A stretch of DNA of 64,000 nucleotides from a virus. Below are positions 1 to 64,000 of this stretch, one piece after another. Position 1 is the first letter of the stretch; each line of letters opens with the position of its first letter. The stretch is from positions 22,108-86,107 of IMG/VR virus record IMGVR_UViG_3300036466_000273; one strand, 5' to 3'. A program made the position numbers and the translations under genes. The notes beneath the pieces are model-generated. The model did no database searches and had not been told where the DNA came from. It saw only the letters and a list, made by a program, of their open reading frames with translations.

Positions 1-120
1 GAGGAGTCTATTCAAACATTTGTGGATGCTATGTATGATATGGATACTGCAATTATGGCTCTTATGGAGTCAATAGGTTTTGATAACCTAGGTTATATCC
101 AGCTTAGAATGGAGAAATAA
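1..120 (+). CDS. 3' end of an unidentified gene (partial)
   Basis: Frame 1 is open from the first base of the window to a TAA at 118-120 and gives 39 residues ending LGYIQLRMEK. The start lies outside the window. The visible part is acidic and likely helical. No family is recognised. It is followed by a strong Shine-Dalgarno sequence (AAGGAGG at 131-137) for the next small gene, so it is probably the upstream member of the same early operon. Confidence 0.5.
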   Translation, partial: EESIQTFVDAMYDMDTAIMALMESIGFDNLGYIQLRMEK

Positions 121-142
121 AGTATATACTAAGGAGGTACGT

Positions 143-244
143 ATGGAATTTAGTTGGAAAGTAATCATTGCTACCCCCGTACTCTTCCTAATAGCTATAA
201 TAATTGAATCAGCAATAAAGGAATATTTATATGATAGACGATGA
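143..244 (+). CDS. 33-residue single-pass membrane peptide
   Basis: ATG at 143 lies 5 nt after a perfect AAGGAGG ribosome binding site (131-137). The 33-residue product has a short charged N-terminus (MEFSWK), one hydrophobic segment at about residues 7-21 rich in I, V, L and A, and a charged tail ending YDRR. That is one predicted transmembrane helix. The stop overlaps the start of the next gene (231), which suggests translational coupling. No family is recognised. The ideal binding site and the coupling support a real gene. Confidence 0.55.
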   Translation: MEFSWKVIIATPVLFLIAIIIESAIKEYLYDRR

Positions 245-425
245 CATACTTTGTAAGATGTATAAAGTAGCAAAATCATGCACTACAAAAGAGCAAGCAG
301 CTTCTGCAAAGAAGTATATCGAATTAGCAAGCAAGCAATATCCATGTATATTAAATATACTATCTCATCTATTTATGATTACGGATTTATCAGTTGCTAG
401 GAGTAAGAAGCATGTCCGATTATAA
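231..425 (+). CDS. hypothetical 64-residue protein
   Basis: ATG at 231 follows an AAAGGAA sequence about 8 nt upstream. The product is 64 residues, mostly helical, with a lysine- and alanine-rich centre and several cysteines. It overlaps the preceding membrane peptide by 14 bp and the following hydrolase gene by 14 bp, the tight packing typical of phage early operons. No domain is recognised and no function is proposed. Confidence 0.55.
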   Translation: MIDDDILCKMYKVAKSCTTKEQAASAKKYIELASKQYPCILNILSHLFMITDLSVARSKKHVRL

Positions 426-1047
426 AGAACTGGAAAATAGTAGTAAATGGGAGTCTGAAAACTCTCGTTTGAAGTATGTACTAGGAAATAACCATAAAAA
501 AGTACGCATAAAAAATAGAGAGGAGTTACTACTGACCCCAGGGGTTTCCTATACTGCAGATAATAGAATAATTGGACCGGGTAATATTATATTCTTCAAT
601 ACTATGGCAGAATTTGCAGGGATGGAATTTAGAATAGGAGACCTCCCAAGAGGATACCCTTGGAAAAGTTGGATGTATGAAGAAGTACGAGGGTGTATTA
701 AAGAGGAGAGGCTTGTAGCAGAGGAAGATCCCAATGGAATTAACCAACATGATCCAGGTGCTAAGCTAGACAAAGGTAAAAATAGAGTCGCTTTAGTATT
801 AAGTGGATTTTCTAATGCTATTGAAGAAGTGTCTAAGGTAGGAACGTACGGGGCTGAAAAATATTCTCCTAATGGGTGGGAAAAAGTGGATAATGGTTTA
901 GAACGCTATGATAACGCTATGCTAAGACATTGGTTAGCTGAAAAACGTGGGGAAGAGTCTGACCCAGATACTGAGTTACTTCATGCAGCCCATGCAGCTT
1001 GGAACTCTCTTGCTTACCTAGAACTCAAACTTAGGGAGAAAATATGA
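412..1047 (+). CDS. dATP/dGTP diphosphohydrolase-like protein (DUF5664 family)
   Basis: I chose the ATG at 412 (MSDYKEL) over the upstream in-frame ATG at 394 because AGGAGT at 397-402 sits at the right distance. The C-terminal half carries the family pattern: GAKLDKGKNR, then LVLSGF, EEVSKVGTYGAEKY, NGWEKV, RHW and HAAHAAWNSLAYLEL. These are the acidic and His residues of an all-alpha NTP-pyrophosphohydrolase-like fold. Known members hydrolyse dATP and dGTP to the monophosphate and pyrophosphate. The first roughly 110 residues contain a separate segment (about 45-95) that I do not recognise. The gene sits two genes from thyX, which fits control of the dNTP pool. The family call is fairly firm; the exact substrate is inferred. 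Confidence 0.72.
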   Translation: MSDYKELENSSKWESENSRLKYVLGNNHKKVRIKNREELLLTPGVSYTADNRIIGPGNIIFFNTMAEFAGMEFRIGDLPRGYPWKSWMYEEVRGCIKEERLVAEEDPNGINQHDPGAKLDKGKNRVALVLSGFSNAIEEVSKVGTYGAEKYSPNGWEKVDNGLERYDNAMLRHWLAEKRGEESDPDTELLHAAHAAWNSLAYLELKLREKI

Positions 1048-1259
1048 ATATAATAGCAGAGGTTAAAGAATTTGTTGTAGAATTTACAGAACGTAAAGGG
1101 CACTACCCTAAACACATTATTCTAGGGAGGGCAGAAAAATCAAGGCTTAGAAATCTTCCTGACCTGATGCTATTAAATTACCCTGAGGAGTGGCCAGATA
1201 AATTATTTTGTATTCCGTTGAGTTATACTGCGGAAGAAAGTTGTATACGGGTGAAATGA
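1044..1259 (+). CDS. hypothetical 71-residue protein
   Basis: The ATG overlaps the stop of the hydrolase gene (ATGA at 1044-1047), so translation is probably coupled. The product is 71 residues, starts with a helix (MNIIAEVKEFVVEFTERKG) and has a proline-rich middle with PEEWPDKLF. No known domain is seen. It ends inside the start of the FmdB-like gene. Its place between two nucleotide or metal-related genes gives no clear role. Confidence 0.55.
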   Translation: MNIIAEVKEFVVEFTERKGHYPKHIILGRAEKSRLRNLPDLMLLNYPEEWPDKLFCIPLSYTAEESCIRVK

Positions 1260-1423
1260 TGCCAATCTATGAGTATAAATGCAAAGTCTGTGGGAAAGAA
1301 TACACCAAAATTAAAAATATTCTAGAGTACAAAGACTCTATTATGTGCAACTGTGGTAATTGGGCTGATAAAGTCCCCTCCTTGCCAGGGTATAGGCGAG
1401 ACCATACCAGATTTGAGAGGTGA
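1259..1423 (+). CDS. FmdB-like zinc-ribbon protein
   Basis: The product starts MPIYEYKCKVCG, the hallmark opening of FmdB-type zinc ribbons. A CxxC at residues 8-11 is followed by a second pair (CNC) near residues 32-34, so a single zinc could be bound. Length is 54 residues, normal for this small family. An ATG at 1256 lies immediately upstream and either codon could be used; the upstream frame to 1208 is probably not translated. FmdB-type ribbons are common in phages, and their function is generally unknown (regulation or nucleic-acid binding has been suggested). The gene overlaps the previous stop. Confidence 0.65.
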   Translation: MPIYEYKCKVCGKEYTKIKNILEYKDSIMCNCGNWADKVPSLPGYRRDHTRFER

Positions 1424-1426
1424 GAT

Positions 1427-1729
1427 ATGCCAATAGATTATGGATTCTTTTATTATGTGTTAACTGGTTTAAAATACACGGCGGACTTCAAAAAGGATGT
1501 TGGCATACTACTAGGAACTGATGGTAAACTACAAAAATTACTAGACCATAAAATTGAAGTTGAGTCTGATATGTTAAGTATTCTTTGCAAAGACGAGGAT
1601 GATTTAATAGATTACTTTATCAATACATTAAACTTTGGAAGAGATAAAGCCCAAGAAAATGATATTGAGATCCTTACAATAGGTAAATTATATGATTTAT
1701 TAGATGACAGATATTCGGAGGGCGAATGA
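1427..1729 (+). CDS. hypothetical 100-residue protein
   Basis: ATG at 1427 follows GAGAGGTGAG. The acidic 100-residue product is rich in D and E and in aromatic residues (MPIDYGFFYYVL at the N-terminus). No domain is recognised. Its TGA overlaps the ATG of thyX (ATGA at 1726-1729), and the thyX binding site (GGAGGG) lies within its last codons, so it is co-translated with thyX. Confidence 0.55.
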   Translation: MPIDYGFFYYVLTGLKYTADFKKDVGILLGTDGKLQKLLDHKIEVESDMLSILCKDEDDLIDYFINTLNFGRDKAQENDIEILTIGKLYDLLDDRYSEGE

Positions 1730-2442
1730 ATATAGAGCTAGTAAGTTTTACAAATAACCCTATTGAAACCTGTGCAAAAGCCGCTTATAACTGCACTAAT
1801 ACTATAGAAATGCCAGAACATGTAGACCCACATGGTTTAGTGGAGAGAGTACTTACATTAGGTCATGAGAGCATAGCTGAGTTTGCGGATTTTGTGTTTA
1901 AGGCAGATGGAATTAGTAGGGTTGCTAGTCACCAACTAGTTAGACATAGGGTGGCAAGCTATGCACAACAAAGTCAGAGATATAATACATATGATACCTT
2001 AAGTATTAATATTCCTGACGGGTTATCTTATGAACAAGCAGAGAAAATGAAACAAGCTGCTTCATATTGCCACAACCTTTACCTAGAGTTACTTAGTGAA
2101 GGAGTCCCTGGAGAAGCGGCAAGATACATTCTTCCTAACGCTGCCACTTCTAGTATTTTTATAAAAATGAACGCTAGAGAGTTACGACATTTCTTTAGCC
2201 TAAGACTTTGTTTGACTACTCAGACTGAGATTCGTTTCATGGCGCAGGCTATGTACGAAATTGTACGACGCAAATTTCCAGCCCTTTTTGTAGGGCAATT
2301 CCCGCCTTGTGAAACAAAAGGTGAATGTAAATCATGTCCGGGGGTGAATAAAAATGACAGTACAACAAAAATTAGGGTTACGAAACCTAAGCAAACCAAA
2401 CCAAGTAATGAAGCCCAAAAAGACTTATTCGAGGAAGTTTAA
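1726..2442 (+). CDS. thyX: flavin-dependent thymidylate synthase ThyX
   Basis: This 238-residue protein carries the ThyX signature RHRxxSxxxxSxRY at residues 73-86 (RHRVASYAQQSQRY), which binds FAD and dUMP. It also has GHES at 46-49 and ELRHFFSLR further on, as in the family. The enzyme makes dTMP from dUMP using methylene-tetrahydrofolate, FAD and NADPH, and releases tetrahydrofolate. The length is typical. The C-terminus is lysine-rich and hydrophilic, and a second small frame (2354-2467) overlaps it. With the dUTPase at 24164 and the ribonucleotide reductase it gives the phage its own route to dTTP. Confidence 0.95.
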   Translation: MNIELVSFTNNPIETCAKAAYNCTNTIEMPEHVDPHGLVERVLTLGHESIAEFADFVFKADGISRVASHQLVRHRVASYAQQSQRYNTYDTLSINIPDGLSYEQAEKMKQAASYCHNLYLELLSEGVPGEAARYILPNAATSSIFIKMNARELRHFFSLRLCLTTQTEIRFMAQAMYEIVRRKFPALFVGQFPPCETKGECKSCPGVNKNDSTTKIRVTKPKQTKPSNEAQKDLFEEV

Positions 2443-2467
2443 ACATCGCAATCGTAAAGGATGGTAA
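2354..2467 (+). CDS. 37-residue basic peptide overlapping the thyX 3' end
   Basis: This short frame is out of phase with thyX and covers its last 89 bases. ATG at 2354 is preceded by GGGGGTG (2339-2345) at about 8 nt. The frame runs to TAA at 2465-2467, three bases before the next gene's ATG at 2470. The product is very basic, with a C-terminus KTYSRKFKHRNRKGW, like small nucleic-acid-binding peptides. The good binding site, the exact fit to the next gene and the strong charge support it, but it is not proven. No homolog is recognised. Confidence 0.4.
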   Translation: MTVQQKLGLRNLSKPNQVMKPKKTYSRKFKHRNRKGW

Positions 2468-2469
2468 TT

Positions 2470-2733
2470 ATGATTAGCAATTTAGATGATACGTTTGCTT
2501 TTAATAAGGCAATAGAATCTTTAGAAGGGATAATTGAACTACAAGAAGGAGTTGCTTTTCCATATGAAGAGAGAACCCAGGAAGCTTTTAAAGATGCTCT
2601 AAAAGCATTTGAAACAGCCAGTACATATGCTACTAGAATCTCCAGATTGCTCAAAAAGGAAGATTACGAAACTACGTTTCACACGCTTCTAGAAAGAGAC
2701 TTGGCTGAAATAGAAGAGCTATTTAATGATTAA
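2470..2733 (+). CDS. hypothetical 87-residue helical protein
   Basis: I chose ATG 2470 over 2461 because AAAGG at 2455-2460 is well placed for it. The 87-residue product is acidic and almost entirely helical with a heptad-like pattern (residues 15-60), so it may form a coiled coil or helical bundle. No domain is recognised. It ends just before a strong promoter, and so closes this operon. Confidence 0.55.
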   Translation: MISNLDDTFAFNKAIESLEGIIELQEGVAFPYEERTQEAFKDALKAFETASTYATRISRLLKKEDYETTFHTLLERDLAEIEELFND

Positions 2734-2742
2734 AAATAGTTC

Positions 2743-2771
2743 TTGACAATTTTCTCAATATTCGCTATAAT
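2743..2771 (+). promoter_or_regulatory. sigma70 promoter, early cassette 1
   Basis: TTGACA (2743-2748), 17-bp spacer, TATAAT (2766-2771). The surrounding sequence is nearly identical to the promoters at 4744 and 5739. In this copy the codon 13 nt after the -10 box is ATA rather than the ATG found in the others. It drives 2804-3251 and probably the tRNA-Leu. Confidence 0.85.
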
Positions 2772-2803
2772 AGTATTATAAATAATAGCGAAAGGAGAAA
2801 ATT

Positions 2804-3034
2804 ATGACTAGGGAAAATATTATTAACATTCTTCGTAATTCTGAAGCAACAGTAACATTTCTTAAAAAAGACGGGTCAAAACGTGTTATGAAATGTACAC
2901 TTCGCCCAGATGTACTGCCCGCTCTAAAAGGCTCAAATCATAAGAAGAATGAAGATGTACTTCCAGTATGGGACTTAGAGAAAAATGCTTGGAGGTCTTT
3001 CCGCCTAGATAGTATTATAAAAATAGGAGATTAG
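2804..3034 (+). CDS. WYL_2 / DUF2693-like SH3-barrel protein
   Basis: The 76-residue protein reads as a small beta-barrel: VTFLKKDGSKRVMKCTL, then DVLPVWDLEKNAWRSF and RLDSI. This matches the phage WYL_2 (DUF2693) family, an Sm/SH3-like fold thought to bind nucleic acids or ligands. ATG at 2804 follows AAAGGAG at normal spacing, directly behind promoter 2743. Its molecular role in phages is not established. A more distantly similar barrel may be encoded at 8124. Confidence 0.65.
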   Translation: MTRENIINILRNSEATVTFLKKDGSKRVMKCTLRPDVLPALKGSNHKKNEDVLPVWDLEKNAWRSFRLDSIIKIGD

Positions 3035-3035
3035 A

Positions 3036-3251
3036 TTGATTGATAATGTTAACAAAATTGAGGAATATCTAAGAGATTCTCTAATTGCACTGGAAACAAT
3101 ACGAGCAATTACTAAAAAAGATGAACATAGTGAAATAATTAATGTATTTCTCCAAAAGATGGAGAATTCATTAGTTAAAGTAGCGGAATGTAACTTAGAG
3201 ATTACCGATTCTTGCGGTAAACCAAAATCACGATGTATTTTCTTTAACTAA
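3036..3251 (+). CDS. hypothetical 71-residue protein (TTG start)
   Basis: The frame starts with TTG at 3036, 5 nt after AGGAGA, and runs for 71 residues to a stop that abuts the tRNA-Leu gene. It is helical (NKIEEYLRDSLIALETIRAI) and ends in a cysteine-containing tail. No domain is recognised. The non-ATG start is supported only by the binding site and by its position directly after the WYL_2-like gene. Confidence 0.5.
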   Translation: MIDNVNKIEEYLRDSLIALETIRAITKKDEHSEIINVFLQKMENSLVKVAECNLEITDSCGKPKSRCIFFN

Positions 3252-3327
3252 GCGAGTGTAGTCCAACGGCAGAGACAATGGACTTAAAATCCATAAAGTG
3301 AGGATTCGAATTCCTCCACTCGCACCA
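3252..3327 (+). tRNA. tRNA-Leu(TAA) with a short variable loop
   Basis: Acceptor GCGAGTG pairs with CACTCGC, and A73 and CCA are encoded. The anticodon stem ATGGA/TCCAT holds loop CTTAAAA, giving anticodon TAA (reads UUA). The T arm GAGGA/TCCTC is intact. The variable loop is only about 5 nt (AAAGT), whereas bacterial tRNA-Leu normally has a long class II arm. Confidence 0.85.
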
Positions 3328-3332
3328 ATTTT

Positions 3333-3386
3333 GTCCGTTCAATGTAGGACGGACACACTAGACTCCGTGACGCCTTCGAAGTCTAG
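3333..3386 (+). promoter_or_regulatory. structured leader with two stem-loops
   Basis: Between tRNA-Leu and the gene at 3424 there are two clear inverted repeats: GTCCGT/ACGGAC (3333-3338 with 3349-3354, 10-nt loop) and CTAGACT/AGTCTAG (3358-3364 with 3380-3386, 15-nt loop). Neither is followed by a T-run, so they are not ordinary terminators. They could guide tRNA 3' processing or control the downstream gene. No riboswitch family is recognised. Confidence 0.4.
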
Positions 3387-3423
3387 CGCACAACAAAAGG
3401 CCGAGATAACAAAGGAGGCCGTT

Positions 3424-3636
3424 ATGAAATTTTTTCTTTCTACTCTCTTTATATTGATGCTTACTACTCAAGCCTTTGCATCAACAGCTGGGCGAACTGA
3501 CCATTCAGGTATTCTTGTTTGGATGTTCCTAGGGTTTTGTGCGCTGATTGTAGTAGCACAGGTAGTACCTGCTCTAATGATGATGGTTGGTGTTGGGAAA
3601 GCACTACAAAAGGATGCTGCTATTACCAATGAGTAA
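3424..3636 (+). CDS. small secreted or inner-membrane protein with signal peptide
   Basis: ATG at 3424 follows a perfect AAAGGAGG. The 70-residue product begins with a clear signal sequence (MKFFLSTLFILMLTTQAFA, probable cleavage after AFA) and then has one hydrophobic helix (about residues 32-56, VWMFLGFCALIVVAQVVPAL) and a short polar tail. It should sit in the inner membrane with its N-terminus in the periplasm. It stands alone between a structured leader and a terminator. A role in superinfection exclusion or lysis timing is possible but unsupported. Confidence 0.65.
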   Translation: MKFFLSTLFILMLTTQAFASTAGRTDHSGILVWMFLGFCALIVVAQVVPALMMMVGVGKALQKDAAITNE

Positions 3637-3646
3637 TAGGTGTATT

Positions 3647-3675
3647 GGGGGGGAATTTCCCCTCCCATTTTTATA
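3647..3675 (+). terminator. rho-independent terminator
   Basis: A run of seven G (3647-3653), loop AATTT, and a C-rich arm with one bulged T (3659-3666) are followed by ATTTTTATAT. It lies just after the signal-peptide gene. Confidence 0.75.
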
Positions 3676-3695
3676 TAGCATTAAAAATTTTGCTC

Positions 3696-3724
3696 TTGAC
3701 GCAAGGGTGGATTTTTAGTATTAT
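3696..3724 (+). promoter_or_regulatory. sigma70-like promoter for the hsp20 operon
   Basis: TTGACG (3696-3701), 17-bp spacer, TATTAT (3719-3724). It differs from the repeated early cassette and has no ATG 13 nt downstream. It probably drives the Hsp20-like and lysozyme-like genes. Confidence 0.65.
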
Positions 3725-3743
3725 ATAAGAATAATACATAAAG

Positions 3744-3787
3744 CTACCGAATAATCGGGGCAAGTTTTCTACCGAAAGGAGAAAAAC
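3744..3787 (+). promoter_or_regulatory. possible RNA switch / thermometer in the hsp20 leader
   Basis: CCGA occurs at 3747-3750 and again at 3772-3775, just before the Shine-Dalgarno AAGGAG. A single TCGG (3755-3758) between them can pair with either copy. GTTTTC at 3764-3769 can also pair with GAAAAAC at 3781-3787, next to the binding site. Mutually exclusive hairpins beside the ribosome binding site of a small heat-shock gene suggest temperature or structural control. This is inference from sequence only. Confidence 0.35.
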
Positions 3788-3789
3788 AG

Positions 3790-4185
3790 ATGAATCATTC
3801 ACGAAGCGCTATTAACCAAATGGACAGACTATTTGAGGTACTGTTAAAGACCTCGCAAGCTACTAAAACCAACTATCCTAGATACAGTCTATGGACTACT
3901 GAAGGATGGCAGAATAAGAAGTATATTCTGGATATATTAGTAGCAGGTTTTTCTAGAGATGAACTAAAAGTCTCTTGTTCAGATGGTGTATTAACCGTAG
4001 CTGCTAAACAAGCAGACTATGGGCACAGAAATTACTTGGAAAAAGGATTTAGTACGAAAGACTTTGAAGTAGAATTTCCAATAGCTAATTCATGGCAAGT
4101 AACCTCCGTTACCTTGAATAATGGGGTACTAAGTATTCAAATTGAAAAAGAAACTAAAGACGAACAAATACTAGAGATTGGATAA
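3790..4185 (+). CDS. Hsp20 / alpha-crystallin family small chaperone
   Basis: The 131-residue product has the alpha-crystallin domain pattern: YILDILVAGFSRDELKVSCS, DGVLTVAAKQ, FEVEFPIA and LNNGVLSIQIEKE (about residues 46-122). This is the IbpA-type beta sandwich with its GVL motifs. The N-terminal 30 residues (NQMDRLFEVLL) are the usual variable arm, and the tail contains ILEI, close to the C-terminal IxI anchor. Such proteins hold unfolding proteins in the cytoplasm; phage copies are thought to assist folding during infection. It has its own promoter and an unusual leader. The lysozyme-like gene follows 2 bp later. Confidence 0.88.
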   Translation: MNHSRSAINQMDRLFEVLLKTSQATKTNYPRYSLWTTEGWQNKKYILDILVAGFSRDELKVSCSDGVLTVAAKQADYGHRNYLEKGFSTKDFEVEFPIANSWQVTSVTLNNGVLSIQIEKETKDEQILEIG

Positions 4186-4187
4186 GT

Positions 4188-4637
4188 ATGAACGTAGAAC
4201 GGTTGATAAAACAACTCGAAAAGGATGTAGGGAAATCTAATAGGTTATATCAAGACACAGATGGAAATAAACTAATTGGTATTGGACACTTGATAACTGA
4301 TGACGACCCTGAAGCTCTTAGAGACATACGACCTGGACAGAAAATATCTGAGTCGAAATGCACGGAGCTTCTAACATCTGATCTAACGACTGTAATAACA
4401 GATTGTGTAAAAATATTCGGAACAGAATGGGAAACTTTCCCAGAAGAGTTCCAAGAATCTTTCGCTAACCTTTTGTTCTCTACAAGTAGAGATAATATTA
4501 GTGACCTAAAAGATATTATCTATAATGCTGTAGACAGAAATTGGACACAAGTAGTAGTAGCACTAAAAGATACTGCTGTCTATCAATCGAATCCTCAACG
4601 AATAGCAAGGATGCAATCACGACTATCTATTCTGTAA
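4188..4637 (+). CDS. T4-type lysozyme-like (GH24 fold) protein with altered catalytic residues
   Basis: The N-terminal 35 residues align with T4 lysozyme: RLYQDTDGN matches IYKDTEGY, and IGIGHL is intact. T4 lysozyme uses Glu11, Asp20 and Thr26. Here Asp23 corresponds to Asp20, but the Glu position appears to be Val14 (KDVG where homologs have DEG) and the Thr position is Leu29. The length (149) fits the family. It may be a divergent endolysin, perhaps using Glu11 or Asp13 instead, or a non-catalytic peptidoglycan-binding relative. No other muralytic enzyme is visible in the window. It is transcribed with hsp20 and followed by a strong terminator. Confidence 0.6.
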   Translation: MNVERLIKQLEKDVGKSNRLYQDTDGNKLIGIGHLITDDDPEALRDIRPGQKISESKCTELLTSDLTTVITDCVKIFGTEWETFPEEFQESFANLLFSTSRDNISDLKDIIYNAVDRNWTQVVVALKDTAVYQSNPQRIARMQSRLSIL

Positions 4638-4639
4638 AT

Positions 4640-4679
4640 AAAAAGCACTGGCTATCTATTAGTCAGTGCTTTTTATTTC
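4640..4679 (+). terminator. rho-independent terminator
   Basis: An 11-bp stem AAAAAGCACTG/CAGTGCTTTTT (4640-4650 with 4664-4674) is followed by ATTTC. The A and T tracts on both sides could make it work in both directions. Confidence 0.85.
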
Positions 4680-4743
4680 TTCTATCTCAGCGCCGAGTTG
4701 CGTACATTTTAAGTGATAGTATTACGTGCGTATAAAAAAGTTC

Positions 4744-4772
4744 TTGACAATTTTCTCAATATTCGCTATAAT
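4744..4772 (+). promoter_or_regulatory. sigma70 promoter, early cassette 2
   Basis: TTGACA (4744-4749), 17-bp spacer, TATAAT (4767-4772), then 13 nt to an ATG at 4786, in frame with the gene at 4804. The spacer is the same as in cassettes 1 and 3. Confidence 0.9.
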
Positions 4773-4803
4773 AGTATTATAAACAATGGCGAAAGGAGTA
4801 AAA

Positions 4804-5481
4804 ATGGCTAGAGTTAAAAAGAAAGAACACGAAAATTTATCAGATTCTAATATTAAAAAAGTAATAGAACTGCTAGAAGCTAAGCAACCTATTACTAAAA
4901 AGCACGCTTGTGAGATTCTCAACATCTCTTATAATACCACTAGATTAAATAATATTATAGAGGGATACAAGCACAAAAAAGAGATAGAAGCTAAGAATAG
5001 AAAAGCTAAACGCGGGAAACCTGCTACAAAAGATGAAATTTCAGATATAATTAGAGAGTATCTAAATGGTACTTCTATATCAGAAATTTCTAAGGATATT
5101 TTTAGGTCTTCTAGTTTTGTATCTAATATTATAGATAGAGTAGGAGTACCGCGTAAGCTAACTAAAGAAGAGATGAAGGAGAGCCACTTACTTCCAGACC
5201 AGTGTATGGCGTATGAATTCAAGTATGGTCAAATTGCGTGGTCAGCGAAGTATAATGCTCCCTGTGAAGTTAGAGAAGAATTAACTGATACAGACTCAGT
5301 AAAATACGAAGAGAAGTACGGATGTAAATGTTATAAGATTTATATCGTTAGTAGGGTAGAGGAGCCAGTTCCAGGGTTCTCATCTGTAGAAATCGGTGGG
5401 TATAATGCTATTTCTCCCGCAAGTGAGTTAGGTGACTTAACCCATCTTATTGAGTTTTGCCCTAGTGTAGGAAAAATATAA
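4804..5481 (+). CDS. helix-turn-helix DNA-binding protein, unknown target
   Basis: I prefer ATG 4804 (AAAGGAG 7 nt upstream) over the in-frame ATG 4786 of the promoter cassette, which would add MAKGVK. The 225-residue product has a basic, lysine-rich N-terminus and two HTH-like segments, KKHACEILNISYNTTRLNN (about residues 26-46) and SISEISKDIFRSSSFVSNII (about 85-105). The C-terminal half has a CKCYKIYIV strand and may be a small beta domain. It is likely a transcription regulator of early genes. It overlaps the next gene by one base. Confidence 0.65.
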   Translation: MARVKKKEHENLSDSNIKKVIELLEAKQPITKKHACEILNISYNTTRLNNIIEGYKHKKEIEAKNRKAKRGKPATKDEISDIIREYLNGTSISEISKDIFRSSSFVSNIIDRVGVPRKLTKEEMKESHLLPDQCMAYEFKYGQIAWSAKYNAPCEVREELTDTDSVKYEEKYGCKCYKIYIVSRVEEPVPGFSSVEIGGYNAISPASELGDLTHLIEFCPSVGKI

Positions 5482-5735
5482 TGGAATATTATTTGATTGG
5501 AAGTTTGTCTGTAGGAATTGTATCGTATCTTTCTATTCATAGACCGGTACTAAAGGAATTGAGAGCTTCTGGGGAGTTGGAGCGCGATGAATTTAGGAAT
5601 CCTATGCTAACAGCTATGATTCTTATAGCATTATTTACAGTTTTGGCTCCATTTATGGTATTTGCTGGTATTTTCACTAGTAATGACCAATTTAAGCAAA
5701 ACTATAAAGATAGGCTCCTAGACCAAGAAAAATAG
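5481..5735 (+). CDS. two-TM membrane protein
   Basis: The ATG shares a base with the previous stop. The 84-residue product has a hydrophobic N-terminal segment (MEYYLIGSLSVGIVSYLSI), a charged cytoplasmic or periplasmic loop (KELRASGELERDEFRNP) and a second hydrophobic segment at about residues 43-66, then a charged tail. No family is recognised. Its place behind a regulator in an early operon would fit a host takeover or exclusion role, which is unproven. Confidence 0.6.
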   Translation: MEYYLIGSLSVGIVSYLSIHRPVLKELRASGELERDEFRNPMLTAMILIALFTVLAPFMVFAGIFTSNDQFKQNYKDRLLDQEK

Positions 5736-5738
5736 TTC

Positions 5739-5767
5739 TTGACAATTTTCTCAATATTCGCTATAAT
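5739..5767 (+). promoter_or_regulatory. sigma70 promoter, early cassette 3
   Basis: TTGACA (5739-5744), 17-bp spacer, TATAAT (5762-5767), 13 nt, then ATG at 5781. It drives 5797-6255. Confidence 0.9.
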
Positions 5768-5796
5768 ATATTTATAAACAATGGGAAAGGGAGAAA

Positions 5797-5868
5797 ATGG
5801 AAGATTGGGTGAAAGAGTATTGTATGCAGGGTGTTCTTTGGACGGTACATTTTGATGAAGCAATTTAA
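5797..5868 (+). CDS. 23-residue peptide behind promoter cassette 3
   Basis: ATG at 5797 sits 5 nt after AAAGGGAG, at the position where the other promoter cassettes start their gene. The peptide is MEDWVKEYCMQGVLWTVHFD plus EAI. It could be a genuine micropeptide or a leader peptide for the gene at 5908. A second frame from the cassette ATG at 5781 overlaps it, and I cannot tell which is used. Confidence 0.35.
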   Translation: MEDWVKEYCMQGVLWTVHFDEAI

Positions 5869-5907
5869 AACAGACCCTGCAACCACACTAGCGAAGAAGG
5901 AGAAAGT

Positions 5908-6255
5908 ATGAACACATTGTACAAAGTAATTGAGACTGAAGAGTATGGAACTTTTCTTACTAAAGATTCCCAGGGTAAGTTGGTTTTGGAACTGAAAGGT
6001 TCTAACAAAGTAGCGTCTTTTTCAAGCGATGAGCTTGAGGAAGTAATACCTTATACTATTGATATTCGATTTAAGACTGATGGGGGTATCTATACTTTTA
6101 CCAGTGAAAAGGGCACTCTTGAGTTGGATGACCTAGTAGTATACGAAGGCCCATATGGGCGCGACATCGCGCAGGTCACGGGCGTAGATACTAAGAATAA
6201 AAAATCTAATAAGCCTTTTAAGGGATGGAAGTTGCAAACTCAACGAATCGCATAA
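5908..6255 (+). CDS. hypothetical 115-residue beta-rich protein
   Basis: ATG at 5908 follows AGAAGGAG at normal spacing. The product alternates short strands and turns (TFLTKDSQGKLVLELKG, YTIDIRFKTDGGIYTFTSEK) and ends in a basic segment (TKNKKSNKPFKGWKLQTQR). It looks like a small beta-barrel, possibly nucleic-acid-binding, but I recognise no family. A short GC-rich patch at 6150-6182 differs from its neighbours. Confidence 0.55.
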   Translation: MNTLYKVIETEEYGTFLTKDSQGKLVLELKGSNKVASFSSDELEEVIPYTIDIRFKTDGGIYTFTSEKGTLELDDLVVYEGPYGRDIAQVTGVDTKNKKSNKPFKGWKLQTQRIA

Positions 6256-6265
6256 AAAATAGTTC

Positions 6266-6294
6266 TTGACAAAAAGCTCGATTTTCGGTATAAT
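6266..6294 (+). promoter_or_regulatory. sigma70 promoter, early cassette 4
   Basis: TTGACA (6266-6271), 17-bp spacer with a different sequence from cassettes 1-3, TATAAT (6289-6294), then 13 nt to ATG at 6308. That ATG opens a 16-codon frame, out of phase with the gene at 6328. This promoter probably also feeds the tRNA cluster. Confidence 0.9.
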
Positions 6295-6327
6295 ATATTT
6301 ATAAACAATGGCAGAAGGAGCACTTTC

Positions 6328-6810
6328 ATGGGTGATAGATTTTATGGACAACAATTAAAGGCTACCGGAGATTGCCCAGGTGCTTCAAAATCACAAAAAC
6401 GAAAGGGAAGAAAAATGGCGTGGACTGACGAGAAAAAAGCTGAAGCAATCAAACTGTACGAAGATGCTGAACCTACTCCTGAAAATTCAATGGAAATTGT
6501 TAAAGAAGTAGCAGACCAGCTCGACGAAACTCCTAACGGAGTACGAATGATTCTCAGCAAAGCTGGAGTATACGTAAAGAAAGCAGCTGCTGCAAAAGCA
6601 TCTGGTGGAGAATCTAAGAAAGGTGGCTCTAAGCGAGTTAGCAAAGAGGATGCTCAAAATGCACTTCGCGAAGCTATCCAAGGTCTTGGACTTGAGCCTG
6701 ATGAAGACATCATCACAAAGATGACTGGGAAAGCAGCTCAGTACATTACATCAGTAATCAAAAGTTCTCAAGGTGAAGCTGAAGAAGCTGAAGCTGAAGC
6801 TGAAGGTTAA
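6328..6810 (+). CDS. HTH DNA-binding protein with acidic tail, two possible starts
   Basis: Two in-frame starts have good binding sites: ATG 6328 (AGAAGGAG) and ATG 6415 (AAAGGGAAG), giving 160 or 131 residues. From MAWTDEKK there is a putative HTH (EVADQLDETPNGVRMILSKAGVYVKK, described here by its pattern), a Lys/Ala/Gly linker, a second helical region and a repetitive acidic tail rich in EAEAE. The layout, HTH plus KRVSK plus C-terminal helices, resembles the paralogs at 60279 and 62360 and parts of the D5-like protein at 10474. It is probably an abundant DNA-coating or regulatory protein. Confidence 0.6.
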   Translation: MGDRFYGQQLKATGDCPGASKSQKRKGRKMAWTDEKKAEAIKLYEDAEPTPENSMEIVKEVADQLDETPNGVRMILSKAGVYVKKAAAAKASGGESKKGGSKRVSKEDAQNALREAIQGLGLEPDEDIITKMTGKAAQYITSVIKSSQGEAEEAEAEAEG

Positions 6811-6820
6811 GTAGCAATAT

Positions 6821-6895
6821 TCCCAGGTAGCTCAATGGCAGAGCAAGTGACTGTTAATCACTTGGTTGCTGGTTCGAGTCCAGCTCTGGGAGCCA
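6821..6895 (+). tRNA. tRNA-Asn(GTT)
   Basis: Acceptor TCCCAGG/TCTGGGA, anticodon loop with GTT in stem GTGAC/..CAC, T arm with GGTTCGAGTCC, discriminator G, CCA encoded. First gene of the cluster, 10 bp after the preceding protein gene. Confidence 0.92.
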
Positions 6896-6904
6896 ATTAA
6901 TGTG

Positions 6905-6978
6905 GTGACTGTAGCTCAATGGTAGAGCAACTGACTGTGACTCAGTGTATTGGGGTTCAACTCCCCACAGTCACACCA
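6905..6978 (+). tRNA. tRNA-His(GTG)
   Basis: Acceptor GTGACTG/CAGTCAC; anticodon stem ACTGA/TCAGT with loop CTGTGAC gives GTG; CCA encoded. A G at 6904 can serve as the G-1 of tRNA-His, although the discriminator is A rather than the usual C. Confidence 0.92.
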
Positions 6979-6985
6979 ATAATAA

Positions 6986-7062
6986 GCGTCCGTCGTCTAG
7001 CTTGGTAAGGACACTGCCCTTTCACGGCAGTAACGAGGGTTCAAATCCCTTCGGGCGCTCCA
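6986..7062 (+). tRNA. tRNA-Glu(TTC)
   Basis: Acceptor GCGTCCG/CGGGCGC; anticodon stem CTGCC/GGCAG with loop CTTTCAC gives TTC; GGTTCAAATCC T arm; CCA encoded. Confidence 0.92.
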
Positions 7063-7069
7063 ATAATAT

Positions 7070-7144
7070 GCCGCTGTAGCTCAATGGTAGAGGTGCCGAC
7101 TTGTAATCGGCGGGTTAGAGGTTCAAGTCCTCTCGGCGGCTCCA
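7070..7144 (+). tRNA. tRNA-Thr(TGT)
   Basis: Acceptor GCCGCTG/CGGCGGC; anticodon stem GCCGA/TCGGC with loop CTTGTAA gives TGT; CCA encoded. Confidence 0.92.
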
Positions 7145-7153
7145 AACAACTAT

Positions 7154-7227
7154 AGGGGTGTATTTCAATGGTAGAATAACGGTCTCCAAAACCGTAGATG
7201 GGGGTTCAACTCCTCCCACCCTTGCCA
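7154..7227 (+). tRNA. tRNA-Trp(CCA)
   Basis: Acceptor AGGGGTG/CACCCTT; anticodon stem ACGGT/ACCGT with loop CTCCAAA gives CCA; discriminator G and CCA tail encoded. Its anticodon stem and variable region resemble the aberrant tRNA-like gene at 7526. Confidence 0.9.
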
Positions 7228-7235
7228 AATACTTA

Positions 7236-7322
7236 GGGAAGGTGTGCCGAATTGGTGAAGGCAGCGGTCTGTAAAACCGTGACAGAGAAACGTTGATGGT
7301 TCAAGTCCATCCCTTCCCACCA
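7236..7322 (+). tRNA. tRNA-Tyr(GTA)
   Basis: Acceptor GGGAAGG/CCTTCCC; loop CTGTAAA gives GTA; long class II variable arm as expected for bacterial tRNA-Tyr; CCA encoded. Confidence 0.92.
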
Positions 7323-7330
7323 TAATTAAA

Positions 7331-7423
7331 GGAGGGCTAAGTCCATAATTGGTATTGGCGCGGTCTTGAAAACCGTTGGGCGTTAATAGCGTTCTCAGAG
7401 TTCGAGTCTCTGGCTCTCCGCCA
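7331..7423 (+). tRNA. tRNA-Ser(TGA)
   Basis: Acceptor GGAGGGC/GCTCTCC; loop CTTGAAA gives TGA; long class II variable arm; discriminator G and CCA encoded. Confidence 0.92.
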
Positions 7424-7429
7424 AATTTA

Positions 7430-7516
7430 GGAAGAGTGTCCGAATTGGTAAGGAGCCCGACTGCTAATCGGGTAGGCGTAATAGCTTTGAAGGTTCGAGC
7501 CCTTCCTCTTCCGCCA
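7430..7516 (+). tRNA. tRNA-Ser(GCT)
   Basis: Acceptor GGAAGAG/CTCTTCC; stem CCGA/TCGG with loop CTGCTAA gives GCT; long class II variable arm; CCA encoded. Confidence 0.92.
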
Positions 7517-7525
7517 AATAAATTA

Positions 7526-7602
7526 TAGGGGTATAGTTCTAATTGGTCGAATTGCGGTTAACTTACCGTAGATGGGAGTTCGAATCTCCCTGCCCCTATA
7601 CA
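7526..7602 (+). tRNA. aberrant tRNA-like gene: 6- or 8-nt anticodon loop, no CCA
   Basis: Acceptor TAGGGGT/GCCCCTA, D arm GTTC/GAAT and T arm GGGAG/CTCCC are intact. The anticodon arm is odd: TGCGG + TTAACTTA + CCGTA gives an 8-nt loop, and GCGGT + TAACTT + ACCGT gives a 6-nt loop. Neither is the normal seven. The discriminator T is followed by ACA, not CCA. It may be a decayed tRNA or a tRNA with unusual decoding. The amino acid is not assignable. Confidence 0.55.
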
Positions 7603-7608
7603 TTAAAT

Positions 7609-7711
7609 GCCCGACAAGCCTCTCCTTAGAATCTACTAGATGAAGTGAAGCTCAAATCGTGACCGAGCATAAACGGTATCGCCTGTAGGACGCTATAGGA
7701 ATCGGGTTTTT
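7609..7711 (+). ncRNA. structured RNA element inside the tRNA cluster
   Basis: This about 100-nt stretch is not a tRNA. Its ends pair (GCCCGA 7609-7614 with TCGGGT 7702-7707) and are followed by a five-T run. Inside are a 7-bp hairpin CCTGTAG-GACG-CTATAGG (7682-7699) and competing short helices (GCTC/GAGC, ACCG/CGGT). The shape suggests a stable small RNA or a processed element with a terminator-like end. It directly follows the aberrant tRNA. No Rfam family is recognised by eye. Confidence 0.45.
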
Positions 7712-7723
7712 CTAGCAATTTAT

Positions 7724-7800
7724 ACTACCGTAGCCCAACTGGCAGAGGCGCTAGATTTAGGCTCTAGTTGTTAGGAGTTCGACTCTCCTCGGTAGTACCA
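7724..7800 (+). tRNA. tRNA-Leu(TAG) with a short variable loop
   Basis: Acceptor ACTACCG/CGGTAGT; stem CTAGA/TCTAG with loop TTTAGGC gives TAG (reads CUA); A73 and CCA encoded. The variable loop is only 5 nt (TTGTT), as in the other tRNA-Leu of this phage, rather than a long class II arm. Confidence 0.88.
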
Positions 7801-7807
7801 AATCTAT

Positions 7808-7881
7808 AGGGGTATAGCTCAATGGTAGAGCATTAGACTTTGAATCTAAGTATGTAGGTTCGATTCCTACTACCCCCTCCA
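7808..7881 (+). tRNA. tRNA-Gln(TTG)
   Basis: Stem TTAGA/TCTAA with loop CTTTGAA gives TTG; CCA encoded. The first acceptor pair is A-C, an open 1-72 pair as favoured by bacterial glutaminyl-tRNA synthetase. Confidence 0.9.
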
Positions 7882-7888
7882 AATTTGC

Positions 7889-7965
7889 CGGAGTGTAACT
7901 CAGCTGGAGAGAGTGACGGATTACGAATCCGTAAGTCGTAGGTTCGAATCCTACCACTTCGGCCA
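7889..7965 (+). tRNA. tRNA-Arg(ACG)
   Basis: Acceptor CGGAGTG/CACTTCG; stem ACGGA/TCCGT with loop TTACGAA gives ACG (inosine at 34 expected); discriminator G and CCA encoded. Confidence 0.92.
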
Positions 7966-7989
7966 TTAAATAAGTAGTACCAAATCTAT

Positions 7990-8065
7990 CGGAGTGTAGC
8001 TCAGTTGGGAGAGTAGCCGCCTTGGACGCGGGCAGTCGCAGGTTCGAGTCCTGCCACTCCGACCA
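7990..8065 (+). tRNA. tRNA-Pro(TGG)
   Basis: Acceptor CGGAGTG/CACTCCG; anticodon loop CTTGGAC gives TGG; CCA encoded. The outer anticodon-stem pair (27-43) is a mismatch. The 16 bp before it (7974-7989) duplicate the end of tRNA-Leu(TAG) and its spacer. Confidence 0.9.
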
Positions 8066-8123
8066 TTAAATAAGAGCTCTCCATCGTTCAGTAAAGGCTT
8101 TTGCTTGTTTGAGGGAGAATGGT

Positions 8124-8387
8124 GTGAAAAAAGAAGAAGTACAAAAAAAGGTAATGGCGGTAGGAGATGCAGTAATTACTTATCGAAGTAAAAATTCTAA
8201 CAAGCTGAAATACAATGTATGCACGTTAGACTTCGATAATAGCTACATCAAAAGCAAAGTACGAAAAGCTGAAGAATCAGAAGATACTATTCTATTCTTT
8301 TGTTGGGATACTGACTCCTACCGGCTACTAAGACCTGAGTATATTACTAAGGTCGTGGCATTAACCTCTATCTTGAAAGGAGTATAA
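8124..8387 (+). CDS. hypothetical small beta-barrel-like protein (GTG start)
   Basis: GTG at 8124 sits 7 nt after GAGGGAG; the frame is open to TTG 8109 but lacks a site for it. The 87-residue product reads VITYRSKNSNKLKYNVCTLDF then ILFFCWDTDSYRLLRPEYI, a pattern of strands ending in a WD.DSYR.L element rather like the WYL_2-type barrel at 2804, though weaker. It shares one base with the PC4-like gene and so heads the replication operon. Confidence 0.55.
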   Translation: MKKEEVQKKVMAVGDAVITYRSKNSNKLKYNVCTLDFDNSYIKSKVRKAEESEDTILFFCWDTDSYRLLRPEYITKVVALTSILKGV

Positions 8388-8692
8388 TGGATGGTACAAT
8401 AGAAGATAATGAAATCTTTTATCGTATTCTAAATGAAGATGAAAATGGGTTCAACCAGCTACGGTTAGTAGTTAATAGACTTAGAGGAATCGAATATTTA
8501 CATCTTAGAGAATACTATCTTGATTTCGATGGAGAATGGTGCCCAAGCCCTAGAGGACTAGCCACACCACTAGACTTAAATACAGTATCTGAACTACTGA
8601 TAGGGCTTGCAGAGATAATTTCACTAGCAGAATCTAGAGAAATTATCGAGGAGTACTTTGGAGATATTATTAATAATATCTACGAACAGTGA
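8387..8692 (+). CDS. PC4-like single-stranded DNA-binding protein
   Basis: The 101-residue product contains LRGIEYLHLREYYLDFDGEW and PSPRGLATPLD, the beta-ridge pattern of the transcription coactivator PC4 / p15 fold (about residues 26-62), followed by a helix that makes the dimer interface. T5 encodes a PC4 homolog of known structure implicated in recombination-dependent replication, and this gene occupies a similar setting next to ligase. It probably binds unpaired DNA as a dimer at forks or promoters. The start shares a base with the previous stop (TAATG). Confidence 0.75.
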   Translation: MDGTIEDNEIFYRILNEDENGFNQLRLVVNRLRGIEYLHLREYYLDFDGEWCPSPRGLATPLDLNTVSELLIGLAEIISLAESREIIEEYFGDIINNIYEQ

Positions 8693-8701
8693 GGAGAGGG
8701 A

Positions 8702-9637
8702 ATGAAGGAATTTCTTGACAAAGCATCTACGGCTTACTATGAAGGGAGCCCTATTATATCAGATGAAGAATTTGATAGGCTTTCTAGAGCATGTAACTAC
8801 CGAAGTGTAGGCTATTCAGTAGAAGGTGGTGTGGAACTCCCATACCGCCTCTACTCCCTTGAAACAATTTTTGAGGGAGAGTCTTATCCGATTGATATTA
8901 GTAGTAAATCTACGATAAAATCACCTAAATTGGATGGATTAGCAATAGCTCTAATATATGTACATGGTAATCTACTATCAATAATCACTAGAGGTGATTG
9001 TAAAGTTGGTAAAGATGTTAGCAGGCATATTCCTTCATTCCCTGTACCCAAAAGTATTAAAACTACGGAAGAGGTAGTACAGATTAATGGAGAGTTAGTC
9101 GCTCCCAAAGATATCCCCAGAGCACGTAATTATGCTTCTGGAGCAGTAGGGCTAAAAGATACTAAGGAATTTGCCACTAGAGACTTAACTTTTGTAGCTT
9201 ATGGAATAATTCCATACCCAACTGATAACTTTTCTACCGATATGGAACTACTCAGAAGCCGAGGCTTCAAAACAGTTCTAGATGCGGAAGGTTTGAATAA
9301 ATTTCCTACTGATGGGATTGTTTATCGCCTTAATAGTAATAAAAAGTATCTTGATGCTGGATTTACGGCGAGAGAGCCAAAAGGAGCTTTTGCTCTAAAA
9401 ACTCTTAAAACTGGAATAACTACTACCTTAAAAGATGTTGTATGGCAGGTAGGGAAATCAGGTATAGTAAGTCCAGTAGCAATTCTAGAGCCTATTGAAA
9501 TTGACGGAGCAACAATTTCTAGAGCTACACTTCATAATATAAAATATATAGATGCTCTAGGCTTAGAAATTGGTTGTGATGTAGAAGTAATACGTTCAGG
9601 AGACATTATTCCACGTATTGTACGAAGGGTTGATTAA
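8702..9637 (+). CDS. NAD-dependent DNA ligase, N-terminal subunit (nucleotidyltransferase + OB)
   Basis: This 311-residue protein corresponds to the first half of bacterial LigA. It has a domain Ia segment (STAYYEGSPIISDEEFDRL), the adenylation motif KLDG with catalytic Lys (about residue 80), RNYASGAVGLKD (motif III region), FALK and the OB domain ending GLEIGCDVEVIRSGDIIPR. It binds NAD and transfers AMP to nicked DNA. The zinc-finger, HhH and BRCT parts are in the separate gene at 9710. T5 also encodes its ligase as two polypeptides, so this is a T5-lineage trait and not a mutation. It has a good binding site (GGAGAGGG). Confidence 0.92.
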   Translation: MKEFLDKASTAYYEGSPIISDEEFDRLSRACNYRSVGYSVEGGVELPYRLYSLETIFEGESYPIDISSKSTIKSPKLDGLAIALIYVHGNLLSIITRGDCKVGKDVSRHIPSFPVPKSIKTTEEVVQINGELVAPKDIPRARNYASGAVGLKDTKEFATRDLTFVAYGIIPYPTDNFSTDMELLRSRGFKTVLDAEGLNKFPTDGIVYRLNSNKKYLDAGFTAREPKGAFALKTLKTGITTTLKDVVWQVGKSGIVSPVAILEPIEIDGATISRATLHNIKYIDALGLEIGCDVEVIRSGDIIPRIVRRVD

Positions 9638-9656
9638 ACCTATCAAAAAATTATAC

Positions 9657-9685
9657 TTGACTTTTTCCTCGAATATTAGTATAAT
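9657..9685 (+). promoter_or_regulatory. sigma70 promoter between the ligase subunits
   Basis: TTGACT (9657-9662), 17-bp spacer, TATAAT (9680-9685). Here the first ATG is 9 nt after the -10 box rather than 13. It gives the C-terminal ligase subunit its own transcript. Confidence 0.85.
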
Positions 9686-9709
9686 ATAAAAATAATGAAA
9701 GTTGAGGCT

Positions 9710-10468
9710 ATGAAGGAAATTATTCCACCTACAAATTGCCCCGAGTGTAATAGCAACCTACTATGGGTTAATGACCAGTTATATTGTAAAAATTCAAGTT
9801 GTCCGGCTATAACACTGAAAGCCTTGCAACATTTTACTAAAACTGCGAAAATAAAGGGATTAGGAGAAGCTTCACTCCTAAAACTGGAAATTAATAGCAT
9901 AGTAGAGCTTTACCAACTTTCAAAGGAAGACTTTATTGATGCTTTAGGTGAGAAAAACGGTACTAAGTGTTACAATGAGTTGGAGAAATCGAAAAAACTC
10001 CCCCTCAACATGCTTTTACCTGCTTTCAACATCCCTTTAATTGGCAATACTGCTTCTAGTAAAATCTGTTCTAAAGTTTCACATATTGATGAAATAACAG
10101 AAAGCTCTCTTAAAGACGCAGGAATCGGACCGAAAGCATCAGCAAATTTGTTAAACTGGCTTAATAAAGTATATAAGCCAATGTATGAGAATATTCTACC
10201 GTTTGATTTTAAATCATCCAATGTCGTAGAGACTAACACTGAGGACTCCAAAGGTACAGTTTGCATAACAGGGAAGCTTAAGACTTTCAAAACCAAAGCG
10301 GAAGCAGAGCAAGCTTTACACAATAAAGGATACTCCACAGTTCCTAGGATGACAAAAGCAGTAGATATTCTAGTCAATGAGAGCGGAATAGAATCCGCAA
10401 AAACCGAGAAAGCCAGAGAATCTGGCGTAACTATTGTTACAAACCTTAACCAACTTTTAGGAGACTGA
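9710..10468 (+). CDS. NAD-dependent DNA ligase, C-terminal subunit (Zn finger, HhH, BRCT)
   Basis: The product contains a four-Cys zinc finger (CPECNSNL then CKNSSC), tandem helix-hairpin-helix elements (IKGLGEASLLKLEI and AGIGPKASANLLNWL) and a BRCT domain from about residue 180 (GTVCITGKLKTF to VTIVTNLNQLL). These are the LigA modules missing from the upstream gene, so the two subunits must associate to form the working ligase. The start is uncertain: ATG 9695 is 9 nt after the -10 box and nearly leaderless, and ATG 9710 follows TTGAGG. Both are in frame. Confidence 0.9.
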   Translation: MKEIIPPTNCPECNSNLLWVNDQLYCKNSSCPAITLKALQHFTKTAKIKGLGEASLLKLEINSIVELYQLSKEDFIDALGEKNGTKCYNELEKSKKLPLNMLLPAFNIPLIGNTASSKICSKVSHIDEITESSLKDAGIGPKASANLLNWLNKVYKPMYENILPFDFKSSNVVETNTEDSKGTVCITGKLKTFKTKAEAEQALHNKGYSTVPRMTKAVDILVNESGIESAKTEKARESGVTIVTNLNQLLGD

Positions 10469-10473
10469 TTAAA

Positions 10474-11208
10474 ATGGCAAAAACTACACAAAAATGGACT
10501 GAAGAGCGTACTGCACAACTTACTAACATCTTTCCGGAAGGAACATATGTTACTCAAGAAGATGTAGCAAAAGCTGCTGACGCTCTCGAGACCTCTGCTC
10601 GTTCTGTATCTAGTAAACTTCGTAAGCTGGGCTATGATGTTCAGCTGGCATCTGAAGTAGCTAAGAGCAAAGCATTTTCAGAGGAAGATGAAGCTAAGCT
10701 GAAAGAGCTGCTTACTAATAACCAAGGTACCTTTACCTACGGTGAACTTGCAGAGCAGCTTGGTGGGGATTTCACCGCTAAAAAAGTGCAGGGCAAAGTT
10801 CTTAGTATGGAACTTACCGACTTTGTACGCCCTACCCCGAAGGTAGAAGCTGCTAAAAAGTACACTGATGAAGAGCAGGCTACTTTTGTACAGATGGTAC
10901 AGGACGGTGCTTTCATTGAAGAAATCGCTGAGAAGCTTGGTCGTGCTACTAACTCCATTCGTGGTAAGGCTCTCAGCCTTCTTCGTTCTGGTGAAATTGA
11001 TGCTATTCCTAAGCAGAAGGAGTCAAAAGCAGTTGAGTCTGTTGATGCTCTTGCAGACCTTGGAGACAAAGTAGCTGAGATGACTGTAGCAGAGATTGCA
11101 GAAGCTATTGGGAAGACTGAGCGTGGTGTAAAAACAATGCTTACTCGTCGTGGTATTTCTGCCTCTGACTATGACGGTGCTGCCAAAGCTGAGAAAAAAA
11201 GCAGATAA
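10474..11208 (+). CDS. D5-like abundant DNA-binding protein
   Basis: This 244-residue, alanine- and lysine-rich protein is made of repeated HTH-like units: EDVAKAADALETSARSVSSK, YGELAEQLGGDFTAKKVQGK, IEEIAEKLGRATNSIRGKAL and VAEIAEAIGKTERGVKTML, about 50-60 residues apart. That layout suits cooperative coating of duplex DNA. In T5 the gene after the ligase block, D5, encodes an abundant double-stranded DNA-binding protein that affects replication and early transcription, and synteny supports the same identity here. It is separated from helicase by a strong hairpin. Confidence 0.68.
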   Translation: MAKTTQKWTEERTAQLTNIFPEGTYVTQEDVAKAADALETSARSVSSKLRKLGYDVQLASEVAKSKAFSEEDEAKLKELLTNNQGTFTYGELAEQLGGDFTAKKVQGKVLSMELTDFVRPTPKVEAAKKYTDEEQATFVQMVQDGAFIEEIAEKLGRATNSIRGKALSLLRSGEIDAIPKQKESKAVESVDALADLGDKVAEMTVAEIAEAIGKTERGVKTMLTRRGISASDYDGAAKAEKKSR

Positions 11209-11222
11209 GTAATTGTATTATA

Positions 11223-11245
11223 GGGAGGGGTACTTTACCCCTCCC
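11223..11245 (+). terminator. strong hairpin without T-run
   Basis: A perfect 10-bp stem GGGAGGGGTA/TACCCCTCCC with loop CTT follows the D5-like gene. The downstream sequence (TGCCTTAAAT) has no U-tract, so it may stabilise the abundant D5 message or attenuate transcription, not terminate it fully. Confidence 0.55.
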
Positions 11246-11268
11246 TGCCTTAAATCGGGGAGCCTCTT

Positions 11269-12633
11269 TTGAATATAACACAAGTATTTCTTAAAAAAGT
11301 TATATCAGAGGTGGATTCTGACACTTGGGCACAGGTAAGGCCTCACTATCTGCCTGCTGAATATCACAGTGTTTATAAAATTATAAATAAATACTTTGAA
11401 GACCACAGTAGGCTTCCTTCCTTTGATGCACTAAAGCTCTCCGTCAGAAGCGATGTTGTATTAAATAAAATATATGCTATATCTTTAGCAGAGGATGTTG
11501 ACCTTCCAAACTCTGAATTGTTAGAGTATGTTAAGAATCAATATGCTCAAGAGGAGATACTGGACCAAATATCTAAATATCTTGAAGAGTCTATAATGAT
11601 AGATTCTGCTAAAGATAATATAACACACCTTTCAAATATAATTGCTCATGTCGAAGATAGGGTTGATATGAAAGACCCGGAGGAGGACATGAACAGAATA
11701 GAGTTATTTGATTCCGAGGAAGACCTTAGTAAAGCATTCTCGCTTGGGTTGAACTCTGACTTTGACTCTAAATTTAAGTTCGGCTGTACCGATTATATAC
11801 TTATTGGTGGTGTTAGAGGTACGGGTAAGTCCCTTACTTGCTCTAATATAGCTGTCCATGCGTATGAACAGTTGCAGCGTTCTTCAATATATTTCACAAT
11901 AGAGATGACACCTAGGGCTGTACTACAGCGCAACTGTGCTATAGCTACAGGTATTCCAGCCTCTAAAATGCGAAGCAAAACTTTATCAGTAGAAGAATGG
12001 CGTATTGTTGCTAAATGGTGGTCTGGTCGCTTTACTGATGGAGAAAAGGCTTATGAAAAATACCTACAACATCGTAGTTTTGACGAACTACACGGAGACT
12101 TAGCTAGGCTCCCTCTTTTAGAAGAAAAACAACTTGATATCGTTTACGATCCGTCTATGACGCTAGCAACGATAAGGAGCGAACTTGATAAAAAGGTAGA
12201 GCGATTAAAACCTGCCGTTATCTTAGTGGACTATGTCAACCAAGTGAGTAGATTTGGTCATAGGAAAATGGGACAATATGATTGGACAGAACAGATTGAG
12301 GTTTCAAAAGCTTTAAAAGCTATAGCCCAAGAATACCAGATTCCTGTAGTATCACCTTACCAAATCGATGCAACAGGGGAAGCTAGATTCGCGAAAGGGT
12401 TACTAGACTCAGCGGATGCGGCTTTCACACTAGACGCACACAAGAAAGAAGACGAATGCATAACTTTCAAGTGTGCTAAGATGAGAGATAACGAAGAGGT
12501 TGATTTTACTTCTAAAATGAATTGGTCTACATTGAAGATGGGGCCTGAACCAGCACAACTACCGGAAAAAGAAACAAAAGAGAAATCTTCAAAATCTAAT
12601 AATTCCACTGGGGAGGATGTCTACGATTTATAA
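11269..12633 (+). CDS. DnaB-type replicative helicase
   Basis: The 454-residue protein has a RecA-type core with Walker A GGVRGTGKSL (about residues 178-187), an ITxEM-like segment (FTIEMTPRAVLQRN, motif 1a), Walker B AVILVDYVNQV and downstream arginine-rich motifs, as in DnaB and T5 D6. It is a hexameric 5'-3' helicase at the fork that works with the primase encoded next. TTG at 11269 is the start; GGGGAG lies 6 nt upstream and no in-frame ATG precedes the conserved region. The Ser/Lys/Glu-rich tail is probably disordered. Confidence 0.9.
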   Translation: MNITQVFLKKVISEVDSDTWAQVRPHYLPAEYHSVYKIINKYFEDHSRLPSFDALKLSVRSDVVLNKIYAISLAEDVDLPNSELLEYVKNQYAQEEILDQISKYLEESIMIDSAKDNITHLSNIIAHVEDRVDMKDPEEDMNRIELFDSEEDLSKAFSLGLNSDFDSKFKFGCTDYILIGGVRGTGKSLTCSNIAVHAYEQLQRSSIYFTIEMTPRAVLQRNCAIATGIPASKMRSKTLSVEEWRIVAKWWSGRFTDGEKAYEKYLQHRSFDELHGDLARLPLLEEKQLDIVYDPSMTLATIRSELDKKVERLKPAVILVDYVNQVSRFGHRKMGQYDWTEQIEVSKALKAIAQEYQIPVVSPYQIDATGEARFAKGLLDSADAAFTLDAHKKEDECITFKCAKMRDNEEVDFTSKMNWSTLKMGPEPAQLPEKETKEKSSKSNNSTGEDVYDL

Positions 12634-12677
12634 AGGCTCGAATATCTTATAATAAAGGTTTCGAGCCTTTATTTTTT
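12632..12677 (+). terminator. rho-independent terminator
   Basis: An 11-bp stem AAAGGCTCGAA/TTCGAGCCTTT is followed by ATTTTTT. It overlaps the stop codon of the helicase gene and lies just upstream of the primase binding site (GCAGGAG). Confidence 0.85.
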
Positions 12678-12689
12678 GCAGGAGAAGTT

Positions 12690-13526
12690 ATGAATGTAAA
12701 AGAGCTACTAGATAAAAAGAAAATATATCATAAAACCTCTGGTAGAGATTTTGTCATTAATTGTCTCAACCCAGAGCATGACGACTCCAATCCTAGTATG
12801 CGAGTTGACCAAGTTCTAGGAATATTCCACTGTCTCTCATGCGGGTACAAAGGTAATATCTTTCATTATTTTGGGGAAAAATTCAATAAGATTGACACCG
12901 CCAGAGAGACACTACATCGCAAAATTGAAGATATCCGCGCCGAGTCAGTAGGATTGAGATTTCCCGAAGATTACGCATTACTAGAAACGGATTATCGTGT
13001 GTCAGTAGAAACTCTACGAGAATTCGAAGCCTTTAGATCTTCTAGTAAAGACTACTCTAACCGTATAATCTTTCCGATACGGGATTTGAAAGATAAGATA
13101 GTGTGTTTCATAGGGCGTTCAGAAGACCCCTATGAAAAGAAACAAAAGTACAAAATCTATCCTAATAGAGCTAAAGTTCCTCTTTTCCCGCTCAGCAAAG
13201 CTGTGCCCTTGCAGGGCAAATTCTTGCTAGTCGAGGGACTATTTGACATGCTTAACTTATGGGACAATGGGTATAGAAATGTTGTCTGTTCCTTTGGCAC
13301 AAGTACTGTTTCTAAGGAAAAAATAGAATTACTAAAAATGATGGGTGCAACAGGAATTGACATTTGTTTCGACCCAGACGATGCAGGACAGGCAGCTGCA
13401 GAAAAAGTAAAAGAGCTAATTGAAGAACAAGAAATGGACGTACGAAATATTAATCTAAGGGATACCGACCCGGGAGATTTAACACCAAATCGGGCATCCA
13501 GACTAAAGGAAAAATTGTATGGCTAA
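12690..13526 (+). CDS. DNA primase (CHC2 zinc finger + TOPRIM)
   Basis: At 278 residues this is a compact primase. The N-terminus has the CHC2-type zinc ligands: C25, H30, then CLSC near residue 48, in CLNPEHDDSNPSM and FHCLSCGYKGN. The C-terminal half has a TOPRIM fold: LLVEGLFDML with the catalytic Glu, and CFDPDDAGQAA with the DxD. It makes RNA primers for the DnaB-like helicase encoded upstream. It overlaps the polymerase gene by 8 bp. Confidence 0.9.
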   Translation: MNVKELLDKKKIYHKTSGRDFVINCLNPEHDDSNPSMRVDQVLGIFHCLSCGYKGNIFHYFGEKFNKIDTARETLHRKIEDIRAESVGLRFPEDYALLETDYRVSVETLREFEAFRSSSKDYSNRIIFPIRDLKDKIVCFIGRSEDPYEKKQKYKIYPNRAKVPLFPLSKAVPLQGKFLLVEGLFDMLNLWDNGYRNVVCSFGTSTVSKEKIELLKMMGATGIDICFDPDDAGQAAAEKVKELIEEQEMDVRNINLRDTDPGDLTPNRASRLKEKLYG

Positions 13527-15786
13527 AGTAGCAATAGTTGAAGTTAAACCTAGTAAGAATGACTATAAAGAACTTTTCAATAATGAGTTTGAATTCGATC
13601 TTTATAGGCTTACTTCTAATCCAGACTTGAAAAAAGTATTACGTAAAGATGTTGATATTGATATCAACACAGATGAGTACGAATTTGTAATTTTAGTTGG
13701 GTCTGAGTCTCTAAAGTATTTTACAAAGTACACAGCAATTACTTCTTATTCAGGAAGATTAGTAGATGATAAATTTCTTCCAGTTTTGAACCCAGCAATG
13801 ATTAGGTTTAAGCCAGAAGCTAAAAAACCTTGGATTGAAGCTAGAAACAAGATTATTAAGTATGTGAAAGGTGAAGCTTCCGAGGCTGAAATTGATAGAA
13901 GCCAATTCATCGGTATAGAAGATGAAGAGGAAGCATTGAAATACGTAAAAAATGCTATAAACTATGACGATGATGTTATAGGGCTTGACTCTGAAACATC
14001 TGCGTTGTACCCTCGAAATGGGGAAATTCTTGGCATATCTCTGACGTATAAGCCCGACTCTGGGGCTTACATCTCAGCGGATTGCATATCCCCTGAGGTA
14101 GAAGAAGCTCTACAAATGCTCTTTGATAAAAAGGCTGTAGTCTTTCATAACGCTAAATTCGACCTCGCTTTTTTTGAATATCATTTTGGCTTTAAGTTTC
14201 CTAACTTTCAAGATACAATGTTGATGCATTATACTCTTGATGAAACTCAAGGTAGTCATGGTCTAAAAGAATTAGCGATGAAGTTCACTAAGTACGGAGA
14301 CTATGAGCAGGAGTTAGTAGAGTGGCGAGAAAATTATTGTAGAAAGAATAGAATTAGAAAAGGGGATTTTACTTATGATTTGATTCCTTTTGATGTAATG
14401 TATTTCTATGCTGCCGTTGATGCTTGTGTTACGTATATGTTGTATAAGAAGTTCAAATCCTATTTGGACAGGAATGAGCGTCTTACTAATGTATACAGAA
14501 ACATTCTACTGCCAGGCTGTAGGTTCTTAACAGATATTCAAGATAATGGGGTTCCTTTCGATAAAGATAGGTTGCTATTCTCTCAAAAAATGATGGAAGA
14601 GCAGATTGCTGCAGCAGTAGAAGGTCTATCTAAATTTCCAGAAATCGCTAAAATGGAAGAAGATACTGGAAAACAGTTTAACCCTAATAGCACTGTTCAG
14701 CTCAGGAAACTATTGTTTGATTATGTAGGTCTTAAGCCCACAGGTAAACTAACTGGTAAGGGAGCACATTCTACAGATTCTGAAGTACTTGAACAGCTTT
14801 CAGAAAAACATGAGATTCCGAAGTATATTCTAGAACTAAGGAAAAGTTTGAAGATTAAATCCACTTATATTGATAAAATTATACCTCAGCTTGATAGAGA
14901 TAGTAGATTAAGAACTAATTTTAATCTTCATATGACTACCAGTGGGAGGCTGTCTTCTTCAGGTAAGCTTAATATGCAGCAACTTCCTCGCGATAACCCT
15001 ACTGTCAAGGGTTGTATAAAAGCAAGACCAGGGTATAAAATTGTTGCAATGGACTTAACCACAGCAGAGATGTATTATGCAGCAGTTCTTTCCGATGACC
15101 TTGCACTGCAAGATGTATTTAAAAGTGGAGGAGACTTTCACTCCGCGATTGCTAAGAAAGTGTTCAATCTTAAATGTCCGGTAGAAGAGGTTGCCGAATC
15201 ACACTCCGAGCTTCGTCAAGCCTGTAAGGCTATTTCCTTCGGAATCCTTTACGGGGCTTCTCCACAAAAGATAGCCGATACAGCAGGTTTATCAGTAAGT
15301 AAAGCCAAACAAGTTATTGATGATTATTTTGGAACTTTTTGGAAATTGAAAGAATGGATTGATGAGACTAGAGATTTTATCCAAACAAATGCCTACGTCT
15401 ATTCTCCCTTTGGTCGAAAACGTAGACTCCCAAATGTTAAATCCTCAGATAGAGGGATTGTCGGTCATGAACTTAGATCGGGCTTAAATTTTATAATTCA
15501 GTCGGTTAGTTCAGATATTAACCTACTAGCTGGTATTGATACACATAATGAGATAAAAGAGAAAAATATGGGAGCTAAAATCTTTGCTTTGGTACATGAC
15601 TCTATACTAGCAGAAGTCCCAGAAGAAGAAGTAGATGAATATTGTACAATGCTTGAATATCATACCCAAAAGGACAGAGGGGTAGGTATCCCAGGCACTC
15701 CAGTAGGATGTGACTTCGATATTGCGGACGACTACTCGCTAGGCAAGTTTGAGAAATTTTATGCAGATAGACTACAGGCAGCTTAA
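13519..15786 (+). CDS. family A DNA polymerase with 3'-5' exonuclease
   Basis: The 755-residue protein has a proofreading domain starting at about residue 154 (GLDSETS with D-x-E, then FHNAKFDLAFFE) and the palm and fingers of Pol I: motif A at about residue 512 (DLTTAEMYYAA, with the catalytic Asp and Glu but not the usual DYSQIELR wording), motif B RQACKAISFGILYG at about 566, and motif C VHDS at about 693. It lacks a 5' nuclease domain, which is supplied by the separate gene at 23078. Size and features match T5-type polymerase. It is the phage replicase. Confidence 0.95.
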   Translation: MAKVAIVEVKPSKNDYKELFNNEFEFDLYRLTSNPDLKKVLRKDVDIDINTDEYEFVILVGSESLKYFTKYTAITSYSGRLVDDKFLPVLNPAMIRFKPEAKKPWIEARNKIIKYVKGEASEAEIDRSQFIGIEDEEEALKYVKNAINYDDDVIGLDSETSALYPRNGEILGISLTYKPDSGAYISADCISPEVEEALQMLFDKKAVVFHNAKFDLAFFEYHFGFKFPNFQDTMLMHYTLDETQGSHGLKELAMKFTKYGDYEQELVEWRENYCRKNRIRKGDFTYDLIPFDVMYFYAAVDACVTYMLYKKFKSYLDRNERLTNVYRNILLPGCRFLTDIQDNGVPFDKDRLLFSQKMMEEQIAAAVEGLSKFPEIAKMEEDTGKQFNPNSTVQLRKLLFDYVGLKPTGKLTGKGAHSTDSEVLEQLSEKHEIPKYILELRKSLKIKSTYIDKIIPQLDRDSRLRTNFNLHMTTSGRLSSSGKLNMQQLPRDNPTVKGCIKARPGYKIVAMDLTTAEMYYAAVLSDDLALQDVFKSGGDFHSAIAKKVFNLKCPVEEVAESHSELRQACKAISFGILYGASPQKIADTAGLSVSKAKQVIDDYFGTFWKLKEWIDETRDFIQTNAYVYSPFGRKRRLPNVKSSDRGIVGHELRSGLNFIIQSVSSDINLLAGIDTHNEIKEKNMGAKIFALVHDSILAEVPEEEVDEYCTMLEYHTQKDRGVGIPGTPVGCDFDIADDYSLGKFEKFYADRLQAA

Positions 15787-16252
15787 AACTATAAAATTTC
15801 CGATATATCCTCTCCCATCAGATAATATAGAAGAGATGGATGGATTAGTATTTGAGGGCGGTTTCGTTGTAGATGATAAAAACCAAGAGGGGAAAACTTT
15901 AGGGATTCGCAGACTACAAAGTCCATATGAACTTCTTCCGCTTAGACGCTGTTATTACGAGGTTGCAGGGTTGATGCGTTCAAAAAATAGAGTATTTATA
16001 GATTCAGAAGGAAAAGTTTTTAAGTACCAAAAAACTAAAATGATGTCTGTAAAACCTCATAAAATATTAAAAGTAATTCCTAAAGATACATATTCAGTAG
16101 TAAAACTATCAAATATCTCCAATGGATTTATCATTCCGAGACCGCCCTCTCCTGGGTTAGAGTGGGCGTCAGTATTATACCTAAACAGATTTCCTTGGCT
16201 AATTTATGAATTTACTGAGGAGCAGGAACCTATAAAGAAAAGGAAGATTTAA
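15761..16252 (+). CDS. hypothetical 163-residue protein between polymerase and PhoH
   Basis: The frame overlaps the polymerase 3' end. The ATG at 15761 has GAGAA upstream; a TTG at 15749 is an alternative. The product is basic, beta-rich and contains RRLQSPYELLPLRRCYYEV and IIPRPPSPG. No domain is recognised. Its place between two conserved replication genes and its 1-bp overlap with the PhoH-like gene suggest a replication accessory role, which is inference. Confidence 0.55.
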   Translation: MQIDYRQLKTIKFPIYPLPSDNIEEMDGLVFEGGFVVDDKNQEGKTLGIRRLQSPYELLPLRRCYYEVAGLMRSKNRVFIDSEGKVFKYQKTKMMSVKPHKILKVIPKDTYSVVKLSNISNGFIIPRPPSPGLEWASVLYLNRFPWLIYEFTEEQEPIKKRKI

Positions 16253-17532
16253 TGCGGGGTAAAACCTATATAATTGATACAAATGTCTTAGTACATGACT
16301 TTCATTCCTTTCATAATATACTTACAGATAATGTAGTAGTAATCCCCTATACTGTACTAGAAGAACTTGATAAGTTAAAATCAAAAAACGATGAAGTAGG
16401 GGTAAACGCTAGAAACGTTATTCGTAAGATTGAGCAAGAACAAATAAACAATAACCCTAGAGTCATAATTGCCGAAGTAGATAACTCTATCCCTGTACCT
16501 GATGATCGTATTCTTGAGGTATGCAAAGACCTTAGAGAGGCTGAACCTACTCTAGTGAGCAAAGACGTGTGCCTTCGCACAAAAGCGCGCGCTTTTGGTA
16601 TTAGAACAGAAGATTATAAAGCAGATAAAGTAGAAGTATCAAATCTATACACTGGAATGGCTGAGGAAATTTTTGTCCCAGCCGATGTAGTTACTAATAT
16701 TTATCTACGAGGAGAGTATCTTGTAGAGGATATTGCGGGATTGCGTAAACATGTCAAACTTTATCAAAATCAAGCGGTAACGCTTGTAAATGATACGGAT
16801 TTGACTAATAGAGCCTACGCTATCCACAAAAATGGGACACTAGAGTTAATTGACAACAAAGTAAAGCCCTTTGATTTAACTCCTGCAAATCTTGAGCAAC
16901 AAATTCTAGTGAATCACTTGCTAGACCCGGAGGTTAGTTTAGTCACCGTAACTGGAGCAGCTGGTAGTGGGAAGACACTAGTTGCAGTTGCTTGTGCATT
17001 AGAGTCTGTAATGACACGTGATGAATACAGTAAAGTAACTGTTGCGAGACCGATAATGCCATTCCAGAAAGATATAGGGTTTCTTCCTGGAGACATCGCA
17101 GAGAAGGTATCACCCTGGTTTATGCCTATTGTCGATAACTTAGACTTTCTAATGCCAATGGCTAAACAGCCTAAGAGTAAATCAGGTGCTCGACTCTCAG
17201 CATTTGAAGAACTACAGGCACAAGGAATATTAGAAATGTGCCCTCTTACATTTATTCGAGGACGCAGCATGCCAGACCAGTATATTATAGTTGATGAGGC
17301 TCAGCAGGTAACTGTAGCTGAAATGAAAACTATTCTTACTCGTGTAGGGCAGGGCACAAAAATTGTACTTACAGGAGACTACAGCCAGATTGATAATCCA
17401 TACCTATCAGCTGACTCTAATGGGCTTGTACATTGTGTTGAAAAGTTTAAAGACGAAAGTATAGCAGCCCACATATCTTTGCAGAAATGCGAGCGAAGCG
17501 AGCTGGCAGAAATATCGAGTAAACTACTATGA
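16252..17532 (+). CDS. PIN-PhoH family ATPase
   Basis: The 426-residue protein combines an N-terminal PIN ribonuclease domain (TYIIDTNVLVHDF, IPYTVLEELDKLK, about residues 1-130) with a C-terminal PhoH ATPase: Walker A TGAAGSGKT (about 233-241), Walker B YIIVDEAQQ (about 344), and LTGDYSQID. This is the PhoH2/YlaK architecture, associated with RNA unwinding and cleavage. Phage PhoH proteins are widespread, but their role in infection is unsettled. It overlaps the SF2 helicase gene by 4 bp. Confidence 0.88.
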   Translation: MRGKTYIIDTNVLVHDFHSFHNILTDNVVVIPYTVLEELDKLKSKNDEVGVNARNVIRKIEQEQINNNPRVIIAEVDNSIPVPDDRILEVCKDLREAEPTLVSKDVCLRTKARAFGIRTEDYKADKVEVSNLYTGMAEEIFVPADVVTNIYLRGEYLVEDIAGLRKHVKLYQNQAVTLVNDTDLTNRAYAIHKNGTLELIDNKVKPFDLTPANLEQQILVNHLLDPEVSLVTVTGAAGSGKTLVAVACALESVMTRDEYSKVTVARPIMPFQKDIGFLPGDIAEKVSPWFMPIVDNLDFLMPMAKQPKSKSGARLSAFEELQAQGILEMCPLTFIRGRSMPDQYIIVDEAQQVTVAEMKTILTRVGQGTKIVLTGDYSQIDNPYLSADSNGLVHCVEKFKDESIAAHISLQKCERSELAEISSKLL

Positions 17533-18815
17533 AAAAAGCAATCTTATGTAATAGAATCTTTTTAGAGGTTGACGACGAGACTAGAGTTAAACTAAGAAAA
17601 GAACTAACGTATAAGATTCCTCCTACTAGGCGACACGAACCACCTCTTACAATTCGTAATGTGCAAAGCGTTATGAAAGGGGTAATTTCAATTCCTTCTG
17701 GTAGAGAGGATCTGATTCCAGAAGGGTACGAGATAGTTGACAAACGAATTAATAATCCTGTAGAGTTCCCGGAGTTTAAGTACACTCTAAGAGATTCTCA
17801 GCAAGAGATATACGACCAGATTAATTCTAGTGCAATAATAAATGCTACAGTGTCTTTTGGTAAAACTTTTACAGCTTTAGCTATTGCTGGAAAGTTAAAA
17901 CAAAAGACTTTAGTAGTAACCCACACAGTAGCTCTTAGAAATCAGTGGGAGCGAGAAATTAAAAAAGTGTATGGGATTTCTCCAAGTGTTATTGGTTCTG
18001 ACAGATTTGAATTAGCTGGGCCAATAGTAGTCGGAAATATACAAACTCTTTATAATAATATTGATCGAATTAAAAAGGAGTTTGGGACTTTAATCTTGGA
18101 CGAAATGCATCACTGCTCAGCGGCTACGTTCTCTAGAGTAGTGGATAGGTCTTGGGCTACCTATAAGATTGGGTTATCTGGCACAATAAAACGTAAAGAT
18201 GGTAAGCATGTAGTATTCACGGATTATTTTAGTGACAAGATTTTCCAACCTCCTGTAGAGAACTCTATGGAGCCTGAGATTCATCTTCATAAGTCTGAGA
18301 TAAGGCTTATTGATGGGGAAGTCCCCTGGGCTACTAAGATGAATAAGTTGGCTTATGATGAAGATTATCAACATAGTGTCGCTTTATTAGCTTCCTACTA
18401 TGCAAGTAAGGGTCATAAGGTTTTGGTGGTATCAGATAGAGTTGAATTTCTTACCACCTGCGCCGAGCTAGTCGGCTCTAATGCTATTAGTGTTACGGGC
18501 GCTATAAAGGATTTTGAAGAGCGTGAATCCTTACTAAAGCAGGTAAGCTTAGGAGAATATAATGTCCTTTGTGGTACACAAAGTATATTCTCGGAGGGGA
18601 TATCCTTAAACGAACTGTCTTGTTTAATTATGGCTACCCCTATAAATAATGAACCTTTACTTGAACAGCTAATAGGTAGAATACAACGAATCTGTGAAGG
18701 AAAACCAACCCCCGTAGTAGTAGATATAAATTTACTTGGGGGTATAGCTAAAAGACAGGCGGAAAATAGATTAGGTTTCTATCTTCGTAAAGGATGGAAA
18801 GTTAGCACCATCTAA
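17529..18815 (+). CDS. SF2 DNA helicase (T5 D10-like)
   Basis: The 428-residue protein has superfamily 2 motifs: motif I ATVSFGKTFTALAIA (about residue 104; the P-loop has FGKT rather than the classic GxGKT), motif Ia VVTHTVALRNQWE, motif II LILDEMHH (about 189), motif III LSGTIKRKDG, and motif VI QLIGRIQRICEGK. In T5 the D10 helicase lies in the same place and unwinds branched DNA. It probably works in recombination-dependent replication or late gene regulation. It overlaps the PhoH-like gene, and a promoter follows it. Confidence 0.88.
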   Translation: MKKAILCNRIFLEVDDETRVKLRKELTYKIPPTRRHEPPLTIRNVQSVMKGVISIPSGREDLIPEGYEIVDKRINNPVEFPEFKYTLRDSQQEIYDQINSSAIINATVSFGKTFTALAIAGKLKQKTLVVTHTVALRNQWEREIKKVYGISPSVIGSDRFELAGPIVVGNIQTLYNNIDRIKKEFGTLILDEMHHCSAATFSRVVDRSWATYKIGLSGTIKRKDGKHVVFTDYFSDKIFQPPVENSMEPEIHLHKSEIRLIDGEVPWATKMNKLAYDEDYQHSVALLASYYASKGHKVLVVSDRVEFLTTCAELVGSNAISVTGAIKDFEERESLLKQVSLGEYNVLCGTQSIFSEGISLNELSCLIMATPINNEPLLEQLIGRIQRICEGKPTPVVVDINLLGGIAKRQAENRLGFYLRKGWKVSTI

Positions 18816-18823
18816 AATTGTTC

Positions 18824-18852
18824 TTGACATTTACCTCAATCTTTAGTATAAT
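18824..18852 (+). promoter_or_regulatory. sigma70 promoter, early cassette for the SSB operon
   Basis: TTGACA (18824-18829), 17-bp spacer, TATAAT (18847-18852), 13 nt, then ATG at 18866, which opens an 11-codon frame ahead of the gene at 18888. It boosts SSB and the nuclease genes. Confidence 0.9.
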
Positions 18853-18887
18853 AGTAGTATAAATAATGGTTAGGAAGTATAAAAATT

Positions 18888-19292
18888 ATGGTCTTTTATA
18901 ACTGGAGGAGAATTTATGCGCTAACTAATGGGTCGTCTTTCAAAATCTTTGACGTAATTGAGTACTTAACCTACAGAAAATTACCTTGGAATAAACTATC
19001 AAAACACTATTGGGTATCCCAACATGATTGGCATGGAGATAGTTTTCTTATTAATCCGCGAGACTTACTAGAGCAAGGTCAGCTTATAACTACTAAGAGA
19101 GACATCGCCGAATACGTCGGCTTAGCTAGTATGAGAAACTACGCGGAGTATAAAGTTTTTGGTGACCCAACATTAGACTTCCTCGCCTGTAGTGGGAAGG
19201 AAGACATTATTCAACGGAATAGACTTCTACGATTAGAAGATGGTAGAGTACATTTTCTATACGAAGATGCCGTTCCAAACAAAAAGGAGTAA
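18888..19292 (+). CDS. hypothetical 134-residue protein upstream of SSB
   Basis: ATG at 18888 follows AGGAAG, slightly far upstream. The product is rich in aromatic residues (FYNWRRIYAL, KHYWVSQHDWHGDSF) and contains LLEQGQLITTKRDIAEYVGLAS, which looks like a short winged-helix or HTH segment. No family is recognised. It lies 6 bp upstream of the SSB gene in the same transcript. Confidence 0.6.
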   Translation: MVFYNWRRIYALTNGSSFKIFDVIEYLTYRKLPWNKLSKHYWVSQHDWHGDSFLINPRDLLEQGQLITTKRDIAEYVGLASMRNYAEYKVFGDPTLDFLACSGKEDIIQRNRLLRLEDGRVHFLYEDAVPNKKE

Positions 19293-19298
19293 AGTATT

Positions 19299-19943
19299 AT
19301 GGCTATTGCATTTAACAAGACTAATGGTTCAGCGAAAAAAGGTGGAGCAAAGTATTACGAGTACAAGATGGGTGATAATAAAGTACGAATCTTCGGAGAA
19401 GTGCTCCCTCGCTATATTTACTGGGTATCTGGTACAAACGGTAAAAACGTACCTTTTGAATGCCTAGCATTTAATCGAGATACTGAAACATTTGATAAAG
19501 CCGAGCGAGATTATGTACAGGAGATGTATCCAGACCTTCGCTGCAGCTGGTCTTATGCCGTTAAATGTATTCAGGATGGAGAAGTAAAAATTATGTCTCT
19601 CAAAAAGAAGCTGTTCGAGCAGATTCTCACAGCTGCCGAGGATTTGGGAGACCCTACTGACCTTGAGACAGGCTATGATATCTGTTTTAAAAAGGTAAAA
19701 ACTGGAAGTATGGCTTATAATGTGGAATACCAATTCCAGCCTCTCAAGTGTAAGCCTAGTCCAGTAACTGATGAAGAGCGTAAGCTTATTGAAGAATCAA
19801 AGCCTATTGATGAACTGCTTCCTCGTGAATCAGCCGAAGACCAGAAAAAACGACTTGATAAACTTATGAGTATGGTTGATGGTGAAGAGGAGAAGGAAGA
19901 GGAAGTTGATTCTGAAGTAGCTGACGAGTTTGATGTAGAATAA
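19299..19943 (+). CDS. gp32-like single-stranded DNA-binding protein
   Basis: This 214-residue protein starts with a basic segment (FNKTNGSAKKGGAKYYEYK) and has an OB-like core with KVRIFGEVLPRYIYWV, GTNGKNVPFECLAF, DLGDPTDLETGYDICF and VEYQFQPLKCKP. It ends in a strongly acidic tail (EEEKEEEVDSEVADEF), the hallmark of SSBs that recruit replication partners. It coats single-stranded DNA at forks and recombination intermediates. It is placed before the SbcD/SbcC nuclease genes, as expected for a T5-type replication block. Confidence 0.85.
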   Translation: MAIAFNKTNGSAKKGGAKYYEYKMGDNKVRIFGEVLPRYIYWVSGTNGKNVPFECLAFNRDTETFDKAERDYVQEMYPDLRCSWSYAVKCIQDGEVKIMSLKKKLFEQILTAAEDLGDPTDLETGYDICFKKVKTGSMAYNVEYQFQPLKCKPSPVTDEERKLIEESKPIDELLPRESAEDQKKRLDKLMSMVDGEEEKEEEVDSEVADEFDVE

Positions 19944-19944
19944 T

Positions 19945-20871
19945 ATGAAAATACTATTAACAGCAGATTATCATATAAAGTTAGGTCAGAAAAACGTGCC
20001 TTTTGATTGGGCTGTTAATAGGTTTGAAAGTTTATTTCAGCAAATTCACTCTATTGATTGTGACGTCCATGTGGTAGCCGGTGATATATTTGACCGGCTA
20101 CCATCATTGGATGAGTTAAAAGTATTTTATCAATTCGTACTAGGATGCACTGTAGATACATATATTATTGATGGTAATCATGAGGCTACTAAGAAAGGGC
20201 ACACTTTCTTAGAGAAGCTTACTGATATTGTGCAACTATTAAATCCTAAAGTTAGAATTGTCACTAGTATTGAGGAATTTGACTGGGGCACTCTGCTCCC
20301 TTACTGTAAATTAAAGCAGAAGGGAGTTTTTGCGTCTTTGGATAAGAGTAAGCCTCTTTTTACACATGTTAGAGGAGAAATTCCTCCTCATGTCAAACCA
20401 GAAATAGACTTAGACCTATTATCAGATTTTCCAGTAGTTTATGCAGGAGACCTACACTCTCATTCTAATACTCAAAGGAATATAGTATATCCAGGTTCTC
20501 CTATTACTACAAGTTTCCACCGCTCTCTAGTAAGTACAGGATATGTACTAATTGAGGATGCTAGCTGGGAGTGGCATAAATTTGAAGTTCCACAATTAAT
20601 ACGTAAGACAGTTACATCAGAAAAAGAGATGATACTGACAGATTACCATCATACTATTTATGAGTATGAAGGAAATCTAGCAGAACTATCAGATGTTAAA
20701 AATACCGAGTTACTGGATAAGAAAATAGTTAAACGTAGTTCAGAGGCATCTCTAATTCTTACTAATAATATGACTATAGAAGACGAGCTGTCTGAGTTCT
20801 TCCTGTATATTCTAGAGCTGAGCGAAGCTGAAACCAAAGAAGCTATAGGAGTTTTTCGTGATAATATTTAA
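19945..20871 (+). CDS. SbcD-like nuclease subunit (T5 D12-like)
   Basis: The 308-residue protein has the metallophosphoesterase motifs of Mre11/SbcD: DYHIKLG (D-x-H), VVAGDIFDRLPS (GDxxD), IDGNHEATKK (GNHE, about residue 74), FTHVR and GDLHSHS. These bind two metal ions for exonuclease and hairpin cleavage. It pairs with the SbcC-like ATPase encoded next (overlap 14 bp). The complex resects DNA ends during recombination-dependent replication. Confidence 0.9.
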   Translation: MKILLTADYHIKLGQKNVPFDWAVNRFESLFQQIHSIDCDVHVVAGDIFDRLPSLDELKVFYQFVLGCTVDTYIIDGNHEATKKGHTFLEKLTDIVQLLNPKVRIVTSIEEFDWGTLLPYCKLKQKGVFASLDKSKPLFTHVRGEIPPHVKPEIDLDLLSDFPVVYAGDLHSHSNTQRNIVYPGSPITTSFHRSLVSTGYVLIEDASWEWHKFEVPQLIRKTVTSEKEMILTDYHHTIYEYEGNLAELSDVKNTELLDKKIVKRSSEASLILTNNMTIEDELSEFFLYILELSEAETKEAIGVFRDNI

Positions 20872-22660
20872 AGAGTTAAAATGGGATAACTGCTTCAGTT
20901 ATGGAGTTGGTAATTCTCTTAGGCTTGATGGTGATTCCCTCACTCAGCTAGTAGCAGAGAATGGCAGCGGAAAATCCTCTATACCTCTCATTCTTGAAGA
21001 AGTGCTATTCAACAAAAACTTCAAAGGAATCAAAAAGGCGGATATTCCCAACAGGGCAGGGGATGGTACATATAGTATTTCATTATCTTTTGAAGTCGAC
21101 GGAGAAGACTATTTAGTTGATTTAAAACGTACTAAAAGTATCAAACTGAAGCTGTTCAAGAATGGGAAGGATATCTCTAGTCATACTGCTACTAGCACTT
21201 TTAAGCAGATTCAAGAAATATTAAAAATTGACTATAAAACATTCACCCAACTAGTCTACCAAGGCAATAACTCAGGGCTTCAATTCCTCACTGCTACCGA
21301 TACAACTAGAAAGAAATTTTTAATAGAACTCTTAGGGCTGGAAAAATATGTTGAGTATTATGAAACTTTTAAAGATGTGGCGAGGGAAACAAATATTTCA
21401 GTTTCTGCGCTTGAGTCTAAGTGTGAAACTATTAAAGGCTGGCTTGAAGATAATAAACTAAAAGACGATAGTGAGTGGGAAATTCAAGAAATTAATATAA
21501 GTACTGAACACTTAGAGAAAGAATTAGCTGAATTAAAAGTATCAAAAGACAACATAGAACAGACTAATCGTAAAATTACCTCTAATAACAGTAACAAGAA
21601 GCGTCTAGATGAGCTTAGTAATAAACCTAAGATTACTACTGAAACTACTAAAATAGATACGTCTAGTATTAACTCTGAAATAGGCGGTTTAAAATCTGAG
21701 CAAAGGACAATTAAAGCTCAAGTAGATAAAGTTAAGTCTGTAAACCAAGAATGCCCTACCTGTAAGCAGAAAGTTTCTGAAGAGTTTAAAGAAAACTACA
21801 TTTCTAGTAAACGAGAAGAATTTAACAAGCTAAAAGAAAAGCTTGAAAAGCTTAAAACTGAACTAAAGGGTGCACAAGAACATAATAAAGCAATAGAAGC
21901 CCAACAAGCAAGAGACAAAGAGTTTGAAAAAATCTACCAAACCATTGATAGCTCTCTCCCAGAAGAACTGCTAGTAAAAGATGACCTTGAAGAACAAATA
22001 CAGGCTCTCACTTCTAAGATTAAGGAACAGCGTAGTAAATTAAACACTATAATCGCTAAAAATCAAGAAGCTGAGCGGCATAATACCAAGGTTAAGTTAT
22101 ACAAAGAACAGAGCGCAAGTTATCTTACTAAACTAAAAGAAGCTGAAGAAGAGCTAAAGGAAGTAAAACATTATCGTAAAAGCGTAGAATTGCTTAAAAA
22201 AGCATTCTCTACTAATGGTTTATTAGCGTATAAGATAGAAAATCTTGTAAAAGAGTTGGAGGATTTAGCTAATACTTATTTAGCTGAGTTAAGCGACGGT
22301 AGATTTACTATAGACTTCTTTGTTGAAAAAGACAAGCTAAATATCAATATTACAGATGAAGGCAAAGATACGCTAATCACCGCTCTTTCCAGCGGAGAAT
22401 TAGCACGGGTTAATATAGCTACTCTATTAGCGATAAGAAGTCTAATGAATAGTATTTCTAAATCTAGGATAAATACTTTATTCTTGGATGAAATTATTAA
22501 TACACTAGACGAGTTTGGTAGAGAGAAGTTAATTGAAGTACTTTCTAAAGAAAAGAACTTAAATAGTTTTGTCGTATCACACGGCTGGGAACATCCGATG
22601 CTAACTAAAGTAGGGATTAGCAAGGAGGAAGGAATAAGTAGAATAGACTATGGCGGTTGA
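20858..22660 (+). CDS. SbcC-like ATPase subunit (T5 D13-like)
   Basis: The 600-residue Rad50/SbcC-type protein has Walker A ENGSGKSS at about residues 33-40, long coiled-coil arms on either side of a zinc hook CPTC at about 298, the ABC signature LSSGELARVNIA at about 509, and Walker B TLFLDEIINTL at about 541. The coils are short compared with E. coli SbcC, as usual in phages. It acts with the SbcD-like nuclease. Its 3' end overlaps the D14-like gene by 11 bp. Confidence 0.92.
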   Translation: MIIFKELKWDNCFSYGVGNSLRLDGDSLTQLVAENGSGKSSIPLILEEVLFNKNFKGIKKADIPNRAGDGTYSISLSFEVDGEDYLVDLKRTKSIKLKLFKNGKDISSHTATSTFKQIQEILKIDYKTFTQLVYQGNNSGLQFLTATDTTRKKFLIELLGLEKYVEYYETFKDVARETNISVSALESKCETIKGWLEDNKLKDDSEWEIQEINISTEHLEKELAELKVSKDNIEQTNRKITSNNSNKKRLDELSNKPKITTETTKIDTSSINSEIGGLKSEQRTIKAQVDKVKSVNQECPTCKQKVSEEFKENYISSKREEFNKLKEKLEKLKTELKGAQEHNKAIEAQQARDKEFEKIYQTIDSSLPEELLVKDDLEEQIQALTSKIKEQRSKLNTIIAKNQEAERHNTKVKLYKEQSASYLTKLKEAEEELKEVKHYRKSVELLKKAFSTNGLLAYKIENLVKELEDLANTYLAELSDGRFTIDFFVEKDKLNINITDEGKDTLITALSSGELARVNIATLLAIRSLMNSISKSRINTLFLDEIINTLDEFGREKLIEVLSKEKNLNSFVVSHGWEHPMLTKVGISKEEGISRIDYGG

Positions 22661-23102
22661 TAGTAGAGCAAAAGGAGCGCGCGGTGAATACCAAGCGCGC
22701 GACCTATTACGTAAATATACGGATTACCAATGGGAGCGTGTGCCTGCTTCAGGTGCGTTAAGCTACCTCAAAGGGGATCTTTATGTTCCTAATGAAGACA
22801 ATAAGTATATGATTGAAGTTAAAAACTATGAGGAGCCTATCTTCGATCATAAAGTATTCACCAATAAGAGTTCTCCCTTTACAAAGTTCTGGCAAAAAGC
22901 GGTAGAACAAGCAGGAGAACGAAATCAACTTCCAGTATTAGTGTTTAAGCATAACAGAAGTAAATTTTTCGTTGCCGTAGACAAGGAACCTAAGAATGTA
23001 AATAGATTCATGTTCATTAAATGGTTGGACGTGTATGTTCTTATGTTTGAGGAATGGTTGCAGAAAGAGGATATTGAATGGCTAAGAAATTCGGCGAATT
23101 AG
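22650..23102 (+). CDS. PD-(D/E)xK nuclease, Holliday-junction resolvase-like (T5 D14-like)
   Basis: The 150-residue protein reads AKGARGEYQARDLL, ERVPASGAL, KGDLYV and YMIEVKNYE, the E...G.D...ExK pattern of archaeal-type Hjc resolvases and related nucleases. Catalytic residues are Glu16 or nearby, the Asp in KGDLYV and the Glu-x-Lys in IEVKN. In T5, D14 lies in the same position between D13 and the flap endonuclease. It probably resolves branched recombination intermediates before packaging. Confidence 0.75.
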   Translation: MAVDSRAKGARGEYQARDLLRKYTDYQWERVPASGALSYLKGDLYVPNEDNKYMIEVKNYEEPIFDHKVFTNKSSPFTKFWQKAVEQAGERNQLPVLVFKHNRSKFFVAVDKEPKNVNRFMFIKWLDVYVLMFEEWLQKEDIEWLRNSAN

Positions 23103-23914
23103 GAGAAGTTGACAATAGTAGAGTTCTCATTGTTGATGCACTCAACGTCTCTTTTAAATGGAAACACCTGAAACAATGGGACTTTGCCGATGATTTTCTT
23201 GATTTTTGCAGATCATTAGCACGCTCCTACAAATGCGGGAGAATTCTTATCACAGCGGATAAAGGTTCCTCCAGTTATCGCAAGGAAATTTTCCCTGACT
23301 ACAAAGGTAATCGTAAAGATTTACAGGAAAAGCAAACTGAGCAAGAAAAACAAGATTTTGAAATGTTCATCCAAGGCTATAATGACATGCTAGAAATAGC
23401 TGAAGATGAAGGTTATACAGTTTTAGCTTACCAAGGGGTAGAAGCGGATGATATTGCTGCCTATCTTGTCAAATATAAAAACGATTTTGGATTTGGTAAT
23501 ATCTTTTTAGTAAGTTCTGATAAAGACTGGGACTTGTTGCTTAACCATGAAGTACAGCGATTTTCCCATATGACTAGAAAAGACTATACACTAGACACTT
23601 GGGTAGATAGATACGAATTTCACCATGATGATTATATATCTTATAAGTGTCTGACAGGGGATGCGGGAGATAATGTACCTGGGGTAAACGGAGTTGGAGA
23701 TAAACGAGCCACTCAATTAATAGAACAGTATGGTTCAGTATTTGATATTTATGACCAACTTCCGTTACCTGGTAAGCAAAAATTTGTGCAAAATCTCAAT
23801 GACTTTGGCGAACAACTTCTTACTAATGTTGAGTTAATGGATTTATTAACCTATTGTGATGAAGCTATTGGGGAAGATAATATAGCTGATATAAGGGAGA
23901 AACTGAATGACTGA
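23078..23914 (+). CDS. 5' flap endonuclease (T5 D15-like)
   Basis: The 278-residue protein has FEN motifs: VLIVDALNVSFKW (Asp at the active site), FPDYKGNRK in the helical arch, QGVEADDIAAYL, VSSDKDWDLLL, and the helix-3-turn DNA-binding GDAGDNVPGVNGVGDKRA. It removes 5' flaps and RNA primers, and complements the polymerase, which lacks this domain. It overlaps the D14-like gene by 25 bp and the next frame by 8 bp. Confidence 0.93.
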   Translation: MAKKFGELGEVDNSRVLIVDALNVSFKWKHLKQWDFADDFLDFCRSLARSYKCGRILITADKGSSSYRKEIFPDYKGNRKDLQEKQTEQEKQDFEMFIQGYNDMLEIAEDEGYTVLAYQGVEADDIAAYLVKYKNDFGFGNIFLVSSDKDWDLLLNHEVQRFSHMTRKDYTLDTWVDRYEFHHDDYISYKCLTGDAGDNVPGVNGVGDKRATQLIEQYGSVFDIYDQLPLPGKQKFVQNLNDFGEQLLTNVELMDLLTYCDEAIGEDNIADIREKLND

Positions 23915-24176
23915 TAAAGACCTAGATAAAGAGCTTGAAATTATAATCAAGAATACAAAGTCAATTGAATCTCTTAGAGCATTATATAACATTAACAAGA
24001 CTTTAGAGGACAGAAAAGCAGAAAAACTTGATGAATTAGAGCAAAAAATACGTGCACTGACAGAGGAACATGATAAACTCGCTCAAAAAAGTTCACCTTG
24101 GGCATTATCATATTCAGAGATAATAAAACGCAGAATATCAGAACTAATAGTAGGAGACGACGAATGCTCAGAATAG
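23907..24176 (+). CDS. hypothetical 89-residue coiled-coil protein
   Basis: This acidic and lysine-rich protein is almost wholly alpha-helical, with a heptad pattern over about residues 30-60 (LEDRKAEKLDELEQKIRALT). It overlaps flap endonuclease upstream and dUTPase downstream by 13 bp, so it is part of the same translationally linked block. No family is recognised. Confidence 0.55.
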   Translation: MTDKDLDKELEIIIKNTKSIESLRALYNINKTLEDRKAEKLDELEQKIRALTEEHDKLAQKSSPWALSYSEIIKRRISELIVGDDECSE

Positions 24177-24577
24177 TAACAGACGACCCTAATCAATTTC
24201 AGAAAGCCCATTCCGTGGATGCGGGATATGATATTCTTTCTTCCGAGGATAAAAAAGTCAGTGCCGGTAGCCGTGCATTAATTTCCACAGGTTTACGTGT
24301 GGCTATTCCGGAAGGGTACGTAGGAATTATTAAACCACGTAGTGGGCTTTCAGTAAAACATAACATAGATATTGGTGCCGGGGTAGTTGATAGCGGGTAT
24401 ACTGGTGAAGTAAAAGTATGCTTTATAAATAATGGAAAAGTACCTTACCATATCAAAAAAGGAAACAAAATAGCTCAGATGGTAGTAGCTTTAATTTACC
24501 AAGATACGGTGGAGAAAGTTGATTCACTGGATGAATCGGAACGATCTGAGGGTGGATTCAACTCTAGTGGTTACTAG
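24164..24577 (+). CDS. dut: dUTPase
   Basis: I chose ATG 24164 (MLRIV) because AGGAG lies 8 nt upstream; the longer frame to 24098 runs through the previous gene and is arginine-rich filler. The 137-residue product has all five dUTPase motifs in order: DAGYDI, PRSGL, GVVDSGYTGEVKV, KGNKIAQMV and RSEGGFNSSGY. It makes a homotrimer that converts dUTP to dUMP and pyrophosphate. This keeps uracil out of DNA and feeds ThyX. Confidence 0.95.
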   Translation: MLRIVTDDPNQFQKAHSVDAGYDILSSEDKKVSAGSRALISTGLRVAIPEGYVGIIKPRSGLSVKHNIDIGAGVVDSGYTGEVKVCFINNGKVPYHIKKGNKIAQMVVALIYQDTVEKVDSLDESERSEGGFNSSGY

Positions 24578-24624
24578 TAGTAAACCTATGATATTTTTAC
24601 ATAGTAGTAAACCTACGAGATTTT
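24575..24624 (+). repeat. two 23-bp direct repeats before the reductase gene
   Basis: TAGTAGTAAACCTATGATAT plus TTT (24575-24597) recurs with two changes at 24602-24624, immediately upstream of the reductase binding site (GAAAGGA). The first copy begins at the dut stop. It may bind a regulator or a structured leader element. Confidence 0.5.
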
Positions 24625-24636
24625 GAAAGGATACAA

Positions 24637-26838
24637 ATGGACAAAAATTTTAGAACACTAATGGCTGAGGCTAAGTTCTTTGAGGGCTATGCTCGATTTG
24701 ATGATAATCTTGGTAGGTACGAAACCTGGGAAGAAGCTGTAACTCGTGTAATGAATATGCATCGAGATTACTACTCTAACCTCATGACTCCTGAGCTAAA
24801 AGATTATATTGACTTTGCTGAACGCATGTATAAAGATAAAAAAGTTCTAGGAGCACAACGAGCACTTCAATTTGGAGGTGATCAACTTCTAAAAAACCAT
24901 GCTAGGCTTTATAACTGCGCTGCAACCTATGCAGACCGACCTGAGTTTTTTGGAGAATGTTTTCATTTAATGCTTTGTGGTTGTGGAGTAGGCTTCTCTG
25001 TACAAAGGCCTCATGTTGCTAGTATGCCTGAGATTAGGCGCAGAGATAAAGACCCTAAAACTTTTGTAGTCCCTGATAGTATTGAAGGGTGGGCTAGAGC
25101 ATTGGACGTTCTAATGTCTAGCTTCTTCACTAGTGGGGTACACCAAGAGTATGAAGGGCATAAAGTTTATTTCGATCTTGAGCAAATACGCCCCAAAGGG
25201 GCACATATCTCAGGAGGCTTCAAAGCACCTGGGCCAGAACCTCTACGTAAAGCGCTAGATAGAATAGAGCAAATGCTAAAAGATATTCTAAAATCTGGGC
25301 GCACAACTCTTAAACCAATAGATATTTATGATATCACGATGCACGCGGCAGATGCCGTGATAAGCGGCGGTGTCCGCCGAGCTGCTACTATTTGTCTCTT
25401 CTCTCTCGATGATAAAGAAATGATGAGAGCTAAGACAGGGAATTGGTTTAACGATAATCCACAACGTGCTAGGAGTAATAACTCAGTAGTTCTTTTAAGG
25501 GATGAAACTTCCTATACGGAATTAAAAGCTATAGTTGATTCTATAAAAGAATGTGGAGAGCCTGGGTTTGTATTCTCTGATGATATAGACACTCTCTTTA
25601 ATCCATGCTGTGAAATCGGCCTTTACCCCCGCCTTGAAAGCGGAAATACAGGGGTTCAGATGTGTAACCTTACAGAGATTAATGGGGGGCTTTCAAATAC
25701 AAGAGAGGAATTTTTCGAACAATGCCAAGCAGCTGCAATTCTAGGAACTCTACAAGCTGGTTATACTAATTTTAAGTTTCTAAACGAGGAATCTCATAAG
25801 CTGATTGAAGAGGAAGCTCTTATTGGGGTAGGCATAACTGGTTGGATGAATAATCCTGATATATTATTTGATAAAAATAATATGGTTGGAGGAGCCGAAA
25901 TTGTAAAGGCAACCAATAAAGTATTAGCAGAAATTTTAGGGATTAACCCAGCAGCTAGATGTACGACAGTAAAGCCTTCTGGTAACTCATCCGTGTTGCT
26001 AGAAACTACAAGTGGTATCCACGGAGAGCATGCTCCTGCCTATATTCGTAACGTTCAGTTTAATAAAGAGACAGAAATTGCTAAGATTTTTGAAAAACTG
26101 AACCCTGATATGGTGTCAGATTCAGTATGGTCACAAAATGGTACTGATATATGTGTTTCTTTTCCAGTGATTAGCCCAAAAGGCAGTAAGTATAAATCCG
26201 AGCTACTAGGAGTTAAACAGCTTGAGTATGTAAAGAAAGCTCAGCAATACTGGATAGAGTATGGTACTGACGTGGAACTTTGTCGTAAGCCTTATTTAAG
26301 GCATAATGTCTCTAATACAATTACTGTGGATGACTGGGATGAAGTAATTGATTATGTGTATGATAATAGAGACTACCTATGCGGAGTATCATTCCTATCG
26401 GAATTTGGTGATAAAGCATTACCACAAGCTCCTTTTACCGAAGTACTAAATCTACAGCAATTAACGGACAAATATGGAGCAGAAGTGCTCCTAACTTCCG
26501 CACTTATTGAGGCAGGTCTTCATGCTTTTAATGATGATTTATGGTTGGCATGTGATACTGCTCTCGGTAGAGGTAAGGATATTAGTAAAGAAACTCATAG
26601 TAATATCCCTAAGCGAGATTTTGTACGTAGATTTGAAAAATTTGCTAAGAACTTTTCTACTAAAGAGGAATGTGCTGAATGCCTCAAAGATGTATATCTA
26701 TTCCACAAATGGTGGAAGATTCAGAAAAACGCTAGGTTTATTAATTTTGTAGAAGAGTTGGAAGAAAAGACCTATACTGATATTAACACAATAGGCGCAC
26801 AAGCCTGCGCGGGAGGCGCATGTGAGTGGGGATCGTAA
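24637..26838 (+). CDS. class II (adenosylcobalamin-dependent) ribonucleoside-triphosphate reductase
   Basis: The 733-residue protein matches the monomeric RTPR type: CGCGVGFSVQRP at about residue 114 holds an active-site Cys, NPCCEI at about 322 holds the radical Cys and Glu, CNLTEIN follows, and the C-terminus ends CAGGAC plus EWGS with the redox pair. The length is close to Lactobacillus RTPR. It reduces ribonucleoside triphosphates with a coenzyme B12 radical, so no NrdB partner is needed. T5 uses class I NrdA/NrdB instead, so this is a different solution. It depends on host cobalamin. Confidence 0.92.
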   Translation: MDKNFRTLMAEAKFFEGYARFDDNLGRYETWEEAVTRVMNMHRDYYSNLMTPELKDYIDFAERMYKDKKVLGAQRALQFGGDQLLKNHARLYNCAATYADRPEFFGECFHLMLCGCGVGFSVQRPHVASMPEIRRRDKDPKTFVVPDSIEGWARALDVLMSSFFTSGVHQEYEGHKVYFDLEQIRPKGAHISGGFKAPGPEPLRKALDRIEQMLKDILKSGRTTLKPIDIYDITMHAADAVISGGVRRAATICLFSLDDKEMMRAKTGNWFNDNPQRARSNNSVVLLRDETSYTELKAIVDSIKECGEPGFVFSDDIDTLFNPCCEIGLYPRLESGNTGVQMCNLTEINGGLSNTREEFFEQCQAAAILGTLQAGYTNFKFLNEESHKLIEEEALIGVGITGWMNNPDILFDKNNMVGGAEIVKATNKVLAEILGINPAARCTTVKPSGNSSVLLETTSGIHGEHAPAYIRNVQFNKETEIAKIFEKLNPDMVSDSVWSQNGTDICVSFPVISPKGSKYKSELLGVKQLEYVKKAQQYWIEYGTDVELCRKPYLRHNVSNTITVDDWDEVIDYVYDNRDYLCGVSFLSEFGDKALPQAPFTEVLNLQQLTDKYGAEVLLTSALIEAGLHAFNDDLWLACDTALGRGKDISKETHSNIPKRDFVRRFEKFAKNFSTKEECAECLKDVYLFHKWWKIQKNARFINFVEELEEKTYTDINTIGAQACAGGACEWGS

Positions 26839-27004
26839 ATATGCTACAAACGAAGAGATACTAGAAGCTTTGGGAATATCTAATATAGATAGTATTAGAA
26901 AAGTCGAGATTATATTATTTCCAGAATGTTTGCCTACTTTAAAAGTAACTCGATATATTGACAATGTAGAAACTTTAACACAATTCACAATTAGAAAAAG
27001 ATAA
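26822..27004 (+). CDS. hypothetical 60-residue protein (GTG start)
   Basis: GTG at 26822 lies 6 nt after GGGAGG, inside the last codons of the reductase gene. The product begins MSGDRKYATNEEILEALGIS, a helical start with an EEILEALGI pattern like a short HTH, followed by strands. It is the last gene of the plus-strand block and runs to a bidirectional terminator. No family is recognised. Confidence 0.55.
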   Translation: MSGDRKYATNEEILEALGISNIDSIRKVEIILFPECLPTLKVTRYIDNVETLTQFTIRKR

Positions 27005-27006
27005 AG

Positions 27007-27046
27007 AAAAAGCCTCTACTACATAATTCGTAGTAGAGGCTTTTTT
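27007..27046. terminator. bidirectional terminator between convergent blocks
   Basis: A 16-bp stem AAAAAGCCTCTACTAC/GTAGTAGAGGCTTTTT (27007-27022 with 27030-27045) has a T-run in each direction. It separates the plus-strand early block from the minus-strand late block. Confidence 0.92.
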
Positions 27047-27047
27047 G

Positions 27048-27215
27048 TTATTCTTTAGTAGAATCAAAATCAAACTCAGGCCACTCAGCCTCTCTTAACA
27101 TGTCTTCAATTTCTGCGATAGTCATATTAGATACATCATTATCACTAATATCTTTAATTCCTTTAATTACTTCTACTAAAACGGGTAGTAATTGTTTAAT
27201 TAATTTAATATCCAT
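27048..27215 (-). CDS. hypothetical 55-residue protein
   Basis: This frame is complete on the minus strand, from ATG (27213-27215) to TAA (27048-27050) next to the terminator, with AGGAG upstream. The acidic product begins MDIKLIKQLLPVLVEVIKGI, a possible amphipathic or membrane-skimming helix, and ends EWPEFDFDSTKE. It overlaps the lipoprotein gene by 11 bp. Last gene of the late operon; possibly part of lysis, not recognised. Confidence 0.55.
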   Translation of the reverse strand: MDIKLIKQLLPVLVEVIKGIKDISDNDVSNMTIAEIEDMLREAEWPEFDFDSTKE

Positions 27216-27543
27216 ACGCAATTTCTCCTATCTTAGTCAAAGTATCAAATAGGTTTTTTCGTGCACGTTCTCGCTCATCTTCAAACTCTTTCTGGTTACT
27301 AAGGTATAAAAGTTCAAATTCTAAAGCATTAGTATATAACTTTTGAGATTTCTTATATAAGGAAGCGGCTTTATCACACTGTTTCTGATTAAGTACGCCC
27401 TCAGAACATAAACTATCCGCTGTTCTAGCTGCTAAAACGATTGACTCTTGGGCTGTTTTCAGCTGTCTAGCGCTATCCTTAGCGCTATATGCTGCACAGC
27501 CGGAGAGTAATGCTATCAATAAAAATCCTATAAAAATTCTCAT
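27205..27543 (-). CDS. small outer-membrane lipoprotein, possible spanin component
   Basis: The 112-residue protein has a type II signal peptide (MRIFIGFLLIALLSGC) with the lipobox LSGC and lipidated Cys16, then a helical, charged domain that may form a coiled coil. It probably anchors in the outer membrane. Its place in a cluster with a holin suggests a role in the last lysis step (o-spanin or u-spanin type), but no partner i-spanin is obvious. It shares one base with the DUF1353-like gene. Confidence 0.6.
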   Translation of the reverse strand: MRIFIGFLLIALLSGCAAYSAKDSARQLKTAQESIVLAARTADSLCSEGVLNQKQCDKAASLYKKSQKLYTNALEFELLYLSNQKEFEDERERARKNLFDTLTKIGEIAYGY

Positions 27544-27941
27544 TAATCCTCCTCAAAATCTGAGCCAACCCCAAACATAGCCCCTATTCTGACTCCTAAG
27601 TATCCTTTAATTTGCTCCCATTTAGTACCTCTAATACCTACGTCCCGCCTAAATAGCTTATCAGCAATCTTACGCTCTTCCTTAGTCTTAGCTATAGCAC
27701 ACCTAAAATCATGGCGACAACTAGCTATAGGATGCTTCCATTTAGGAAACCCAATAATAGGCATATTCCTTAAAGGCCCACTAGAGCTTCCATCCCAGCT
27801 CCAAAATGCCGGAATTTCTCCTTCTCCACAGGGAAGAGGTTTAGTAAGCTGCATAATATCAGCAGTCTCTTTTACATCCCGCATATAAATATGTCCGTCC
27901 CAGTCTTGTTTATTTATCTCATCTGTAAAATAATTAATCAT
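27543..27941 (-). CDS. DUF1353-like protein
   Basis: The 132-residue protein has a pattern like DUF1353: PAFWSWDGSS, an HDFRC/H-D element (usually LHDYLY), KEERKIADKLFRRDV, and KGYLGVRIGAMFG. This small phage and prophage family is often found near lysis genes and its function is not established. The conserved His-Asp pair suggests a metal site. It lies in the order DUF1353, lipoprotein, 55-residue protein at the end of the late operon. Confidence 0.55.
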   Translation of the reverse strand: MINYFTDEINKQDWDGHIYMRDVKETADIMQLTKPLPCGEGEIPAFWSWDGSSSGPLRNMPIIGFPKWKHPIASCRHDFRCAIAKTKEERKIADKLFRRDVGIRGTKWEQIKGYLGVRIGAMFGVGSDFEED

Positions 27942-28006
27942 GTATTATACTCCTATAAAGGTATCTACAAGACTAATTATAGCGTTATAATTAGTCTTGT
28001 AGATTG

Positions 28007-28336
28007 TTACTGTTGGGGAAACACCGGCAACATCCCAACAAACTCATCTTCATCCGGCGGATCAATTATCCCTGTTGCTACATCATGCATGATCTGACGT
28101 GCAGATTCCCACACTGATACGTTCCATGCCCACACATCGTTGCAGAACTGGTAGTGAGTGTAAGTGTTATCATCTGCATAGTTTTTGCAGGAGTGAACAT
28201 CGCGGAATGCTGTACCGTTGGCTTTGTTATAGGCGTCCACCTCTGCCTGTATCAGCTCAGTGACCAGCTGCTCGTACTTCCACAATTTGTTGCTGTTGCT
28301 TAGGTCAATCTGTTGCGTGAAGCTGTAGAGGTTCAA
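28007..28336 (-). CDS. tail-fibre-associated protein (possible assembly chaperone), foreign composition
   Basis: The 109-residue product starts with TTG (28336) inside the holin 3' end. It contains NKLWKYEQLVTELIQAEVD and WESARQIMHDVATG, and ends DEDEFVGMLPVFPQQ. A decayed relative (WEAARNILADV, EEEFVGMLPVF) sits at 50860-51040 next to the second tail fibre, so the family probably travels with fibre genes. Base composition is more G+C-rich than its neighbours. It may have been inserted here, since the holin C-terminus and this start overlap awkwardly. Function is inferred from context only. Confidence 0.5.
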   Translation of the reverse strand: MNLYSFTQQIDLSNSNKLWKYEQLVTELIQAEVDAYNKANGTAFRDVHSCKNYADDNTYTHYQFCNDVWAWNVSVWESARQIMHDVATGIIDPPDEDEFVGMLPVFPQQ

Positions 28337-28658
28337 TTAAAGGCATAATAGCATCTAGTTGAGAGGGTTCCTGAAAAAAGGCCCCTACACGCCCAATCAT
28401 TGGGAATATTACATAGTTAAGAAAAATCATAAATAAACCACCATACACTACGCTTGGTCTTGCACGCTTAGTAAATTTATCTTTTTGCTTTAGCTCCTCT
28501 ACCATTATTTCTGATTTAGCTTGGTCTCTGATAGCTACTTCTTGTGAGATTGCTGCCGCCATCTTTGCTTTTTGTTCTGGAGAAGCATCGGGCGGGAAAA
28601 ACCTATCTACTAGATTTTCTGCGAAAGATGCTATGCCCCCTAGTCCTGTTAAATCCAT
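28305..28658 (-). CDS. 3TM-type phage holin
   Basis: The 117-residue protein has a short N-terminal helix (GLGGIASFAENLVDRFFPP), a charged helical stretch (SPEQKAKMAAAISQEVAIRD) and then KRARPSVVYGGLFMIFLNYVIFP, the hallmark of the GTA/3TM holin family. It should form inner-membrane lesions that time lysis. The last residues (LQLHATD) run into the foreign gene at 28007, so the C-terminus may have been altered by that junction. The lysozyme-like gene is far away, at 4188. Confidence 0.75.
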   Translation of the reverse strand: MDLTGLGGIASFAENLVDRFFPPDASPEQKAKMAAAISQEVAIRDQAKSEIMVEELKQKDKFTKRARPSVVYGGLFMIFLNYVIFPMIGRVGAFFQEPSQLDAIMPLIEPLQLHATD

Positions 28659-28711
28659 ATTAACTCCTGACTAAATATATAATAAGCTTAAAGTTTCAAA
28701 CTTATCCTGAG

Positions 28712-28745
28712 ATGCACTGTCTATTTTTGCTACTAAATAGTGCAT
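28712..28745. repeat. inverted repeat between holin and tail-fibre genes
   Basis: ATGCACT (28712-28718) pairs with AGTGCAT (28739-28745), and TACCTT-ATAA-AAGGTA (28765-28780) forms a second small hairpin just after the fibre gene stop. There is no clear T-run on the minus strand. It may be a weak terminator or processing site. Confidence 0.35.
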
Positions 28746-28783
28746 ATGCAGCTCCTAAGTTTCTTACCTTATAAAAGGTAGCC

Positions 28784-29800
28784 TTACATTCTGTTGCCTA
28801 AGAGTTTTATCTCATAGTCGGTAAGAGCAGATGAGTAAAGTGCGAAAGCTCTAAATACTCCATTAAAGAAGTTAGATAATACCCCATCAATATAGCCAGC
28901 TCCTAACTTTAAAGAGCCATTAGCTGAAGACAATTCAGAGTTATATACACCTATATCATTAGCAATCTGTCGTCCATAAGATAGTATTTGATGGTTGGTT
29001 CCTGTATACCGCATAGCAATCATAAAAGGGAACCCTCGGCCTACATTAGCTACCGTGGCGGGGTTTTCCATAATATTAAATGATATACTACCAGAGCCAT
29101 CTTCAATCTGTAGATCTAATAGAGGCGAAGTACTAGTTTCGGAATCTGCATCCATACCTGCGATAGCTCTTATTGAAGAAACATCAAAAACCGAGCCAGA
29201 AAAAAGCATTGTCCATGCTGGGGAGGGTAAGGATATGACTGGGGTGTCTATATAGTCATCAACCCCATCAAATTTTATCCCGCATAGAGTAGGAATAGCA
29301 CCGTAAATAGTGCCGTCATTTACTCCAGTAGAGTCCACTACAGTAGTACCATTTATACCCTGTATAAAATCATACTCTATAACTAAACTATCAAGACTCG
29401 GGGATACAAAACCTCCCAAATTACCAACCCATACATTATTATTTAGGGTATTATCGATACAAACCCACTCTTCTCCTGTAGTGGTATTTAATTCCTTAGC
29501 TCCAATAGAGGGAGGATTATAGTCAATTGTTGGGTCAATACTCTGCTGCACAGGAAATCTGAAGTCATTGCCTTCCGCCACTGTCTCAGCATCCGAACCG
29601 AAAGGTTTGTTGAAGGCAGAAGCTTTCTCAAACGCTGGCTCCGCATTTATAGTAGCAGGGGTTATGTTATGCGGATTGGATGCCTCTTTATGGTCTTGAA
29701 CCTCAGTGTTAATATTTATGAAATTATTATCTACTTCTGTATTTGTTAATGGAGCACCCTTAGCAGTAGTGCCTGTCTCTCTAGTAATTATAGTAGCCAT
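28784..29800 (-). CDS. tail fibre / receptor-binding protein with LamG-like lectin domain
   Basis: The 338-residue protein has an N-terminal fibre-type segment (TTAKGAPLTNTEVDNNFININT, then DHKEASNPHNITPATI) that probably attaches to the tail tip, and a C-terminal concanavalin-like (LamG) domain from about residue 145: IKFDGVDDYIDTP, then LKLGAGYIDGVLSNFFNGVF and LYSSALTDYEIKLLGNRM. LamG domains bind surface glycans. It lies just behind the tail-tip genes, and so is one of two candidate receptor-binding proteins in this phage. Confidence 0.75.
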   Translation of the reverse strand: MATIITRETGTTAKGAPLTNTEVDNNFININTEVQDHKEASNPHNITPATINAEPAFEKASAFNKPFGSDAETVAEGNDFRFPVQQSIDPTIDYNPPSIGAKELNTTTGEEWVCIDNTLNNNVWVGNLGGFVSPSLDSLVIEYDFIQGINGTTVVDSTGVNDGTIYGAIPTLCGIKFDGVDDYIDTPVISLPSPAWTMLFSGSVFDVSSIRAIAGMDADSETSTSPLLDLQIEDGSGSISFNIMENPATVANVGRGFPFMIAMRYTGTNHQILSYGRQIANDIGVYNSELSSANGSLKLGAGYIDGVLSNFFNGVFRAFALYSSALTDYEIKLLGNRM

Positions 29801-29809
29801 GCTTTCTCC

Positions 29810-30127
29810 TTATGAAATATCCAATACACGTTCTGTATAGTCATTAGTCTCAAAGTACGTATAAGTATCTGTATACCAAGTTAATATAATAAAAACTTCC
29901 GAACCAAACGAACTAATATTGTTTGAAACTGCTTCAATAGTATAATAATTACTAAAGTCTCCAATACTAACATCTGTATCTTCGAAGCTGAAGGGGGCTT
30001 CTACTATAGTGGCAACAGGAGTACCTGGAGCGCTAGTATCAATACTATCACTCGATTTATATATATTGTATTCTGCCCCTCCTAAATTTGTATCCTCAAA
30101 ATTTATAGTTATCTTTGGTGTAGGCAT
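29810..30127 (-). CDS. small fibronectin/Ig-like virion protein
   Basis: The 105-residue product reads as one beta-sandwich: ITINFEDTNLGGAEYNIYKS, FSFEDTDV and YYTIEAVSNNISSFGSE, the typical A-to-G strand pattern of FN3-like domains. It lies between the tail hub and the LamG fibre, and probably decorates the tail tip or links the fibre to it. No enzymatic motif is seen. Confidence 0.55.
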   Translation of the reverse strand: MPTPKITINFEDTNLGGAEYNIYKSSDSIDTSAPGTPVATIVEAPFSFEDTDVSIGDFSNYYTIEAVSNNISSFGSEVFIILTWYTDTYTYFETNDYTERVLDIS

Positions 30128-30129
30128 AA

Positions 30130-32553
30130 TTACTCCGTATATGAGATTGTTACGTTGCCGGCTGGATTAATAGGTCTGTAGAACAAAATTGAAGGAGTTT
30201 GCAAATTCTTAACTCCCGACCTATCTGCCTCAATAGTAAATTTAAAATAGCCCGCAGTTGTATAACCAGATACCAGCGCTTCCGTGACCTCATATGAAGT
30301 ACCTGTAGTCGTGCCAGAATCTACGGTTCCCAACAGTGTATCATTAGCATCATAAGCTTGTAAAGTATAGTTATATACTACTCCTGCTTCTAAATCCGTA
30401 GAATCTTCATCCCATGTTAGGGGGCGCTCTATCTCAGTTAATCTATTTCTATGTGACCAAGTTACATTAATAGGCCAACTAAAAAATCCAGCTAGATCAT
30501 CTAACATACCAGCTACTCTGAGATTAGCTGGGCGCAGAGGTTTATAATGCCTAGCAGAGGTTACTAAAGTCTGTTCTGGGGCATCTTCTGGCTCTAAAGT
30601 ATCTGCAATAGCTATAGTACCTATTTTTAGGTACGCAGTACTTCCTACTGAGAAAGCTCTATTATACACACCCAACCCATTTTTCCCAAATAGTATTACT
30701 ACAGTGTCTTTGGGATGATTTTTTGGGACAGTATCAAATAGTCCTCGTTCTACAACGATCGAAGAGCTTAATACTGACTTTAATAGTACTATCTCTGAGC
30801 CTCCTATCAAGGCATATGTGTCAGGTACAATACTATTGGGCTGATTTAACCAAGTTATATCCATATTAGAGGTAGACTTATAGACATCAAAATTTAACTT
30901 ACATCTAAAACTTTGAGAAGCATATACTGAATCAGAATAACTGCCTTGAGGATTTTTGAATACTGGATCTATTGAAATCGTATCCTGTGTAGAGGGGACT
31001 CCTGCACACATTACGTAACTTTGAGTGGGAGTAACACTATCAGAAACTGGTGTGCCTAATCTACTACCTATAATAAACTTAGGCATATCTTCTAGTATAT
31101 GAACGCTACAAGGAGCGGCATCTTGAGAAGGAGGCTGAAATATTGCCTGCCCAGTCTGAGAATACACAGCAGAAGAGTTAGAAAATACATCTTCTATACA
31201 CTCTAATCTCAGTTTGGAGTCGGATAAATCTCCATATTTAATAGAAACGACCCTAAGCACTATTTGATCAATACCATATCTAGGCCATGACATTAATATT
31301 GGGTCTCCAATAGATACCCTCATGCCGTCTAGGTTAGTTTCTAAAGTGGCTGTTGCTAAGTTAGTAGATAAGGACTGTAAATCTCTGCTTAATAATTTTT
31401 CAGCGGTATCCTTATGTGCTACAAGTGGGTATTCTAAGGTTTTAGAGATAGTGCGTCCAGCTTGTGCAACTAGTGCAATGTCAGAACGTGTTAAAGAAGA
31501 CTTTTCTCCAGTGTCACTATCCCAGAATTTAATTGTAAGAGTGTTAGGAGACTCCTCATATGTATTACGCTTAAAAGATTTTACTTCAATTATGTTATCT
31601 TCGTCAAAGACAGGTAGGTTGTCTATATCAAAGTCATCACGTATCAGTTTTAGTCTCAACTTACCGGTATGAATATCAGAAAATAGAAAGGCATCTATAT
31701 GATTAAGTAGATCTTTTATAAACTCTCCTATTTCTGCCTCTTGAGTCCACAGTGCACACATCCCAAAATTTTCAGAAGCTAATACTGAGTTTGCTGAATT
31801 AAAAGAAGCTACGTCTATATCATCTAATGTATACCCCAGCCCCCACTTTTCATTTAATATTATCTCTGCCAATAAGTTGGCTGGATTCATTGCTTGGATA
31901 CCATTGGGGAGGGTTATTACAGGGTTATTAAGGCCAGACCTATAATATATATTTCTGCCCCAAGCATGCCAAGGTCTTATCATATCACTATCCCCTACCC
32001 AAACATGTTCTAGTACTAGGGAAGCGACTCCTCTAAATGCAGGAATTCCGCCAGACCATGTGGTTGGAAGTTTACTAGCTAGGTAAGCATTAGGCATTTG
32101 ATTGGGGTTTCCATCATGGAATCTAAAAGTGCCCCCAATACCCCCGCCGGCATAAAAACCCCCAAAAAATGAGCTTCGCCACACATGTGCTGAAGTATCT
32201 GTGCCTATCCCATCCCCATAAGGGTCTCCCCAAAGAGCTCTACCATCTACCTCAATAGCTAGAAGTCTTTGCATATCATGACAGAGCGCTAAATGCATCC
32301 CTAGATAGTAGTTATAACCAACTGTTTGGTCTTCTTTCTCTTTTTCATAAACTCGTAAGTCCCCATACCACACAACATTAGGAGAGGTTACCTTTTTAGT
32401 ACCAAATAAAACAGGAATTTCTTTTCCAATTTCCGCCGTTGGTATATCTAATTGATCTAGCGATTTAGCAGCCATATGCACGCTAGCAGAAGGGGCTAGT
32501 ATTAGAGTTGCTATGACTGCTATGATTACTACTATAAGTAAGCCTAGACCCAT
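30130..32553 (-). CDS. tail tip central hub protein (J / phage-tail_3-like)
   Basis: The 807-residue protein has a hydrophobic N-terminal helix (LLIVVIIAVIATLILAP), then IGKEIPVLFGTKKV, a glycine-rich loop, NPANLLAEIILNEKWGLGY and a long beta-rich region, the pattern of putative phage tail proteins related to lambda J and GTA hubs. The C-terminal third has FN3-like strands (TWSHRNRLTEIERPLTWDED onwards). It probably closes the tail tube and contacts the receptor or fibres. The N-terminal hydrophobic segment may be used in membrane penetration. Confidence 0.7.
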   Translation of the reverse strand: MGLGLLIVVIIAVIATLILAPSASVHMAAKSLDQLDIPTAEIGKEIPVLFGTKKVTSPNVVWYGDLRVYEKEKEDQTVGYNYYLGMHLALCHDMQRLLAIEVDGRALWGDPYGDGIGTDTSAHVWRSSFFGGFYAGGGIGGTFRFHDGNPNQMPNAYLASKLPTTWSGGIPAFRGVASLVLEHVWVGDSDMIRPWHAWGRNIYYRSGLNNPVITLPNGIQAMNPANLLAEIILNEKWGLGYTLDDIDVASFNSANSVLASENFGMCALWTQEAEIGEFIKDLLNHIDAFLFSDIHTGKLRLKLIRDDFDIDNLPVFDEDNIIEVKSFKRNTYEESPNTLTIKFWDSDTGEKSSLTRSDIALVAQAGRTISKTLEYPLVAHKDTAEKLLSRDLQSLSTNLATATLETNLDGMRVSIGDPILMSWPRYGIDQIVLRVVSIKYGDLSDSKLRLECIEDVFSNSSAVYSQTGQAIFQPPSQDAAPCSVHILEDMPKFIIGSRLGTPVSDSVTPTQSYVMCAGVPSTQDTISIDPVFKNPQGSYSDSVYASQSFRCKLNFDVYKSTSNMDITWLNQPNSIVPDTYALIGGSEIVLLKSVLSSSIVVERGLFDTVPKNHPKDTVVILFGKNGLGVYNRAFSVGSTAYLKIGTIAIADTLEPEDAPEQTLVTSARHYKPLRPANLRVAGMLDDLAGFFSWPINVTWSHRNRLTEIERPLTWDEDSTDLEAGVVYNYTLQAYDANDTLLGTVDSGTTTGTSYEVTEALVSGYTTAGYFKFTIEADRSGVKNLQTPSILFYRPINPAGNVTISYTE

Positions 32554-32556
32554 AAG

Positions 32557-33372
32557 TTATCTCCTAATTGATGAGAGGAAAGGGTTTTTATTCGGAACCC
32601 AGTTAAATGCTAAATAGTTAAGTATATTATTAAACCTGCCCGAGCATGTTTGAGGTGTTTTATCACACCCCGGATATAAAAATATTGTATCCCCAAAACT
32701 AACATCATACAAGGGTCTTGCTAGGTATAAAGTATTTCCTACATGGTTCGTTATAAACGAAGTTTTGTACTGCAATGGAATTTCTGCAATTCCCCCAGTA
32801 AAATATCCGTCAGTATAAGTATTTTGTACTTCAATATGAGTATTACTTATTACTGAAGCTATGATTTCTTCTTGCTCAAACTCTACTTTACTAACTCCGC
32901 AACCTTGCCCATATACTAGGTGTTGGCAAACAAATTCATATCTAATACCTAAGCCTGACATAGAGATAGATGATAAAATAGGTTCACAATGGATATCCGC
33001 TACAGTATTTTTAGGTTCTACAGATACAATTCTTCCTTTCCACATAACTAAAGCTTCCGAGATATTATTAGTTCTATGTAGCTTCTTTATAGTAAGGGTG
33101 GTGCGCATTTCAGGGGTAAAATGTAGTAATTCATTAACTAATGTGTTAGATATTGGAAGTGTAATAGTTATAGGTACCTTAAGTACATCATCAGTAGTAT
33201 CAATCTTACTTCTGGAAATAGGCTCGGCTTCATAAAAATCATTACTCCCTACGGGGGTAAATCCTTCTCTAGCTGAAGTTATCTTATATCTCCATAGGTC
33301 TGAGCGACTAAACTCATATAGTTCTACCGGTTCTCCACTATGTACACTATACTCATCAGATGCAAAGCTCAT
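32557..33372 (-). CDS. tail tip protein, phage BR0599 / DUF2163-like
   Basis: The 271-residue protein has an N-terminal beta domain (GEPVELYEFSRSDLWRYKIT) and a C-terminal Cys-rich signature: CQHLVYGQGCGVSK, then LYPGCDKTPQTCSGRFNN and YLAFNWVPNKNPF. The GCDKTxxTC pattern is typical of the BR0599/DUF2163 tail-assembly family, and two disulfides or a metal site are possible. It is transcribed between the 622-residue tip protein and the hub, as in other siphoviruses with this tip type. Confidence 0.72.
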   Translation of the reverse strand: MSFASDEYSVHSGEPVELYEFSRSDLWRYKITSAREGFTPVGSNDFYEAEPISRSKIDTTDDVLKVPITITLPISNTLVNELLHFTPEMRTTLTIKKLHRTNNISEALVMWKGRIVSVEPKNTVADIHCEPILSSISMSGLGIRYEFVCQHLVYGQGCGVSKVEFEQEEIIASVISNTHIEVQNTYTDGYFTGGIAEIPLQYKTSFITNHVGNTLYLARPLYDVSFGDTIFLYPGCDKTPQTCSGRFNNILNYLAFNWVPNKNPFLSSIRR

Positions 33373-35240
33373 TATTCAGGTACCTCCATTATCTCTATTG
33401 AAACTTCCGCTACGTTACTATTCTCATATTTAAATTTTATTTTATCAGAGTTTAACCTTACAAAATCCAATACACAAACCATGTAGATGGTTTCTGGATT
33501 TGTATCTTTAGTTAAAGCAGTCTCTAAGAAAAGCTGTTCCTCAGTTTCTGAATTAATATCTATAGAAGTAACAGTATTAAACTGATAAGACCCGTCTTTA
33601 TACCCAATAAGAATATGCGTAAGGCCTCCTTGTAACTTAGATACATCTATTGCTCTTATATTAAGAGAAGTTTCCCCTGAAATGTGATACCCAGTTACAA
33701 TAAAATCCTTATTCCAAGTAGGTAAGAAGAAAGGTTTTTGTTTTCCTCTTAAGCTAAATAACCAAGATTTCCAATCCCAAATATCCTTCTTATTAGTAAG
33801 AAGTTTTTGTAGAACTCTGGTCTTATAAGGGAAATCTTGTGCAGTATCGTAAACAATTCTACCTTGCTCATTATCTACCTTTGTATGGAATATTTTTAAT
33901 TTTTCATTCCAAGAAGAAGTAGTTGCTGTGCTGTCTAATAGGACTTGGTATCCCTTGTATACTGGGAAAGAGATCAGTCTTGGTCTATCATCCAAGTCTA
34001 AGGGAACGAACTCAACCTTAACTTCAGACCAGTCCCGCAAAGTACCACGAGAAGTTTTAATCCCTTCGGGTATATTAGCAGCTCTTACAGGAAATAATAA
34101 AGCATTACTCCAAGATAGAGCAGTAGCAGGGAATATTGATATAGAAGTAGACGTAACCTCAGTAACTTGGTATGCCACCATCTTAGACTCATTTTCATAT
34201 AAAGCTATATTAGAAGATTCTTTTATCCAAGTCCTATCTAAGTCCAGAGATACATTAATCGTCATATCTCCAGAACCAACATTTACAGTATGAAATTCGT
34301 TCCATACCGGGAAAGACCAAGTATTTATGCCCCAATTACGAATTTTATTACTAATATTCATTAATTGGTCTGCATGAACAGTGTGAGTAAACTCGATTAT
34401 CTCCCTAGGCTTATCTCGCAGGGCAACCCGCTGCTCTCCTTTTCGAGTTTTCATTACATCTGTTTTCCACTCAAATTGTTCTGAAAATTTTCTATTAGGT
34501 TGAAATTTCCATAATACTGAGCGACTACCAGAAAACCCTAATATAGAACTGGTGTCGTTATCATATACTAAAGTATATGATCCATTAATAGTACTAGGGC
34601 CATCACTTGTTGCTACAAAAACAGGATTAATTGAGCGTAAGAATGGCAATACTTGAGGTATATTTACCCCATAGAACTGTGTACCTTCAGCTCCGTCAGC
34701 CTGAATCTCAACTACTGATACATCCTCAAAATAGGCGTTCCAAAGCTCTAAATCATAGGTAGCATCATTAATGATAGTGCCAAGAGAGATATTGGAAGGA
34801 ATTAGATGAACTCTATAATAGAAATCATCCATAAAAGAAATAGCTTTTTCAGCATTGACCGTAGGATGGGCATACCCCCTATCCCACAGCTCATCTTTTG
34901 AATAGGTTCCAGTGAGTACTTCCATACTAGGAACATAAATATCTGAGTAGTTATATTCCTTAGTTAGAGGTAAAAGATCACTATTTGAAAAAGTTTCAGG
35001 CGGTTGAACTGGGGAAATAGCTATATAGGCTATCCCATTATTATACCTAGTGTTTACTACAGCGGTAGCAGAACCGTAAGTAATTACCGTTTCTGATGAT
35101 AGCTCTGTCTTATCAATGGTAGGGGTAGGGCTCCCTGAATTGAAGGCAAGTACTGTTTCTGTGGGTTCTTGTGTTATAGGGGTACGCAATACAGAGCCAA
35201 AACTTACCACAACAGGTCTAGCGGTTAAGGCGTCAGCCAT
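33372..35240 (-). CDS. large tail tip virion protein, family unnamed
   Basis: The 622-residue beta-rich protein follows the small fibre-type protein and precedes the DUF2163-like protein. It has repeated Trp-containing segments (WEWKTDV-like FEWKTDVMKTRKGEQRVAL, WGINTWSFPVWNEF, WSFSLRGKQKPFFLPTWN in part) typical of distal-tail and baseplate proteins of marine siphophages. No enzymatic motif is visible. It overlaps the next gene by one base. It is probably a ring or collar of the tail tip. Confidence 0.55.
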   Translation of the reverse strand: MADALTARPVVVSFGSVLRTPITQEPTETVLAFNSGSPTPTIDKTELSSETVITYGSATAVVNTRYNNGIAYIAISPVQPPETFSNSDLLPLTKEYNYSDIYVPSMEVLTGTYSKDELWDRGYAHPTVNAEKAISFMDDFYYRVHLIPSNISLGTIINDATYDLELWNAYFEDVSVVEIQADGAEGTQFYGVNIPQVLPFLRSINPVFVATSDGPSTINGSYTLVYDNDTSSILGFSGSRSVLWKFQPNRKFSEQFEWKTDVMKTRKGEQRVALRDKPREIIEFTHTVHADQLMNISNKIRNWGINTWSFPVWNEFHTVNVGSGDMTINVSLDLDRTWIKESSNIALYENESKMVAYQVTEVTSTSISIFPATALSWSNALLFPVRAANIPEGIKTSRGTLRDWSEVKVEFVPLDLDDRPRLISFPVYKGYQVLLDSTATTSSWNEKLKIFHTKVDNEQGRIVYDTAQDFPYKTRVLQKLLTNKKDIWDWKSWLFSLRGKQKPFFLPTWNKDFIVTGYHISGETSLNIRAIDVSKLQGGLTHILIGYKDGSYQFNTVTSIDINSETEEQLFLETALTKDTNPETIYMVCVLDFVRLNSDKIKFKYENSNVAEVSIEIMEVPE

Positions 35241-35249
35241 GTTGCCTCC

Positions 35250-35654
35250 TTACGTAACAATTATCGATAAGGCGCCTGGGCTAAAGATAGGAGCCGGGTC
35301 ACCTGCCAATATCTCCTTAGAAACCGCCAGTGTGTCTAATATGAGTAGGTTTCCTAGATCATCATAGATGCCGTATCCTAGTACCGTGCCCCAATCTTCC
35401 ACAGGAGTGGGGAATATAATAGCAATATCATTAGTAGTGGTTCCGTCCCCACTGACAGGGGCACTCCAATAAGTAGCCCCAGGTCCTGCATCTGCTCTAG
35501 CGTAGCTAGGGGCGGAAGGCTCCGCACCCCCTACTCCGTCCTCGCCTGGCATGGTCAAAAATAACGCAACCTTTAAGGCTGTAGGTTGATGAATAGTACC
35601 AGACCTAAATAAAAGTTCTATACATAAATTCTCTAAATAATTTGATGCACTCAT
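35250..35654 (-). CDS. small tail protein, Gp80-like family
   Basis: The 134-residue product matches a common phage tail-fibre-type fold: YLENLCIELLFRSG, ALKVALFLTMPGE, PSYARADAG, IAIIFPTPVEDWGTVLGYGIYD, and a hydrophobic C-terminus SPGALSIIVT. The order helix, ALFT, SYAR, FP...WG is characteristic. It probably sits on the tail tip as a fibre connector. It shares a base with the next upstream gene. Confidence 0.62.
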   Translation of the reverse strand: MSASNYLENLCIELLFRSGTIHQPTALKVALFLTMPGEDGVGGAEPSAPSYARADAGPGATYWSAPVSGDGTTTNDIAIIFPTPVEDWGTVLGYGIYDDLGNLLILDTLAVSKEILAGDPAPIFSPGALSIIVT

Positions 35655-36592
35655 TAGTCCTCCTTAAGGATTGCAACTCCATACGCTCTACTATTATAAA
35701 TTGGAATCATCATCCAATTATCAGAACCGTACGTAACTATATCTCTAGGACTTAGATTATCTATTCTAACTGCCCGTAAATTTGGAACATGACCCCCATA
35801 CTTCCAAGTACCCTCACTAGTCCTGAAGAATATATAGTATGGGAATAACATAGTAGTGCCGTTGAACCTGTTGGGGGTATTACTCAATAATTGATGCATG
35901 ATTGAGTAGCACCGAGTATAGTAGGAACTAGTATCAACGCGCTCCCAACATACCGAACTGGTTGCTGTTCCGCCCCAAGTATTATGTGGATAAGATCTAG
36001 ATACTAGAGACCATCCTTCTGCGTTTGGGGTCTTCATATTCGACTCAAGCATCCGTACCCAGGCCCCATAAAAACCATTAGAGGAAGCGTATAGATTCGC
36101 ATCAAATAAGGCTGAGTTATTATACCGATCTTGGGTATCGTATCTATCACTATCATAATAATCTGTGCAATGCCCAAAAGTAAACTCCCCGCCTATATAG
36201 TTAGCAGGCTTATAAAGTTTACCAAACCCCATAGTAACAAAATCAGTTTCAGTACGCTCCACTACTATATAAATATTATCATTGGTAGAATAGGAGAAGA
36301 AATGGTACCTATTTAAATTTTGATAATGGTGTGTTCTAGAACCGTATGGGCTAGTAGTAGAAAAATCTGAAGATAAAGATCCTATAATACGAAATGCAAA
36401 TGCGTTAGTGTAAGACGTAGTATTACTGGTGTAAGTATCTTCATTGTACATACGTACATAATACCCGTTCTTACCAATACGAAGCTCTTCCGATTCATGG
36501 AGCAAAACAGTCCACCCATTTGCTTCAACAAAGGCTCTTAAACTATTAAAAAACCCGGGAATATCGCTTATATTATCTGTTTGGTATGCCAT
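35654..36592 (-). CDS. virion protein with aromatic-rich beta fold (paralog-like pair, member 2)
   Basis: The 312-residue protein starts FFNSLRAFVEANGWTVL and is unusually rich in Tyr, Ser, Thr and Asn, with blocks such as YHFFSYSTNDNIYIVVER and DRYNNSALFDANLYASSNGF. Its layout (N-terminal helix, then beta-rich Tyr-rich body of about 300 residues) is shared with the next gene upstream, so the two are probably paralogs or partners. Such proteins are found at the tail tip in marine siphophages. Function is not known. Confidence 0.5.
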   Translation of the reverse strand: MAYQTDNISDIPGFFNSLRAFVEANGWTVLLHESEELRIGKNGYYVRMYNEDTYTSNTTSYTNAFAFRIIGSLSSDFSTTSPYGSRTHHYQNLNRYHFFSYSTNDNIYIVVERTETDFVTMGFGKLYKPANYIGGEFTFGHCTDYYDSDRYDTQDRYNNSALFDANLYASSNGFYGAWVRMLESNMKTPNAEGWSLVSRSYPHNTWGGTATSSVCWERVDTSSYYTRCYSIMHQLLSNTPNRFNGTTMLFPYYIFFRTSEGTWKYGGHVPNLRAVRIDNLSPRDIVTYGSDNWMMIPIYNSRAYGVAILKED

Positions 36593-37509
36593 TATTGTAA
36601 CCTCACTGCCATAAAACTTCTTCCACCAGTATTTAAACCCTCTTGAGCTATTAAGTAATTTACTCCGTCAATCATAATAATTGACTCTGATACTTGATTA
36701 AGCCCTGGGGGATAAAATACTCCATCTAATTCCCCAAATACTGCATTTTTATAGTAATCCCTACCAGATGAATCCCCATAGTCCCTAGAACAAAGCACAT
36801 AAGGAAAAACATAAGATTCACCACTATCATAAGGCACAAGAAGTCCTAAAAATTCTTCACAAGAACTATCATACAAGGAGGCTTCTCTAGGGAAGCAGAA
36901 AAAATCGAAGTTAGAAGTATCTTCATTATCATACCCTAGCCAACTATTATCGGGGGTATACAACCAAGCATTATTTTCGGAAGTATTTCGATAAGTAAAA
37001 CAGGTACCGGCAGTACTTGTATAAGATAATGGTGCATCATATTCTGCCCCTATAAGTAAAGGGAGAGGATACTGCGAAGGGGTGGCATATGGATGAAATT
37101 TTCCTAAATAACACGAGCGCATCCCTGTGTTTACTTTTGCGAATACCATCACTCTTTGACCGTTAGCTACGAACCAATAAGGGGTATCATTATTCCAGAA
37201 AGCAGTATATACATCATAGGGGGTGGTGCCAGGTGACTGGCCCCACCCATCAGTATCTCTCCAACCGGCAGAACCTCTAAATGCCCAACAGTAATAATTA
37301 CTAGATATATTTTGCAGAGTTCTAATCTGAATATAGATATTCTCAGTTCCTGTTAATCCAGGAGCTCTAAAATACCTAGTAGTCCCATCTTTCTTTAAAA
37401 GTTGCCATTGCTCCCCCGTACTTACTAGATCAACATTAGTGGTTAAAAATACCTCTAATCTATCCAACAAGTCTAGGTAGTCAGTGGCTATACCGATTTC
37501 TACAGCCAT
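36592..37509 (-). CDS. virion protein with aromatic-rich beta fold (paralog-like pair, member 1)
   Basis: The 305-residue protein starts with an N-terminal helix (LDLLDRLEVFLTTNVDLV), then GEQWQLLKKDGTTRYF and IQIRTLQNISSNYYCWAFRG, with many Trp, Tyr and Ser residues. It lies between tape measure and its relative at 35654 and shares single-base stop-start overlaps with both. Probably a tail-tip protein. No enzyme motif is visible. Confidence 0.5.
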   Translation of the reverse strand: MAVEIGIATDYLDLLDRLEVFLTTNVDLVSTGEQWQLLKKDGTTRYFRAPGLTGTENIYIQIRTLQNISSNYYCWAFRGSAGWRDTDGWGQSPGTTPYDVYTAFWNNDTPYWFVANGQRVMVFAKVNTGMRSCYLGKFHPYATPSQYPLPLLIGAEYDAPLSYTSTAGTCFTYRNTSENNAWLYTPDNSWLGYDNEDTSNFDFFCFPREASLYDSSCEEFLGLLVPYDSGESYVFPYVLCSRDYGDSSGRDYYKNAVFGELDGVFYPPGLNQVSESIIMIDGVNYLIAQEGLNTGGRSFMAVRLQ

Positions 37510-40500
37510 TAAATTGCTCCTTTGTTTCTGCGAACTATGTTAACAATAGCATTTTCACCATCCGCAGTAGAAATATAATCAGATACGATGCTAGGGTCTA
37601 AAACATTAATAATATTAGGTGAGCCACTGGTAGGTTCTTTTTTAGTACTTTCCTTATTCTCAGGGTACTCACTAATATTTTTAATATTAGTATTAGTTAC
37701 ATTTTGAGTAGTTGAGCTACCCCTTATTAGTCCCCCAACGGCGTATTTTTGTTCTGATACCGATAACTGACGATTATTTAATTTATTCATAAAGTCACTG
37801 CCATAATAATCTACAGTGTCTCGACTCATCATGTACTCCCCAGGGGTAGCTGCAATCGTGACATTGTCAGCTTTGCGACCTCTTTTCAAGCCTTGAATCT
37901 CACCACCCTCAGCGTATGCAGGTTGCTGTTGTTTGATAGCTGCTACTTGAGCCATACCTGAAGCAATAGCCGCTGCTGCAGCTGCAGCACCCAACGCAGG
38001 CCCAACATAAGGAATACTAGCCATAGATGAGAAAGCTTTGGTTGCACTGTTATATGTACTAACAGTCGCTTCTACAATAGCAAAGGCTTTATAAGCTTCC
38101 CAAGCCTTTCGGTTTTCAATTAATCCGGCATCCATTATACTTTTAATTGAAGCTGCCATACTACCAGCGAAGGAACCAACAGCTGAAGTTCTAGCGTTAA
38201 ATAAGGCTTCAGATTGTTCCGCATAAAGCCTTTCACGCTCTAGAGCTTGTTCCTGTTGAACCATTTCCATTTCAGCCCTAGATGCCCCATACTCTTCTAG
38301 TAGTTGGAGTTGTCTAGCATGTTGTTCTTTCATTGCGATAATCTGAGGCTGCTCATCAACAGATTTAAATAGTGCTTGTCCCTGGAATAAGGTATCCTCA
38401 TCAGGAGCTGACCCTTTAATAGTTGCTCTCATTTCTTCAGGGTCTCTAATACCTTGGCGAGTAGTCTCTATTTTAGACATAGCAGATTCATACTCTGGGG
38501 TACCAGGTTTTAAGTTTTCTTTCACTTTCTTTGCAATACTATCAAGTTCCTTAGTTTTCTTAATAGAATCAACAATAGCTGAAGTGAGGTCATTAGAAGC
38601 CCCAATACTATCAAGCGAAGAGGAAAGAGCAGTAGATATTGACGAATCAAGGCCATCTAAACTATCTGTAATCTTAGTTACAGTATCCTCATACTCGCCA
38701 ACTAGTTTTCTTTCTTCTATTTCTAAGTTATTAATAGCAGTTTTAGTTTGTAAATCAAGCGCCCTAGTTTGGGCTTCTCTAGCACTCTCTAAAGTATCTA
38801 AATATGAGGTATCTAAGGTGCCGTTAGCTTCAATATTTAATAACTTAAATTTATGAGCGAGTAAGTCATACTCTGCATCAATCATACCCTTTTTAATCTT
38901 AGCTTCTTGGGTAATTGTAGCAATACGCTCTTCTTTTATCTCCCTAAAAACATCTAACTCTTGATAAACAGCCAGTCCTGTACCGCCTGCATCAATAGTA
39001 GCTGCACTTAATCGATACTCTAGTAGTGCATTTAGGCGTTCTCTCGTTGCAGAAGCTAATTTGTCTTCTGCCCCTAATTGAAGCTGTCTAATATTTAATA
39101 AAGCTTTTTCTTTTGCAAGAAGTTTATCACTATTATCACTTAGTTTTCTACTTATTTCGCTTCTTTCAGCTACAAGCTCTTTTATTTTTCTTGCAGTATC
39201 TTCCGAAGCTTCCTCTAGTCTCAAAATCTTTAATTTACTGTCAACCAGAGAACGTTGTTCTAAGAGCATTTTATCCTGTATTGAAAAATATTCCCCAATA
39301 CTTGAAACATCATACTCCATAGACTTTTTTAAATCTTTTAACTGGTTTTTATAAATCTTTACTTGATAGCCAGATTCTGCAGTTGCTTCTGAAGTACTTT
39401 TCCATAATGCTAATAAAGCGGAAAGCCCTTCATACATATCGCCATTCTCAGATAGCTCTTTTGCAGCAGATTTTAAATTATCACTAAGTTTAGAAACTAG
39501 AGCTCTTTCATGCTCTTCACTAACGTCTTTAAAGCTATTTACGATTGACTCTAAGTTTGAAATAGTTTCTTGGAAAGGGGCTTTATCAATGTCTAATGCA
39601 GATTCTATAGAATACCCATAGTTCTCTGCAGACTCAGCTAAACTATCAAGGTTACCTTTAGCTGCTACTAAATCTCTGTTTAAAGCGAGTGCATACTCTA
39701 CTAATAATTTTTTATTTTCATCTGAAATTAGTGGGTCTTCTAGGGCTTCAGAAATACTGCGTAAAGCTGTAATATCACCTTTTAAAGCCGTAGCTAAAGC
39801 ACTACTAGAAGATTCCACGCTAATGATTGCGGAATCTATAACTTTCCTGATAGCAGTAATAGCAGAAGTACTATACGCTTCTAAATTTTTTGTCTCTTTA
39901 CGAATTTCTGCCAGTTGTTGCGCGTATAGAAAAGCCCAGTTAGACCCAAATAGTTTAGTATGTTTATTAATTATATCTTGTGCATCATCTCCACCCTTTT
40001 TCAAGATTTCAATTTCCTGGGTAGTTAAATGTTCTGCATATTTAAGTAACTTCTCTCTCTGCTCTACTGTAGCTTCTAAGTCTTGTTCCCGTTCGGCTTC
40101 TACTATTTTAGAGATTCCAGAAGTAATTTGATTTAAAATACCCACCTGAGTATTTAAGGTAGCAATATATCTATCTACAGAACCTTCGGCTAAGGTGTTA
40201 AGCTTGTCCTGAAGTTGGCTTGCTGCCTCATCGATATCTTTAAAGCTATCGACTATTTCTGAGGCGGTTTTAGTTAGTTTATCTGGTTTTGTTAACCACT
40301 TAAAAGCACTATAAAGAGCAGAACCTGCTGAAATTGCCAAACCAATGAGAGGCATCGCAGACAGCAAGGCGGTGCCAAAAGCTTTCACGCTTACAGTCGC
40401 GGCGTACCACACAATTTTTACTCTACCCATAATTCCAATTGAAAGATTTTGTGCTGCAGCATTCGCATATATTCTTGCAGTATTAGCATCTATAGCTGCT

Positions 40501-41846
40501 GATACACTTCTTATAGTACCACGCAAAGATAAACGTTGTGCATTTTCTAGTGCAGCTATTTCAATACCCTTAATCTGGGCTTTTTGGGAGTGAGTATAGG
40601 ATTGTACATATACCGTACGCGCTCGTTCTACTTCTCTTAGATTTTCCTTAGATTTAGCAATAGACTCATTAGATCTAGTTTGTACTTTCTCTTGTTCAGC
40701 TAAAGTTCTAGTGTAGGTAGCAATTGATTTATCTAAGGATCTTAATCCTTTTACATACTGCTCCTCTGAAATTACCCCATCTTTGAATTCATCACTAAGT
40801 CGCCTAAACCCTTCTGGTAATACTTTAGTAATTTCTAAGGCTTTAAGGCTTTCCTGTGAAGTTTTTGATAGCGCAGCGGCTGCCTCCTCAGAAGCTTCAG
40901 CCGCTTTATACAGCCCAGGTACCATTTGTCTAGTAACCGAAGCACCAAGTACCGTAATAGCTCCAATCAAAGCACCTTGGTTTCCTGAAAGTAAGGATAT
41001 TAAAGGAGAAAGACCTCTATTAATTAATTCTAAAAAAGACTTGGTAAGGTCATCAAAAGATGCTGCTAATTTAGCGAAAGGACTAATCTCTATCTCTTTA
41101 GAGATAGATGAGAATTTATCCGTCCCTTGTTCTATAATGGCATTAGTGAAAGCCATTCTACGCTCAAACTGACTTAAATCCCCTGCAGTTTTCCCTAAAG
41201 TTTGGGCATAACTTTCAGTGGCGTCATCAAGCCTTACCATAATTCCTAATTCATCGAGAATTTCAGGCTCTAACTTGGTGGCACCACGTACTAGACGATC
41301 CATTGCATCGCCCATATCTCTACCAAGTGCTACGGAGGCTCCTTTTGCTACCTTAGTTAAGTCTTCTAACTGACCTGTGGAAAAGCCAGAACTAATACCT
41401 AAAGCCACGCTCTCCATAGCTTGGGCAGTAGATATACCGTACCCGGAGATTTCCTTAAGCTGCTCCGCAACGTAAGGTAGGTTAGCCCCAGCTGCTCTTC
41501 CTACATAACTCAACCCTTCGGCAAGTTGTGTAACTTCAGCTGCCCTACTTAATGCATGAAAGCCAGCGGATAGAGCGAAGATATTTGCAGCTAAACTAGC
41601 GTAAGCAGGAACGAGAGTGCCCCCTAAAGTTTGAGCCTGCTTGGCAAAAGCTTTAGTACTGTTAGATGTTAGTCCCGCAACACCCTTTTCCTGCTTACTG
41701 TAATTATTTTTGGTCTTATTATGGGAATTTTGGGCATTAGAGGCTTTTTCTATAGCTGAGGTATATACTTTTACCCCTGAAGTGGCTTGCTTAAGAGAGC
41801 CCTTATCATCAATTATAAGTTGTATATTAATAGCATTATCTGCCAT
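37509..41846 (-). CDS. tail tape measure protein
   Basis: At 1445 residues this is the largest gene of the window. The N-terminus is helical with an alanine-rich hydrophobic patch (YASLAANIFALSAGFHALSRAAE) and the middle is long coiled coil. Hydrophobic segments near residues 470-500 (VSVKAFGTALLSAMPLIGLA) and 1290-1320 (IPYVGPALGAAAAAAAIASG) could insert in the host envelope. The C-terminal AEGGEIQG and VGGLIRG are typical. Length sets tail length; at roughly 0.15 nm per residue this predicts a tail of about 200 nm, in the T5 range. It overlaps the chaperone frame by 11 bp. Confidence 0.92.
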   Translation of the reverse strand: MADNAINIQLIIDDKGSLKQATSGVKVYTSAIEKASNAQNSHNKTKNNYSKQEKGVAGLTSNSTKAFAKQAQTLGGTLVPAYASLAANIFALSAGFHALSRAAEVTQLAEGLSYVGRAAGANLPYVAEQLKEISGYGISTAQAMESVALGISSGFSTGQLEDLTKVAKGASVALGRDMGDAMDRLVRGATKLEPEILDELGIMVRLDDATESYAQTLGKTAGDLSQFERRMAFTNAIIEQGTDKFSSISKEIEISPFAKLAASFDDLTKSFLELINRGLSPLISLLSGNQGALIGAITVLGASVTRQMVPGLYKAAEASEEAAAALSKTSQESLKALEITKVLPEGFRRLSDEFKDGVISEEQYVKGLRSLDKSIATYTRTLAEQEKVQTRSNESIAKSKENLREVERARTVYVQSYTHSQKAQIKGIEIAALENAQRLSLRGTIRSVSAAIDANTARIYANAAAQNLSIGIMGRVKIVWYAATVSVKAFGTALLSAMPLIGLAISAGSALYSAFKWLTKPDKLTKTASEIVDSFKDIDEAASQLQDKLNTLAEGSVDRYIATLNTQVGILNQITSGISKIVEAEREQDLEATVEQREKLLKYAEHLTTQEIEILKKGGDDAQDIINKHTKLFGSNWAFLYAQQLAEIRKETKNLEAYSTSAITAIRKVIDSAIISVESSSSALATALKGDITALRSISEALEDPLISDENKKLLVEYALALNRDLVAAKGNLDSLAESAENYGYSIESALDIDKAPFQETISNLESIVNSFKDVSEEHERALVSKLSDNLKSAAKELSENGDMYEGLSALLALWKSTSEATAESGYQVKIYKNQLKDLKKSMEYDVSSIGEYFSIQDKMLLEQRSLVDSKLKILRLEEASEDTARKIKELVAERSEISRKLSDNSDKLLAKEKALLNIRQLQLGAEDKLASATRERLNALLEYRLSAATIDAGGTGLAVYQELDVFREIKEERIATITQEAKIKKGMIDAEYDLLAHKFKLLNIEANGTLDTSYLDTLESAREAQTRALDLQTKTAINNLEIEERKLVGEYEDTVTKITDSLDGLDSSISTALSSSLDSIGASNDLTSAIVDSIKKTKELDSIAKKVKENLKPGTPEYESAMSKIETTRQGIRDPEEMRATIKGSAPDEDTLFQGQALFKSVDEQPQIIAMKEQHARQLQLLEEYGASRAEMEMVQQEQALERERLYAEQSEALFNARTSAVGSFAGSMAASIKSIMDAGLIENRKAWEAYKAFAIVEATVSTYNSATKAFSSMASIPYVGPALGAAAAAAAIASGMAQVAAIKQQQPAYAEGGEIQGLKRGRKADNVTIAATPGEYMMSRDTVDYYGSDFMNKLNNRQLSVSEQKYAVGGLIRGSSTTQNVTNTNIKNISEYPENKESTKKEPTSGSPNIINVLDPSIVSDYISTADGENAIVNIVRRNKGAI

Positions 41847-42240
41847 ACTTACCTCTTGCCTTCTTTAACTCCTTCTCCATATCATCTGAAGATTTCTTAA
41901 TCATTCTTGAGTCTAGCCACGAGATAATATCTATAATAAGTTCTTTATCTATTGATCCCGCATGTAAATCTAAGAGAGTTGGTAAATTATTAAAAAATTT
42001 ACCAACATACCCTATATTAGCTTGTACATTGTCCCCTAGTAGATTATAAATCCTGAAAGCTATTTGAACCTCATAAGGAAAATCTTCTATTTCCAAAGGC
42101 TCTTCTTCAGGATCTACAGGGAGATTAAGTTGTTCACATATACTATAATACTTTTCTTTTGAAATATTAGAAAATAAGTCGCTAAAAAACTTATTTAAAT
42201 ACTTAAAAAGTTTTTCTCTATTTTGAAGTACGAAAATATT
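41836..42240 (-). CDS. tail assembly chaperone, downstream frame (reached by +1 frameshift)
   Basis: This frame is open from 42240 to 41836 with no convincing start of its own; a TTG at 42096 is the only late candidate. It lies +1 relative to the upstream chaperone and joins it at 42232-42235. The product continues VLQNREKLFKYLNKFF, then PEEEPLEIEDFPYEV and ends KKSSDDMEKELKKARGKYGR. This G/GT-type arrangement just before the tape measure gene is conserved in siphophages. The fused form would be made in small amounts and bind the tape measure. Confidence 0.65.
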   Translation of the reverse strand, partial: NIFVLQNREKLFKYLNKFFSDLFSNISKEKYYSICEQLNLPVDPEEEPLEIEDFPYEVQIAFRIYNLLGDNVQANIGYVGKFFNNLPTLLDLHAGSIDKELIIDIISWLDSRMIKKSSDDMEKELKKARGKYGR

Positions 42241-42625
42241 CTAGGTCGAATACTACCTCATTAATAAACTGGTCGAACTCAGTAGAGTTCGCTATTAAAA
42301 GTTCCGCGTTTGATGGAGAGTATTCCAACTCATCATCCAAATCACGACCTTCAGTGTCGATTAGAATCAGATTCTCAAGGTTTCTAAGAGTCAGGCCTTT
42401 CCAATTTTTAATTGTAGCAGCTGAAAACTCTTTAATAAACTTATCTTCATTAAGCTGTTCTGTTAGTTGTTTAGTTTTACGGTCAAACTTTTGGGTGATA
42501 CACCGCTTACGTAGGTCAATAAGCTCTTTACGAGATAGGTTTGCTACCTCTACCGAAAATCCTGGCAGGCCGGTGAAATCTACCCATGCGGTTTTGCTGT
42601 CAACAATTAAATCTTTTAGTTCCAT
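42218..42625 (-). CDS. tail assembly chaperone, upstream frame (G-like)
   Basis: The 135-residue protein precedes the tape measure gene as lambda gpG does. It is helical and acidic, with NLSRKELIDLRKRC, LRNLENLILIDTEG and a C-terminus LEYFRTSK. It ends at TAG (42218-42220), while the next frame continues +1. Chaperones of this type coat the tape measure and recruit the tail tube protein. A good sigma70 promoter at 42687-42715 lies upstream. Divergent at sequence level, so the call rests on position and architecture. Confidence 0.68.
   Translation of the reverse strand: MELKDLIVDSKTAWVDFTGLPGFSVEVANLSRKELIDLRKRCITQKFDRKTKQLTEQLNEDKFIKEFSAATIKNWKGLTLRNLENLILIDTEGRDLDDELEYSPSNAELLIANSTEFDQFINEVVFDLEYFRTSK
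42230..42240 (-). other. candidate +1 frameshift site UUU-C before UAG
   Basis: In the minus-strand mRNA the upstream frame reads TAT TTT CGT ACT TCA AAA TAG. The downstream frame is entered by a +1 slip; the shared open window is only from 42240 to the UAG. A tRNA-Phe moving from UUU to UUC at 42232-42235 gains a better pair, as at known +1 sites. A -2 slip gives the same frame but has no homopolymer to support it. Confidence 0.5.
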
Positions 42626-42686
42626 TTTGTTACTCCTTTTGTTAAAATAAAATTTTTGCAGAGACCAATTCCCTACTATCTATTAT

Positions 42687-42715
42687 AGTATAACTAGATA
42701 CCTAAGATATGTCAA
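42687..42715 (-). promoter_or_regulatory. sigma70 promoter for tail chaperone / tape measure
   Basis: Reading the minus strand: TTGACA (42710-42715), 17-bp spacer, TATACT (42687-42692), with TATAAT slightly further downstream. It lies between the tail tube terminator and the chaperone gene, so tail assembly genes have their own transcript. Confidence 0.75.
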
Positions 42716-42740
42716 GAATAAAATTTGGTTTGGTGTAAAT

Positions 42741-42776
42741 AAAAAATCCACTAAGCAAACACTTAGTGGATTTTTT
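42741..42776. terminator. terminator after the major tail protein gene
   Basis: A 15-bp perfect stem AAAAAATCCACTAAG/CTTAGTGGATTTTTT (42741-42755 with 42762-42776) lies just after the stop of the gene at 42793. T-runs on both strands make it bidirectional. Confidence 0.9.
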
Positions 42777-42792
42777 ATTAGGTAACGACTAT

Positions 42793-43920
42793 TTAGTATT
42801 CGATTCCGGTGTATACAATAGAGGCTTCGTCCGCCTGGTCAATGGTACTAGGTAGAGCATGGAAGTTAGTCTCAACTGCAATTACATCGTCAATAGAGTG
42901 GCTAGGAACCTCTAAGTGACATTTAGGGAAAGTAAACTGAACTTTAGGAGCCACAGCTCCCCCAACAGAGAACTCTAAACTAAACTGGTTAGTTACTTTA
43001 TCTGTAGCTGAGATTATATCTTCGAAAAGGTCTCCAGTACTACCAATGGCCGAGTTCAGATAAGCAGTAAAGTTACCAGAAACTGATCTAGCCCCAGTTA
43101 CGTGACCTAATGGCTGAGATACTTGGCAAAGTAGTTCAGGAGTTAAGAATGTAATATTGTTCTCAAAAGTAATATTTCCCCCGGTAAGAACAACGTTGTA
43201 TACTCCATCGTTGTTAGCTCCTGGGAATGCAATTGTATCCGCAGCAGTAACATTGAGTGAAGTTAGTCGATTACGTAAGAAGTTGGAGGTAGCAGTTGCT
43301 GCTTCAGTTATAGTTGGAGTAGGTAGTGTAGCCCCCTCTTCAATAATAGAAGCTTGCCCTGACCAGTTAAGAGTTGCAATTCCTTCAATATCGAAATCAA
43401 TACTTACACTGCCTAGAACGCAGTCTTTTAGACGATAGATAGTTGGAGTTCCGTCAGCCGCACAGGCTCCCATACCAAAAACGATATCAAATGTACCTAG
43501 CTGGGTTTTATTAGAACCAGAGAAATCAATAGTCATTTCAGTAGCAGTTGAAGAAACCCCTTCTGTCCACCCAGTATCCGGTGTATAACTATTGATAGCA
43601 ACGAAGTTTGCCCAAAGAGCTTCCTCGATTGCATGGTGGTCTGCAGAAGTGGTCTCCCATCCATCTGTAGCACCAGGGGCTGCGACGAACGGTCTCATAT
43701 AAGTTGAAAAACTAAATTCTGCTGGAGCATAGCTGTCTGTGAACATCTGTCTAGCACGTCTAGATGTTCCATCCTGCGCTGCTGCCTCGTTAAGAGTAAT
43801 TTCTGATGTATTAGTAGCTTGTGAATAACTAAAATCGTTGAGCACAGGTAATGCCCAAACATTAGTACCCTGTTCAATAAATACTTTCGTATCTCTACTA
43901 AAATAAAGTTGGTCTGCCAT
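42793..43920 (-). CDS. major tail tube protein (T5 pb6-like)
   Basis: The 375-residue protein aligns with T5 pb6: SQATNTSEITLNEA, RQMFTDSYAPAEFSFSTYM and NNITFLTPELLCQV correspond to SQDSNSTDITVNEAG-like, RFNDSLNAAEWSFSTYI and NNITYLTPNVMSRV in pb6 as I recall that sequence. It would form the trimeric tube rings of the tail. It ends at IEY near where pb6 continues with an extra Ig-like domain, so that decoration domain appears to be absent here. It has its own terminator. The start is in a short gap after the tail terminator gene. Confidence 0.85.
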   Translation of the reverse strand: MADQLYFSRDTKVFIEQGTNVWALPVLNDFSYSQATNTSEITLNEAAAQDGTSRRARQMFTDSYAPAEFSFSTYMRPFVAAPGATDGWETTSADHHAIEEALWANFVAINSYTPDTGWTEGVSSTATEMTIDFSGSNKTQLGTFDIVFGMGACAADGTPTIYRLKDCVLGSVSIDFDIEGIATLNWSGQASIIEEGATLPTPTITEAATATSNFLRNRLTSLNVTAADTIAFPGANNDGVYNVVLTGGNITFENNITFLTPELLCQVSQPLGHVTGARSVSGNFTAYLNSAIGSTGDLFEDIISATDKVTNQFSLEFSVGGAVAPKVQFTFPKCHLEVPSHSIDDVIAVETNFHALPSTIDQADEASIVYTGIEY

Positions 43921-43951
43921 TTTCTTTCCTCTCTAATTACTGATATATTTA

Positions 43952-44407
43952 TCAGTACCTAATCTCACAAGTGACTTCTCCAACCCCTAAGGGCTCTAGA
44001 ACACCTTCATCTGTTTCGATTGAGATTATTGATATTTGCTGTGTTGTTTGAGAAGTTCCTTGTCTATCTTTATAGACTAACCGACTTTTCTCTTCTAACA
44101 CAGTCTCTACATCTTCTATAAGACCTTCTAAAGCTAAAACTGCATCTTCTTCATTAACATAGCATCGTACAGTTACATTTAAGAATCTATCTTTATACCC
44201 AGCTCCTTGGTACTCCCTAGTCTCAGCTCCGGCGCTTAGATGAATTGCTGGGAATACTTCTACCTCATCCCAAAATTTAAGGCGGGGGGATACTTGCCCA
44301 TCAATATCTGTGTTGTAATTACCAGACCCGTCAATGGCTTTTAATTCTTCAGCTAAAGCGTAAACTATTGCCATCCGCCTACTTGTATATTCTCTAGTAA
44401 CTTCCAT
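43952..44407 (-). CDS. tail terminator protein
   Basis: The 151-residue protein has a tail-terminator/minor tail U-like layout: an N-terminal helix (RRMAIVYALAEELKAIDGSG), central strands (FPAIHLSAGAE, LNVTVRCYVNEED), a helix (ALEGLIEDVETVLEEKSRL) and a final strand pair (ISIISIETDEGVLEPLGVGEVTCEIRY). It sits between the neck gene and tail tube gene as T5 p143 does. It caps the finished tube and joins it to the head. It shares a base with the next upstream gene. Confidence 0.68.
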   Translation of the reverse strand: MEVTREYTSRRMAIVYALAEELKAIDGSGNYNTDIDGQVSPRLKFWDEVEVFPAIHLSAGAETREYQGAGYKDRFLNVTVRCYVNEEDAVLALEGLIEDVETVLEEKSRLVYKDRQGTSQTTQQISIISIETDEGVLEPLGVGEVTCEIRY

Positions 44408-45666
44408 TATAACCTCTTTGTGTAGAATCTTGTTTTGACGATATCTGTAGCTAACTCTCTAATAGATTTATCAATAATTTTTCTTGGGTCTCTTTGGGGA
44501 GTAGCTAATCTAGGGCTCCCACCTGGGTACTCAAAAAGTTCATAAGGGGATCTTTGGTATGTGTAATGAATAGATAATCCTCTATTTTTAGTCTCGCGAA
44601 CATCTAAAGCATAAACTGATTGAGCAAATCTACCTGTTCTATAGTTGAGGGCTGGGCTTCCCATATTGGAAGCTACCTGTCCTGGTAACCCCTTATTTAA
44701 ATAGGTGAGAAATGCTACAACCCCTATTTTATTTTGCTGTGCTCCAAATCGTACCTGATTCTTAGCTTTACGTAAGTCTTGTTTAGAGATTTTATCTTTA
44801 CTAGACTTCTTGACTACTTGTTTGGCATCTTTTAAGTCATATACTCTGAAACCTTTTAAGTGGATATCAGGGTTCTGTCTTAATTTTTTCGTAGCCTCTG
44901 TAAGTATATGCTTTTCAACACTTTCATACACAGGCTCTTCAATGAAGTTATCAGCAGTATCACGTATTAGGTTATATAATTTAGTATTGAAATCCTTATC
45001 ACGCTTACTTTCAGTACCTCTATTTGTTTTATAGTCTTTGTATGTAATTTTAGACACCACAGGCTTATTAGATTTACCGAGTTCTTTCAACCCTGTAGCA
45101 ATAGCAAGCTCAAATTTTTTTAACTCATCCCTACGTACCCCAGGCCTAGCTAAAAAATCCTGCTCGACTTGTTCCAGTATAGCTTTGTAGGCATTTTCCC
45201 CAATCTGGGAGCCTCCTTCATGTGATAAATCCAGAAAATCTTTTTTATTTTTCAGCTGTCCACCAGATTTAACTACTTTATTATTTGCTAAGGAACTATA
45301 TGCCTTATTCTTAGCTGGGGCTAAAGTGTCAAAAATCCACCCATATACATTACTGTTCGCTGTAGGCCCAATAATTTTTACTGATATTGTATCATTACTG
45401 TTCCCCGGCAGCGCCTCTACAATATACCCGTTAGTACTAGTTCGGGGGCGTAAAGCCCTCTGTATATCATTAAAAAAGGTATAGCATATTTTTGTAACTG
45501 AGGAACTTGCTTCTTGCAATCCTATGGCATTATATATTTGAGTTCTTAAAGCAGACTTATTTAGAGTAAATTCATGCACTGTTCTATCTGCCGTATAGCG
45601 TCTATAGAAATCTGTACTGGCAATCTTTTCTAAGTATAGATTAGCTAAAAACTTAATATTGCTCAT
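44407..45666 (-). CDS. neck / head-tail joining protein
   Basis: The 419-residue basic protein lies between the connector and tail terminator genes. The C-terminal 110 residues (NYRTGRFAQSVYALDVRETK, then LFEYPGGSPRLATPQRDPR) look like HK97 gp10-type completion proteins, which bridge connector and tail. The N-terminal part is longer than usual and unrecognised, with a Lys-rich helix-forming middle. It overlaps the connector gene by 4 bp. Confidence 0.55.
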   Translation of the reverse strand: MSNIKFLANLYLEKIASTDFYRRYTADRTVHEFTLNKSALRTQIYNAIGLQEASSSVTKICYTFFNDIQRALRPRTSTNGYIVEALPGNSNDTISVKIIGPTANSNVYGWIFDTLAPAKNKAYSSLANNKVVKSGGQLKNKKDFLDLSHEGGSQIGENAYKAILEQVEQDFLARPGVRRDELKKFELAIATGLKELGKSNKPVVSKITYKDYKTNRGTESKRDKDFNTKLYNLIRDTADNFIEEPVYESVEKHILTEATKKLRQNPDIHLKGFRVYDLKDAKQVVKKSSKDKISKQDLRKAKNQVRFGAQQNKIGVVAFLTYLNKGLPGQVASNMGSPALNYRTGRFAQSVYALDVRETKNRGLSIHYTYQRSPYELFEYPGGSPRLATPQRDPRKIIDKSIRELATDIVKTRFYTKRL

Positions 45667-46238
45667 GTTATTTGCCTATACATATCAAGTACCCGCTTTA
45701 TGTGATCAGGGAAACCAATATTACTATCTAAGGTGCTAGAGCCTGCGTTTTTCATAGAACCACTTTTTAAGGTTCTTTGCAGTTTATACTCATCCTTTAA
45801 GTAGTATGCTACCAGGTCAATTAGAGCGAGTTTGAGGTCTTCTGGGGTATCTTGGTACCCTGCTTTATACGCGACACGTACAGAATTAATACCTTCAGGC
45901 CAAAACCCAAAAGTCTTTATAATACTATCTGTCCTGGGGTCTAGTTCAAAATTTGTAGGTTCAACTAAACTGTAACGTTCATTAGTATTATAACGTTCAT
46001 AAACTTCTACAATCTCTATTACTGGAATTTCCCCCAATTGAATAATCTGTTGAGCCCCATAGTATATAGAAAATGTTTCAGTGTAAGGTGTATTAACATA
46101 GTCAACAAAGGAATTACCACAATAGGTTTTGACAAGCTGACTTATGGATGGAATTAGCTGGTCTAAGCGCTCGTCTTCCTTCGTTCCTGTAATGGCTTTT
46201 GCTTGCTTATAGATATCTTCAGTTATTAAATCAGTCAT
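45663..46238 (-). CDS. head-tail connector (gp6-like adaptor)
   Basis: The 191-residue protein fits HK97 gp6-type adaptors: an N-terminal helix (ITEDIYKQAKAITGTKEDERLDQLIPSISQLVKTYCG), central strands (TFSIYYGAQQIIQLGEIPVIEIVEVYE) and a C-terminal helical pair (LKLALIDLVAYYLKDEYKL). It attaches to the portal and leads to the neck protein. It lies downstream of the capsid gene, with the capsid terminator between. Confidence 0.7.
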   Translation of the reverse strand: MTDLITEDIYKQAKAITGTKEDERLDQLIPSISQLVKTYCGNSFVDYVNTPYTETFSIYYGAQQIIQLGEIPVIEIVEVYERYNTNERYSLVEPTNFELDPRTDSIIKTFGFWPEGINSVRVAYKAGYQDTPEDLKLALIDLVAYYLKDEYKLQRTLKSGSMKNAGSSTLDSNIGFPDHIKRVLDMYRQIT

Positions 46239-46250
46239 AAGTCAACTTGT

Positions 46251-46279
46251 AAAAACCTAGGAGTCATAAGACTCCTAGG
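46251..46279 (-). terminator. terminator after the capsid gene
   Basis: A perfect 10-bp stem CCTAGGAGTC-ATAA-GACTCCTAGG (46256-46279) is followed on the minus strand by TTTTTAC. It lies between the protease-capsid fusion and the connector gene, and should raise capsid over neck expression. Confidence 0.85.
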
Positions 46280-46292
46280 CTCCCTTTATATA

Positions 46293-48287
46293 TTATACTC
46301 CGCTATACTGCAGTGCATATTTAGCAGAGGCACCATCAATGATGTCGATGAAACCCATACGCTGTGAAGCTACGAGAACGCGACGTTGGTTAGAAACTTC
46401 GTAGTCGCTCTCTACAGTCATTCCACGTAGGCGAGGAATAACAAAGTTACGAGTGTTAACCGCTACAGCGTTGAACTTGCCAGCCGCTTTAGCTGCAAAC
46501 TCGTCACAAACTACAACGTTGGAGCCGAATACGCTACCTACGCGACCAGTAAGCTTAGTAGCCATGCTCTGACCAACAAGGTTAGCATCCTGGAATTCTG
46601 CATCATCAATCAGGTTGTAGTATGCTTCCTGAGATACGATGTAAATTACATCTTCAGGACGCAGACCGTATTTACCCATATTCTTGCGGAGGTTAAATAG
46701 GTCAGCAGTAGTGATAACATCGTCAGTAGTAAACCCAGTAGCTGCAGGCTGTACAGTCTGACCATCATCAGCGGCTAGTTTTACCAGACCGTCGAAAGAT
46801 GCTCCAGAAGTACCGAAAGCACCATCAGCATGGTTACCCAGAAGGATAGCATTTTCTACTGCACGTGCGTGAGAACGAATCATAGACTCGCGAATCAGAG
46901 GCAGAATAGGCAGAATTGCATCCTCTTCAGTCTCATTACCAAGGTAAGAAACTGACATAAGCTTCTTGGTAGAAACTGTGCGCTCTTGCAGGGTAACACC
47001 AGCATTATCGCCATAGGTAGCAGAACGCTCGTCCAAGTTACCGTTCGGTGCAGTAGCAGAAGTAGTCTGTGTAGACACAAACTCGGCATAGCCAGCATCC
47101 GGCAGGATAGGCATAATCATGGTAGCAGAGTTCATAGGCAGTTCGCGGAACATAGGAGCAAGAATCAGCTCATTCTGAATGTCACGCTCGATCTTAGTAG
47201 ATACGATCTGCTCGAAATCTTCGCTAGAAACCTGAACACCAGACATAGTATTGACTTTCTCAACCATATCTTTGGCGTACTTAGTATTCCAGCCTTTACC
47301 AGTAGCGAGACCAAGTACAAAAGTATCAGTCAGCTCTTCTTCATGGCTCTTCTTCCAATCTCCACCTTCACTACGGTCAGCAAAGTGGCGCTTAGAATCA
47401 CGCATTTTAGTAATCTCTTCAGATTTACTAGAAAGCTCGTCTTTCAGCTCTGCAACAATGCTTTCCAGAGCTTCGTTTTTCTCACTGAAACGCTTCTCAA
47501 CGTCTTCCATGAGTTTCTCAGCAGAGGTTTTAACCTTTACATCAAACTCTTTCTGAGCTTTTTCAGCCTCAGCAGCAGCTTTTGCATCTTCAGCAGCTTT
47601 AGCACTCTGTGCTTCAGTGATAGCAGAAGCAGTTTTTGTTGCTACGTCATCCATAAGTTTCTGTAGTTCTTTGGGATCCATTTCGTTTTTCTCCTTTGAA
47701 TGTGACTTATTGTCACTGTCTGCCGAATCTACAGCTGAATCTTGAGCATTTACTGAATCTTCAGCTGGTTGCTCGGCTGTGTCGACAATGTCGTTAATAA
47801 ATTTCTTGTACTCTTCACTAGAGTCAAAAGATTTAGATACTGAGAATACAGCATCCTGATTGCACGGTACTGAGACTACTGATACTTCGTAAAGTTCAGC
47901 TTCTTTAATTACAAACAAGTCTGAAGCAGAATCGTAATCTGCATCTTTTACCATAAAGCCTACAGAAAAGGCTTTCAGTACATCATCTTCGATAAGGTCA
48001 GCTACATTATCAGCAGCCTTTCTAGAAATTTCAGCTTCAATCTCTAATCCTTTATCAGTGATTTCGATGCTAGTAGTGCGACCAATCGGCTTATCATAGT
48101 TATGGTTAAAAAGTAGAATTGGATTCTTTTGGTAATCCGCTATACCTTTGCTCCAAGCCTCTGGTAGTATTACGTCTCCAGCGCGGTCAGTATCATTAGT
48201 ACTAGCATAACCTTTGATCTTTACTTTTTCCTCACCAACCTCTTTCTTGGTTAGCTGAGTTTTAAGAAAGAGCTTCTTATTCAGCAT
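46293..48287 (-). CDS. prohead protease-major capsid protein fusion (HK97 fold)
   Basis: The 664-residue frame joins two proteins. Residues about 1-150 are a U35-type prohead protease: KGYASTNDTDRAGDVI, FNHNYDKPIGRT with the His, and YEVSVVSVP with the Ser. A linker rich in S, D and E (about 165-200) leads to an alanine-lysine coiled coil (scaffold-like delta domain, about 205-310) and an HK97-type major capsid protein from about 320 (IVSTKIERDIQNE, then LDERSATY, FNLRKNMGKYGLRPED, and VSNQRRVLVASQRMGF). An internal start at residue 203 allows separate capsid synthesis. No frameshift or stop separates the two parts. Confidence 0.85.
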   Translation of the reverse strand: MLNKKLFLKTQLTKKEVGEEKVKIKGYASTNDTDRAGDVILPEAWSKGIADYQKNPILLFNHNYDKPIGRTTSIEITDKGLEIEAEISRKAADNVADLIEDDVLKAFSVGFMVKDADYDSASDLFVIKEAELYEVSVVSVPCNQDAVFSVSKSFDSSEEYKKFINDIVDTAEQPAEDSVNAQDSAVDSADSDNKSHSKEKNEMDPKELQKLMDDVATKTASAITEAQSAKAAEDAKAAAEAEKAQKEFDVKVKTSAEKLMEDVEKRFSEKNEALESIVAELKDELSSKSEEITKMRDSKRHFADRSEGGDWKKSHEEELTDTFVLGLATGKGWNTKYAKDMVEKVNTMSGVQVSSEDFEQIVSTKIERDIQNELILAPMFRELPMNSATMIMPILPDAGYAEFVSTQTTSATAPNGNLDERSATYGDNAGVTLQERTVSTKKLMSVSYLGNETEEDAILPILPLIRESMIRSHARAVENAILLGNHADGAFGTSGASFDGLVKLAADDGQTVQPAATGFTTDDVITTADLFNLRKNMGKYGLRPEDVIYIVSQEAYYNLIDDAEFQDANLVGQSMATKLTGRVGSVFGSNVVVCDEFAAKAAGKFNAVAVNTRNFVIPRLRGMTVESDYEVSNQRRVLVASQRMGFIDIIDGASAKYALQYSGV
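47678..47699 (-). promoter_or_regulatory. internal ribosome binding site and start for the capsid protein
   Basis: On the minus strand AAAGGAG is followed 9 nt later by ATG at 47679-47681, in frame, giving a 462-residue protein beginning MDPKELQKLMDDV. The site lies exactly between the protease linker and the scaffold-like coil. It would let the cell make more capsid subunits than protease fusions. Confidence 0.7.
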
Positions 48288-48552
48288 TATCCTTCTCCTT
48301 TATAGCTGCAAAGTTGGGTTTGGGACGTTCTTTAGGCTCTTCTTCTACTTGAATTTCTCCAATTTTCTCGTATTTTTCTGGAAAATTATAGCTAATAAGC
48401 TTATCAAGTCGAGACCATGAACCAATAGTCCTAGTAACTACTGCAGCCCGTATCGGAGTGTCATCACGTTTTGCATACTCACGTTTATCAAGAATTTCTC
48501 CAATCTCAATAAAGTAATCTGCAAGTTGTTCCAATACACGTTTCCTTGTCAT
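48277..48552 (-). CDS. small head protein of unknown role
   Basis: The 91-residue charged protein lies between portal and protease-capsid genes and overlaps both (4 and 11 bp). It is helical, with LADYFIEIGEILDKREYAKR and a proline- and glutamate-rich tail (VEEEPKERPKPNF). T5 also has a small head-region gene at about this position. It may bind portal or scaffold, but I recognise no family. Confidence 0.55.
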   Translation of the reverse strand: MTRKRVLEQLADYFIEIGEILDKREYAKRDDTPIRAAVVTRTIGSWSRLDKLISYNFPEKYEKIGEIQVEEEPKERPKPNFAAIKEKDNAE

Positions 48553-49754
48553 TCGTCTTCTCCTTCGGCGGGTCTTCCGCCCTCGGCGGGGTTTGCCGCA
48601 CTGCCTGCTATATTTGCTGGAATCCTAATCTCGTCGAGCCCATCAATTGGGTCTCTCCCTAGCTTCTCTCTAGCCTCGTTAGGAGTAATTACACCACCAT
48701 TAACTAATGAGGTAAGGTAACTAGATTGATCGCTAAGAGTAGGCTGCAAGGCAGGAGTATTAGTTGCATCCTCATGCACTTCATATCCAAAGAACCTTGA
48801 CAAACCATCATTAATCTTGCGAACAATGGGTAATACAGTTTCTAGGTAGTAAAGCTTATGATTCGGTGCAATATTAGCATTATTTCCTCCATCAAACAAA
48901 ATCGGAGGAACTCCTAAAGCCTTAAGAATAGTTTTTTCACAGTCTGAGCAGGCACTTTGAAAATCCAACTCTTTAAAATTTACATTTGATACAGAGTCAA
49001 TCTCTAACCCACCATCTAATATCATTGGGGAACGCCCCCCACTTTCTGGACGATAACGTAATCTCCAACTTTGTAGCAAACGTTCTTTTATTTTTTCACT
49101 AAGAGAATCTGGGCTCTTTAGTACTAATCCTGGTACAGCTCCATTATTAAAGAAGTTCTTCTGGAACTTACGAAGCTTAAGTAGCAAATCCATAGTATCT
49201 GAAGCTGCTTTAAGTCTTGAAGTTCCACGATATATTGATCTGAAAGAATTTTCTTTTATATGGATTATTTCGTCAGGACTGTAGTCAATAAGACCAGAAT
49301 AACTATAATGACTAACAAATGTTCGTTCATCAGTATGAATGGATACCTTATCAGCGGGGAGGTGGTACATATGAGCCCCGTCCCAGTAGATAAACATATT
49401 ACCATCAACTAGTAAATCTACAATTAAATTTCTTTTAAACGTGCTAACATCCTGAAAGGGGTTAGGCTCATACTTTAGTACTCTTTCAACAGTATTTTTC
49501 CTAACGCCTTTAACTACAGGGCTTACACCTTTTTGCTGATTACCTACAGCACATGGTAAGTCTGCTGAGTCATCAACAATCATATTAATTGCACGGTTTA
49601 CAATTTCAATGGACTCATACTGATTTCGATAATTGGTGGGGGAAGCGTGAGAATATATTTCACTACCTTCTCGTTGTCCGATTAGAGTTTGAGCTGGATT
49701 TAACTTTTCTTCAACTTCTTCAGTTTTGTTTTTTCTCCAGTTAAACAAGCCCAT
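48549..49754 (-). CDS. portal protein (HK97-type)
   Basis: The 401-residue protein matches the Phage_portal family: VNRAINMIVDDSADLPC, LLVDGNMFIYWDG, YSPDEIIHIKENSF, RGTSRLKAASDTMDLLLKLR, FFNNGAVPGLVL, and ILKALGVPPILFDGG, and ends with GGVITPNEAREKLGRDPIDG. It forms the dodecameric DNA entry ring at one head vertex. It follows the HNH gene by 14 bp overlap and precedes the small head gene. The tail is glycine- and glutamate-rich. Confidence 0.92.
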   Translation of the reverse strand: MGLFNWRKNKTEEVEEKLNPAQTLIGQREGSEIYSHASPTNYRNQYESIEIVNRAINMIVDDSADLPCAVGNQQKGVSPVVKGVRKNTVERVLKYEPNPFQDVSTFKRNLIVDLLVDGNMFIYWDGAHMYHLPADKVSIHTDERTFVSHYSYSGLIDYSPDEIIHIKENSFRSIYRGTSRLKAASDTMDLLLKLRKFQKNFFNNGAVPGLVLKSPDSLSEKIKERLLQSWRLRYRPESGGRSPMILDGGLEIDSVSNVNFKELDFQSACSDCEKTILKALGVPPILFDGGNNANIAPNHKLYYLETVLPIVRKINDGLSRFFGYEVHEDATNTPALQPTLSDQSSYLTSLVNGGVITPNEAREKLGRDPIDGLDEIRIPANIAGSAANPAEGGRPAEGEDE

Positions 49755-50106
49755 TTTTAATCCTTTGTTTTTCTACCCAGCGTTCCTGCTTTGCAGCAGT
49801 ACCAAGCCCGGGCTTCTGTCCATATACTTTATGCAGTCTACTGTGACAGCTTTTACATAAAGTAACAGTTTTATTATAAATTTGATCGTGGTGTTCTTCA
49901 ATAAAACGATCTCGATGTTCTACGATATCTGAAGGACTAATCTTCTCCTTACGCAACCATCGATCTAACATTGCAGTCATACTTGTATAGTGATGAAACT
50001 CTAACTCTTCATTAGCTCCGCACATTCTACAAACAGAATCTTTCGTGTAAGCTGACTTAGCTCGATCACGCACATACTTAACTGCATCTCTTTTTAGATT
50101 TGACAT
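49741..50106 (-). CDS. HNH endonuclease next to the portal gene
   Basis: I chose ATG 50106 (MSNLKRD) with AGGTGG 5 nt upstream; a GTG at 50115 is an alternative. The product (about 121 residues) has CRMCG, ELEFHHYTS, and VTLCKSCHSRLHKVYG: two zinc-binding CxxC pairs and the HH and H of the HNH site. HNH proteins beside terminase and portal genes are often needed for cutting and packaging in HK97-type phages. It has its own sigma70 promoter, so a mobile origin is also possible. Confidence 0.8.
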   Translation of the reverse strand: MSNLKRDAVKYVRDRAKSAYTKDSVCRMCGANEELEFHHYTSMTAMLDRWLRKEKISPSDIVEHRDRFIEEHHDQIYNKTVTLCKSCHSRLHKVYGQKPGLGTAAKQERWVEKQRIKNGLV

Positions 50107-50123
50107 TTCAACCACCTATAGAA

Positions 50124-50152
50124 ATGATACCATCACTACCATATCAAGTCAA
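50124..50152 (-). promoter_or_regulatory. sigma70 promoter for the HNH-portal-capsid genes
   Basis: On the minus strand: TTGACT (50147-50152), 17-bp spacer, TATCAT (50124-50129). It lies just upstream of the HNH gene and downstream of the endonuclease C-terminal fragment. Confidence 0.75.
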
Positions 50153-50162
50153 CAATAATTTT

Positions 50163-50621
50163 TTATTGGGATGTAAATTCTTTAACGAATACGTAATTTC
50201 CACAATCAAAGTATCTTAGATACCCATTATCTAGCATATTTTCTACTTCTGTCTTAGACTCGTCAAAGTTATCTAAAAGATTGGGGAGCTTGTGTTTTTG
50301 AAATTTATACCTGGGAAAAACTTTACCACTCTTATAATAGAAGTAATTGGGCTTAGATTTGTGAGACTCAGTAAAACCTAATTGCAAGTATAGGCCTCCT
50401 GAACCCCATCTGCGATCACAATAGCTTATTATAGAGGTTGGTTTATACTTTCTCTCAAAGTATTTTAAAAGTCTAGACGCGCCACCTACTATAGTAGTAT
50501 TTAATTCACTACTATACCTGATAAGTTCCCATTGGTATTTACTGTTAAATCTAGGCTTTGCAAAAGACATTACCGCTACTTTCAGCGTTTCTATGTTAAA
50601 TGGAGTTTCCAAAGTAATCAC
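50163..50621 (-). CDS. C-terminal fragment of a homing endonuclease (DUF7487-like)
   Basis: The 152-residue frame (GTG at 50621) has the conserved C-terminal domain of phage homing endonucleases: VMSFAKPRFNSKYQWELIRY, VVGGASRLL-like IVGGASRLLKYF, SIISYCDRRWGSGGLY, LGFTESHKSKPNYFYY, FQKHKL, and ENMLDNGYLRYFDCGNYVF. The nuclease and HNH-repeat N-terminal domains that should precede it are absent. They are found, truncated, at 55360-56424. This is probably a non-functional remnant, though a good frame remains. Confidence 0.75.
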   Translation of the reverse strand: MITLETPFNIETLKVAVMSFAKPRFNSKYQWELIRYSSELNTTIVGGASRLLKYFERKYKPTSIISYCDRRWGSGGLYLQLGFTESHKSKPNYFYYKSGKVFPRYKFQKHKLPNLLDNFDESKTEVENMLDNGYLRYFDCGNYVFVKEFTSQ

Positions 50622-50732
50622 AATTTAAACATCTTACACTCTACACAATGATGCCCAGAGAATAAGTATATCAGCACTCGCTTGTTCTCTGGGCATTTTA
50701 GCTCCGAAGCAAATAGAACTCAATGTTTGCAT

Positions 50733-50861
50733 TTATAAAGCGAATATCTTACTATTTCTTTCAAACATTCTCTCCTGATACGCTAAAGCGATTGCCTTTG
50801 CTATCTGTGTTGCTTCTTGAACCTCCCCATATCTAAAGAAAGGGGATTCCGGGAGGATGTC
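50733..50861 (-). pseudogene. C-terminal remnant of a DUF4376-type fibre chaperone
   Basis: The minus-strand frame reads VQEATQIAKAIALAYQERMF and then ERNSKIFAL and a stop. This matches the C-terminus of the intact gene at 51202 (EQASNIAATIAIAYRERMFE, RNSKLAEI). The N-terminal part is missing. It is a leftover of an earlier fibre cassette. Confidence 0.75.
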
Positions 50862-51040
50862 AATACACCTCAAACACAGGCAACATCCCAACAAATTCTT
50901 CCTCATCCACCGTAGGCGTTGCCCTGGTGCCGCTCTTTACATCGGCCAGAATGTTCCGTGCAGCTTCCCATACAACGCTCCGATATATTGAAGCCGCCTA
51001 ATTCTGTATACTTGAAGTTGTATGTATGCGAAAGTTGCAA
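50860..51040 (-). pseudogene. frameshifted remnant of the 28007-type fibre-associated gene
   Basis: In one frame the minus strand reads SHTYNFKYTELGGFNIS and then, after a shift, VVWEAARNILADVKSGTR and DEEEFVGMLPVFEVY and a stop. The second part matches WESARQIMHDVATG and DEDEFVGMLPVF of the intact gene at 28007. The frameshift and missing start make it a pseudogene. It overlaps the other remnant by one base. Confidence 0.72.
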
Positions 51041-51201
51041 TAAAAAAATGAATTGCAAAAACTGCAATCCCTCTCGTTATTATTTAGAAAGTGTAGCTAT
51101 AAATATATATTCAACCTTATGTTGGCTGAATGTATATGCTGTTGCGCGTTGTTTGAAATTACACATCGTTGACATACATCTATCGTAATAAATCTATTTA
51201 G

Positions 51202-51747
51202 TTAGATTTCAGCCAGCTTACTATTTCTCTCAAACATACGTTCTCGGTACGCAATAGCGATGGTTGCTGCAATATTAGACGCCTGCTCAAAGCTAATGGC
51301 TTCGTGGTTTATATTATAAGCATCCCATAGTGTTACATCCATTTCCCCATTAGCCTGGGCCAGTTGTATTGCTCCGTTTATTGCAGCAGCACTGCCGTCT
51401 CCACCATTCCATAAAATACCGTTTACTTCGACTGGAGGATGAGTTTTATACTGTGCTTTAATAGCTTCCCTCTTTTCTTGTTTTCTTTCTTCTTCCTCTA
51501 TAGCATTCTGTTCAGCTATAATTTCGTCATACAATTCTTGGTTAGCTACATTCCAAGAACCGTCAAAAGACATTGCATTGGGGATGAAAATTTTTGGCTC
51601 TGGTGCAGTTACTACTTCATAAACGTCTGGGGTTATATCTAGTATTCGTTCTGGACTTCGTAAGCCAACGTCAGTAATACGGACGATATGTGTATCATCA
51701 TAGAGCCTTATTACTATTTTTGTCTCTCTATGTCTAATTGCTTTCAT
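51202..51747 (-). CDS. DUF4376 tail-fibre assembly protein
   Basis: The 181-residue protein has an N-terminal small beta segment, a charged coiled coil (AEQNAIEEEERKQEKREAIK) and the DUF4376 domain (PPVEVNGILWNGGDGSAAAI, then TLWDAYNINHEAISFEQ). DUF4376 domains are found in fibre-assembly chaperones and fibre accessory proteins. It lies 19 bp downstream of the tail fibre gene in the usual order fibre, chaperone. The binding site lies in the short gap after the fibre stop. Confidence 0.68.
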   Translation of the reverse strand: MKAIRHRETKIVIRLYDDTHIVRITDVGLRSPERILDITPDVYEVVTAPEPKIFIPNAMSFDGSWNVANQELYDEIIAEQNAIEEEERKQEKREAIKAQYKTHPPVEVNGILWNGGDGSAAAINGAIQLAQANGEMDVTLWDAYNINHEAISFEQASNIAATIAIAYRERMFERNSKLAEI

Positions 51748-51766
51748 AATCTAAACTCCTCCGTCG

Positions 51767-54322
51767 TTAGGTAGTGCCTACTGTTAACTTAGTTGTGGAT
51801 AGTGCTTTACCAGCAACTGGGTACCCTGCGTCAGAAGTTATAAGTGAACCATCATAATCTAGCCAATATACAGTTCCACTATTCAGCCCAGTTTGATTTT
51901 CATCTACCGCGTATTGGGTAGCGACAGTTAAAGATTCGGTGTCTGATACGGCTTGTTGAGAGAAACCAATAAATTCTTGGGCGTTTGTATTAACTCCAGA
52001 AGAATTTTCAATGACGTTTGCTACAAACTTATAAATACCTCCTACGTTTTGTCTCGAAGATATAACTACATATTGGGATACAGGGTCGTATATTACCTTT
52101 GTGAATGTTGTCGTATTAGACATATATGTGACAGGGCTACTTACAGATATAGTCATTCCTGCTAATGTTACAGAATATACTTTATCTTGAATTACTAATA
52201 CAAATGAATCATGTAATACATCATAACAGATGTCATTATAAGAAGATGACGTTAATGTTACAGGATCCCCTACAGTTACATTATCACTGACATCTATATC
52301 AAAAGCTAGGACGGTCTGTAGATAACTGTTATCCAAATTTTTAAACGAAATGACAAGTTTATTATCTACAGTAGAATAAGCTGTACGTATACTTTGAGAA
52401 TCATACTGCCCCACCATAGTAGTGGAACCAGCTGTAATTCCTCCGTCAGTTACATTTAACACAGAATAACTCAAGTAATTATTATTGTCTTTATTTGGAA
52501 ATAGAGCTATATATTTATCAGAAGCCTCATGATACGCTAAGTTAATATTATAAGAATTTGTATTTGTATGGATAACTATTTCCGGCCCAGCTGTTAGCGT
52601 TTCTGTTACAGGATCAAGCGAAGTTACAGTTGCATATAATACGTTATCATCTCCGTAAACAGAAACGATCTGGTCATTAACAGAGTCGTATATCATCTCT
52701 ACACTATCAGGGTACCTTCCATTAAATGGCTCAATAAACGCACCCCGAATTAAAGAGCCAAATTCGTCTATGGTATAAACATACATTCTATTCCGGGGAA
52801 CTACAGCAGTAATGCCCGAGGTACAATAAACCAGGGACATGCTATCAGTTAGGTTGTTAATATTATTCTCAGAAACGATATCAATTTGGTCATTAGTTAT
52901 ACGAAGTACTGAACAAAAGAAATCATCAGAAACATCGTCATTTATAGCAGGAGCAAGTATATAATCATTTACTGGATCGTATACCATACTGTGATTGCCG
53001 CCTTTATCGCTAAACGAAGAACTGACGTTATCTATTAACAACATATCCATGTATTCACCATAAACTTCACTAACAGTATCGTCAGTGTTAAGTGCTAGAG
53101 CCTTTCCAGCAGCTGTTATTTCCCCACTAGCGGTGAATGTAGGTAATGACCCTGCTTGAGCAACCTTCTCATCAAGTACACGCCCTTGGTTGGCAGATAA
53201 GGCATTAGTTGTGCTGGTGGAAGTAAGATTATCCTCAACCGTTACCTGGGTATCATCCAGGAGTGCGCTAAAGTCCACGGTGAAGGTAGAGGCATCATCC
53301 CGCTCAAACGTAGCAATACCCGTGGCTCCATCCAGAGTGCCCGATACAAGCCTTGCAAGGTTGGTATCATCGAGGTACAGACTGAGGTCTATGTCATGCG
53401 ACACGCCGTTTTCATCCACGTATGTAAGGATGTTGGTTGTGAGGGATAAACTTGTTACGGTTTCGGCTGCTTGCACTGCGGTGTCGAAGTCAGAGATGGT
53501 ACTGGCTGTCTGAGTACCGGTGTGGTTGGCGCGTGATCTGTCGCTGATGTGGTAGTGCAGGGATGTATCGCCTTCATCAGTTAAATCCGTGGCGTTGGTG
53601 TCGGAGATGTTGTTTGCTTCAGCTCCATTCTCAATCGCAGCCAGTTTCGCCTTTTCTGCATCCGTATAAGCGTTGGTGTCCGCGTTGGACTCGTACAAGC
53701 TTTTTACTTCTGTGGCGTCCAGGCTGTCGCTTATCTCCACGTATACGGTAGTCGCCCAGCGGTAAATGTTGCCGGTGTCCAGGGCGACATATATCTTGCC
53801 TGCCTCGCCCGTTGCAGGGAACGATGCCGCATCGGCGTACTCCAGCACATCATCAACAAAGCCGGGCAACTGGCTTGATGGTACCGTGCCGCCCACCAGG
53901 TCTGCCTTACCGTCCAGCGCCGTCTGTTGGGCTGTGCTGACGGGTTTGTCAGCATCACTGGTGTTGTCTACCTGCCCCAGCCCCACCTGTGCAGCCGTCA
54001 CGCCGTGGGGGTTGTCGGTCAGGTTTGCGTGGGCATTCACCCGCGCCTGCACCTCTGTGCCGGTGTCGTACTGGCTATGCGGGTCAGCGGCTTGCTCGTG
54101 CGCTGTAACCGCTGCCTCTGCAGACCCGGCGGGGTCAGCCCCGATACTGTCAGGGGTTTCTCCATGAACATTTTCACCGATTGTAGCGATGTGATTATCT
54201 GCTGCAAGCAGGCTATTCTGCTGCTCTGGAGTCAAAGCCGCGGAATCTCCGAGCACCTCAAGAGTCATAGATTGCCCTGCAACAAGTCCTTCGCTGTTTA
54301 CTTGTTCTACAATCATCTTCAT
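51767..54322 (-). CDS. long tail fibre, chimeric, with a probable C-terminal beta-propeller
   Basis: The 851-residue protein begins with a fibre shaft built of short repeats (NPHGVTAAQVGLGQVDNTSD, then DADKPVSTAQQTALDGKAD, and LATEKAKLAAIENGAE-type repeats). From about residue 400 it changes to repeats of about 50-60 residues with YDPVNDYIL, YDSVNDQIV, YHEASDKYI, YSTVDNKLV, YDVLHDSFV and YDPVSQYVV, spaced like the blades of a beta-propeller. The end (GYPVAGKALSTTKLTVGTT) is typical of fibres. The shaft half is much richer in G+C than the propeller half. It probably binds the host receptor. It overlaps the next gene by one base. Confidence 0.75.
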   Translation of the reverse strand: MKMIVEQVNSEGLVAGQSMTLEVLGDSAALTPEQQNSLLAADNHIATIGENVHGETPDSIGADPAGSAEAAVTAHEQAADPHSQYDTGTEVQARVNAHANLTDNPHGVTAAQVGLGQVDNTSDADKPVSTAQQTALDGKADLVGGTVPSSQLPGFVDDVLEYADAASFPATGEAGKIYVALDTGNIYRWATTVYVEISDSLDATEVKSLYESNADTNAYTDAEKAKLAAIENGAEANNISDTNATDLTDEGDTSLHYHISDRSRANHTGTQTASTISDFDTAVQAAETVTSLSLTTNILTYVDENGVSHDIDLSLYLDDTNLARLVSGTLDGATGIATFERDDASTFTVDFSALLDDTQVTVEDNLTSTSTTNALSANQGRVLDEKVAQAGSLPTFTASGEITAAGKALALNTDDTVSEVYGEYMDMLLIDNVSSSFSDKGGNHSMVYDPVNDYILAPAINDDVSDDFFCSVLRITNDQIDIVSENNINNLTDSMSLVYCTSGITAVVPRNRMYVYTIDEFGSLIRGAFIEPFNGRYPDSVEMIYDSVNDQIVSVYGDDNVLYATVTSLDPVTETLTAGPEIVIHTNTNSYNINLAYHEASDKYIALFPNKDNNNYLSYSVLNVTDGGITAGSTTMVGQYDSQSIRTAYSTVDNKLVISFKNLDNSYLQTVLAFDIDVSDNVTVGDPVTLTSSSYNDICYDVLHDSFVLVIQDKVYSVTLAGMTISVSSPVTYMSNTTTFTKVIYDPVSQYVVISSRQNVGGIYKFVANVIENSSGVNTNAQEFIGFSQQAVSDTESLTVATQYAVDENQTGLNSGTVYWLDYDGSLITSDAGYPVAGKALSTTKLTVGTT

Positions 54323-54657
54323 TATGCTATCTCCGGATCAATCACCATGGTAAGCTGCCGATCTGTGGTACTCTCGCGGTTCCAGGTGCGTATACCCCCA
54401 GCAGCATCCGTCACCTGGATCTCATACACCCACTTACCCTCGGTCAGATCCCCAGGCTCCCACTCCACCAGCCACTTGCCGTTGTCCGCATCCAGGATGG
54501 TGGCGGTTTTGACCAGCGGAGTATTGTACTTGATGTGCAGCTCCACGCTTGCGCCGTTCAAATCGACAGGGGTACCGTCGTCTTCGGTGATGGTGCCTCG
54601 AAGCTTAGGCAGAGTGTCGTTTTCAACAAAGCGTATTTCGTTGGGTTTTAGTGCCAT
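54322..54657 (-). CDS. fibre N-terminal adaptor protein (BppU-like Ig fold)
   Basis: The 111-residue protein reads IRFVENDTLPKLRGTITEDD, VDLNGASVELHIKYN, WLVEWEPGDLTEGKWVYEIQ and VTDAAGGIRTWNRE, an Ig-like domain like the N-terminus of baseplate upper proteins. It likely links the fibre to the tail. Composition is G+C-rich like the fibre shaft, so both came together. It shares a base with the fibre start. Confidence 0.62.
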   Translation of the reverse strand: MALKPNEIRFVENDTLPKLRGTITEDDGTPVDLNGASVELHIKYNTPLVKTATILDADNGKWLVEWEPGDLTEGKWVYEIQVTDAAGGIRTWNRESTTDRQLTMVIDPEIA

Positions 54658-54742
54658 TTTGGGGGCTCCTTTTATTTTTCAAAAGTTGTGGAAATAGTCA
54701 AAAAAATTAGGTCTTTGTGGTTAATAATGTGAGATAAAGTTA

Positions 54743-54982
54743 TCAAACTACGTATTCGTCAAAGTAGTCCTGATATGTATTATAGTTTTCCAATGCGTAA
54801 GCTATATTCTCTTGAGTGTCATAAATTTTAGGTGAAAAATAGTACCTAAAAGTTGTCCATCCATCAGGAAACGTGCTGCCAAACAGGTTGTCTCCCCCGA
54901 AATAAGCCGAAATGCTAACCCCATCGCCGTTAAGTTCAGCACAGATACCCAAAACATGCATCACTTGCAAAAGACCAGCCAT
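54743..54982 (-). CDS. hypothetical 79-residue protein in the fibre cassette
   Basis: The frame starts inside the previous truncated gene and ends before the adaptor gene. The N-terminus (AGLLQVMHVLGICAEL) is out of phase with that gene's reading. The rest is aromatic and acidic: FGGDNLFGSTFPDGWTTF then NYNTYQDYFDEYVV. It could be a genuine small gene or just an open frame in decaying sequence. No family is recognised. Confidence 0.35.
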   Translation of the reverse strand: MAGLLQVMHVLGICAELNGDGVSISAYFGGDNLFGSTFPDGWTTFRYYFSPKIYDTQENIAYALENYNTYQDYFDEYVV

Positions 54983-55163
54983 TGATCAACTGGTACTCAC
55001 GTGGTGTCTGTGCCGACATTGATACAGGGTCGTCCATTTGTGACGCATCGTCGAACACGTCCATTAGCCAGCTGTAGAACTCCTGCACTGTATAGCGTGT
55101 AGTGCCCGCTGTGTGGGTTATTGTTTTTGCTGTGTAATCTAACGTCCAGTCATCTTGAATCAT
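54936..55163 (-). pseudogene. truncated virion protein, N-terminal domain only
   Basis: The 75-residue product starts MIQDDWTLDYTAKTITHTAG then YTVQEFYSWLMDVFDD and SMSAQTPREYQLINGW, the start of a long virion-protein family that normally runs to several hundred residues. After LINGW the sequence changes to SFASDACFGYLC and stops. It looks like a truncation by recombination. It is in the same G+C-rich cassette. Confidence 0.6.
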
Positions 55164-55399
55164 TTGTCGTCACCTCGCTTTATGTGGCCTTTGAATAATG
55201 GTGCTGGTAAAATTCCTAAATCGTCTTTGTCCGGGATGAAATGCTCAAAATACTCATTCGGCTCTGGTGGATGCCAAAGCACGTGTATGCGTATGAAAAA
55301 ATGATTGTGTCTGCTTTTGCGAAAGCATAGATAGCCGCCCTCTTTGCGCCACTTCCATTTTATGCTCCTAAAAATAAGGGTTGAGATGGTTGCCAACAC
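55160..55399 (-). CDS. small phage protein at the cassette edge
   Basis: From about residue 12 the product reads IKWKWRKEGGYLCFRKSRHN, then HVLWHPPEPNEYFEHFIPDK and APLFKGHIKRGDDK, a basic, Trp-rich small virion-type protein. The first roughly 12 residues (GTG at 55399) overlap the endonuclease fragment and probably do not belong to it; TTAGGAG just before IKWKW suggests that the original start lay there but now reads ATA. The start appears damaged by the cassette junction. Confidence 0.45.
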   Translation of the reverse strand: MLATISTLIFRSIKWKWRKEGGYLCFRKSRHNHFFIRIHVLWHPPEPNEYFEHFIPDKDDLGILPAPLFKGHIKRGDDK

Positions 55400-56424
55400 T
55401 CACCGTTATACTCAATTGCTAAGGCTTTATCTGGGATATAGATATCTAATTCTTTAGGCTTTAAAATAGTCCTGTCAGAAGTTTTAATTTCTCCAGAATA
55501 ATGCTCTTTTATAAATTCTAATACTTCTAGTTCACCAGAGGAAATAGAGTTTGATTCATACTCTAAACCTGCCGCTTCTAAAGCATTGGCCCAGCTCCCA
55601 AAATGCCTTTCAAAGGTGGATGGAGTGAATATTTTATTGTCTTGGTTATTTCTATTCCAATCTAATAAATCTTTGCGAGTAGGTGTTTTACCTAATTCAT
55701 TAGCAAAATCTTTAAGTTTTTTGAGTAAGATATTACTATCTGTTTTTGGTACCGTGGGTTTTCTATTAACCTTGTACTCTAGCCCAGCGGCTTCTAAAGC
55801 CTTAATAAAGCTTCCAAATTTTTTTGTTAGTGTAGTAACGGCTGGGGTTAGATAAGATTCATTACACTCTATTTGGGTAGGAGCTCTATTAAGTTGCTTA
55901 CCTAGAGCTGCTAGGCCTTCTAATGGGTCGCCCCTAAATACTTTATTACCTTTAGTAATTCCTGCTAAAGCACGGGCTTTATCTATAGAACCAAAACGTT
56001 TAGTATAAGTAACATAATTAGAGATAAAAGTACAATTTCTAATATCTCTATTAGAGGGTGGTTTTCCGATTTGAGAATATAACTTATATAAATCTTCTAA
56101 TAACTCTTCATCAGTCTTAGTATTAGTTAAGCTATTAAACCCAGCAGCTTCTTTAGCTTTTACCCATGTGCCAAATAACTTTCTACACGCCTTAGTATTT
56201 ACCCCTAGCTTATGTGCCTCAGTTTCACTAACATTTCCAATTTCTTTAATTTTAGATAGATGATATTCTTTTAAGATATCGTCTAAAGGGACTTTATTAA
56301 CCGCATTAGTCCAGTTTCCGTATTCTTTTCTTGCAGCTTTAATTAGCTCTTTACTGGCATCCTTCTGTGTGGGGCGTTTACCTAGCACTACAACTAAATC
56401 TGAAATCTCTTTAATTACGTTCAT
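55360..56424 (-). pseudogene. N-terminal part of an HNH-repeat homing endonuclease, cut in the nuclease domain
   Basis: The 354-residue frame contains five HNH-associated DNA-binding repeats (LGKRPTQKDASKELIKAARK; LGVNTKACRKLFGTWVKAKE; IGKPPSNRDIRN; LGKQLNRAPTQIECNES; LGKTPTRKDLLDW with TFERHFGSWANALEAAGLE). It then starts a nuclease: VLEFIKEHYSGEI, LKPKELDIYIPDKALAIEYN. In intact relatives the next residues are about GVYWHS and several hundred more. Here it reads GECWQPSQPLFLGA and stops. The missing C-terminal domain is at 50163. It has its own promoter. Confidence 0.78.
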
Positions 56425-56447
56425 TTATTACCTCCTTTTTGACTACC

Positions 56448-56476
56448 ATTATATAATAACTCAGTCAAAAAGTCAA
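56448..56476 (-). promoter_or_regulatory. sigma70 promoter for the split endonuclease
   Basis: On the minus strand: TTGACT (56471-56476), 17-bp spacer, TATAAT (56448-56453), AAAGGAGG and ATG at 56424. An independent promoter is typical for a homing-endonuclease gene lying between structural genes. Confidence 0.8.
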
Positions 56477-56522
56477 GTCTTATTTTTCAGTCTCTAAACT
56501 GTAATTATCAGAACCCTGAATA

Positions 56523-57830
56523 TCAGAACACACCTACGCCCGAAGTGGCGTAACTGTAGAGTGCGTATCTAATGGCATCCGCCATATGCGAAGCATCATT
56601 ATGTACAGGTTTTTCTTTAGTCAATCCAGGCCTAGCATCCCAACCATACTGGTCAATTGATTCTAAGCTATGTAGACAATCTGCATCAACTAACAAGCGA
56701 CCAGTGTCAATAATACTACCAACATGAGCAATACCATCTAATATCGATTTCTTTGCATTAGTACAGCTAATATCATAAAGTTGCGCAAGGTCAAACTTCG
56801 TTTGAGCTGCCGCAGAGTCTATGTAGACAAAATCAACATCCCATTTATCTAGTATTTCTCTTATACATTTTGCATGATCTGCAGTCGTTTTCTCAGCTGC
56901 TTTATACTCGTCTATTAGATAGTAAAGGTCAGCAGTATCATCATAAGCAAATACAGCTAAAGCTGTGGAATCCTTAAATCCAACATCTAGCCCAGCGATC
57001 TTATCCATACCACTAAAATCTACATCAAGCGAAGAACAGTTAACAATATTATCATCTGATAATTGCCATATCTGGCCTTCAAAAGTAGTAAAACTAGCAA
57101 GGTACTCTTGCTCGAATTCCTGTTTAGACATTGTAGCGCGTGCTTCTGCGATATCTTCCTCTGATACTCGCGGATTTTCGCGATAATCAGAATGGATGGA
57201 TACCCAAGCAGGGTATTCAGAACTAAAACCACGTTGGAAGAACTTACTAAACCAGTTATTTTTACCACGAGGAGTGGAAATAAATATAGCTTTTGAATTC
57301 TCTTTATCTAGTGTCGGGCGCAACGCGATATTGAAGGCATCTTCGCCAGCATTAGTTAAGGCAGCCTCATCAAACAGTATCAAATCATATGATCTACCAA
57401 CACAACTATCAACCTGTGAAATAGAACCCATTCTAACAGAAGAACCATTCGATAAAGTAATAACCCTATCCTTAACGTTATTCTTAGCTACCTCCAAATC
57501 AAATTGATTTATCAACGATCGTTGTAATTCAAAAGAAATCTGAGATAAGCTATAGTTAGGGGACATTATTAGCACAGATGCATTTGGTATTAATGCTACA
57601 CACTGAGCTATAACATTCGCTATAAATGTCTTACCTGTTCGACGAGATAATGCTGCACAAACAAAACGATACTTAGGGTTGTTAATTGCATTAATTGTAG
57701 CAATCTGGGGAGGAATAGGATCAATCCCCATTAATTCTAAATATCCATCGATAGGAACTCGCATATAGCTACGAGAGCCATAATCAATTATCCTATCTAT
57801 TATTACATCTTCTCTACTTACTGAAAGCAT
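56523..57830 (-). CDS. terL: terminase large subunit
   Basis: The 435-residue protein has an N-terminal ATPase with Walker A SRRTGKT (residues 62-68), motif LIMSPNYSLSQ, and Walker B LILFDEAAL (Asp153, Glu154), and a C-terminal RNase H-type nuclease with Asp residues in AGLDVGFKDSTAL, FVYIDSAA and HNDASHMADAIRYAL. Length and motifs match T5-type large terminases. It cuts and translocates DNA into the prohead. It is preceded by a small membrane protein and TerS. Confidence 0.92.
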   Translation of the reverse strand: MLSVSREDVIIDRIIDYGSRSYMRVPIDGYLELMGIDPIPPQIATINAINNPKYRFVCAALSRRTGKTFIANVIAQCVALIPNASVLIMSPNYSLSQISFELQRSLINQFDLEVAKNNVKDRVITLSNGSSVRMGSISQVDSCVGRSYDLILFDEAALTNAGEDAFNIALRPTLDKENSKAIFISTPRGKNNWFSKFFQRGFSSEYPAWVSIHSDYRENPRVSEEDIAEARATMSKQEFEQEYLASFTTFEGQIWQLSDDNIVNCSSLDVDFSGMDKIAGLDVGFKDSTALAVFAYDDTADLYYLIDEYKAAEKTTADHAKCIREILDKWDVDFVYIDSAAAQTKFDLAQLYDISCTNAKKSILDGIAHVGSIIDTGRLLVDADCLHSLESIDQYGWDARPGLTKEKPVHNDASHMADAIRYALYSYATSGVGVF

Positions 57831-58109
57831 TTATCTCATCTCCAAAAGAATTACTATACCACTACCAACTACAGCAGATACTACAATCCAAAACAGTTTA
57901 ATAAATCCACTAATCTTTAAAAAGTTATCATTTGACTGTTTCTCTACAGTAGCTAAACGTGCTAATACTTCTTTACAATGATTTTCTAAAAATGCTACCC
58001 TTTCATCTAATCTAGCAACATTATATAAATACTCAGTCAAGGCATCTAGCTTAGCTTCTATTCTATCCAATCTTCCTGGGTCGGTTCCTCGTCGTAAGTC
58101 ATCTGACAT
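57831..58109 (-). CDS. coiled-coil single-TM protein (XhlA-like)
   Basis: The 92-residue protein has an N-terminal polar segment, a coiled coil (RLDRIEAKLDALTEYLY, LDERVAFLENHCKEVLARLA) and a C-terminal membrane helix (LFWIVVSAVVGSGIVILL), the layout of haemolysin XhlA-type and DUF7201-type proteins. It may help lysis or anchor packaging proteins to the membrane. It overlaps the small gene upstream by 52 bp and precedes terL by one base. Confidence 0.55.
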   Translation of the reverse strand: MSDDLRRGTDPGRLDRIEAKLDALTEYLYNVARLDERVAFLENHCKEVLARLATVEKQSNDNFLKISGFIKLFWIVVSAVVGSGIVILLEMR

Positions 58110-58222
58110 TCTTCCTCCTCTACTCCGACGTATTCTTCGGCCTCAGCTAAAGAATTAAATTTTATCCAACGTCCATTTTCATATATGCAGTAGCGTCCGC
58201 GCTTTTCTAAAATTTCTGTCAT
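58058..58222 (-). CDS. hypothetical 54-residue acidic protein
   Basis: ATG at 58222 follows a perfect AGGAGG at 9 nt. The product reads MTEILEKRGRYCIYENGRWI and has an acidic tail (EEEECQMTYDEEPTQEDW). It overlaps the terS end by 4 bp and covers the start of the following coiled-coil gene in another frame. The binding site and overlap support it. No family is recognised. Confidence 0.6.
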   Translation of the reverse strand: MTEILEKRGRYCIYENGRWIKFNSLAEAEEYVGVEEEECQMTYDEEPTQEDWIE

Positions 58223-58656
58223 TCTTTATTTCCTCCTAATAACTTATCCATCAACTTTCCGTAATTACCGCCATTAATCTGCACGTTGGTTTGATTTGCG
58301 ATGGATTGACTCTGTGCCTTCTGTTGAGCTGCTATTTCGTCCATTCTCATTTTATGGGCTAGAGCGAGGATATCCATCAAATCTTTCGAAGAGTAGACTT
58401 CACTTTCGCGAGCTTCTTCTAATTTAGAATCGATGATTTCATCTATTAAACCGCCCAGCTTAAATCTATTGCGATACCCACGATCCATATAAACGGAATT
58501 AATATAGTTCTTTACCTCAGCTTTGTCTAGTAGCGCAGCAGCCTTCTCTACTGACACACCCATCTCATAAGCTGCGGCATCAATTGAACCTAGGCTTAGA
58601 TAGGCATTTGCCAGCTCCAGTCCCTCCGGGGATATTTTAAGTGCATTAGTGTCCAT
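58219..58656 (-). CDS. terS: terminase small subunit
   Basis: The 145-residue protein has an N-terminal HTH (ISPEGLELANAYLSLGSIDA, then AAYEMGVSVEKAAALLDKAE), helical central part (KLGGLIDEIIDSKLEEARE) and a polar C-terminus with Gln and Asn that can contact TerL. Size and position directly upstream of terL support the call. It would bind the packaging site, perhaps in the repeats at 58778-58925. Its promoter is so close that the mRNA may be leaderless. Confidence 0.7.
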   Translation of the reverse strand: MDTNALKISPEGLELANAYLSLGSIDAAAYEMGVSVEKAAALLDKAEVKNYINSVYMDRGYRNRFKLGGLIDEIIDSKLEEARESEVYSSKDLMDILALAHKMRMDEIAAQQKAQSQSIANQTNVQINGGNYGKLMDKLLGGNKE

Positions 58657-58663
58657 ATGTTAT

Positions 58664-58692
58664 ATGTTACTATCATGGGGGCGATGTGTCAA
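58664..58692 (-). promoter_or_regulatory. sigma70 promoter for terminase genes, nearly leaderless
   Basis: On the minus strand: TTGACA (58687-58692), 17-bp spacer, TAACAT (58664-58669), 7 nt, then ATG at 58656. The expected transcription start falls at or within a base or two of the ATG, and no Shine-Dalgarno is present. Confidence 0.7.
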
Positions 58693-58777
58693 GGATAAAA
58701 AATTTAATAGGTATTTGAAATTTTTGAAAATTTTTTCGAAGCGTGGGTAGATTCGCCGAATTAGTAGTCTCTTAATC

Positions 58778-58925
58778 AACATTAGCCAATTGCCGCGAAG
58801 TTAGTCGTATACCAATTACTGCCAAACAATAGCCATATGCCGCGAAGTTAGTTATATACCAATTACTTCCAAACATTAGCCATATGATAATTACTGCCAA
58901 ACATTAGCCAATTGCCGCGAAGCGG
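58778..58925. repeat. imperfect tandem repeats of about 47 bp
   Basis: Units begin GCCAATTGCCGCGAAGTTAG or GCCATATGCCGCGAAGTTAG and end CCAATTACTGCCAAACAATA or a variant. There are two full units, one short unit (GCCATATGATAATTACTGCC) and a final partial unit (GCCAATTGCCGCGAAGCGGC). The array lies just upstream of terS, so it could be a packaging-site or origin-type array. Motif AACATTAG ends several units. Confidence 0.7.
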
Positions 58926-59097
58926 CGTATCTGCTGCATTTTGGCGTCTAAATGGACTTGAAAATACCTTGTGGGCCGCGTGTGGGGGAGTGTACGTTAA
59001 AAATTTTAATGAAAGTCTACTAACCGCCCTACATTAGTCTGTTTTAATCTTGGGTTGGTCAACATTAGAATCCTCTAAGGTTTGTTACCAACATTAA

Positions 59098-59137
59098 AAA
59101 TTTTTATTAAGCCCGCTCCAGGATTAGAGCGGGCTTA
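59098..59137 (-). terminator. terminator for the membrane-protein gene at 59153
   Basis: An 11-bp stem TAAGCCCGCTC/GAGCGGGCTTA (59108-59118 with 59127-59137) is followed on the minus strand by ATAAAAATTTTT. Confidence 0.8.
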
Positions 59138-59152
59138 ACTTTGGTTGCTAGG

Positions 59153-59371
59153 TTAGGATTGCTCCACGGTTTCGGTTATTGCCTTTTTGTTGAATATCCT
59201 ACGCCATACATACGACCGAATCAAACTAACAACGGTATAAATGGCAGTTATAGTTATTGGGGATAAAACATTCAAAACGGGATAAAGCGCATTAGTTACA
59301 ATTAAACTAACGATAAACCCGCTTGCGGTGTTTAATGATACCTCTTGAATACTTTTTGATTTGCTTTGCAT
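59153..59371 (-). CDS. DUF7220-like two-TM membrane protein
   Basis: The 72-residue protein has the pattern of a small phage/prophage membrane family: QSKSKSIQEVSLNTASGFIV, then LVSPITI-like NVLSPITITAIYTVVSLIRSY and VWRRIFN. It has two hydrophobic segments (about 18-33 and 38-54) around a short loop. The conserved S-R-SYV-RR-FN end supports the assignment. Its function is unknown. It is one of three minus-strand genes in the repeat-rich region. Confidence 0.62.
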   Translation of the reverse strand: MQSKSKSIQEVSLNTASGFIVSLIVTNALYPVLNVLSPITITAIYTVVSLIRSYVWRRIFNKKAITETVEQS

Positions 59372-59386
59372 GGTTTTAACCTTCCC

Positions 59387-59428
59387 GCCTTGCCCTTGCG
59401 TGGTAAACTCACACTACAAGGGCAAGGC
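59387..59428. repeat. 12-bp inverted repeat
   Basis: GCCTTGCCCTTG (59387-59398) and CAAGGGCAAGGC (59417-59428) are perfect complements with an 18-nt loop. It lies between the exonuclease and membrane-protein genes, without a T-run on the minus strand. It may be a weak terminator or RNA stabiliser. Confidence 0.65.
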
Positions 59429-59439
59429 TTAAAATTTGT

Positions 59440-60144
59440 TTACACGTTGAAATTATCGCGAACCTGCGCTAAACGCCAATTATATGGAGGAACTTCTTGC
59501 AATTGCTTAACGCTTTTACGTTTAAGCAGGTGTTGCAATATGGGTAACTCATGCAATACCACGTCCTCATAAGCGGTATGAGGCTCCACATCATATTGCC
59601 CTGAGATAAACGCTGAAACGGTTTCAGCGTTTACTTTATACGTCATATTCCCGCGCTCGGTAGGCGCGTTAAATAGGTGATTATCTAGCACAAAGCGCTT
59701 ATATGCTTTTGACTGTCCTATGGCATTAAACGCGCAATGCCATAAGCAGAATTTACGGGTAAACATGGTTAAATCAATCCCCGTTTTGCTACACTTGTCA
59801 AGGTCAAATGCCAGATTGTACGCCGTTAAAACCGGCTTAAATTGGCTATAAGCCTTTAACAGCCATGAATTTATCGCTGGCACGCTTGCCAGCATTCTCA
59901 TACCATCTGCCAGCATTTCCTTGTATTTTGTTTCCCTTTGGTCTGCGGCTTTTGCAGACCAAAGGGCATCCTCTTGTGCGTTGGAATCAAAAAATAGAGG
60001 TTCTTTACCAAATATACCAGATACCAGAACAGCGCACTGTGCGACAATATTTCCTTTTTTATCACACACTATTGCCCCAAAGTCTGCAACATTCTGCGCT
60101 TGCGTGGTCTCGGTATCAATCAATAAAAAATAGTTTTTTCTCAT
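59440..60144 (-). CDS. DEDDh 3'-5' exonuclease (DnaQ / RNase T-like)
   Basis: The 234-residue protein has exonuclease motifs: I FLLIDTETTQ with the D-x-E, II LTAYNLAFDLDK with the Asp, and III HTAYEDVVLHELPIL with the H-x-A-x-x-D. It lies outside the polymerase block, among minus-strand genes with different base composition. It could trim RNA or DNA. It may help degrade host DNA, or act like the A1-type functions of T5, but there is no direct evidence. G+C content is visibly higher than that of the replication block, which suggests a separate origin. Confidence 0.75.
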   Translation of the reverse strand: MRKNYFLLIDTETTQAQNVADFGAIVCDKKGNIVAQCAVLVSGIFGKEPLFFDSNAQEDALWSAKAADQRETKYKEMLADGMRMLASVPAINSWLLKAYSQFKPVLTAYNLAFDLDKCSKTGIDLTMFTRKFCLWHCAFNAIGQSKAYKRFVLDNHLFNAPTERGNMTYKVNAETVSAFISGQYDVEPHTAYEDVVLHELPILQHLLKRKSVKQLQEVPPYNWRLAQVRDNFNV

Positions 60145-60242
60145 AATAGCCCCTATAATAAAAACGGTAAAACATATAAGGGGCTGAAAATAGCCACTAA
60201 AATTAAAAACTCTTTAAACATAGCTTGCCCCTTTCAGAATAA

Positions 60243-60269
60243 GCCCGCCTGCTAACATAACAGGCGGGC
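60243..60269 (-). terminator. hairpin after the paralog gene at 60279
   Basis: A perfect 9-bp stem GCCCGCCTG/CAGGCGGGC (60243-60251 with 60261-60269) lies just after the stop of the gene at 60279. The minus-strand continuation (TTATTCTG) is only weakly U-rich. Confidence 0.6.
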
Positions 60270-60278
60270 GCGTTGTGG

Positions 60279-60578
60279 TTAATCCTCGAGGGAATCAACC
60301 ATCTTTTGTAAAACATCCTTGCTCGCTTTTTCAAGCCCTGCAAGGTCGCCTTCCATAAAACCTAACCCCTTTTCGATAAGGGGTACAAGGTCAGTCTTTC
60401 TCAAGACGGGTGCCCCAGACTTGCTTACCCGCTTTTTGCGCTCATACTCGATGCCATTTCGTGTAGCACTTGCCACAATAGCACGAGGTTTAACATTAAA
60501 TTTCTCGGCTATTTCCTGTGCCTTAGTCCAGTTGAGAGGGGCATTTTCCTTCATAACTTCCAGAATTTCGTTTTTCAT
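60279..60578 (-). CDS. HTH DNA-binding protein, paralog of 62360
   Basis: The 99-residue protein has an HTH-like segment (TKAQEIAEKFNVKPRAIVAS), a basic hinge (ERKKRVSKSGAP) and a C-terminal helix (ASKDVLQKMVDSLED). It is a clear paralog of the plus-strand gene at 62360, with long runs of identity including ATRNGIEYE. The two are divergent and flank the repeat-rich region. A 7-bp inverted repeat TTTGACT/AGTCAAA (60581-60599) surrounds its Shine-Dalgarno, and could be an operator or an RNA hairpin for self-control. Confidence 0.72.
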   Translation of the reverse strand: MKNEILEVMKENAPLNWTKAQEIAEKFNVKPRAIVASATRNGIEYERKKRVSKSGAPVLRKTDLVPLIEKGLGFMEGDLAGLEKASKDVLQKMVDSLED

Positions 60579-60625
60579 GGTTTGACTCCCTTAGTCAAAG
60601 GTTAAAAGAAACTAACGTTTATTAT

Positions 60626-60712
60626 GCCTAGCTCGCGGCATGTTTCCAGCGGGCGCCACCTCATACTATCGCGCATGATTAGGCGTTTTTCCCGTGGTGC
60701 GGGTTGCTAGGC
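60626..60712 (-). promoter_or_regulatory. structured 5' leader of the gene at 60279
   Basis: GCCTAGC (60626-60632) and GCTAGGC (60706-60712) are perfect complements closing an 87-nt G+C-rich element that includes a CCCG/CGGG hairpin. It lies between the promoter at 60758 and the start at 60578. It could be a cis-regulatory RNA or a stable small RNA. No known riboswitch motif is recognised. Confidence 0.45.
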
Positions 60713-60757
60713 TATTCTGTTTTCAAGGAACGTTATCGTTATGTTTAACTTGACTAC

Positions 60758-60786
60758 AGACTAACAAAACGCCTTGAACCTGTCAA
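60758..60786 (-). promoter_or_regulatory. sigma70-like promoter for the gene at 60279
   Basis: On the minus strand: TTGACA (60781-60786), 17-bp spacer, TAGTCT (60758-60763). The -10 box is weak; the spacing is right. Confidence 0.5.
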
Positions 60787-60797
60787 AAATACAAAAC

Positions 60798-61021
60798 TCA
60801 ATAATATCAGGTACTTAGAAAAACCACCCTCAATGATTTCAGGTACTTACAAGAAAAAAGCATGAAAAAATATTTTTTGCATTTTTTCTTTTATCCCGAA
60901 AAACTCAATAAAAACAGCTACTTACAAGCGACCTCCTGAGAGGCGTTCTAAGACACTTTTATCAACTAAGGTATGCAATAGTATAGGCAAAAATAAATAT
61001 TCAAGGATTCCAGGCACTTAT
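60798..61021. repeat. four dispersed about 22-bp iteron-like repeats
   Basis: CTCAATAATATCAGGTACTT (60798), CTCAATGATTTCAGGTACTT (60829), CTCAATAAAAACAGCTACTT (60904) and TTCAAGGATTCCAGGCACTT (61000) share CTCAAT and ACTTA at the same offset. Spacings are about 31, 75 and 96 bp. They lie in A+T-rich sequence, as expected for initiator or repressor sites. Confidence 0.6.
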
Positions 61022-61093
61022 AAATGTTGGCACGGAAATTGTCGTGACTTACAGCTAAAAATAGAACGTTGGTATAATTTAATAAAGCGATTT

Positions 61094-61213
61094 TAACATT
61101 AGAAAATTTTTATAAGCCAGGTGTAACATTAAAATAAATTTATTTTCCTGGGCTAACATTAGAAAAATTTTTATAAGCCAGGTGTAACATTAGAAAAAAT
61201 TAATTAAAATCCT
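61094..61213. repeat. four tandem about 30-bp repeats
   Basis: Units start TAACATTAG or TAACATTAAAA at 61094, 61124, 61154 and 61185. Units 1 and 3 are nearly identical (ATTTTTATAAGCCAGGTG ends). The array lies in the non-coding region and shares the AACATTAG core with 58780-59095. Confidence 0.7.
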
Positions 61214-61512
61214 TTCATTTAAATCATGCGCCGCTTCATTAAAATGCGTTTATTTATTAAATTTTTCATGAACCTATTTTAATAAACAAAAGCTAATTTT
61301 GCGCCGATTACCCTAATGAGAGAATTTTAATAAATTAGCCGTTCATTAGCGTGGGCTTATGGCATGAAATTTGCTATTGCTAGAATCGTGCCAGGTTGGG
61401 TTGGCATGGTATTTGCATAAAAATAGTTTTAATAAACGGATTCTAATTCATTAAAGCACTCTAATTCATTAAAGCTTTTTAATTAGGGTCGACGCCTCCG
61501 GCGCCTAAGTGG

Positions 61513-61594
61513 TAAAGTGATAAAATTATAATAAGTGCCGCGCCAGTGCTAAAGTGAAGAAATTATAATGTATGCCGCAGCCCCGCGCCAGTGC
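61513..61594. repeat. two imperfect direct repeats of about 40 bp
   Basis: TAAAGTGATAAAATTATAAT then AAGTGCCGCGCCAGTGC (61513-61549) recurs as TAAAGTGAAGAAATTATAAT then GCCGCAGCCCCGCGCCAGTGC (61550-61594). The G+C-rich part contains GCCGCGCCAGTGC. Confidence 0.6.
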
Positions 61595-61765
61595 AGAACC
61601 TAAGTGCAAAACATATACCTTGCGCCGAGCCCCACATTAGAAATTTTTAATGTTACCTGTCTGCGAGAACCTCCGGATTAAAATGTTTTAATTTCTTCAG
61701 ATAAGATTAAATATCTCTAATTAAGTACAACTAAGATTAAAATTCACCAAAGAAGCCGATTTTCC

Positions 61766-61794
61766 TTGACTTTTCGACTCCGCCACGGTATAAT
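61766..61794 (+). promoter_or_regulatory. sigma70 promoter, early cassette 7
   Basis: TTGACT (61766-61771), 17-bp spacer TTTCGACTCCGCCACGG, TATAAT (61789-61794), 13 nt, ATG at 61808. That ATG opens a 7-codon frame whose TGA overlaps the gene start at 61828 (ATGA). Confidence 0.9.
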
Positions 61795-61827
61795 GTATTT
61801 ATAAACAATGAGGGAAGGAGAGAAATT

Positions 61828-61995
61828 ATGAAAGAATCTTACGTTGACTTTCTTATTCGTAAATTAGACGACCTTAACACTCCCCAGGACATGGCTGATT
61901 ATTACCTGGATGAAATTTTCGACCTAGCTCTAGAAACTAATGAGAAGGCTGTTAAGTGGCTATTCGGAACTTCTACCTACGTACCGAAAAGATAA
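61828..61995 (+). CDS. hypothetical 55-residue protein
   Basis: ATG at 61828 follows GGAAGGAG. The acidic, helical product reads MKESYVDFLIRKLDDLNTPQ and ends WLFGTSTYVPKR. It is the first gene of the small plus-strand operon next to the repeat region and has its own promoter. No family is recognised. It is likely an early gene. Confidence 0.6.
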   Translation: MKESYVDFLIRKLDDLNTPQDMADYYLDEIFDLALETNEKAVKWLFGTSTYVPKR

Positions 61996-62008
61996 CCGAA
62001 AAAAGTTC

Positions 62009-62037
62009 TTGACTTTTCGACTCCACCGCGGTATAAT
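62009..62037 (+). promoter_or_regulatory. sigma70 promoter, early cassette 8
   Basis: TTGACT (62009-62014), 17-bp spacer with TTTCGACTCCACCGCGG, TATAAT (62032-62037), 13 nt, ATG at 62051, in frame with the gene at 62069. Confidence 0.9.
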
Positions 62038-62068
62038 ATATTTATAAACAATGAAAAAAGGAGGTTAT

Positions 62069-62263
62069 ATGACCGGATTAGATGTATTAGAATTTGCAAT
62101 GAATAATAAACTGGATGCAGAGTTAGTATTTGATACAAAGAATAACACTGTCAATTTCATTCGATTTGAAAATTTTGAGACAGATACTATTGACAAAACC
62201 AATAATGAGATAATTGAAATACTAAACGCTTTTAAAACCCTCCAAGACCACAATGTTATTTAA
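62069..62263 (+). CDS. hypothetical 64-residue protein
   Basis: I chose ATG 62069 because AAGGAGG (62056-62062) is ideally placed; the cassette ATG at 62051 would add MKKGGY. The product (MTGLDVLEFAMNNKLDAELV) is acidic with alternating helix and strand, and contains FDTKNNTVNFIRFENFETDT. No family is recognised. It lies between two copies of the early promoter. Confidence 0.58.
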   Translation: MTGLDVLEFAMNNKLDAELVFDTKNNTVNFIRFENFETDTIDKTNNEIIEILNAFKTLQDHNVI

Positions 62264-62276
62264 TAGAAAAAAGTTC

Positions 62277-62305
62277 TTGACTTTTCGACTCCACCGCGGT
62301 ATAAT
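62277..62305 (+). promoter_or_regulatory. sigma70 promoter, early cassette 9
   Basis: TTGACT (62277-62282), 17-bp spacer identical to cassette 8, TATAAT (62300-62305), 13 nt, ATG at 62319 that opens an 8-codon frame (MGEAHKP). It drives the paralog gene at 62360. Confidence 0.9.
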
Positions 62306-62359
62306 GTATTTATAAACGATGGGAGAAGCCCACAAACCCTGAGCCAAGGAGGTTCCACT

Positions 62360-62659
62360 ATGAAAAACGAAATCATCGAAACTATGCGCGCAGAAGCCCC
62401 TCTCAACTGGAGTAAAGCCCAGGAGATTGCTGAGAAGTTTGACATTAAGCCTCGTGCTGTAGTCGCCTCTGCAACTCGAAACGGCATCGAGTACGAGAAG
62501 AAGAAGCGTGTCTCAAAGTCCGGTGCTCCGATTGTTCGCAAAACTGACCTCGTAGCTAAGCTGGAAAGTCTTACCGGCGAGAAACTGGAAGGTCTGGAGA
62601 AATCCAGCAAGGAGCCTCTGGAGACTATGCTCAACTACATCGAGTCTCTGCAGAGCTAG
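62360..62659 (+). CDS. HTH DNA-binding protein, paralog of 60279
   Basis: The 99-residue protein has an HTH-like segment (SKAQEIAEKFDIKPRAVVAS), a basic hinge (EKKKRVSKSGAP) and a C-terminal helix (KEPLETMLNYIESLQS). ATG follows AAGGAGG. The paralog at 60279 is divergent across the repeat-rich region. Codon choice is richer in G+C than in nearby genes. A role in binding the intervening repeats, as initiator, repressor or DNA-packing protein, is suggested by the arrangement. It is followed by a G+C-rich hairpin. Confidence 0.7.
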   Translation: MKNEIIETMRAEAPLNWSKAQEIAEKFDIKPRAVVASATRNGIEYEKKKRVSKSGAPIVRKTDLVAKLESLTGEKLEGLEKSSKEPLETMLNYIESLQS

Positions 62660-62676
62660 TCTCCCAGAGCTAGTTT

Positions 62677-62709
62677 CCCCATTTCCCCGCCGAAAGCGGG
62701 GATTTGGGG
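62677..62709 (+). terminator. G+C-rich hairpin after the paralog gene
   Basis: CCCCGC (62685-62690) pairs with GCGGGG (62696-62701), and outer CCCC/GGGG segments extend it across an AT-rich internal mismatch. No T-run follows, so it may terminate poorly or stabilise mRNA. Confidence 0.5.
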
Positions 62710-62743
62710 CATCTATTGAATACTAATCAGAGGGTGGGAATTT

Positions 62744-63517
62744 ATGGAAACATACCAAGCAAAATGTATGAATGAAGCACAAAAAGGAAATTCTATGACC
62801 GAACTAGAGTACTACAAAACACGTGAGAAAACGCTTGAAAAAGAACTTAACGAAGCTAATGATGAAATCAATAGACTTAATTTTCTCGTTGCTCAGGAGA
62901 GTGATAAAGCTAATTTGGATAAAGCTAATTTGGAACACAGACTTAAAAACCAATTAGCTGAAATTCTTCATCTTTCTGATATTAACCAGGAACAGCAGGA
63001 TGAAATTGATAGATTGCATGAAGAAATTCAAGAATTCTCAACACACGTAAGTTTTCTTCAAGATGCTTCTGAACGAGAATCCGATTGCTATATTCAGCAG
63101 ATTAGTTCCCTCCAAAAAGAACTTAGCGACCTCAGTAAAAACTATAATATTTTACAATCTCGATACGGTAAGCAACCCATAACCCTACAAGAAGAAGTTG
63201 AAAAGTTGAAAACGGAATGCGAAAAACTGCGCAAAGGCTACAAAGAGATGCGAAGTCTGCAATTTGATACAGCTTGTGGCTATGAGAAGCAAAAGTTGAA
63301 AATTGAAGAACTAACTCGCCTGCTTGATGAAAAAGACGATATTATTTTTGATAAAACTCAAGAGTGCCGGCTTCTTCGACTTGCCGCCGAACATGCGGCA
63401 GCAAAAACTGCGGAATATGAAGCGCATGGCTTGAGTGGTGAATCTAAGGATAAAATCATTAAAAGTCTGCAGAAGATGTTCGACGAAATGAAAGAAATTG
63501 AAAAGGAGATTCTCTAA
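62744..63517 (+). CDS. long coiled-coil protein
   Basis: The 257-residue protein is almost entirely coiled coil, with heptads over about residues 25-235 (EKELNEANDEINRLNFLVAQ; EEVEKLKTECEKLRKGYKEM). Start choice: ATG 62744 with AGGGTGGGA, or ATG 62795 with AAAAGGAAA (240 residues, METYQ part omitted). There is no membrane segment or catalytic motif. It may form a scaffold or tether early in infection. No family is recognised. It is followed by a small gene with overlapping stop and start. Confidence 0.62.
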   Translation: METYQAKCMNEAQKGNSMTELEYYKTREKTLEKELNEANDEINRLNFLVAQESDKANLDKANLEHRLKNQLAEILHLSDINQEQQDEIDRLHEEIQEFSTHVSFLQDASERESDCYIQQISSLQKELSDLSKNYNILQSRYGKQPITLQEEVEKLKTECEKLRKGYKEMRSLQFDTACGYEKQKLKIEELTRLLDEKDDIIFDKTQECRLLRLAAEHAAAKTAEYEAHGLSGESKDKIIKSLQKMFDEMKEIEKEIL

Positions 63518-63732
63518 TGGCTACTTTCTGGTATGATATTTGTAATGACTACACCCTGCAAATTCGCATGGACCAAAATGACCCAGCTGACCTCCATGAG
63601 TACACTACTGAAGAGCGTGCAACTCTTGAGGATGACTACTCCCTAACTATATTTGTTGATGATGATGAGGAAGAAGTGTATCTGCTCTCAAGTTCCCCCG
63701 ACCTGCATGGAGATAATTTGTTTAGCGTGTAG
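63517..63732 (+). CDS. hypothetical 71-residue acidic protein
   Basis: ATG at 63517 overlaps the previous stop (TAATG) and follows AAAAGGAG. The product is strongly acidic (DQNDPADLHEYTTEERATLE, then FVDDDEEEVYLL), and could be a DNA mimic, but that is speculative. The stop lies directly against the 22-bp tandem array. No family is recognised. Confidence 0.58.
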   Translation: MATFWYDICNDYTLQIRMDQNDPADLHEYTTEERATLEDDYSLTIFVDDDEEEVYLLSSSPDLHGDNLFSV

Positions 63733-64000
63733 ATGTTAGTAAAATTTAGTACGAATGTTAGTAAAATTTAGTACGAATGTTAGTAAAATTTAGTACGAAT
63801 GTTAATAAAATTTAGTACGAATGTTAGTAAAATTTAGTACGAATGTTAGTAAAATTTAGTACGAGAGGAGGGGAAATTTAGTACGAATGTTAGTAAAATT
63901 TAGTACGAATGTTAGTAAAATTTAGTACGAATGTTAGTAAAATTTAGTACGAATGTTAGTAAAATTTAGTACGAATGTTAGTAAAATTTAGTACGAATGT
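63733..64000 (+). repeat. 22-bp tandem repeat array running off the window end
   Basis: The unit ATGTTAGTAAAATTTAGTAC + GA repeats 12 times plus four bases, in perfect 22-bp register, from 63733 to the window end. Unit 4 has one change (TTAATAAAA) and unit 7 (63865-63886) has GAGGAGGGG in place of ATGTTAGTA. Since 22 is not a multiple of 3 and stops occur in each frame, it is not coding. The palindromic TAAATTTTA-like core and the shared AATGTTA (reverse of TAACATT) link it to the arrays at 61094 and 58778. Confidence 0.95.

Follow-up and report, generated by a model that had tools for sequence, protein, structure and literature searches.

How the right dose of head protease enters the procapsid is a long-standing question of phage assembly, and the locus described here raises it in a specific form, i.e., whether a single gene can supply protease and capsid alike. 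The window (the whole stretch of DNA analyzed) comprises 64,000 nt of the 86-kb IMG/VR record IMGVR_UViG_3300036466_000273, positions 22,108 to 86,107. A sequence-only reading had noticed in it a complete prohead protease and a complete HK97-type capsid protein in one uninterrupted frame, with a Shine-Dalgarno and ATG (47681) at the domain border. Both observations held: 664 codons are open, both Pfam domains scored over their cut-offs, and AAAGGAGA at 47690-47697 precedes an ATG in the frame of the fusion, with a GGAG-to-ATG gap of 9 nt. The features of the locus are as follows.

46293-48287, minus strand: fused prohead protease-capsid ORF, ATG start, 664 aa, 72.8 kDa, zero internal stops
48295-48301, minus strand: outer (fusion) Shine-Dalgarno AAAGGAG for ATG 48287, read directly from the sequence
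47829-48248, minus strand: Peptidase_S78 prohead protease domain, residues 14-153 (Pfam and alignment)
47682-47828, minus strand: linker, residues 154-202, frame open in all lineages (stop counts and structure prediction)
47702-47716, minus strand: RNA hairpin GUGAC-AAUAA-GUCAC, directly 5' of the internal Shine-Dalgarno (structure signal, and covariation in relatives)
47690-47697, minus strand: internal Shine-Dalgarno AAAGGAGA (direct reading and lineage conservation)
46293-47681, minus strand: nested capsid-precursor ORF from internal ATG 47681, 462 aa, 50.4 kDa
47256-47681, minus strand: delta (scaffold-like) domain, residues 203-344, helical (boundary from alignment to mature T5 pb8, 5tjt)
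46296-47255, minus strand: mature capsid region with HK97 fold, residues 345-664, 34.6 kDa (alignment and model)
46251-46279, minus strand: terminator-like hairpin CCTAGGAGTC-TTAT-GACTCCTAGG-TTTTT past the capsid stop

The masses calculated for the fusion and for the 462-aa internal-start product (72.8 and 50.4 kDa) agree with the roughly 73 and 50 kDa anticipated earlier. Neighboring genes stand in T5 order, i.e., portal, a 91-aa ORF, head completion protein, a T5 p143-like protein, tail terminator and tail tube. The strong terminator-like hairpin lies between the capsid and head completion genes; a similar structure of different sequence was found in most of 23 lineages, and in T5 a terminator is annotated at the counterpart position. 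An HNH endonuclease-like ORF, just under the Pfam cut-off, was also seen immediately upstream of the portal gene (49741-50115, minus strand).

The protease part was identified by Pfam as Peptidase_S78 (residues 14-153, E 9e-22, 78.4 bits against a cut-off of 21), and its TIGR01543 score of 82.6 bits (cut-off 59) likewise places it in the S78 family. The candidate catalytic residues His62 and Ser108 were invariant in 71 aligned fusions, and both domains of the fusion are intact, the S78 part with predicted catalytic activity. At the other end, Phage_capsid matched residues 369-646 (E 2e-9, over the curated cut-off). The capsid part was homologous to both the precursor and mature chains of T5 pb8, with 8ho3 aligning over residues 209-646 (E 5e-56), and Met1 of the T5-like capsid precursor aligned with the internal Met of the fusion. 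Alignments begin at residue 209 for solved T5-type precursors but at residue 345 for 5tjt, the mature T5 chain, so that residues 203-344 were taken to be the delta domain, and cleavage is predicted near K344/V345. An AlphaFold model built on an alignment of 71 fused relatives (a 10-row version was poor and was replaced) gave a confident protease (about residues 13-138), weakly predicted helices at 205-299 and a confident capsid (310-664), with a linker that was mostly disordered by prediction (pLDDT < 50 at 143-154 and 167-208). The solved structures ranked highest by Foldseek for the predicted capsid fold were the DT57C and T5 capsids. The protein thus has the features of a T5 pb8-type capsid, i.e., homology across the delta and mature domains and the HK97 fold.

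Used as a query against viral contigs, the fusion protein of the window matched at least 599 relatives. Among the loci kept from the matches listed, at least 138 (at least 108 of them distinct) were fused in one open frame and 36 were separate. The separate loci came from Demerecviridae, including T5, and from closely related environmental phages; their capsid frame was offset by 0, 1 or 2. All Demerecviridae sampled had two genes, whereas the window has a single ORF in place of that two-gene head module. A scan of GTDB genomes added seven loci in metagenome bins, all seven fused; every member of the fused clade that we found was metagenomic, and a search of the phage collection yielded no isolate with a T5-like fusion. 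These bins (L185-L191) were assigned to Gammaproteobacteria, Halieaceae and one Parcubacteria MAG, which may be a weak clue to the host or may reflect noise in the binning. On the capsid tree the fused and separate states were divided by one change with full support, with no reversion within the fused clade, and a fused locus (L124) was sister of Demerecviridae in that tree. In this tree, as in a protease tree, the branches leading to the outgroups were too long to place the root or to polarize the change.

Several fused ORFs (L125, L128, L158, L160, L011, L016, L070) carried an N-terminal extension of up to about 390 residues, and in all three that were scanned (L125, L158, L011) Pfam detected an Hva1_TUDOR domain. 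The idea that the portal is fused as well in the very long ORFs (L125, L158) was rejected, given that the extension is Hva1_TUDOR and contains no portal.

Selection on the linker and on the internal start was assessed in 30 distinct lineages. Between the end of the protease profile and the internal ATG (967 codons in total, 15-73 each), there were no in-frame stops, whereas the two alternative frames contained 44 and 126. By this comparison the open linker frame, i.e., the fusion itself, appears to be under selection. For the start, every in-frame ATG no more than 16 codons from the capsid profile start was considered and scored for a Shine-Dalgarno at working distance, with synonymous codon shuffles that keep each gene's own usage as the null. 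A border Shine-Dalgarno-ATG was present in 29 of the 30 lineages against 9.8 expected (P about 1e-19 assuming independent lineages, although combined lineage statistics of this kind overstate independence because lineages share ancestry); L176 was the lineage without a clear internal Shine-Dalgarno. Elsewhere in the fused ORFs an in-frame ATG with a Shine-Dalgarno occurred in 3.5% of 32-codon windows. This choice-free test supersedes an earlier count that used a crude choice of ATG (89/107). In 40 aligned marine loci GGAGA was invariant, while the codon before GAG varied (e.g., AAG, ATG, ACG); remoter lineages had other Shine-Dalgarno cores (AAGGA, GAGG) that encode different residues. The internal start, too, appears to be selected, and both products look selected on this comparative evidence.

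The region also contains a hairpin near the internal start that was absent from the sequence-only reading. It was present in about 27 of the 30 lineages (L004 and L126 had no clear hairpin), its 3' end lying mostly 11-21 nt ahead of the ATG. Compared with synonymous shuffles, the structure signal was strongest in the interval -45 to -1, where Stouffer values were -5.4 to -7.0; a second, smaller maximum (Stouffer about -3) fell at -75 to -31, and most other windows were near zero. Covariation in the aligned marine loci was 0.364, versus 0.096 in shuffled and at most 0.082 in slid controls, and one stem pair was AU in 19 sequences and CG in 19, with none broken. The signal was found again (Stouffer -4.9) in held-out MAG loci not used in defining the hairpin. 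Rfam gave no match near the hairpin and internal start site.

Two-gene T5-like phages were likewise structured where the protease gene ends (Stouffer -4.3), and T5 itself showed folding upstream of its capsid start (z -2.2). Since two-gene relatives including T5 have similar structure there, the element is a general trait of T5-like capsid expression and no consequence of fusion, and a role in compensating for loss of the stop codon was rejected on the same observation. At the portal, tail terminator, tail tube and fusion starts there was little structure (z -0.14 to -0.37); some was seen at the start of the small ORF that precedes the protease (lineage mean z -0.83), and the start of the head completion gene was preceded by the terminator-like hairpin. 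In the window, a GC-rich hairpin (48562-48597, minus strand) precedes the 91-aa ORF that separates the portal gene from the fusion, possibly marking another regulated start. A further one (43930-43965, minus strand) lies ahead of the tail tube Shine-Dalgarno, in only the window genome and its nearest relatives. The idea that such hairpins generally mark high-copy genes was rejected, as tail tube starts overall gave z -0.18 despite the window's own.

Taken together, these data make it probable, in our assessment, that the locus is a nested, lambda C/Nu3-like head gene of an uncultured T5-like clade that encodes a protease-capsid fusion and a free capsid precursor. The proposal that one gene may make both products thereby has good support from comparative evidence, in the form of a conserved open linker and an internal Shine-Dalgarno-ATG throughout a deep clade. 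The sequences show the fused frame and its conservation, with selection acting on the open linker, the internal start and the hairpin; from them we infer two proteins in vivo, their ratio, their co-assembly, the cleavage site and the role of the hairpin. Initiation at ATG 48287 would yield the 72.8-kDa protease-linker-delta-capsid fusion and initiation at the internal ATG 47681 the 50.4-kDa delta-capsid precursor. Because the two would co-assemble by their common delta and capsid domains, each fusion should bring one protease into the procapsid. There, the S78 protease would cut at the delta/capsid border (near K344/V345), leaving an identical 34.6-kDa mature subunit from both products, and would free itself. 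That the fusion is minor and the free capsid major, with the protease taken up through its own capsid domain, is a reasonable inference by analogy and in line with the earlier proposal, although the fusion need not be minor since the outer Shine-Dalgarno is strong too.

Other readings of the fused frame must be set against this one. An assembly or sequencing artefact masking a stop codon or a frameshift at the junction of two genes, a possibility raised with the original observation, can be regarded as refuted: the frame is equally uninterrupted in at least 108 distinct environmental and seven MAG loci, more than 100 different contigs whose identity ranges over 38-96%, and nothing was found in favor of an artefact. 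It is also conceivable that the outer start alone is used, so that all capsid subunits are made fused, the protease excises itself and the internal Shine-Dalgarno is incidental. The strong Shine-Dalgarno at the outer start fits such a polyprotein, as does the behavior of HK97, whose protease acts on the delta domain of the capsid protein. We nevertheless consider it improbable, given that a border Shine-Dalgarno-ATG three times as frequent as the shuffles predict and a hairpin at the internal start are both hard to explain if that start is unused, that GGAGA stays invariant amid changing neighbor residues, and that the polyprotein implies one protease for each capsid subunit. The opposite reading, in which protease and capsid are the working products and the fusion is a harmless read-through of a lost stop without a role of its own, draws on the near relatives that use two separate genes in any of three frames. 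It earns equally little credence from us: the linker is open in every lineage despite its variable length and sequence while the other frames hold many stops, there are zero reversions inside the fused clade, and without a stop codon no free protease would arise unless the fusion were made. The nested gene with two products thus remains our preferred reading.

The role of the hairpin within that gene is a separate matter. We regard it as a conserved cis-element, most likely one that raises or protects capsid output; it may keep the ribosome-binding site open, or it may shield and stabilize a 5' end produced by cleavage of the transcript. Somewhat short of an even chance is given to the alternative that it serves mRNA processing, transcript stabilization or protein binding and is no part of the translation start. 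Such a site would account for its presence before the capsid start where a stop separates the genes, and together with the post-capsid terminator-like hairpin it would bracket the capsid mRNA; however, its 3' end lies 11-21 nt from the ATG, tight against the ribosome-binding site. More broadly, we tentatively suggest, with about the same reserve, that all T5-like phages share a short hairpin before the capsid start by which the ratio of capsid to protease is set, and that in the uncultured sister group, where the stop is absent, hairpin and internal initiation alone meter a self-encapsidating fusion. The role of the hairpin is directly testable because laboratory T5-like phages are also structured upstream of the capsid start.

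Fusions of protease and capsid have precedents (Gifsy-2, MD8, SA-C12, NF045541, PHROG 617 and 4523). In the open literature searched, we found no described T5-like protease-capsid fusion. As far as these searches reach, the clade-wide S78-capsid fusion in T5-like phages, the comparative evidence for a nested start and the conserved hairpin appear to be new. The arrangement is real, conserved and mechanistically informative: a natural, clade-wide fusion with a nested start would be a built-in answer to protease dosing, open to simple expression tests. It also carries a warning for annotation, in that a gene of this widespread fused clade may bear one product name only, as in UniProt, where a 656-aa protein related to the fusion is entered simply as 'Prohead protease'.

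The closest known system is that of T5 and other Demerecviridae, which share with the window the gene order (portal, small ORF, protease, capsid, head completion), a homologous protease, a capsid with a delta domain and RNA structure ahead of the capsid start. In these phages, however, a stop divides two genes in frames 0, 1 or 2, where the window has one ORF; in T5, to which the sequence-only reading had likewise ascribed separate genes, they are T5.150 (protease) and T5.149 (pb8), which differ in frame and are separated by 17 nt. Among named families, NCBIfam NF045541 and PHROG 617 and 4523 resemble the window protein in being protease/capsid or 'major head and protease' families. The PHROG 617 alignment spans residues 12-635, whereas NF045541 matched the protease part only, at 51.5 bits against a cut-off of 525, which places the protein outside that family.

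The Gifsy-2 capsid gene is reportedly tripartite. Like the window, it has protease, scaffold and capsid in one ORF, with GAGGAG and an ATG at the protease/scaffold border, but its protease is of the CLP_protease (ClpP) type and its capsid of another family, so that the S78 fusion of the window is not of the Gifsy-2 type; no hairpin was found at the Gifsy-2 protease/scaffold border. In Gifsy-2 (L180, 22471-24558) and the prophage-type relatives L198 and L200, also fusions of a ClpP-type protease with scaffold and capsid, the in-frame Shine-Dalgarno-ATG falls at residue 221, at the protease border. MD8 gp5 also joins protease, scaffold and capsid in one ORF (PMC8508860); both phages are lambdoid and, unlike the window, not T5-like. 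The 729-aa major capsid protein of Lactobacillus phage SA-C12, a cultured phage, resembles the window protein in having S78 fused to Phage_capsid, but the similarity is distant and there is no Shine-Dalgarno-ATG at the border. In that gene (L201, 24521-26710, minus strand) AAGGAGG stands ahead of a TTG just past the protease domain. The Gifsy-2 and prophage-type cases suggest that nested starts recur in protease-capsid fusions. In lambda C/Nu3 the scaffold is made from an in-frame start within the protease gene, according to the portion of PMC8508860 that cites it, and Mu and PaMx73 likewise have internal starts in their protease genes (PMC4378225). The window shares with these systems an in-frame start in the protease gene, conserved with its Shine-Dalgarno at the protease border in all but one lineage and predicted to give two products, and a protease carried by a shared C-terminal part; whereas that part is a separate scaffold in lambda and Mu-type phages, in the window it would be the delta-capsid protein itself.
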